Assembly: GCA_905236545.1 (NCBI GenBank)
Contig: CAJOQO010000079.1
Coordinates: forward strand, 1 to 28,791
Length of the DNA stretch: 28,791 bases
DNA from: an uncultured Lachnospiraceae bacterium
GTDB lineage: Bacteria; Bacillota; Clostridia; Lachnospirales; Lachnospiraceae
Direction of reading: 5' to 3'
A model generated the notes under the pieces. That model worked only from the letters and a program-made list of their open reading frames with translations. It had not been told where the DNA came from and made no database searches. This document shows, piece by piece, positions 1 to 28,791 of the stretch (the first letter of the stretch is position 1; each line of letters starts with the position of its first letter). A program made the position numbers and the translations under genes.

Positions 1-579
1 ATCGATGATCCGGAGGACGACTTCGTTCCTTCGGGAGGCACGATATGGAGGGGAGCCGTCTCCTCCCGCGGACGAATCACGTTTACAAATCGTCTGGCAG
101 ATTTCACTGTCGCAAAAACACTGCGCTCCGGTGACCCGCAGCACAGATTTGTATTCTGCCTTCTCGGCCCGAATCATCTTCCCCTGCGCGGCGTTTCTTA
201 TTATCTGGTCGGGGAAGACGGGAATCTGACCGGGACGGATCCGAATAAGACTGATGAAAACGGTCATTTTACACTGAGCGGAGGAGAGAGAGCCATATTC
301 TGCGCGCTTGAAAAAGACGCTGTTTTCAGTGTGCGCGAAGAAAGAGAGATGGGATACCGGCAGCTGATCCCGGCTGAAGAGTCAGGTTATACGGATCTTG
401 TGGTGAAGAATGGTATTCCCACCCTTTTATTTGAAAATGAGCAGACAGATGTCAGGCTTTTCGTTCCGGCACTGGGCGGATCCGGGATCGTTCTTACGCT
501 TTGCATCGGAATCGGCGGGATGTTTGTCTGGGGATGGATCATCGTGGCAGGCATAAAAAAGAAAGGGCACGGATCATGA
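1..579 (+). CDS. C-terminal part of a membrane-anchored surface protein with Cna-B-like repeats (5' end outside window)
   Basis: Frame 1 is open from the first base to the TGA at 577-579, giving the last 192 residues of a larger protein. Residues 1-32 look like the end of one beta-sandwich repeat, closing on FTN with Asn30. Residues about 34-150 form a complete repeat: start TVAKTL (Lys39), middle SVREE (Glu113), end LFENE (Asn146). This Lys/Glu/Asn spacing resembles Cna-B or pilin domains that make internal Lys-Asn isopeptide bonds; bond formation is inferred. A sorting-signal-like tail follows: VPALGG (155-160), a hydrophobic segment at about 163-185, then KKK. The pentapeptide is not a canonical LPXTG, so wall linkage by sortase is uncertain, but membrane anchoring is likely. 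The stop overlaps the next start (ATGA), indicating one operon. Ligand and role cannot be read from the sequence. Confidence 0.85.
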   Translation: MDDPEDDFVPSGGTIWRGAVSSRGRITFTNRLADFTVAKTLRSGDPQHRFVFCLLGPNHLPLRGVSYYLVGEDGNLTGTDPNKTDENGHFTLSGGERAIFCALEKDAVFSVREEREMGYRQLIPAEESGYTDLVVKNGIPTLLFENEQTDVRLFVPALGGSGIVLTLCIGIGGMFVWGWIIVAGIKKKGHGS

Positions 580-3500
580 GAAAAAACAGGGAAGGGAAGA
601 TGAGAGAAACAAGGTTGAGGCGAAGGGCTGCGGCTTGCGGCATGTCGATTCTGCTGAGTCTGACAGGTCTGATATCCGTGCCGGGGGTAGAGACGGAACG
701 GGAGATAACCCGTCTGAAGCCGTCGGATGCGACAACGCAGACCATCCGGGAAACGGAGTTTACCGGGTCGGAGGCGGATACTTCCCGCGAACCGGAAGGG
801 CTGGCGCCAGGAGGATCGGACGGGATCGATCCTTCCATGCCGGAAGGGGCGGCGCCCGGAGAAACGGACGGAATGGATCTTCCGGCACCGGATGAAACGG
901 AGTCTGACGGAGCAGGTTTTTCAGCGCCGGATGAAACGGAGCGTACGGCCCCTGCCGGCATGAATCTGCCCGGACCGGATGAGCCGGTCCTCGCCGGGCC
1001 GGTGGAACTGAATACGGGAGGACTGATCCTGGATCCGAACATGGGAAGCCAGGCGGGCTGCGTGCCGGATGCACTCTTTGACGATGCACAGAATCCGGAT
1101 ACGGAGTTTCCGGAAACAGAAGCTTTGGTTTTCCTTGACGGCGGAATCAGGAAAAAAGGATTGGATACAGAGCATCCCGTAAAGGATAAGCTGTCGGATA
1201 CGGAGCCGGAGAATACGGACGGCCAGGGTACGGAAAAAAAGGATGCGGGAAAGCCGGATCCTCTCATTCAGGGGCCGGAAGAAGACCCGGATCCGGAGGC
1301 TGCAGAGCGTGGAGGAACCGCTTCTGAGACCGAGAGCGAAGGAGAGATGGCGCCTGCGCTCTACGGCTATGAGCATTCTCTGACGCTCAGGGAGCTGGCG
1401 CTTCTTCCCGAAGAAATCGCGGGTGCTGCTACGGAAATCGATCCGGATCAGCTCCATGTGCGTGGAAGGGCAGACGGCATGCTGATGGCTGCTGCGGAAG
1501 AGCTCTCTCTGTGGACCTGCTCAGATTATTATGTAAATGAGCCGGATCTTCATCATGTCTCGAAAACGGATGACTTTTCCCTGAAATATCAGATTGAATT
1601 CCATACATCGACCGATCTGGAGGAAGGAAGCGTGGAGATCAGGGTTCCGGAGGCGCTTCTCAGGGACCGGTCTTCCCAGGCTGTCAATCCCTGTCAGATC
1701 GGCGTCCCGAAAGGAACGCCGGACGCGTTTGCCGAAAGCCTGAACAGTCCCTTTAACTGGTATCGAGACACTGCGGAGGAAAGCCTGGTATTCTTCAATT
1801 ATCGTCCGATCGCTTCCGGAACCAACACTGCGTTCCAGGTTCTTTATCATCCGGTAGAGATCTTTTCCCTGACGGACGGATCCGAATGGACTGTCACACC
1901 GCAGATTGAGGTTCGCCTGTCAGACGGATCGAAGCAGAGCCGTTCCATGGAGGAACTGAGCGGAAGCATCGACTCGGGAGCGGAGCTTTTGTCAGCCAGC
2001 GCGGATGCATTTTCCGACGGTACGATCAGCTGCATGCCTGCCCTCTATACGAAGGATCAGGTACAGAGAGTGCTCGGCGGCAGCCTTCCCGCATATCTGA
2101 ACGGGCAGGAGAAGGAATGGCTGTTCGTTGCGTGGAGGATCGACAGCCAGGGGCAGTTCAGCCAGCCATGGACGATGCAGATCGACGGGGAACTGTCCGC
2201 CTCCGGGGTCAGCGGAACGGATGACTCCTTTGTGGTGGGGAGCATCACACGGATCGCGGGTGCGGCGGAGGGAAGCACGGGGGACGGAAGCATCGTGAGC
2301 CGGTACGTTCCACAGGAGCGAGGCTTTGCGATTGCGGCGCTTTCTTCTCAGGATCTGAGCCGGTATACCGGTCCCGGAAGGTTTCATCTTCTGACAACGG
2401 TCGTTACTGCTGTGCGGAAGCGGGCGCTGAAGAACAATGCGTCCGTAATCAAGCTGGATGCGGCTCTTGCGCTGACTCCGTCGGACGGGCTCGATGAGGT
2501 CAGCACAAACACCGCGCCGGCATCCTGGACATTTGTTGACTACGAATGGAAATACAGGGGAAACGATGTCGGAATCTTTGCCTGGACCGGGGAGCCTTCC
2601 TCCGGCGGAACGGTTTCCTATAACAGGCGCAGCGTCTCTCTGAGCGGGTGGGTCAATGAATACCGCCTTATGAAGGAATCCGGAAAGGAGGCGGGAAGTG
2701 TTCCTCTGAGAATCCGGTCTGAATGCAGGGGATATGCCTGCACGCATGAGACAGAGGGAAGCGCGGCGGGAAGCTACAAAGACGGATGCGGCTATGAGGT
2801 TACGACGGTGGATGACGCCTTGTATCTCGCAGGCCTGAGTGACGAAGCAGGCCAGGGCGTACAGCTTCTTGGCGCGCAGGATTACTATTATACGGATGTG
2901 ACTGTCAGTATCAGGGACAGGGGGATGGATGTCTATGAGGACCGGACCTGTGCGCCGATGCCGGAGGAAGAATGTCCCGGCGCGGACCGTTCCACAACGA
3001 TATGGGCCATGTATGAGAATTCCGATGATTTTGAACTGGCGGCAGAGCTTCCGTGGAACAGCTCCGGCAGGATCAGCTATACCTTCCCGAAGCAGCAGCT
3101 CCAGAGAAAGATCTGGAGAGTAAAGGTGGTTCATCATGCTGCAGACTATGACTCCTTCTGCACCATCGATTCCAGACTCTGTATAAAGCCGGGCAGCCCG
3201 GTGTGTGAAAGGCTTCTCTCGCAGGCCGGACCGGACACGCTGACGGCTTTTGAGGTGGAACATCTTGGGTCGGTGCTGGCAAGAAGCACGGGGGGAGATT
3301 CACAGGAATGGTTCCATGACACCTCAGACGAACAGTATGATGAGGATTCCGAACCGGGACTCGCAGACCTGACAAGATTCCTGTACGGGATCTTTTCGAT
3401 GAGGGCGAATTCCTTTGCCCGCCTCACTTCCCTGAAAAAGCATGCGAAGGCGGTTAAGTCTGTTTCCCGGGAAAATGACCCTGTAAACGGCTGTATCCGC

Positions 3501-6500
3501 CTGACCTGTACGATAGGTGCTGTGGAAGGATACCGGATCTACAGCAAAGAAGCGGCGCAGCGGATCGCGGCAGGAAATGTGCAGCTGACAGCGCCGGACC
3601 GAAGGTCCTACAGAATCTATGATCTGCTTCCGGCGGGAGTGACGCTGGATCCCTCGGTTTTGCCGAAGGCCGGTCTGGTGATGGGAGACAGCGATCAGGA
3701 TCTGGTGACCGCTTCCCTGTGGAACTGCAGGGATGTGAGTGTGCGGATCGATCCGGAGACGGGAGTGATCCCGGACTGGAAGCATACCGGCCGGCAGATG
3801 GTGATCCTGGATGTAACGATCGGTCTGGAGGAAGAGTCGGTTCCCCGGATGAATGGAGAGATGTGGCTGAACGGGGCAGGTGTTCAGTTCAGCGCTGTCT
3901 GTCCGTACCGCGATCTGAAACGCATGAAGACCATGCCCAATATCGCCGCCGTTATGCCGGGAGAGCGGCCGGAGGATCCTGACATGCAGCTGATCGGAAC
4001 GGAGGATGAGGTATCCTGCGACGATGGGTGTGTGATTTCGTTTTCCGGAGAGGATAAGAGGCAGCTGGAGGTATTCGGGGCGGATATTGACTCTGACCAT
4101 GTCACTTCGCTCAGAACCGTACTGTATGCCCTCGCCCGATGTGACAGCGATCAGGCGGTCAGTCTGACAGACGGAATCGATCTTACCGTCAGGCCGGACG
4201 GGGATCTGTATTCAGACTGGGAAAGGAGCGCTGTTGTCGGCGAGGAGGATCCGTATTCCTACCGGATCGATGTGACAAATGTCTCAACCCAGCCCATCTC
4301 CGGGATTGTTGTTCTGGCGCATCTGGAGATTGCCGGGGAAGAAAGAAGGACGGCTGAGAGCGGCCGCATCTTCGATGAGGATTCCTGGCAGGGCGTCCTG
4401 CGATCGGTCGATGTCCGGGACGCGCAGCGTATGGGAATCGTTCCTGTTGTCTGGCTGAATGAGGACCGTCATGCCCCGCTTCCCGGAGAAGGGCATCCGC
4501 CGGATGATGTTCTGAAAGCGGAGAATGGCTGGGTCCGGCTGGAAAGCTGGGATCAGGAGAAAACGGCGTGCTCCGTTGCGGTAGAGCTTCGAAGAAAAGA
4601 AGACGGCAGCAGCTTCTGCCTGGAGATGGGCGACTGCGTCAGGCTGTTCCTTCGCATGGATGCGCCCGGGATCGGCGAGGGAGAAGGAAAGACAAACGCG
4701 GAGCATGCTTATCAGTGCGTGTCATTTTACAGCACAAGTCCGGATGAGCCGGAGGGCGATCTTGTGCAGGGGAATGCCGTGGAAGTGACGTTGAAAAAGA
4801 AGAAGACGCTGATCGTGGAGAAGGTTCTGGCAAATGAGCCGTCCCACGCGCAGAAAAAGGATGCCTTTGTGTTCCGGCTGACGGCAAACGGCAGTGCCGC
4901 CGCGCTTCATGAATACCGTCTGGAGACCCGCACGGAGGACGCGGAGGGAAGAACGGTGTGGTCGGAGGACGGCAATCTTCACACAACCGGCAGGGAAGGA
5001 CTGTTTCAGCTGGCGGCAGGCCAGCGGGCGGTCTTTGAGGAGATGGCAGGAGCCGATGACCTCGAGGCTGAGGAGATCAGATCCTCCTGTTATGAGCTCA
5101 ATATGCAGGAGGAGACTGCTTCGGAAGGAAGAGTATGCCGGTTTGAAAACACCTGGTATCCGACCCTGTATCTGACGAAGAAGGTACTGGGGGTTCCGGA
5201 AGGAACCATCCTGCCGGAGGATGCGTTCCGCGTGCGTGTAACATCCGGCGGGAACAGTCTTGCCGGAAGGCCGTACTGGACGGTGGATCCTGAGAAAGGC
5301 CTGGTGGAGAATCAGGTTCTGGAGGAGCATCAGATTGATGAGGACAGCTGTGTGCTGCTGCATGCAGGGGAGACGATCGCTTTGCATCCCGGGGAGGCCG
5401 GATGCAGCTTTGAGGCAGTGGAGGACAGCGCATGTACGGGAGAAGGGACGGACTACGCAAAAGTTGACTGTGAAAAGAGCGGAATCCTTTTACCGGAGGA
5501 AACGGCTGTCACGCTCGAAAATGCGTGGAGATGGAAGGAACTTCATCTCCGGAAGGAGGTTCTGCACAGAGAGGCGGCTCTTTGCAATGAAGCCTTTTCC
5601 TTCCGCCTTTGGAAGATGAAGGAAGGATTCGAGGCGGCGGCATTTGATCCGGACCATCCGGATCTGTCTGCGGTGCCGGTGCCGGGAATCGAGGGAGTGA
5701 TGGAGGATACCGGATTCGTGACAGATGCGCAGGGGGGCTTCAGCCTTGTGTGCGCCGGCAGGGAGATCACCCTGAAGCATCTGGAGGCTCTTGCGTCTTA
5801 CGTAGTTCAGGAGACGGACTGTCCCGCGGACTATGCGATGATGAACCGGGGATGTACGTCAGCTGTCATGCCGCTTCTGGGGAGCGGAAAAAGCGTGGTG
5901 ATCCGGAACAGCTGGAAGAAAAGAAGCCTTGAAGTATCCAAGGCGGTTTTATCCGGCGTAAGGAAAAACCGGACAACGGTATTCACTCCGGGATATCCGG
6001 GAACCATTTCTCCGGAAGACGCGATGAAGCCATTGTTCTCTTACTCCTCAGCACAGATGACCGGCTTCACGGTGACATTTCCCTGCGCGGTTTCCCTGAT
6101 CGGGGACGAGCGCCTGCGCGTGATATCCGGAGACAGGGACATCGGATCCTTCCGGGGCTCCATAGCAGCCGGAACCACAAGAACCTACAGCGGCTGCTCC
6201 CAGGTATCTTTCGAACTGTGGAGACTTACGGAAAACAACAAGAAAGGCTTCTTCTTCTATTTCAGTCCGGTCTTTGGAGAGAATCAAAGCGGAGGGGCTG
6301 ACAACAGCGGAAAGACCTTTACCTTTCTTCTGGAGCGATCAGACGCGTCCGGAACGATGCAGCCTTCTTCGGATACCCCCTATCTCAGATCAGACGGGAG
6401 GCAGCTCAGGACAGATCAGGATGGACGGTTTACGCTGGAAGGAGGAATGAAGGCCACCTTTACGGATCTTGATACGGAAGGCACCCGGTGGAGAGTGACG

Positions 6501-8300
6501 GAGACTCCTGATCCGGCCTGCCCGCAGGCCTATCCCGCAGGGCTTGCTCCGCAGAGCGGAACGCTCGGGGACGGCGGGGAGGATATGGCGCATGCTCTGT
6601 TTATCAATGGACAGGATTGCCAGGGGATGGTCCGGAAGCAGTTTACGGCTGCTTCGGGAGACCAGGAGGCTCAGGACTATCTGGAGGCCGAGCAGGCAAA
6701 GGGAGGCGCGTCTTCCCTCCGGACGGTTTTCCTGATCGAGATGGAGCAGGGAGGGGCATTCGCTCCTCTCACAGGTCCTGTCAGCGTGGCGGATGCTTCA
6801 GACGGATCACTGCAAAGATGCGAGTTGACAGACGGCCGGATCTGCCTGTCCGAACAGCAGACCCTCCTTCTGTCCGGGTTTCCCGAGGGATGCAGGTTCC
6901 GGGTTTCCGAGCAGAAGGGAGGAACATGGATGCGGGACGGTGTGGTCTATGACATGATCTGCACTGCGCCGGGCAGAGACGCGCAGGCCTCAGGCAGTCT
7001 CTCCCCGCAGATGACGGATCTTGTGTTTGTCAATGAGATTCACAGTGTAAAGCCTTCTCAGGAAACCCTGATCGTAAAGAAGTTTCCTCCGGAAAGCCAC
7101 GGATGGGATCAGGTTCCGGACGGAGCCGTACTTGCGTTTTGCCTGGAGCGGTATGAGGGGGGAGACTGGATTCCGGCAGAAGGCGTGGACTGGGTGCAGT
7201 GGCTGAACGGATCTGCCATCGGTCCGATCCGGCAGACCGGCGCGGACGGTATCATAAGGCTTGTCAGGGAGCCTTCTTCCTCGGAAGCATCTGCAGCGGG
7301 TTATCCGGTTCTTCCGGCTGCTGTCTCGGACGGCAGCGTGCGGAGTGAACTGTATTATCTGGAGCACGAGGCGCAGGAGGGAGACCTGCGTGTCAGGGAG
7401 GTTCCGGATCTGTCGGATCCGTCCTTCGGCATGATGATCGGATGTGAAGGCAATACCTTTGTCAATGAAAATGAGATGGACAGCTGTGTGGTGGAGAAGC
7501 AGACAGATGTTAAGAGCGATCAGGAGTTTACCATACAGATTCTTCAAAAGCTTCAGGGGCTGAGCCTTCCGGGAAAGTATCTGCCTTATACGCTGCGCGA
7601 TGCGGCGACCCGGGAAGTGACAGGAAATGGAAAGACGGATGCGCAGGGCTGTTTCCGGATCAGGGGAGGACAGCAGGCAGTTTTTTCCTTTGCCAGGGGA
7701 AGCAGCTGGGAAATATCGGAAAAGAACAGCGGAAACTGGACGCTTTCCTCCTGTACGATGGAGAACGCGGTCCTTGCACCGGCGGACACGCCAGGAGGCA
7801 TGGAATTTGAGATCGAAGTGATCCGACATGACGTGACGCTTACATCCGAACTTCTGTCCTCACAGCTGACCGATCCGGCCACGGGAGGGATTCTTGATTT
7901 CTCTTCCCTGGACATCACGATCCCGCATTATGTGAAAAGAGGAGACGAGCTTCTTGAGATCACACAGATCGGAGAAGGGCTGTTCAGCGGTTCCGACATC
8001 CGGTCGGTTACCATCGGACAGGGAATCCGGTCGATCGGGGCGGAGGCATTCAGCGATTGCTATAATCTGTGCCGGGTTTCTCTTCCGGATTCCCTGGAAT
8101 CCATTGGCGATTACTGCTTTTTCATGACTTCGATCCGTACGCTGGAGATTCCGTCCAGGGTGAAGGAGGTCGGGGAAGACGTGACGGGGGCATGCTATTA
8201 TCTGGAGCAGGTTATAATTCATCAGAATCAGTCAGAAAGCCCTCTTTCCGGCTATGAATGGAGTGACGGAGCAGATATCAGTGTTGTTTTTACAGGATAA
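576..8300 (+). CDS. Giant secreted multi-domain surface protein: Cna-B-like repeats and C-terminal BspA-type LRR
   Basis: About 2574 aa. The start at 576 overlaps the upstream stop (ATGA); an in-frame ATG at 600 behind GGGAAGGGAAG is a plausible alternative. Either start gives a signal peptide: Arg-rich n-region, then a hydrophobic core at about residues 20-37. Residues about 45-265 are low complexity, rich in Pro, Asp, Glu and Thr with loose PDETE-like repeats, probably a stalk. Residues about 265-1405 look beta-rich and are not assigned. Seven consecutive repeats begin near 1411, 1530, 1655, 1784, 2017, 2162 and 2303; each opens with a (V/L)xK segment, and all but the last close with an (F/L/I)xN segment, as in the upstream protein. 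Residues about 2439-2574 match the LRR_5/BspA pattern (TIGQGIRSIGAEAFSDC). No transmembrane segment, sorting motif or wall-binding repeat is seen at the end. Probable adhesin-like extracellular protein; ligand unknown. Confidence 0.85.
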   Translation: MRKNREGKMRETRLRRRAAACGMSILLSLTGLISVPGVETEREITRLKPSDATTQTIRETEFTGSEADTSREPEGLAPGGSDGIDPSMPEGAAPGETDGMDLPAPDETESDGAGFSAPDETERTAPAGMNLPGPDEPVLAGPVELNTGGLILDPNMGSQAGCVPDALFDDAQNPDTEFPETEALVFLDGGIRKKGLDTEHPVKDKLSDTEPENTDGQGTEKKDAGKPDPLIQGPEEDPDPEAAERGGTASETESEGEMAPALYGYEHSLTLRELALLPEEIAGAATEIDPDQLHVRGRADGMLMAAAEELSLWTCSDYYVNEPDLHHVSKTDDFSLKYQIEFHTSTDLEEGSVEIRVPEALLRDRSSQAVNPCQIGVPKGTPDAFAESLNSPFNWYRDTAEESLVFFNYRPIASGTNTAFQVLYHPVEIFSLTDGSEWTVTPQIEVRLSDGSKQSRSMEELSGSIDSGAELLSASADAFSDGTISCMPALYTKDQVQRVLGGSLPAYLNGQEKEWLFVAWRIDSQGQFSQPWTMQIDGELSASGVSGTDDSFVVGSITRIAGAAEGSTGDGSIVSRYVPQERGFAIAALSSQDLSRYTGPGRFHLLTTVVTAVRKRALKNNASVIKLDAALALTPSDGLDEVSTNTAPASWTFVDYEWKYRGNDVGIFAWTGEPSSGGTVSYNRRSVSLSGWVNEYRLMKESGKEAGSVPLRIRSECRGYACTHETEGSAAGSYKDGCGYEVTTVDDALYLAGLSDEAGQGVQLLGAQDYYYTDVTVSIRDRGMDVYEDRTCAPMPEEECPGADRSTTIWAMYENSDDFELAAELPWNSSGRISYTFPKQQLQRKIWRVKVVHHAADYDSFCTIDSRLCIKPGSPVCERLLSQAGPDTLTAFEVEHLGSVLARSTGGDSQEWFHDTSDEQYDEDSEPGLADLTRFLYGIFSMRANSFARLTSLKKHAKAVKSVSRENDPVNGCIRLTCTIGAVEGYRIYSKEAAQRIAAGNVQLTAPDRRSYRIYDLLPAGVTLDPSVLPKAGLVMGDSDQDLVTASLWNCRDVSVRIDPETGVIPDWKHTGRQMVILDVTIGLEEESVPRMNGEMWLNGAGVQFSAVCPYRDLKRMKTMPNIAAVMPGERPEDPDMQLIGTEDEVSCDDGCVISFSGEDKRQLEVFGADIDSDHVTSLRTVLYALARCDSDQAVSLTDGIDLTVRPDGDLYSDWERSAVVGEEDPYSYRIDVTNVSTQPISGIVVLAHLEIAGEERRTAESGRIFDEDSWQGVLRSVDVRDAQRMGIVPVVWLNEDRHAPLPGEGHPPDDVLKAENGWVRLESWDQEKTACSVAVELRRKEDGSSFCLEMGDCVRLFLRMDAPGIGEGEGKTNAEHAYQCVSFYSTSPDEPEGDLVQGNAVEVTLKKKKTLIVEKVLANEPSHAQKKDAFVFRLTANGSAAALHEYRLETRTEDAEGRTVWSEDGNLHTTGREGLFQLAAGQRAVFEEMAGADDLEAEEIRSSCYELNMQEETASEGRVCRFENTWYPTLYLTKKVLGVPEGTILPEDAFRVRVTSGGNSLAGRPYWTVDPEKGLVENQVLEEHQIDEDSCVLLHAGETIALHPGEAGCSFEAVEDSACTGEGTDYAKVDCEKSGILLPEETAVTLENAWRWKELHLRKEVLHREAALCNEAFSFRLWKMKEGFEAAAFDPDHPDLSAVPVPGIEGVMEDTGFVTDAQGGFSLVCAGREITLKHLEALASYVVQETDCPADYAMMNRGCTSAVMPLLGSGKSVVIRNSWKKRSLEVSKAVLSGVRKNRTTVFTPGYPGTISPEDAMKPLFSYSSAQMTGFTVTFPCAVSLIGDERLRVISGDRDIGSFRGSIAAGTTRTYSGCSQVSFELWRLTENNKKGFFFYFSPVFGENQSGGADNSGKTFTFLLERSDASGTMQPSSDTPYLRSDGRQLRTDQDGRFTLEGGMKATFTDLDTEGTRWRVTETPDPACPQAYPAGLAPQSGTLGDGGEDMAHALFINGQDCQGMVRKQFTAASGDQEAQDYLEAEQAKGGASSLRTVFLIEMEQGGAFAPLTGPVSVADASDGSLQRCELTDGRICLSEQQTLLLSGFPEGCRFRVSEQKGGTWMRDGVVYDMICTAPGRDAQASGSLSPQMTDLVFVNEIHSVKPSQETLIVKKFPPESHGWDQVPDGAVLAFCLERYEGGDWIPAEGVDWVQWLNGSAIGPIRQTGADGIIRLVREPSSSEASAAGYPVLPAAVSDGSVRSELYYLEHEAQEGDLRVREVPDLSDPSFGMMIGCEGNTFVNENEMDSCVVEKQTDVKSDQEFTIQILQKLQGLSLPGKYLPYTLRDAATREVTGNGKTDAQGCFRIRGGQQAVFSFARGSSWEISEKNSGNWTLSSCTMENAVLAPADTPGGMEFEIEVIRHDVTLTSELLSSQLTDPATGGILDFSSLDITIPHYVKRGDELLEITQIGEGLFSGSDIRSVTIGQGIRSIGAEAFSDCYNLCRVSLPDSLESIGDYCFFMTSIRTLEIPSRVKEVGEDVTGACYYLEQVIIHQNQSESPLSGYEWSDGADISVVFTG

Positions 8301-8345
8301 TCTGTTGTTTGCCGAAATAATTAGCGTAAAACAGGATCTTTACAA

Positions 8346-8374
8346 TTGATTTATAAAAAACTTAATGTTACAAT
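8346..8374 (+). promoter_or_regulatory. Sigma-A type promoter of the liv operon
   Basis: TTGATT (8346-8351) and TACAAT (8369-8374) are separated by exactly 17 bases inside an AT-rich stretch, in contrast to the GC-rich genes around it. Predicted transcription start is near 8381, giving a roughly 40-base leader before the livK start with AGGAGG in it. Confidence 0.75.
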
Positions 8375-8420
8375 ACCTGCAACGTGTTTTTAATTACTGT
8401 TTCAGGAGGAGGTAAACAAG

Positions 8421-9563
8421 ATGAAGAAGATTATTACGGTAGCAGTGACAGGTGCTCTGGCCGCCAGTTTTGTCATGAGCGCGTCCGCTGCTGAAACCAT
8501 TAAGATCGGCGGAATCGGACCGATCACCGGCGCAGCCGCGATCTATGGCTCGAATGTCAAGAACGGCATGGAAATCGCTGTTGAGGATGTGAATGCTTCC
8601 AACCCGGATCTCCAGTTCGAGCTTCAGTTCGAGGATGACGAGCATGATCCGGAAAAGAGCGTCAACGCGTACAATACGCTGAAGGACTGGGGCATGCAGC
8701 TTCTCGGCGGAACCGTTACGACGAGCCCCTGCCTGGCCGTCGGAGCGGAAGCGCTGAATGACAATATGCTCATGCTGACGCCGTCCGCATCCTCCCAGGA
8801 TGTGATCGACCTTGGCGACAATGTATTCCAGGTCTGCTTTACGGATCCCAACCAGGGTTCCGCATCCGCTGACTATATCGCCGAGCAGAAGCTTGGTGAG
8901 AAGATCGGCGTTATCTACAACTCCGCCGACGCGTATTCTTCCGGAATCTATTCGACCTTTATCGCCGAGGCAGAGGCGGTCGGACTGGAAGTTGTCGCGG
9001 AGGAAGCGTTCACGGATGACAATTCCACCGACCTTACCACCCAGGTGCAGTCCTGCCAGAACGCCGGCGCGGATCTGATCTTCCTGCCGATCTACTATAC
9101 TCCGGCAAGCCAGGTCCTGATCGCCGCCGATAAGATGGGCTATGAGCCGAAGTTCTTCGGATGCGATGGTCTGGACGGACTCCTTACGGTTGAGGGCTTT
9201 GATACCTCTCTTGCCGAGGGCGTGATGCTGCTTACCCCGTTCGTTGCGGACGCGGAAGATGATATGACCAAGGACTTCGTTGCGAAGTACGCGGAGAAGA
9301 CGGGCGGCGATGTTCCGAACCAGTTTGCTGCGGACGGCTACGATGTTGTTCAGGTTCTCTACGCTGCCTGCGAGGAAGCGGGCGTGACGGCTGATATGGA
9401 TCCTTCCGAGGTCTGCGAGGCTGTCAAGGCGGTTCTGACCGGCGGAGATTTCTCCTATGACGGACTGACCGGTGCCGGCATGACATGGGATGCGAGCGGT
9501 GCCGTTTCGAAGGATCCGCGCGGAATGGTCATCGAGAACGGAGAGTATGTCAGCCTTGACTGA
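8421..9563 (+). CDS. livK: Branched-chain amino acid ABC transporter, substrate-binding protein
   Basis: 380 aa. The start follows AGGAGG with normal spacing. The protein is a Leu/Ile/Val-binding-type (periplasmic-binding fold type I) solute receptor: the mature N-terminus TIKIGGIGPITGAAAIYG is the family signature, and the length is usual. It captures branched-chain amino acids outside the membrane and hands them to LivHM. The leader is MKKIITVAVTGALAASF followed by an AxA-type site near SASAAE. There is no lipobox cysteine, whereas Gram-positive binding proteins are usually lipoproteins. First gene of livKHMGF, separated from livH by 163 bases of stem-loops while the other genes are nearly contiguous; this fits higher expression of the receptor. 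The exact ligand (Leu, Ile, Val or another amino acid) cannot be told from sequence alone. Confidence 0.93.
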   Translation: MKKIITVAVTGALAASFVMSASAAETIKIGGIGPITGAAAIYGSNVKNGMEIAVEDVNASNPDLQFELQFEDDEHDPEKSVNAYNTLKDWGMQLLGGTVTTSPCLAVGAEALNDNMLMLTPSASSQDVIDLGDNVFQVCFTDPNQGSASADYIAEQKLGEKIGVIYNSADAYSSGIYSTFIAEAEAVGLEVVAEEAFTDDNSTDLTTQVQSCQNAGADLIFLPIYYTPASQVLIAADKMGYEPKFFGCDGLDGLLTVEGFDTSLAEGVMLLTPFVADAEDDMTKDFVAKYAEKTGGDVPNQFAADGYDVVQVLYAACEEAGVTADMDPSEVCEAVKAVLTGGDFSYDGLTGAGMTWDASGAVSKDPRGMVIENGEYVSLD

Positions 9564-9605
9564 TATCAGATGAATGGATCTGACCGGAGAATGGAGAACG
9601 GTCAG

Positions 9606-9649
9606 GGAACTGCGGCGATGCCGTAAATGGTGCATCGCTGCCTTGTTCC
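9606..9649 (+). other. Stem-loop 1 in the livK-livH gap
   Basis: GCGATGC (9615-9621) pairs with GCATCGC (9632-9638) around a 10-base loop. The stem is extended by an outer GGAAC/GTTCC pairing (9606-9610 with 9645-9649). No T-tract follows. Probably an mRNA structure rather than a terminator. Confidence 0.55.
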
Positions 9650-9656
9650 GGATAAT

Positions 9657-9673
9657 GCGGTGTGGGACACCGC
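9657..9673 (+). other. Stem-loop 2 in the livK-livH gap
   Basis: GCGGTGT (9657-9663) and ACACCGC (9667-9673) form a perfect 7-bp stem with a GGG loop. It lies directly between the other two hairpins of this gap. Confidence 0.6.
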
Positions 9674-9676
9674 GGC

Positions 9677-9703
9677 AAAGGGGCTGCGTTCGACAGCCCC
9701 TTT
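9677..9703 (+). terminator. Stem-loop 3 before livH, possible partial terminator or mRNA stabiliser
   Basis: AAAGGGGCTG (9677-9686) and CAGCCCCTTT (9694-9703) form a perfect 10-bp stem around a 7-base loop, 23 bases before livH. Only TTT follows, so termination would be incomplete. The likely effect is to attenuate or process the message so that livK exceeds the permease genes, as known for many ABC importer operons. Confidence 0.55.
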
Positions 9704-9726
9704 GACAGGTATATGGAGGAGAGAGT

Positions 9727-10608
9727 ATGCAGTTTCTGGGCTATCTGATCAGCGGGATCTCGCTGGGATCCGTTTATGCCCTGATCGCGCTTGGCTATAC
9801 GATGGTTTACGGGATCGCCAAGATGCTGAACTTCGCCCATGGTGATGTCATCATGATAGGCGGGTATATGGTTTATTTCACATTCTGTTCCGGAGGATGG
9901 AACCCGTTCCTTGCGGTTCTGTTTGCCATGGCAGTGTGTACGCTGCTTGGCATCACCATTGAAAGAGTTGCCTACCGGCCGCTGCGGTCCGCGCCTTCTC
10001 TTGCGGTACTGATCACGGCGATCGGCGTCAGCTTCCTGCTGCAGAACATCGCGATGCTTTTGTGGAAATCGGATCCGAAGTCCTTTACTTCGATCATTTC
10101 CATGGAGCCCCTGAGCCTTGCAGGCGGGAAACTCAGCATTCCCGCCGAGACGATTGTCACGATCCTTGTCAGTGTCCTGATCATGATCGCTCTGATCTGG
10201 TTCGTCAACAAGACGAGGATCGGCCACGCGATGAAGGCAGTGTCCGAGGACCGGGGCGCCGCGCAGCTGATGGGAATCAATGTGAACGGGATTATCTCGC
10301 TGACCTTTGCGATCGGATCCGCGCTTGCGGCGGTCGCGGGCGCATTGCTCCTGAGCTCTTATCCGACCCTGGTTCCGACAACCGGAGCCATGCCCGGGAT
10401 TAAAGCGTTCGTCGCTGCTGTATTTGGCGGGATCGGTTCGATACCCGGCGCATTTCTCGGCGGCGTCCTGCTGGGTGTGATTGAGAACCTTTCAAAGGCT
10501 TACATCTCCACGCAGCTTTCCGATGCGATCGTATTCCTGGTGCTGATCATCGTTCTGCTCGTGAAGCCGACCGGCCTGCTGGGCAAGAAGACGGCAGTGA
10601 AAGTGTGA
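9727..10608 (+). CDS. livH: Branched-chain amino acid ABC transporter permease LivH
   Basis: 293 aa, the usual LivH length. The start follows GGAGGAG with good spacing. It is an integral membrane protein with about eight hydrophobic segments. The N-terminal QFLGYLISGISLGSVYALIA and the segment IGITLERVAYRPLR-like at about residues 75-90 (seen as ITIERVAYRPLRSAPS) are characteristic of LivH, as is the GAMPGIKAFVAAVFGGIGS stretch near residue 220, which includes the loop that contacts the ATPases. It pairs with LivM to form the membrane channel. The livM start follows 10 bases after the stop, so the two are almost certainly translated from one message. Confidence 0.94.
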   Translation: MQFLGYLISGISLGSVYALIALGYTMVYGIAKMLNFAHGDVIMIGGYMVYFTFCSGGWNPFLAVLFAMAVCTLLGITIERVAYRPLRSAPSLAVLITAIGVSFLLQNIAMLLWKSDPKSFTSIISMEPLSLAGGKLSIPAETIVTILVSVLIMIALIWFVNKTRIGHAMKAVSEDRGAAQLMGINVNGIISLTFAIGSALAAVAGALLLSSYPTLVPTTGAMPGIKAFVAAVFGGIGSIPGAFLGGVLLGVIENLSKAYISTQLSDAIVFLVLIIVLLVKPTGLLGKKTAVKV

Positions 10609-10618
10609 GGTGATACGA

Positions 10619-11761
10619 ATGGCGAAAAAGAGCGGAAAGAATCGAAAGAAAAGTACAAGAACCTATATCATCTCCTTCGCACTGATCCTTGTCTTCTGGG
10701 CTGTGATTGAGATCATGGGCCATATGAATATGCTTTCGAGCAAGATGCTGGGGCTGCTGATCCCGATCTGTGCCTACTCGATCATGGCGGTTTCCCTGAA
10801 TCTGGTTGTCGGTTTCCTCGGGGAGCTGTCGCTTGGCCATGCGGCGTTTATGCTGGCCGGAGCGACTGCGGGCGTTGTGTTCTACAACAGTGCGGGGCTG
10901 AACATGCATCAGGTTCCGAGGGTGATTCTCACACTCATCATCGGTGCCGCTGCAGCCGGACTGTTCGGCGTGATCGTCGGTGTTCCGGTGCTGCGTTTTT
11001 CCGGGGACTATCTGGCGATTGTCACGCTTGCATTCTGCCAGATCCTGAAAAATGTGCTGAGTACGACGTATCTGGGAGTTGATGAGAACGGGATCCATCT
11101 GGCGATTGACCAGGGCTCCTTCCGTCTGGCGCCCGGCGCGAAGCCGCTCATCAAGGGCGCGCAGCCGATCTCCGGAATCAACAAGATCTCTCCGAACGTG
11201 ATGGTGAGCTTCACGGTCGGAATCGTGCTTCTGATTCTGACGGTTGCATTTGTCCTGAATCTGATGAACTCCAGGGCCGGGCGCGCGATTACCGCGATCC
11301 GTGATGATGAGATCGCCGCAAAGTCGATCGGAATCAACCTGACGAGTTACAAACTGATGGCGTTTATCTCCAGCGCGGTGTTTGCCGGTCTGGCAGGCGT
11401 GATCTACGTGCTGAATCTGTCCACCCTTGATTTTAAGAAATACGATTACAATCTGTCCATCAATGTGCTGGTCATGGTTGTTCTCGGCGGTATGGGCAAT
11501 GTCCCCGGATCCATCATAGCCGCGGCGCTTCTGACCTTGCTTCCGGAACTGCTCCGGGGCTTCAGCCAGTATCGCATGCTGATCTATTCGATCGTTCTGA
11601 TCGTAATCATGCTGTTCAACCAGGCGCCCGCCTTTGTTCAGTTCCGGCAGAGGCTGACCGCCCGGATCAGGGGAAAGAAACCGGAGGAGGAAGAGCAGGT
11701 TACGGAGGTTGCGGACGGCAGCTATTTTGCGCAGAAGAAGCAGGGAAAGGAGGATGAGTGA
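10619..11761 (+). CDS. livM: Branched-chain amino acid ABC transporter permease LivM
   Basis: 380 aa. The ATG at 10619 is preferred to the in-frame GTG at 10610 because GAGGTGAT lies about 7 bases upstream of the ATG. Multi-pass membrane protein with the LivM signatures LNLVVGFLGELSLGHAAFML (about residues 60-80), the FSGDYLAIVTLAF segment, and RAITAIRDDEIAAKSIGIN, the cytoplasmic coupling region. It makes the second half of the channel with LivH. The C-terminal 35-40 residues after the last membrane helix are charged (many Lys and Glu) and extend into the cytoplasm; this tail is family-variable. The stop (11759-11761) lies just before the livG start, with the livG ribosome binding site inside livM. 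Confidence 0.94.
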   Translation: MAKKSGKNRKKSTRTYIISFALILVFWAVIEIMGHMNMLSSKMLGLLIPICAYSIMAVSLNLVVGFLGELSLGHAAFMLAGATAGVVFYNSAGLNMHQVPRVILTLIIGAAAAGLFGVIVGVPVLRFSGDYLAIVTLAFCQILKNVLSTTYLGVDENGIHLAIDQGSFRLAPGAKPLIKGAQPISGINKISPNVMVSFTVGIVLLILTVAFVLNLMNSRAGRAITAIRDDEIAAKSIGINLTSYKLMAFISSAVFAGLAGVIYVLNLSTLDFKKYDYNLSINVLVMVVLGGMGNVPGSIIAAALLTLLPELLRGFSQYRMLIYSIVLIVIMLFNQAPAFVQFRQRLTARIRGKKPEEEEQVTEVADGSYFAQKKQGKEDE

Positions 11762-11762
11762 T

Positions 11763-12530
11763 ATGGCACTTCTGGAAGTGACGAATCTCGGCATCTCCTT
11801 CGGCGGTCTGCAGGCGGTTTCCGGCTTTGAGCTGAAGATCGACAGCGGTCATCTTTACGGACTGATCGGTCCGAACGGCGCCGGCAAAACAACGGCGTTT
11901 AATATGCTTACCGGTATGTATGTTCCAAGTCAGGGCAACATCGTTCTCGACGGGGTGGATATCACCGGAAAGAGTCCGGAATTCATCTCCAAGGCGGGAA
12001 TCGCCCGGACCTTCCAGAACATCCGCCTGTTTAAGGGAATGTCCGTCCTGGACAATGTCAAGGTCGGTATGCACAACAGGGTCACCTATAGCATGTGGCA
12101 CGGTATCTTCCGGGACGGCGTGTTCCGCGACCGGGAAAGAAAGATGAACGAGAAGGCCATGGAGCTCCTGAATGTGTTCGGGATTGCCGACAAAGCGGAC
12201 TATGTGGCGTCTCAGCTTCCCTACGGTGAGCAGAGAAAGCTCGAGATCTGCAGGGCGCTGGCTTCCGATCCGAAGCTGCTCCTGCTGGATGAGCCTGCCG
12301 CCGGAATGAATCCGAATGAGACGCTTGAGCTTCGCGAGACGGTGAGGAAGGTACGGGATGACTTCAGGATCGCCATTCTCCTGATCGAGCATGACATGAA
12401 GTTTGTCATGGGGATCTGTGAGGAGATTACGGTTCTTGAATATGGAAAGATCATTTCGCATGGTGATCCGGAAACAGTCAGCAATGATCCGCGTGTCATC
12501 GCTGCATATCTGGGAGGTGACGACGACTGA
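11763..12530 (+). CDS. livG: Branched-chain amino acid ABC transporter ATPase LivG
   Basis: 255 aa. The ATG at 11763 is chosen over the in-frame ATG at 11754: AGGAGG (11748-11753) would abut the earlier start but lies 9 bases from this one. The ATPase motifs are complete: Walker A GPNGAGKTT from residue 36, Q-loop in RTFQNIRLF, the LPYGEQRKLEICRAL signature typical of LivG, Walker B LLLLDEP, and the switch His in LIEHDM. It hydrolyses ATP to drive import together with LivF. It sits 1 base after livM and overlaps livF, so it belongs to the same operon. Confidence 0.95.
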   Translation: MALLEVTNLGISFGGLQAVSGFELKIDSGHLYGLIGPNGAGKTTAFNMLTGMYVPSQGNIVLDGVDITGKSPEFISKAGIARTFQNIRLFKGMSVLDNVKVGMHNRVTYSMWHGIFRDGVFRDRERKMNEKAMELLNVFGIADKADYVASQLPYGEQRKLEICRALASDPKLLLLDEPAAGMNPNETLELRETVRKVRDDFRIAILLIEHDMKFVMGICEEITVLEYGKIISHGDPETVSNDPRVIAAYLGGDDD

Positions 12531-13252
12531 TGGGGGAAATTCTGAAGATAGATAATCTGAATGTTTACTATGGATCGATTCATGCGATCAAGGATCTGTC
12601 CCTGTATGTCAAGGAAGGCGAGATCGTCACGATGATCGGCGCGAACGGCGCGGGGAAGACGACGACCATGCACGCGATTTCCGGACTCCTGAAGTCGCAG
12701 AGCGGTTCGATCACGTATGATGGCAGGCTGATCTCGAAGATGGATGCCTATAAGATTGTGACGCTGGGCCTGGCGCAGTGTCCGGAGGGGAGAAGGGTTT
12801 TCTCCGGGCTGACGGTGCAGGAGAACCTGGAGCTGGGGGCTTATACCAGAAAGGATGGGAAGGCTGCCGTCCAGAGTGATTTTGAGATGGTCTTTGAGAT
12901 GCTTCCCAGGCTGAAGGAGAGAAGAAATCAGCTTGCGGGTACTCTTTCCGGCGGCGAGCAGCAGATGCTTGCGATGGGACGGGCCCTGATGTCGAAGCCG
13001 AAGATGCTTCTTCTGGATGAGCCTTCGATGGGCCTGAGCCCGCTTCTGGTGAAGGAAATCTTTAAGACGATTGTCCGTGTCAATGAGAATGGTGTTACGG
13101 TGCTTCTGGTGGAGCAGAATGCGAAGATGGCGCTGAATATTGCGAATCGTGGTTATGTGATCGAGACGGGGAACATTACCATGGAGGGGAAGGCGTCGGA
13201 TCTTGCGAATGATTCGAAGGTGAAGCAGGCTTACCTGGGCGGAGCCGCGTGA
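12530..13252 (+). CDS. livF: Branched-chain amino acid ABC transporter ATPase LivF
   Basis: 240 aa, usual length for LivF. The start overlaps the livG stop by one base (TGATG); GGGAGGTGA lies about 9 bases upstream. Motifs: Walker A GANGAGKTT from residue 37, the LivF-specific LAQCPEGRRVFSGLTVQENL region, ABC signature LSGGEQQMLAMGRAL, Walker B MLLLDEP, and VLLVEQNA in the switch region (a Gln-Asn following Glu is normal for LivF). Second ATPase of the importer and last gene of the operon. Its stop codon lies inside the first unit of a 20-bp tandem repeat. Confidence 0.95.
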   Translation: MGEILKIDNLNVYYGSIHAIKDLSLYVKEGEIVTMIGANGAGKTTTMHAISGLLKSQSGSITYDGRLISKMDAYKIVTLGLAQCPEGRRVFSGLTVQENLELGAYTRKDGKAAVQSDFEMVFEMLPRLKERRNQLAGTLSGGEQQMLAMGRALMSKPKMLLLDEPSMGLSPLLVKEIFKTIVRVNENGVTVLLVEQNAKMALNIANRGYVIETGNITMEGKASDLANDSKVKQAYLGGAA

Positions 13253-13303
13253 TTTCTTCCGCTGCAGCGTGGTTTCTTCCGCTGCAGCGTGGTTTCTTCC
13301 GCT
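13249..13303 (+). repeat. 20-bp tandem repeat at the end of livF
   Basis: About 2.75 copies of GTGGTTTCTTCCGCTGCAGC: 13249-13268 (one mismatch), 13269-13288, then a partial copy from 13289. The first unit contains the livF stop codon. A degenerate relative (TTTTTCGGCTGTAGC) occurs at 13544-13558, inside the spacer between the two 155-bp elements. Confidence 0.85.
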
Positions 13304-13321
13304 GTTCTGCTGCAATGGAGT

Positions 13322-13369
13322 TGAAGGGATTGCCTTACAGCTATGGATCTGAAGGGGTTGCCTTACAGC
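13322..13369 (+). repeat. Pair of 20-bp direct repeats, 28-base period
   Basis: TGAAGGGATTGCCTTACAGC (13322-13341) and TGAAGGGGTTGCCTTACAGC (13350-13369) differ at one base. They lie between the tandem repeat after livF and the left 155-bp element. No coding role is seen. Confidence 0.8.
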
Positions 13370-13381
13370 CTTAAAGGACGT

Positions 13382-13536
13382 GCCCGCCGCAAACCTGTAG
13401 CCCGCTTCGCTGAGCTAACTGCTAACTACGATAAGGCGTCCGGGGTATTCATCGAACGATGCATTCATACCCCGGACGCCTTATCTCCGTAAGCAGTGGA
13501 TCTCAGCTCGCTCCTGCAAATGGTTTGCTTACGGGC
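13382..13536 (+). repeat. 155-bp structured repeat element, left copy
   Basis: The element starts with GCCCG and ends with CGGGC. It reads as an imperfect palindrome. The core is a perfect 18-bp stem, 13431-13448 with 13467-13484, around an 18-base loop. Outside it are ACTGCT/AGCAGT (13418-13423 with 13492-13497), GCTGAG/CTCAGC (13409-13414 with 13502-13507) and GCAAACC/GGTTTGC near the ends. It is 142/155 identical to the reverse complement of 13722-13876, with no gaps. Ten of the 13 differences make five compensated pairs (13411-13505, 13423-13492, 13432-13483, 13433-13482, 13437-13478). No ORF or poly-T tract is evident. Family not recognised; it could be a mobile hairpin repeat or a structured RNA. 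Confidence 0.9.
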
Positions 13537-13721
13537 ACGATCCTTTTTCGGCTGTAGCGCAGCTTCACGATGCCGTAATATCTGTTACAGGGTATACCCT
13601 GATCAACGTGCTGCAGCCAGGGTGTGACTCATAACGCCATTGTTCCACCAGCTCCGAAGATAGTACGCGGACGGCTGAGCACGGAACGGCAACGGAGAGA
13701 TCAAAGCGGAAGAAGCGACGG
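13537..13721. other. Non-coding spacer between the inverted 155-bp elements
   Basis: 185 bases with no convincing ORF on either strand. The edges show weak continued inverted similarity (about 13543-13555 against 13703-13715) that also resembles the 20-bp tandem repeat after livF. Together with the two arms it makes a unit of about 495 bp (13382-13876), whose arms extend weakly to AAGGAC at 13374-13379 and its complement at 13879-13884. Confidence 0.6.
13588..13601. repeat. 14-bp perfect palindrome CAGGGTATACCCTG
   Basis: Perfect two-fold symmetric sequence in the spacer between the two large inverted elements. It could be a dimeric protein binding site; nothing else supports a role. Confidence 0.5.
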
Positions 13722-13876
13722 GCCCGTAAGCAAACCATTTGCAGGAGCGAGACGAGATCCACTGCCTACGGAGACCTGGAGTCCGGGGTATGAATGAATC
13801 GTTCGATGAATACCCCGGACTCCTGGTCGTAGTTGGCAGTTAGCTCGGCGAAGCGGGCTACAGGTTTGCGGCGGGC
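13722..13876 (-). repeat. 155-bp structured repeat element, right copy (inverted)
   Basis: Reverse-complement copy of 13382-13536, same length, 13 substitutions. Its core stem pairs 13774-13791 with 13810-13827, with a single T-T mismatch (13777/13824). Relative to the left copy, five base pairs are changed on both sides so that pairing is kept. One change falls in the loop. Two are one-sided, each creating a mismatch. The element lies between the spacer and the 3' end of pyrI, so the two copies sit between convergent operons and could also block read-through from either side. Confidence 0.9.
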
Positions 13877-13879
13877 CAG

Positions 13880-13962
13880 TCCTTCTGGAGCGGAAGATAT
13901 GGAAAAGAAACCTCCGCAGCATAATATGCCTGCGACACGGATCTGTCCTTCCGGAGCGGAAG
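13880..13962 (-). other. Two copies of a small hairpin downstream of pyrI
   Basis: TCCTTCTGGAGCGGAAG (13880-13896) and TCCTTCCGGAGCGGAAG (13946-13962) are direct repeats differing at one base. The second forms a perfect stem CTTCCG/CGGAAG with a GAG loop, 16 bases past the pyrI stop in the direction of pyr transcription. No T-tract follows on the minus strand, so an intrinsic terminator is possible but not classical. Confidence 0.5.
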
Positions 13963-13978
13963 CCAGGTGCGGAAAAAC

Positions 13979-14434
13979 TCAGCTGCGCTTCTTCGCACTG
14001 TGATACTTCTCCTCACAGTAAATACAGCGATAAACCTCCGCCTCCTCATCCGCCAGATAAAAAACATGATCCAGCCCCTGCTCAATCGAAGTAATACAGC
14101 GCGGATTCTTACAGTGAATGACATTAATCAGCTTCCTCGGAAGACGCAGATCACGCTTTTCCACAATCTTGGCGTCCTTGATAATATTCACCGTAATCGT
14201 GTGATCAATAAAACCAAGCGCGTCCAGATTAAGATGCTCAAGCGGAGCCTCTACCTTAATAATATCCTTCTGCCCCATCTTGCTGGAACGGGCATGCATG
14301 ATCATGGCAACCTGGCAGTCCATCTTATCCAGCTTCAGCCTCTTGTAAATATCCATGGCCTTTCCGGCGGGAATGTGGTCGAGCACGACGCCTTCATGAA
14401 GGCCGCCGATATTCAGCATATGTTCCTGGCTCAT
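13979..14434 (-). CDS. pyrI: Aspartate carbamoyltransferase regulatory subunit
   Basis: 151 aa, the usual PyrI size. The C-terminal zinc-binding domain has all four cysteines, Cys108, Cys113, Cys137 and Cys140 (HCKNPRC and CIYC), which hold the contact with the catalytic chains. The N-terminal half carries the nucleotide-binding allosteric domain ([14 protein letters not shown] at about 20-33 is typical). It tunes PyrB activity in response to nucleotides. The start overlaps the pyrB stop by four bases (14431-14434), so the two subunits are translationally coupled, suiting their fixed stoichiometry. A complete, intact gene. Confidence 0.95.
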
Positions 14435-15348
14435 TTTGTCACCTCCAGCAAAGTCATGATCAGCGCCATCCGGATATAGACCCCGTACTGCACCTGCCTG
14501 AAATAGCAGGCGCGCGGATCATTGTCCACATCAACCGAAATCTCATTTACCCTTGGAAGGGGATGGAGCACGGTGCAGTCTTCACGCGCCAGCTTCATCT
14601 TTTCCGCGTCCAGAATATAGAAGTCCTTCATGCGGACATAATCCTCCTCATTGAAGAAACGTTCCTTCTGAACCCTGGTCATGTACAGGACATCCAGGTC
14701 AGGCAGCGCGTCCTCCAGACGGATCACCTCTTCATAAGGAATATGGTTCTTCTCGAGAACATCCTCCCGCACATAGTCAGGGATCCTCAGTTCCTCCGGT
14801 GAGATAAGGGTAAAACGGATTCCCGGATAACGCACCAGGGAAGAGATCAGGGAATGGACGGTACGGCCGAACTTCAGGTCTCCGCACAGCCCGATTGTCA
14901 GATTTGTGAGACGCCCCTTGAGCTGGCGGATCGTCGTCATGTCAGTGAGCGTCTGGGTAGGATGCTGATGTCCGCCGTCCCCGGCATTGATTACCGGAAT
15001 CGAGGAATGAAGCGACGCAACGTAAGGGGCGCCTTCCTTCGGATGCCGGATCGCGGCGATATCGGCAAAGCAGGAGATCACGCGGATCGTGTCCGCAACG
15101 CTTTCGCCCTTTGCCGCAGAACTTGACTGGGCAGAAGAAAAGCCAATTACGCTGCCCCCGAGATTCAGCATCGCTGTTTCGAAGCTTAGTCGGGTGCGGG
15201 TACTTGGCTCATAGAATAAAGTAGCAATTTTTTTTCTGTCACAAACGTGCGCGTATCCCTCCGGATCCTTTTCGATTCTGGCCGCCAGATCCATCATCTG
15301 GTCAAGCTCTTCGACCGTAAAGTCCAGAGGACTCATGCAGTGTCTCAT
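14431..15348 (-). CDS. pyrB: Aspartate carbamoyltransferase catalytic subunit
   Basis: 305 aa. Catalyses carbamoyl phosphate plus L-aspartate to N-carbamoyl-L-aspartate, the committed step of pyrimidine synthesis, in the cytoplasm. The carbamoyl-phosphate site STRTR lies at residues 49-53, followed by the SxxxKGES loop, HPTQTLTD, and HPLPRVNEI near the C-terminus, all diagnostic. The start is preceded by AGGAGGGAC about 5 bases upstream on the minus strand; an in-frame ATG four codons later is less well placed. First gene of a two-gene operon with pyrI. A promoter is visible upstream; no PyrR-type attenuator with terminator was recognised in the roughly 86-base leader. Confidence 0.96.
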
Positions 15349-15440
15349 GGGTCCCTCCTGCCATATGTCTGAAAACAGTTAACCCGGAACGATTCCCATT
15401 CTCATAAGAGGAACGGAAGACGTTCGGTTTTTGCGGTTTT

Positions 15441-15469
15441 ATATTACATGAAATTCCAAAGAGACGCAA
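15441..15469 (-). promoter_or_regulatory. Probable pyrBI promoter
   Basis: On the minus strand TTGCGT (complement of 15464-15469) and TAATAT (complement of 15441-15446) are 17 bases apart. Predicted start is near 15434, leaving a leader of about 86 bases before pyrB. The -35 match is weak, the -10 good. Confidence 0.5.
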
Positions 15470-15497
15470 CCTTGACAATGAAAGTTCCGGTGAAACA

Positions 15498-15506
15498 TGA
15501 TATACT
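15498..15506 (+). promoter_or_regulatory. Extended -10 promoter for the HicB-like/pheA operon
   Basis: TGATATACT is an extended -10 element (TGn followed by TATACT). A TTGACA occurs at 15472-15477, but the 23-base gap is too long for a standard -35, so the extended -10 would carry the activity. It lies back to back with the pyrBI promoter. Confidence 0.55.
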
Positions 15507-15515
15507 GATTTCATT

Positions 15516-15581
15516 ATGGCGATCACGGAAGCGTATCGTCTGAGTCCAGATGAATCACGAACGGAAAGTAGGAAGTCATGA
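15516..15581 (+). CDS. Possible 21-aa leader peptide upstream of the HicB-like gene
   Basis: ATG at 15516 opens a frame of 21 codons (MAITEAYRLSPDESRTESRK and a final Ser) whose TGA overlaps the HicB-like start as ATGA. It begins only about 3 bases after the start site expected from the extended -10, so it would be nearly leaderless; no ribosome binding site is possible. The exact overlap suggests translational coupling, but a chance ORF cannot be excluded. No similarity to HicA is seen. Confidence 0.3.
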   Translation: MAITEAYRLSPDESRTESRKS

Positions 15582-15856
15582 CGTTTATATACCCGGTTGT
15601 TCTGACCCAAAGAGAGGATGGCTCCTGGGAGGGAGAGTTCCCGGATCTTGCAATGTGCAGGTGCTCGGGCTCCAACCTTCATGAGGCGCTGGAGAATGCA
15701 AGAGAGGAGGCTTATAACTGGATCGAGCTTGAACTGCAGGAGGAAGAGCCAGTGATGCCTCATGTATCGGATGTGGAGGACCTTGATCTGAAGGAAGGCC
15801 AGGAGGTCAGGAAGATTATGGTTCATTACCGATTGATGGAAGGGTGGGACGAATGA
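15578..15856 (+). CDS. Solo HicB-like (antitoxin-family) protein
   Basis: 92 aa. The N-terminal half matches the HicB-like fold: YPVVLTQREDGSWEGEFPDL followed by a CxC pair and LHEALENAREEAYNWIELEL, the typical strand-turn-helix pattern of HicB antitoxins. HicB normally neutralises the HicA mRNA interferase and represses its own operon. No HicA-like ORF lies next to it, so it is either an orphan or has another role. The remainder (about 58-92) is acidic and shows no recognisable DNA-binding domain. GGAAG precedes the start. Its stop overlaps the pheA start (ATGA), so both are made from one message. A regulatory link to pheA is possible but not shown. Confidence 0.75.
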   Translation: MTFIYPVVLTQREDGSWEGEFPDLAMCRCSGSNLHEALENAREEAYNWIELELQEEEPVMPHVSDVEDLDLKEGQEVRKIMVHYRLMEGWDE

Positions 15857-17130
15857 ACGAAAACAGGCCGGAAGCTGCATGCAGGCAGCCTGGTGAGAAG
15901 GAGAGCATCCCGGCGCGCCTGGAGGATCCGCACGGCGGCACCCGTCCGGTGCACCGGGAGTGTGCGCAGGATGCGGCGGAAAGAGAGGAATCTGACCAGA
16001 GAACGGATCTGAGGAAGCTGAGAGAGCGGATCGATGGGATAGACCGGCAGATCGTTGCCCTGTTTGAGGAACGCATGGAAGTCGCGGAGGAAGTCGCCGC
16101 GGTGAAAGCGCGGGGGGACCGGAAGGTCTACGACAAAGAGCGGGAGGCGGCCAAGCTTGCCGCTGTGAGCGAGCTCGCGCACGGTGAATTCAACAGGCGG
16201 GGCGTCAGGGAACTGTTCCGCCAGCTGATGGGAATGAGCCGCCGCAGGCAGTACGCGCTTCTGGAGCAGAACAGGCGTTCAGGGAGGATTCCCTTCATAG
16301 AAGTGCCGGAGCTTGACCGGGAAAACATCCGGGTGGTGTACCAGGGGGTGGAAGGAGCATACAGCCACGCGGCGCTGCAGGCATTTTTCGGGGATCAGAC
16401 AGATTCCTTTCATGTGCGGCGATTCCGCGACGCGATGGAAGCAATTGCGGACGGATCGGCTGACTACGCGGTTCTTCCGATCGAAAACACGACGGCAGGG
16501 ATCGTGGCGGATAATTTTGATCTGCTGGTGGACTTTGAGAATTATATTGTCGCGGAGCAGATTATCCCTGTGGAACATGTGCTCATGGCATATCCCGGAA
16601 CCCGGATCGAGGATGTGAAGACGGTTTATTCCCATCCGCAGGCACTCAGCCAGTGTGACATCCTGTTCACACAGCATCCGGACTGGAAAGCGGCGGCTTA
16701 TGACAACACGGCGCTCGCAGCCCGGAAGATCGCGGAGGACCAAAGAAAAGACGAAGCAGCGATCGGGAGTCTTTTTGCGGCCCGGCTCTTCCATCTGGAT
16801 GTGCTGAAGGAACATGTGAATGATCTTGACGCAAATGAGACGAGATTCATGATCGTTACAAACCAGAGAGTGTTCGTGAAGGGTGCGGGGAAAATCACGA
16901 TCTGCTTCGAGCTTCCGCATTCCACCGGAACCCTTTTTAATATTCTGTCTAATTTTTTCTTCAATGATGTGAACATGACGCACATTGAATCGAGGCCGAT
17001 TCCCGGCCGGAACTGGGAATACCGGTTCTTCATCGATTTCGAAGGAAACCTGAACGATACATCTGTCCGCAGCGCGCTGCGGGGGATCCGGCAGGAAGCG
17101 ATCAATATGAAGATACTGGGGAATTACTGA
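15853..17130 (+). CDS. pheA: Bifunctional chorismate mutase / prephenate dehydratase (P-protein)
   Basis: 425 aa. It converts chorismate to prephenate and then to phenylpyruvate, the precursor of phenylalanine. Chorismate mutase (AroQ type) spans about residues 53-140 (LRKLRERIDGIDRQIVALF, followed by KAR and the DKERE motif). Prephenate dehydratase begins near 159 (YQGVEGAYSH), with LPIENTTAG and the catalytic TRF at 330-332. The C-terminal ACT domain starts near 347 and contains ESRP (379-382), the phenylalanine feedback site. The first roughly 50 residues are a polar extension without known homology; no better in-frame start with a ribosome binding site is seen. The ATG overlaps the HicB-like stop. 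Cytoplasmic enzyme, complete. Confidence 0.95.
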   Translation: MNENRPEAACRQPGEKESIPARLEDPHGGTRPVHRECAQDAAEREESDQRTDLRKLRERIDGIDRQIVALFEERMEVAEEVAAVKARGDRKVYDKEREAAKLAAVSELAHGEFNRRGVRELFRQLMGMSRRRQYALLEQNRRSGRIPFIEVPELDRENIRVVYQGVEGAYSHAALQAFFGDQTDSFHVRRFRDAMEAIADGSADYAVLPIENTTAGIVADNFDLLVDFENYIVAEQIIPVEHVLMAYPGTRIEDVKTVYSHPQALSQCDILFTQHPDWKAAAYDNTALAARKIAEDQRKDEAAIGSLFAARLFHLDVLKEHVNDLDANETRFMIVTNQRVFVKGAGKITICFELPHSTGTLFNILSNFFFNDVNMTHIESRPIPGRNWEYRFFIDFEGNLNDTSVRSALRGIRQEAINMKILGNY

Positions 17131-17159
17131 ATGAGAAGGAAAAAGGCAAAGGTAATATC

Positions 17160-18470
17160 ATGCTGAGAATAGAGGAGCTTGTCCTGTACCGGGACGAGGA
17201 GGAGGGGGTTCTTGAAACGCTGTCCGGGCTGCAGAGAAGAATCCTCGATGGAGGGAAGGAGCTTTCCGGCGCAAAGGAGCTCCGCTCTTACTGCGCCCTG
17301 ATGCAGAAGATGATCGAAACGGCGCAGAATTACGGATTCTCCGGAAATGTCTGGCATTCCTGGCTGACGTGGTATCTGGTCTATCATGAGAATGCCTATT
17401 CCAGGGCTCATGAGATCAGAGCGGCTGTGCCGGGAGGGATCAACCCCATCGCGCTGCATGACTTTGAGATCTTCCGCGAGCTTTTTGCCTATGATTTTTC
17501 GGATATCGAAGCGTGCCTTGGGACGTCTCTCTATTCGATGGCCGCAGATTATGAATTCGGAGGGGACGACCGGAGGCTTGCCAGCAGAAGGATCCGCGAC
17601 CGGATCGAGGATCTGAGCAGGAAGCTCTCATCCAGCCGGACGACGGAGGCGTTTAAGAGCCATGTAGATGAGTTTTACCGTGATTTCGGATGCGGCAAAT
17701 TCGGCCTTCACAAAGCATTCCGGGTCATTCATGACAGAAAAGACCGCACGCAGATCGTTCCGATCACAAACATCGCGCATGTTAATCTGGATGATCTGAT
17801 CGGATGTGAGATCCAGAAGCAAAAACTCCGGGAGAATACGGAAGCGTTTCTGGCCGGAAGACGGGCAAACAACTGTCTTCTGTTCGGGGATGCGGGCACC
17901 GGGAAGTCCTCCTCGATCAAGGGGATCCTGAATGAGTATTACGGGCAGGGCCTCAGGATCATCGAGGTGTACAAGCACCAGTTCCGGGATCTTGTTCACA
18001 TTCTGGCCCAGATCAAGAACAGGAACTATCGGTTTATTATCTACATGGATGATCTGTCCTTTGAGGAATTCGAGACAGATTACAAATATCTCAAGGCCGT
18101 GATTGAGGGCGGTCTTGAGAAGAAGCCTGAAAATGTCCTGATCTATGCGACGAGCAACCGCCGGCATCTGATCCGTGAGAACTATGCGGACAAGGAAGGA
18201 GACATCCGTTCCGACATGCATACCTCCGATACGGTTCAGGAAAAGCTGTCGCTGTCCTACCGCTTCGGCGTCACGATCTATTTTGGCGCGCCGGACAGGA
18301 AGGAATTCCAGAGAATCCTGAAGGGAATCGCGCAGAAAGAGGGACTTCAGATGGATGAGAGTGAGCTTTACGAGGAGGCGAATGCCTGGGAGCTGAGCCA
18401 CGGCGGACGCAGCGGAAGAAGCGCCAGGCAGTTCATCGATCACCTTTTGGGGACAAGGGAGGAGAAGTGA
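17160..18470 (+). CDS. DUF815-family AAA-type ATPase
   Basis: 436 aa. The C-terminal half is a P-loop ATPase of the DUF815 type: Walker A GDAGTGKSS from residue 243 (Lys249), Walker B FIIYMDDLSF with Asp297 and Asp298, a YATSNRRHLI sensor-1-like stretch, and SGRSARQFIDHL near the end as a sensor-2-like region. The N-terminal 200 residues are helical and have no recognised domain. The substrate of DUF815 proteins is not known. The start follows AAAGG at 7 bases, 29 bases after pheA. The stop (18468-18470) overlaps a possible GTG start of the ppx-like gene, tying this ATPase to the polyphosphate genes. No membrane segments. It may remodel a protein or nucleic acid; this is inference from fold only. 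Confidence 0.88.
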   Translation: MLRIEELVLYRDEEEGVLETLSGLQRRILDGGKELSGAKELRSYCALMQKMIETAQNYGFSGNVWHSWLTWYLVYHENAYSRAHEIRAAVPGGINPIALHDFEIFRELFAYDFSDIEACLGTSLYSMAADYEFGGDDRRLASRRIRDRIEDLSRKLSSSRTTEAFKSHVDEFYRDFGCGKFGLHKAFRVIHDRKDRTQIVPITNIAHVNLDDLIGCEIQKQKLRENTEAFLAGRRANNCLLFGDAGTGKSSSIKGILNEYYGQGLRIIEVYKHQFRDLVHILAQIKNRNYRFIIYMDDLSFEEFETDYKYLKAVIEGGLEKKPENVLIYATSNRRHLIRENYADKEGDIRSDMHTSDTVQEKLSLSYRFGVTIYFGAPDRKEFQRILKGIAQKEGLQMDESELYEEANAWELSHGGRSGRSARQFIDHLLGTREEK

Positions 18471-18472
18471 AA

Positions 18473-20017
18473 ATGGCTGTTAAACTGTTTGCTTCGATTA
18501 TGATCGGCTCGACAGAGACGGAGATGAAGCTGTACGAGATATCAGCGCGGAAAGGGTTTCATCTGTTCGACTGCCTGAGCTGCAGGATCGATCTGGGCAG
18601 TGATGCCTATGGGAGGAAAACCCTTTCCGGCGCGAAGATGGACCGGCTGATCGATACATTGACCGAGTACAGAAAGATCATGGAAGGATACCATGTGGAC
18701 AGCTACCGCATGGTTGGAACCAGCGCCCTGCGGGAGATTCGGACAGCGCTGATCACGAAAGACTATATCGAGCATAAAACAGGGCTGAAGCTGACGATCC
18801 TGTCCAATTCAGAGCAGCGTTTCCTCGACTACAAGTCCATTGCCGCCCAGACGGAGTCCTTTGAAAATGTGATCAGGAAGGGGACGGCGATCATCAATAT
18901 CGGCGGAAGCTCCCTTCAGATTTCGGTCTTTGACAAGGATAAGCTGATCACAACACAGAATGTCCGGATCGGAAGGATCACAACCAGAAAACGAATCTAT
19001 CCGGAGGCAAGAAACAACGCGCATTTTGAGAAGCTTCTCAGGGAACTTCTCTCGCATGAGATTGCAGGATTCGGGAAGCTGTACCAGAAGGACCGCCAGA
19101 TCAGCACGCTGATCGCTACGAACAAGGAGCTGCAGCTTCTGTTCCGTTCTCTGTATCCGCAGCGGGAAAGCCTGATCATCACGAGGGAGGAGCTGAGCGA
19201 TGCATGCAGCAGAATCGTTCCGATGAGCCCGGAGGAGATCGTGAAGAAGTGCTCGATCCCCACAGAGTTTGCGCTCTTTGTCAGTCCGGCCGTGATCATC
19301 TGCCTGTTCCTGCTCGAACATTTTGAATCAGAGAGTGTGTGGGTACCGGAGATTTCCATCTCAGACGGCCTTGCATATGACTTCGCGGTTGAGAACAAGG
19401 CGATTAAGACAGGGCATGATTTTGACGAGGATATTATCGTTGCGTCCCGCAATATCGCCAAGCGTTATAAGTCCAGCCAGGCACATATCCGCAATGTGGA
19501 ATACCTGAGCCTGCTGATCTTTGACAGAACCAGGAAGGTGCATATGCTTGGAAAGCGCTCCAGGCTCCTTCTGCAGATCTCCGCGATTCTGCATAACTGC
19601 GGAAAATATATCTCCCTCACGGATGTCTCTGACTGTGCCTACAATATCCTGATGGCGACGGAGATCATCGGTCTTTCCCACGCGGAGCGGAAGATCGTCG
19701 CCAACGTGGTCCGGTTCAATACGGCTGCATTTCCCTCCTACGACGAGCTGACGCAGGTGGATTCCGTCAGTATGGAGGATTATCTCGTGATCGCAAAGCT
19801 CACTGCCATTTTAAGGGCGGCCAATGCGCTTGACCGCACGCATCAGCAGAAGATCACGGATGCTTCCGTTGCAGTGAAGGGAAGCGAGCTTGTAATCTCT
19901 ACGACGGGAAATGAGGATCTTACGCTGGAGAAAGGCACGCTGGAGGAAGAGAACTCCCTGTTTGAGGAAGTATTCAACCTGAGGCCTGTGCTGCATCAGA
20001 AGAGAAAACAGTTATAA
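18473..20017 (+). CDS. ppx: Ppx/GppA-family exopolyphosphatase-like protein with C-terminal HD-type domain
   Basis: 514 aa. The ATG at 18473 lies about 9 bases after GGGAGG; a GTG at 18467 is possible but too close. The N-terminal half has the actin-like fold of exopolyphosphatase / pppGpp phosphatase: MIGSTETEMKLYEI, VGTSALREI, NIGGSS at 142-147. The C-terminal half (from about residue 330) resembles the HD-type helical domain, with ILHNCGKYISL (His374, Asn375). Two signatures differ from the family pattern: motif 1 has Met10 where an Asp is expected (IDIGS), and motif 2 is NIGGSS instead of DIGGGS. It may be inactive, altered in specificity or regulatory. It lies directly between DUF815 and ppk1, supporting a role in polyphosphate turnover. 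Confidence 0.85.
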   Translation: MAVKLFASIMIGSTETEMKLYEISARKGFHLFDCLSCRIDLGSDAYGRKTLSGAKMDRLIDTLTEYRKIMEGYHVDSYRMVGTSALREIRTALITKDYIEHKTGLKLTILSNSEQRFLDYKSIAAQTESFENVIRKGTAIINIGGSSLQISVFDKDKLITTQNVRIGRITTRKRIYPEARNNAHFEKLLRELLSHEIAGFGKLYQKDRQISTLIATNKELQLLFRSLYPQRESLIITREELSDACSRIVPMSPEEIVKKCSIPTEFALFVSPAVIICLFLLEHFESESVWVPEISISDGLAYDFAVENKAIKTGHDFDEDIIVASRNIAKRYKSSQAHIRNVEYLSLLIFDRTRKVHMLGKRSRLLLQISAILHNCGKYISLTDVSDCAYNILMATEIIGLSHAERKIVANVVRFNTAAFPSYDELTQVDSVSMEDYLVIAKLTAILRAANALDRTHQQKITDASVAVKGSELVISTTGNEDLTLEKGTLEEENSLFEEVFNLRPVLHQKRKQL

Positions 20018-20090
20018 GGCCGGCGGAAGAAAAGCAGAATTGAGGCTGGCGGAAGAGAAACAGGAATCAGACCGGCGGAAGAGATATCAT
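20018..20090 (+). repeat. Imperfect purine-rich repeats between ppx and ppk1
   Basis: Three approximate copies of a 26-28-base unit with the core GGCGGAAGA (20022-20030, 20048-20056, 20074-20082) fill most of the 113-base gap. The strand is strongly purine-rich. No hairpin or promoter is evident, so ppk1 is probably transcribed from upstream. Confidence 0.6.
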
Positions 20091-20145
20091 CAGAAGAGAA
20101 AACGGAAAACAAACCGCCGGGATCAGGAAGATGAGAGGAATGGTT

Positions 20146-22611
20146 ATGGCGAAGAGTGTGTCCGATAAGGTGACTGCGGAAAAGGCTAAGACTACAGAGA
20201 AGGCGAAGACCGCGGAGAAAGAGAAGGCCGCGGAAAAGGCTAAGACTACAGAGAAGGCGAAAGCCGCGGAAAAGGGGAAGTCTGCGGAGAAAGAGAAGAC
20301 CGCGGAAAAGGCAAAGACGTCGGAAAAGGCAAAGACCGCGGAAAAGGAGAAGGCTGCAGAGAAGGAGAGGGCTGAGAGTACATTGGAAAATGACGGATTC
20401 TTCAACCCTGCCTGGTACACGAACCGTGAACTGAGCTGGCTGGACTTCAATTACAGGATTCTGGACGAGGCGCGGGATAAAACAAATCCTCTTTTTGAGC
20501 GGATGAAATTCCTGTCCATCACGGCGTCCAACCTGGATGAGTTCTTTATGGTCCGGGTTGCGTCCCTGATGGATATGGTTCACGCAAAGGTGAGCAAGCC
20601 GGATCTTTCCGGACTGACGGCGGAAGAACAGCTTCTGAAGGTGGAGCAGAAGTGCCATGAACTGATCGACCGCCAGTATTCCACGCTGTCCAGATCCCTG
20701 ATTCCGGCTCTTCGCAATGAAGGCTATGATCTGGTTACAAACCCTGAGGTTCTGAATGAAGCCCAGAAGGAATACCTGAAGAATTACTTCAAGAAGACGG
20801 TCTATCCGGTTCTGACGCCGACCGCCGTGGACGCCTCCAGACCATTTCCGCTGATCAGGAACAAGTCCCTGAACATCGGCGCATTGATCTCCAGACGCAA
20901 GGGGGAAGGAGAGAAGAATCCGGTCGGAATGACCTTCATGAAGAACCTTCAGAAAAACGGGGAGAAGATCGCGAACAAGATCTCCAGGGATAAGACGCTG
21001 AAAAAAGGAACGATGTTCGCGACGGTTCAGGTCCCGACGGTTCTCCCCCGCGTTGTCCGGATTCCGGACGGGAAGGACGGAAAGATGGCGGGCGTTCTTC
21101 TTGAGGATCTGATCAAGGCGAATCTGGACATTCTGTTTGCAGGATATGATGTCGTCTGCGCCCATGCTTACAGGATCACCAGGAATGCGGATATGGAGCT
21201 TGATGAAGATGAGTCCGATGATCTTCTGGAGGAGATTCAGAGTAAGCTGAAGCAGCGCCAGCGGGGCGAAGTGATCCGGTTTGAATATGAGGATTCAATG
21301 AATGCAAAGCTGCTTAAGATCCTTCGCCGCGAGTTTAATGTGAGCGACATGGAGATGTATCCGATCTCCGGACCGCTTGATCTGACTTACCTGATGAGGT
21401 TCTATTCTCTGCCGGGCTCCGACCGGCTGAAGGACAGTCCATGGACGCCCCAGCCGAATCCGGTGATCGCAGGCCACCAGGGGGAGGATCTGTTTTCGAT
21501 GATCCGGAAGGGAGATATCTTCCTGTCCCATCCGTACCAGACCTTTGACCCGGTCGTGGACCTGATCCGCACAGCGTCGGTTGATCCGGATGTTCTTGCG
21601 ATCAAGATGACGCTCTACCGTGTGTCCGGGCATTCGCCTATCGTTGCCGCGCTTGCGCATGCAGCCGAAAACGGAAAACAGGTGACGGCACTCGTGGAAC
21701 TGAAGGCCCGCTTTGATGAGGAGAATAATATCCAGTGGGCGGAAATGCTCGAGAAGGCAGGCTGTCACGTGATCTACGGCCTGGTCGGCCTGAAGACCCA
21801 CAGCAAGATTGCCCTGGTGGTGCGGCGCGAGGAGGACGGAATCCGCCGGTATGTACATCTGGCAACGGGCAATTACAATGATTCGACGGCAAAGCTGTAC
21901 ACGGACTGCGGGATCATGACATGCGCGGAGCCTTACGGGGAGGACGCGACAGCGGTCTTCAACATGCTGTCCGGATACAGTGAGCCCCGCAGATGGAACC
22001 GCCTGCACCTGGCGCCCATCTGGCTGCGCGACGCATTTTTCGGGCTGATCGACCGCGAGATTCAGCACGCGGTGGACAATGAGCCTGCCCATATTACAGC
22101 CAAGATGAATTCTCTGTGTGACAAGGAGATCATCGCGAAGCTGTATGAGGCGTCTGCGGCAGGAGTGAAGATCGACCTGATTATCCGCGGTATCTGCTGC
22201 CTGAAGGTGGGGATTCCGGGCGTTTCCGAGAATATCACGGTGCGTTCCATCGTGGGAACCTTCCTGGAGCATGCGAGAATCTTCCGTTTCGCGAATGGCG
22301 GCAATGAGGAAGTCTTCATGAGCTCGGCGGACTGGATGCCGAGGAATCTGGACCGCCGTGTGGAGATCCTGTTCCCGCTGGAGGATGAGGAATGTAAGGC
22401 GCAGGCCTGCCACATCCTGGATGTCCAGATGTCTGATACGCTGAAGGCACATATCCTGAAGAGCGATGATACCTATGAGAAGATTGACCTGAGAGGAAAA
22501 CCCAGAATCGGCGCCCAGGCAACCCTGATGAAGGAGGCGCTCAGTTCCGCCGCCCCGGAGAATGATCCGGTGCGCAGCCGGACGTTTACCCCTGCGCGGG
22601 CGGAAGGATGA
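20146..22611 (+). CDS. ppk1: Polyphosphate kinase 1 with an N-terminal Lys/Glu hexapeptide-repeat tail
   Basis: 821 aa. It reversibly transfers the gamma phosphate of ATP to polyphosphate. The ATG at 20146 lies 6 bases after AGAGGA; ATGs at 20131 and 20140 have no good site. The core starts near residue 83: [20 protein letters not shown], then the head domain, then two PLD-like catalytic domains. The phosphorylated histidine is His552 (LKTHSK) and the second key histidine is His709 (LEHARIF); HLATGNYND and [14 protein letters not shown] are also typical. Between residues 11 and 76 lie eleven perfect-length hexapeptides of the type AEKAKT. This tail is absent from ordinary Ppk and is probably disordered or helical and highly charged. 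Directly downstream of the ppx-like gene. ispG starts 4 bases after its stop. Confidence 0.95.
20176..20373 (+). repeat. Eleven in-frame 18-bp repeats in ppk1
   Basis: The stretch is exactly 11 x 18 bases, encoding (A/T/S)EK(A/E/G)(K/R)(T/A/S) each time. Codons vary between copies (for example gcggaaaaggctaagact and gcggagaaagagaaggcc), so the repeat is partly diverged at DNA level but conserved in protein charge pattern. Such an array could change copy number by slippage between strains. Confidence 0.92.
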
Positions 22612-22615
22612 GACC

Positions 22616-23686
22616 ATGACGACCAGAGAACACACCAGGCGTGTGCAGATCAAAGACCGTGCCATCGGCGGAGGCAATCCGATCCTGATCCAGTCGATGA
22701 CCAACACGAAGACGGAAGACGTTGAGGCAACTGTCGCCCAGATCCTGCGTCTGGAAAAGGCGGGCTGCGAACTGATCCGCTGTACGGTGCCGACGATGGA
22801 GGCGGCCGGAGCTTTAAAACGGATCAGGGAAAGGATCCATATTCCGCTGATCGCGGATATCCATTTTGACTACCGGCTCGCGGTAGCCGCGATCGAAAAC
22901 GGCGCGGACAAGATCCGGATCAATCCGGGAAACATCGGATCGGATGAGCGGGTCCGCGCTGTCGTGGATGCTGCCGGCGAGCGCGGGATCCCGATCAGGG
23001 TCGGCGTGAATTCCGGTTCCCTCGAGAAGGAGATCCTGGAGAAGAACGGCGGCGTGACAGCACAGGGACTCGTGGAAAGCGCTCTTGAACAATGCCGCAG
23101 AATCGAGGACATGAACTATGACAACCTGGTTGTCTCGATCAAGTCCTCCGATGTGCTGATGTGCGCCGAGGCTTATGAGCTTTTTGCGAAGAAGAGTGAT
23201 TATCCGCTGCATGTGGGGATCACGGAAGCCGGAACGGTCCGCTCGGGGAATATCAAGTCGGCCATCGGACTGGCGCTGATCCTCTCGAAAGGGATCGGCG
23301 ATACGGTTCGTGTTTCCCTCACGACGGATCCTGTCGAGGAGATCGACAGTGCCAGGCTGATCCTGAGAACGCTGGGACTTCGGTCCGGCGGGATCGAGGT
23401 GGTGTCCTGTCCGACATGCGGACGGACGCAGATCGATCTGATCAGCCTCGCTTCGAGTGTGGAGTCTCTTGTCAGGGACTACCCGTTCGAGATCAAGGTA
23501 GCCGTAATGGGCTGTGTGGTGAACGGTCCGGGCGAAGCCCGGGAAGCGGACATCGGCGTGGCGGGGGGAAAAGGCGAAGGCCTTTTATTCCGGCATGGGC
23601 GGACGCTCCGAAAGGTGAAGGAGGAAGAGATTCTTTCTGCCCTGAAGGATGAGCTCGATCACTGGCAGGAGAATAACCGGATATGA
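22616..23686 (+). CDS. ispG: 4-hydroxy-3-methylbut-2-enyl-diphosphate synthase (flavodoxin/ferredoxin type)
   Basis: 356 aa. It catalyses the reductive ring opening of MEcPP to HMBPP, the penultimate step of the MEP isoprenoid pathway. The 4Fe-4S ligands are all present: Cys265 and Cys268 (SCPTCGRT), Cys300 ([11 protein letters not shown]) and Glu307. The N-terminal TIM-barrel half has [12 protein letters not shown] and [13 protein letters not shown], typical of the short bacterial form. The ATG at 22616 follows GGAAGGA by about 7 bases; the frame is open further upstream inside ppk1, but that part does not match the family. Its stop overlaps the polC start (ATGA), a common ispG-polC arrangement in Clostridia. 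Cytoplasmic, oxygen-sensitive enzyme. Confidence 0.96.
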
Positions 23687-26600
23687 CAAAGTCCTTTTTT
23701 GACGCGTTTCCGACGATCGTTCCGGACGATGAAGAACTGGGCAGTCTTCTTGGCCATACGACAGTGACGAAGGTTGCCGTGAATGAGAAAAGCGCGCAGC
23801 TGAAGATCTATCTGGAGGCGGACCGTCTGATCGGGAAAAAAGAGATCGAGAAGGTGGAGCAGACCTTCGATGAGGAGTTTGCTGCGGGACAGGGGCTGAA
23901 GACCAGGATCATAGAGCATTTTCATCTCTCCGCGCAGTACACGCCGAAGAATCTCATGCGTTCTTACCGCTCATCGATCCTTTATGAGCTTCGTTCCTAT
24001 CAGAAATGCATCTATACCATGTTCCGCGGCGCCGACATCCGGTTTTCGGAAGACGATACCTGCACCGTCACGGTGGAGGACAGCCTGGTTGCCCGGACCT
24101 ACGCGGATGAACTGAAGCGGATCCTGGATAAGATCTTTACGGAGCGCTTCGGAATGAACTTCAGATGCACGGTAGATTTCCGCAGGAGTTCTCTTGCGGA
24201 TGATTTTGTGCGCCTTCCTGAAGAGGATGCAGTGGTACGGGAACCGGAAGCTGCGCTTCCGGCCGCAGGGGAGATGGAAAAGCCACGGACCGGGCAGCCG
24301 CATGCCGGCTCCGGCGCCAGAGGAAAGGGACGCTATACAAAGAAAGGGCATGGTCCGTCCCAGGAGCATACCCTGGTGCAGTCGAACAATCCGGATGTCG
24401 TGTACGGCAGGGACTTCCAGGATGAGGCGGCAGCGATCTCTTCCATTACAGACGCCATCGGGACGGTGACGATCCGCGGCGAGGTCATTTCGCTCGAATC
24501 CAGGAATCTTCATACAAAGGCCGGGAAGGATCTTACGATTATCCTGATGAACCTGACGGACTATACCGATACCATGAGCGTGAAGCTGTTCATCGATACG
24601 GACCTGTCCCCGCAATTCCTCTCTTCCGTGAAGACGGGCATGTTCCTTAAGGTGAAGGGGAATGCCGCGATTGACCGGTTCGACAGCGAGCTTGCCCTCA
24701 GCAGCGTGACCGGTGTGAAGAAGATCGCGGACTTCAGGCAGGTCCGCATGGATCTGGAAAGCGTCAAACGGGTGGAGCTGCACTGTCATACGAAGATGAG
24801 CAAGATGGATGCCGTCGCGGATGTCGGCGACATCGTGAAAACCGCCATCAGGTGGGGGCACAGCGTGATTGCGATCACGGATCACGGCGGCGTTCAGGCA
24901 CTGCCGGACGCATGGCACGCGGTTCCGAAGGATTCCGATTTCAAGGTGATCTACGGCTGTGAGGCGTATCTGGTGGACGATGAGGTCAGGGCTGTCGTCA
25001 ACGCGAAGGACGGTCAGAGCTTTTCGGACGCATACGTTGTCTTTGACCTGGAGACGACCGGTTTCTCCCCGGTCACGGACCGGATCATCGAGATCGGGGC
25101 GGTGCGGATCGAAGATGGAAGGATAACGGACAGATTCTCGGAGTTTGTAAACCCGAAGAGGCCCATTCCCTTCCGGATCGAGCAGTTAACGTCGATCAGC
25201 GATTCAATGGTAATGGACGCGGATCCGGTTGAGGAGGTTCTCGTACGTTTTCTTTCGTTCTGCGACGGCGCTGTGATGGTCGGGCACAATGTCACCTTCG
25301 ACATCAGCTTTATCGAGGAAAACTGTGAGCGTCTGGGGATCGCGCATGACTTTACCACGGTGGACACCGTGACGCTCGCGCGCAATCTGCTTCCGAACCT
25401 GTCCCGGTTTAAGCTGGATCAGGTGGCGAAAGCGCTGAATGTACCGCTTGGCCATCATCACCGCGCGGTGGACGATGCCGAGTGTACCTCCGGAATCTTC
25501 CTGAAGTTCCTTTCGATGCTCTCAGACCGCGGCCTTCAGAGCCTTGACCGGATCAATGAAGCCTGCGCTCCAACGCCGGAACAGATCAGGCACCTGCATT
25601 ATTATCACATTATCCTGCTCGCGCAGAATGAAGAGGGCAGGGTGAACCTGTACCGCTGTGTCTCGGAATCTCATCTGAAATACATGTACGGCGGAAGACC
25701 GCTTCTTCCCAGGAGCTTTTTGAGCGCGCACCGGGAGGGGCTGATCATCGGCTCCGCCTGCGAGGCCGGGGAACTGTTTCAGGCGATTGAACGCGGCGCG
25801 ACTGCGAGAGAACTGAAGAAGCTCGTGGACTATTATGACTATCTGGAGATTCAGCCGGTCGGAAACAATCAGTTTCTGACGGTGCCAAGGTATGACAAGA
25901 ACGGGAACCTGAAGAATGAGCCGAAGACCATCGAGGATCTTCAGAATTTTAACCGGACGGTTGTTCAGCTTGGTGAGCAGTACGGCAAGCCCGTCGTAGC
26001 GACATGCGACGTGCATTTTCTGAATCCGGAGGATGCAATCTACAGAGAGATCCTGATGGCGGACTTTGAGGATGGAGAGGCACAGCCCCCGCTGTATCTT
26101 CGGACGACGAAGGAGATGCTGCAGGAGTTTGAGTATCTCGGCGAGGAGAAGGCACGCGAGGTTGTCATCACCAATACAAACCTGATCGCCGACCGGATCG
26201 GGCGCTTCAGTCCGGTTCGTCCGGACAAATGCCCTCCTGTCATTCCCGATTCGGATGAGACGCTGAGAAGGCTGTGCTACGACAAGGCGCATGAGATTTA
26301 CGGCGATATCCTTCCGAAGGTCGTGGAGGACAGGCTTCAGAAGGAACTGAATTCCATCATATCCAACGGCTTCGCCGTTATGTACATTATCGCCCAGAAG
26401 CTGGTGTGGAAGAGCGTAGCCGACGGATATCTGGTCGGATCCAGAGGGTCGGTCGGATCGAGCTTTGTCGCCAACATGGCCGGAATCACGGAGGTGAATT
26501 CCCTCCATCCGCACTATCTGTGCCCATCCTGCCATTATGTGGACTTTGATTCCGAGAAGGTGCGCGCGTTTGACGGGATGGCGGGATGCGACATGCCGGA

Positions 26601-28131
26601 TATGGATTGCCCTTCCTGCGGAACGAAGCTTCTGAAGCTGGGGTTCGATATTCCCTTTGAGACCTTCCTGGGATTCAAGGGAAATAAGGAGCCGGATATC
26701 GACCTGAACTTTTCGGGCGAGTATCAGTCCAAAGCACACAAGTATACCGAGGTGATCTTCGGCGCGGGGCAGACCTTCCGGGCCGGAACGGTAACCGGCG
26801 TCGCGGAGAAGACTGCGTTCGGCTACGTCAGGAAGTATTTTGAAAAAACCGGGGAGCACAGACGCCGCTCCGAGATCGAGCGCCTGTCAAAGGGAATCAC
26901 GGATGTCAGAAAATCGACCGGGCAGCATCCCGGAGGCATCATCGTGCTTCCCTACGGGGAGGAGATCAATACCTTCACGCCGGTGCAGCACCCTCCGACA
27001 GATGACAATACGGTTACCACGCATTTTGACTACCATAAGATCGACCACAATCTGCTCAAGCTGGATATTCTCGGACATGATGATCCGACGATGATCCGCA
27101 TGCTGGAGGATCTGACCGGCGTGAGCGCGACGGATGTCCCGCTGGATGACCGGGAGGTGATGAGCCTCTTTCAGGATACGCATGCTCTTGGCATCACGCC
27201 GGAGCAGATCGGCGGCTGTCCGCTCGGATCGCTGGGGATACCGGAGTTCGGGACTGACTTCGCGATCCAGATGCTGGTGGACACGAAGCCGCAGTATTTC
27301 TCCGACCTGGTGCGGATCGCCGGGCTTGCCCACGGGACGGACGTCTGGCTGGGCAATGCGCAGGATCTGATCATGTCCGGAACGTGCACGATCTCAACCG
27401 CGATCTGCACCCGTGACGACATCATGATCTATCTGATCGGCAAAGGACTCGATCCGGAGCTTTCCTTCTCGATTATGGAAAAGGTCCGCAAGGGCAAGGG
27501 CCTGACTGCGGAGTGGGAGGAGGAGATGCGTTCGCACGGTGTTCCGGAATGGTACATCGGCTCCTGCAAGAAGATCAAGTATATGTTTCCGAAAGCCCAC
27601 GCCGCCGCCTATGTCATGATGGCATGGCGGATCGCCTGGTTTAAGATCAATGAGCCGCTGGCCTACTATGCCGCGTATTTTTCGATCCGCTCGCCGGGCT
27701 TCGACTATGAGCTGATGTGCATGGGGCCTGAAGCTCTGAAGCGTCATATGGAGGAGTACGAGGCAAAGGATGCCGACAGTATCCAGCCGAAGGAGCAGGA
27801 GCAGTATAAAGCGATGAAGGTTGTCCGGGAGATGTACGCGCGGGGCTATGAGTTTATGAAGATCGATCTGAACCGGTGCCGTCCTACAAAGATGTGCATC
27901 ATCGACGGGAAGATCATGCCGTGTCTGAATAAGATCGACGGTCTGGGGGACAATGTTGCCGCTGCCATCACCGAGGCGGTGAAAGACGGGCCTTTTCTGT
28001 CTCTGGATCATTTCCGCGAGCGTACGGGCTGCCCGAAAACGATCGTCGAAAAGCTGGTTAAGTTCCATATTCTGGAGGGGCTTCCGGAGTCGAATCAGCT
28101 TAGTATCTTTGACCTGATGGAGGTGGGGTAA
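23683..28131 (+). CDS. polC: DNA polymerase III alpha subunit, PolC type
   Basis: 1482 aa, the replicative polymerase of low-GC Gram-positive lineages. Domains in order: N-terminal domain; a low-complexity linker at about 185-245; an OB-fold domain (about 255-360); PHP domain opening with [12 protein letters not shown] (His367, His369); an inserted 3'-5' proofreading exonuclease with FDLETTG (Asp455, Glu457) and HHRAVDDAE; the rest of PHP; then the polymerase. The zinc motif has Cys947, Cys950, Cys976 and Cys979. The catalytic Asp pair is Asp1005 and Asp1007 in [33 protein letters not shown] and [20 protein letters not shown] are PolC hallmarks. The start overlaps the ispG stop. Intact and essential by analogy with other Firmicutes. 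Confidence 0.97.
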
Positions 28132-28138
28132 GAATACG

Positions 28139-28666
28139 ATGAAGCAGAATCCTTTTTTTCCGTCGGAGCTGATCAGCTCCACCTGCCGGATCGACTTTGA
28201 ACGGTTCTACGAAGAAGGCTACCGCGGGATCATTTTCGACGTGGACAATACCCTTGTCCCGCATGGGGCGCCGGCAGACGAGAATGCGGTCCGGCTGTTT
28301 CAGCGTCTCAAAAAGATCGGGTATGAATGCTGCCTTGTCTCGAACAACAAACGGCCCAGGGTTGAGATGTTCAACAGGGATGTGAACGTGCATATCGTCT
28401 GGCTTGCCCATAAACCGCTGTCGGGCGGGTACCGGAAGGCGATGGAGAAGATGGGAACGAATCCGGCGAATACGCTTGTGGTCGGTGACCAGATCTTTAC
28501 GGATCTGTGGGGCGGAAGCTTTATGGGGCTGAAGACCATCATGGTGCTGCCGATCAATCCGAAGGAGGAGATCCAGATCGTGCTCAAACGGTTCCTGGAG
28601 CGCCCGATTCTGTGGCTGTACCGGCATTCGAAGCATTATTCAAATGAGCATGAGCTCAGGAGCTGA
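28139..28666 (+). CDS. YqeG family HAD IIIA-type phosphatase
   Basis: 175 aa. HAD motif I is FDVDNTLVPHG (nucleophile Asp in DVD), motif II is LVSNNKRPRV, and motif IV VVGDQIFTDLWGG contains the acidic Mg-binding pair; these forms are specific to YqeG. The family's physiological substrate is not established; YqeG genes lie often beside genes of ribosome assembly or cell-wall metabolism. The start is 7 bases after the polC stop, and its ribosome binding site (GGAGGTGGGG) is inside the end of polC. Last certain gene of the long plus-strand run. Confidence 0.93.
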   Translation: MKQNPFFPSELISSTCRIDFERFYEEGYRGIIFDVDNTLVPHGAPADENAVRLFQRLKKIGYECCLVSNNKRPRVEMFNRDVNVHIVWLAHKPLSGGYRKAMEKMGTNPANTLVVGDQIFTDLWGGSFMGLKTIMVLPINPKEEIQIVLKRFLERPILWLYRHSKHYSNEHELRS

Positions 28667-28670
28667 ATCT

Positions 28671-28791
28671 GTGTTTTTGCAGGCCGGGACTGATGATGGA
28701 ACGGTACCGTTCCTGAGCTTTCTGTACCGGAAGTACTTCGTTCATCCGGTACGGATTCTAAGTGAGAGTATCGACACCAGCCTTCAGGTAA
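28671..28791 (+). CDS. Possible start of a further gene, cut by the window edge
   Basis: GTG at 28671 lies 8 bases after AGGAG (28658-28662), 4 bases past the yqeG stop. The frame stays open for 40 codons to the end of the window (reads FLQAGTDDGTVPFLSFLYRK and on). The same frame has ATGs at 28644 and 28650 inside yqeG but without ribosome binding sites. The encoded segment resembles nothing I recognise. The region also holds two inverted repeats, so it may instead be non-coding. Confidence 0.35.
   Translation, partial: MFLQAGTDDGTVPFLSFLYRKYFVHPVRILSESIDTSLQV
28698..28713. repeat. 16-bp perfect palindrome after yqeG
   Basis: GGAACGGTACCGTTCC reads the same on both strands. It could be an operator or a small hairpin. 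No T-tract follows, so it is not a standard terminator. Confidence 0.55.
28722..28754 (+). other. Stem-loop after yqeG
   Basis: GTACCGGA (28724-28731) pairs with TCCGGTAC (28745-28752) around a 13-base loop, extended by one G-T and one C-G pair. It lacks a downstream T-tract. It may be a transcript-end structure, or chance within a coding sequence. Confidence 0.45.

Follow-up and report, generated by a model that had tools for sequence, protein, structure and literature searches.

Two long inverted hairpins between convergent genes

The window, that is, the whole 28,791-nt stretch of DNA analyzed here, contains two long hairpins in inverted orientation that lie between the ends of two convergent genes, which we take from their sequences to be livF and pyrI (Table 1). 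This confirmed the placement of the pair between convergent genes in the first-pass annotation, with the livF-type gene on the forward strand and the pyrI-type gene on the reverse strand flanking the copies. Realignment of 13382-13536 (forward strand) with 13722-13876 (reverse strand) reproduced, exact to the base, the gap-free match of 142 of 155 positions with 13 differences described earlier. Ten of these differences, as judged by eye on the fold and the alignment, made up the five reported two-sided changes that keep pairing (13411/13505, 13423/13492, 13432/13483, 13433/13482 and 13437/13478); the remaining three were also assigned by eye as described, one to the loop (13461) and two to broken pairs (13481 and 13506). 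Folding supported one long hairpin per copy, none of the 200 shuffles being as stable in any of four folds. The 155-bp unit gave −82.8 and −74.6 kcal/mol for the two copies on the given strand and −89.1 and −84.4 kcal/mol on the opposite strand, with z scores of −7.9 to −10.5 over both strands. On the opposite strand, the GA...GA of the apical loop could form a tandem sheared G-A motif. The GCCCG...CGGGC sequences, which had been read as the sharp ends of a discrete element, proved to be internal: a repeat search of the window extended the inverted arms to 13374-13553 and 13705-13884, and copy 1 folded from 13354 to 13566.

Table 1 Genes and hairpin features at the livF-pyrI junction of the window
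Feature	Position	Strand	Basis or remark
livF-type branched-chain amino-acid ABC transporter ATPase gene	12530..13252	+	ORF and coding-model gene call; stop codon forms the left flank
pyrI-type aspartate carbamoyltransferase regulatory-chain gene	13979..14434	-	ORF and coding-model gene call; stop codon forms the right flank
Hairpin copy 1, whole folding unit	13354..13566	+	RNA fold of 13340-13570, −122.5 kcal/mol, z −10.7
Inner 155-bp unit of copy 1	13382..13536	+	Self-alignment and folds
Conserved 3x3 mismatch loop, 5' side	13427..13429	+	TNC here, GNA on the opposite strand
Conserved 3x3 mismatch loop, 3' side	13486..13488	+	Alignment counts
Apical loop, copy 1	13449..13466	+	TC...TC; GA...GA on the opposite strand
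Spacer separating the inverted copies	13554..13704		Without predicted gene; no strand
Hairpin copy 2 with outer arms	13711..13886	-	Repeat search and folds
155-bp unit of copy 2	13722..13876	-	Self-alignment and folds

Other repeats were seen in the window. Between livF and copy 1, the stretch 13253-13367 has short direct repeats, TTTCTTCCGCTGCAGCGTGG and a 28-bp pair (13312-13339 and 13340-13367). In-frame 18-bp repeats at 20131-20391 code for a stretch rich in lysine and glutamate at the N terminus of what is presumably a polyphosphate kinase. An open frame of 2599 aa (501-8300), in which domains repeat, probably codes for a surface protein, an impression gained from its translation.

The hairpins belong to a dispersed family

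The pair consists of members of a widespread, dispersed family of ~200-bp self-folding DNA repeats found between the genes of many gut and rumen bacteria. A blastn search of the window's own genome (349 contigs with a total of 2.4 Mb, completeness 72%) returned 47 matches, a figure that exceeds the number of full copies, with many matches being partial, some contigs holding two and one match being a window copy aligned to itself reversed. At least 24 of the 47 touched contig ends, and hairpin repeats of this kind may explain some of the breaks in these assemblies. The 16 arms compared within this genome were nearly identical, which would be a sign of a recent local burst.

A covariance model built from 34 copies found matches in 12 of 61 genomes, every one of these being among the 19 members of the window's genus, and none, under stricter filters, in the 42 sampled genomes outside it. 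A degenerate pattern run over named genomes recovered at least 119 stretches, 80 of which were taken as loci, under the labels Lachnospiraceae, Blautia, Dorea, Acetatifactor, Eubacterium, Clostridiaceae and Clostridia. Matches under these labels indicated that the family exceeds the genus, yet is patchy. The model gave 93 matches on the 80 loci, partial reverse-strand matches included, and 45, 38, 24, 19, 16, 8, 8 and 7 matches in eight whole Lachnospiraceae assemblies that carry names, the richest of which were G061 (45) and G062 (38). Several subfamilies of the element coexist in a genome. The covariance-model search proposed with the original observation yielded many further copies whose stem changes were overwhelmingly compensated; the first outcome named there as refuting, further copies with uncompensated stem changes, was thus not found.

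None of the 4227 Rfam families matched the window at the gathering score, and a permissive threshold returned 10 weak matches, the best of them to microRNA families and far below the cut-offs. Plasmids and phages searched by distant blastn contained no element match, and the same was true of viral contigs searched with one exact degenerate pattern. Titles and abstracts of the literature, as far as they were covered, described no such family in Lachnospiraceae, and the family is apparently hitherto undescribed.

Stems change in pairs while mismatch loops are kept

Pairing was maintained across the 34 copies to an extent consistent with the earlier proposal that the hairpin itself is under selection. 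Standard pairs filled 96.7% of the 1015 pair cells, compared to 82.2% after shuffling and at most 42.3% when the pairing partners were slid. Two-sided change was observed in 28 of the 30 core pairs and in 159 cells, as opposed to 43 cells after shuffling, and one-sided changes to another standard pair accounted for just 3 cells on the aligned strand. Embedded in these changing stems, a 3x3 internal loop reading TNC/TNC on the aligned strand (GNA/GNA on the opposite one), with a free middle base, was present in 31 of the 34 copies of alignment A2 and in 63 of the 70 copies of A3; an A-A mismatch was kept in 31 of the 34 copies of A2. The outer stems varied even among the copies of one genome and remained largely complementary.

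Wobble pairs were rare on either strand. In the core they leaned to the strand opposite the model, with 21 G-U against 3 A-C in A2 and 44 against 23 in A3, both counted with a dubious short helix (134-141) omitted (14 and 2 cells of A3), and the loops, which are purine-rich on that same strand, agreed with this lean. The lean was reversed in the outer arms of three genomes (18:12, 16:4 and 29:0), an outcome to which fixed pairs contributed. Wobble counts were therefore dropped as an indicator of the acting strand, and owing to this disagreement between core and outer arms, we make no choice between RNA and single-stranded DNA, or between the two strands.

Head-to-head pairs and a modest preference for gene ends

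Where two elements lay at most 700 bp apart, 17 of 18 neighboring pairs in four assemblies were head-to-head, one was tandem and none was tail-to-tail, as counted from the matches listed for these assemblies (44 of 45, 35 of 38, 21 of 24 and 15 of 16). All 18 belonged to G061 and G062, and the other two assemblies counted had none. The window's own genome contained three head-to-head pairs (C79, C68 and C7). In each of the six inverted pairs of G062, one hairpin was shorter than the other and the middle between them (~260-280 bp) was conserved, and the 11 pairs in G061 had middles of 116-389 bp that were mostly unalignable, with those at L302 and L304 being related copies.

Two further arrangements were seen. 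At five loci of G063 (L353, L354, L356, L357 and L358), a second conserved module, apparently with inverted arms of its own, lay to the right of the hairpin. The C68 (L004) and C7 (L003) pairs of the window's genome shared the same outer stems and had, by eye, seemingly swapped their apical stems; both are near contig ends, where misassembly is possible.

Among 97 element places examined, a list that excludes partial and reverse-strand matches and in which no fewer than three places appear twice (L174/L069, L182/L073 and L189/L051), none was inside a predicted gene. The same list underlies the loop counts given above, the stop and start distances of tandem copies and the GACG counts given below. 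Both neighbors were known for 74 elements, of which 27 and 23 lay in tandem contexts in the two orientations, 17 between convergent and 7 between divergent genes. In tandem contexts, 33 of 50 copies were closer to the upstream stop codon (median 70 nt) than to the downstream start (147.5 nt). Compared with the remaining junctions that span 80 bp or more, convergent junctions were enriched (Fisher p 0.036) and divergent ones were not depleted (p 0.81). Taken together, the elements have a modest preference for gene ends. The window itself carries one copy after each of its two convergent genes, and a terminator scan of 13200-14050 found a single terminator-like site, inside pyrI, where 0.9 was expected by chance.

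Presence and absence at shared junctions, and constraint in place

The pyrI gene was matched in 17 of the 19 genomes of the window's genus, and in eight other members of the genus a 240-aa livF-like gene converges with it. In these eight relatives ~100-265 bp of element-free DNA separates the two genes, compared to 726 bp with two elements in the window, and the element profile matched none of 16 pyrI loci from other genomes of the genus. Several of the element-free junctions contained, by eye, an apparent bidirectional terminator. A second case was provided by G008, in which a ~260-bp insertion starting 11 nt past a stop codon is absent from G016, the flanks of the two genomes being 87% identical on the left and 83.5% on the right. 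As judged by eye, the left insertion point coincided with the left end of the hairpin, and ~40 bp more followed beyond its right end; CCGT and CCGC flank the insertion, a possible short duplication (3-4 nt) that is not clean and was seen at this one site. Presence and absence at these two junctions backed the suggestion in the first-pass annotation that the pair could be a mobile repeat, and gave the insertion polymorphism by which MITEs are recognized, here between species rather than strains. Another supposed empty site, the G013 counterpart of the gene beside L068, was discarded: it is element-free, but its other neighbor gene differs.

At four sites common to two genomes where both copies were intact, the hairpin cores were 98.6, 98.6, 98.5 and 100% identical, compared to 89.1, ~94, 96.5 and 99.5% for the flanking genes and 75, 67.5, 80 and 98.2% for the surrounding intergenic DNA, in the same order. 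Exact tests against the gene rate gave 1.4e-5 and 0.019 for the first two sites; the fourth (100 versus 99.5%) carries little weight. At a fifth shared site (L061), the element had decayed in two other genomes (2/3), and constraint in place is thus not universal. Intact shared pairs were detected because they were still recognizable, so that this sample is biased to conserved copies.

Search for a mobilizing enzyme

A look for a RAYT/IS200-type transposase gene elsewhere in the genome had been suggested as a check. The occurrence of PF01797 (Y1_Tnp) did not track the family. This domain was not found in the window's own genome, G002 and G013, nor in the richest assemblies G061 and G062 or in G066-G068. 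It was present in the element-bearing genomes G005, G008 and G018, in five of ten further assemblies (G063, G064, G065, G069 and G070), and also in two genomes in which the search for the element found nothing, G003 and G006. Of the 33 Y1 matches, 30 loci were read, and none had the hairpin on both sides; two (L492 and L498, the same place in G065) held an element on one side, less than 500 bp from a broken PF01797 frame.

One locus (L401:235-1833) has a gene with PF09820 and PF08011 domains between a half copy, truncated as seen by eye, and a full hairpin, and PF09820 matches occur in several copies in some relatives (10 in G013, not all of them complete). This gene was rejected as the carrier, since none of 30 loci (of 43 places; 13 of the 30 from element-bearing genomes) matched the arms; PF09820 was not found in 8 of the 12 element-bearing genomes of the genus. 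Seven arms of G061 outside its 44 listed matches were considered as elements split by a gene insertion and proved to be internal deletions (L468, L469, L470 and L473) or half elements (L471, L472 and L474). Pfam domains beside the half elements were MgtE, PHP, ThiG and radical-SAM/BATS, and fn3 beside L470, with no transposase among them. Overall, no gene between the arms of one hairpin was found among the 30 PF09820 loci, the seven unpaired G061 arms and the 30 Y1 loci, using a profile derived from the window's genus.

The 12-base sequence GTTACTGTTCAC forms the outer end of the hairpin in G065 (isolate C64_1) and occurs 105 times in G065, 44 times in G063, twice in G061 and not at all in G062. 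G065 also holds a separate repeat of 132-133 bp whose ends, in the pairs examined, read GTTACTGTTCAC...GTGAACAGTAAC (for example, L378:1501-1632). With such a distribution, and with this ~133-bp repeat bounded by the same sequence, GTTACTGTTCAC was dismissed as a family-wide terminal motif. Segments between distant inverted GTTACTGTTCAC motifs (L401 and L402) contained no gene recognizable by eye as a transposase.

Discussion

We favor, at a probability of roughly 60%, the reading that both hairpins are copies of a palindromic mobile repeat that is non-autonomous, a REP- or MITE-like element of giant size (~200-260 bp) that extends through much of the Lachnospiraceae. A trans-acting enzyme, whose existence we infer from the insertions, would recognize the folded element, with the conserved loops as its signature, and would move or copy it to give both single insertions and head-to-head pairs. 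After insertion, some copies may be kept because a strong hairpin is useful near a gene end, where it could end transcripts or shield convergent genes from each other.

Dispersed bacterial palindromes are usually short and fixed in sequence. ERIC of enterobacteria and NEMIS of Neisseria are large palindromic MITEs of ~100-200 bp. Like these two, and like EFAR of Enterococcus and YPAL of enterobacteria, the present family comprises many-copy intergenic hairpins with a proposed RNA role near genes. We know of no report of deep covariation, freely changing stems and conserved mismatch loops in these four families, which are set apart from ours by their descriptions rather than by sequence. The ends of IS200/IS605 elements are imperfect hairpins with mismatches that are recognized on one strand; our hairpins share this imperfect, mismatched form, but no Y1 transposase tracks them. 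The six composite pairs of G062 recall BIMEs and REPINs, in which inverted hairpins likewise form one unit, although the units here are several times larger and lack a RAYT association, and a single ~200-bp hairpin far exceeds a RAYT-associated REP or REPIN of 20-40 bp.

The main text of PMC3733652, in which the word Firmicutes is absent, names EFAR and YPAL and presents REPs as short, fixed-sequence palindromes. It describes CGTC-tagged REPs, with a stem of 8-9 bp and a loop of 4-5 nt, as dispersed palindromes that form head-to-head dimers, heterodimers included, lie mostly downstream of genes and have no known dedicated transposase (PMC3733652). The hairpins studied here resemble the CGTC-tagged REPs of that account in being palindromic, dispersed, paired head-to-head and placed near gene ends, and differ from them in their ~200-bp length and conserved internal loops. 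GACG, which is CGTC on the other strand, was located no more than 45 nt from the core in 38 of the 58 copies that come from beyond the window's genus (control side 2 of 58) and in 3 of 36 copies inside it (control 2 of 36), as scored by sequence. The family also shows the traits of a MITE in the broad sense, being short, non-coding, dispersed and bounded by terminal inverted repeats. It works like a REP or a MITE; its assignment to any named family is unsupported.

Several other explanations were weighed. The hairpin could be a structured RNA, a 3'-UTR element or a small RNA selected as RNA, for example, for ending or protecting transcripts, whose dispersal is secondary. Compensated pairs, mismatch loops that are conserved and, on one strand, rich in purines, core wobble leaning to that strand and the lower divergence of shared-site hairpins relative to their flanking genes would all fit such an RNA. 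Against it, orientation to neighboring genes is nearly even (27 versus 23 in tandem contexts); wobble is rare on both strands and leans the other way in the outer arms, and no Rfam family matched at the gathering score. We regard a structured RNA as possible and on balance doubtful.

A somewhat improbable explanation is an ordinary MITE derived from a classical DDE transposon, consisting of long terminal inverted repeats joined by a deletion and moved by an insertion sequence of the host. It would account for the palindromic arms, for the ends, seen in several genomes as points where homology is lost, for the possible 3-4-nt duplication at the G008 site and for the sharing of GTTACTGTTCAC between the hairpin and a separate repeat in one genome. 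However, the ends are not the same from genome to genome and the arms change while staying complementary, unlike the fixed ends that a transposase recognizes, and no element carrying a gene between its arms was found among the candidates read.

Compensated changes may also arise free of selection, through correction of an imperfect palindrome by template switching, which predicts the large excess of two-sided over one-sided changes that we observed (159 versus 3 cells). Template switching would erase the mismatched loops, yet TNC/TNC and A-A persist in most copies, and intact shared-site copies evolve more slowly than the flanking genes; we consider this origin unlikely. A REP or REPIN moved by a RAYT (an IS200/IS605-type Y1 transposase) is very improbable: head-to-head pairs and positions near gene ends resemble the REPs in the main text of PMC3733652, and some element-bearing genomes encode PF01797, in one place beside an element, but the domain is missing from the genomes richest in hairpins, occurs in two in which the element was not found and was enclosed by hairpins at none of the 30 Y1 loci read. 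Hardly credible is a gene-less remnant of a mobile element carrying the PF09820/PF08011 AAA-ATPase/nuclease gene, which would fit the arrangement at L401 alone, with no match to the arms at the 30 loci read and no PF09820 found in most element-bearing genomes of the genus.

The mobile palindromic repeat that we favor admits a broader and more tentative version. The Lachnospiraceae as a whole might harbor hairpin transposable elements recognized by shape and not by sequence, in which the stems drift in pairs and the non-canonical loops stay fixed. An undiscovered enzyme would act on the element folded as a single strand and mobilize it, frequently in head-to-head pairs, and many copies would have been adopted as gene-end devices, evolving thereafter more slowly than the genes around them. 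Here a ~200-bp repeat, matched by the model up to 45 times in a genome, combines RNA-like covariation with clear presence and absence between relatives. It provides a case in which to test whether recognition of a mobile element can rest on shape, and how selfish repeats come to be permanent components of gene ends.
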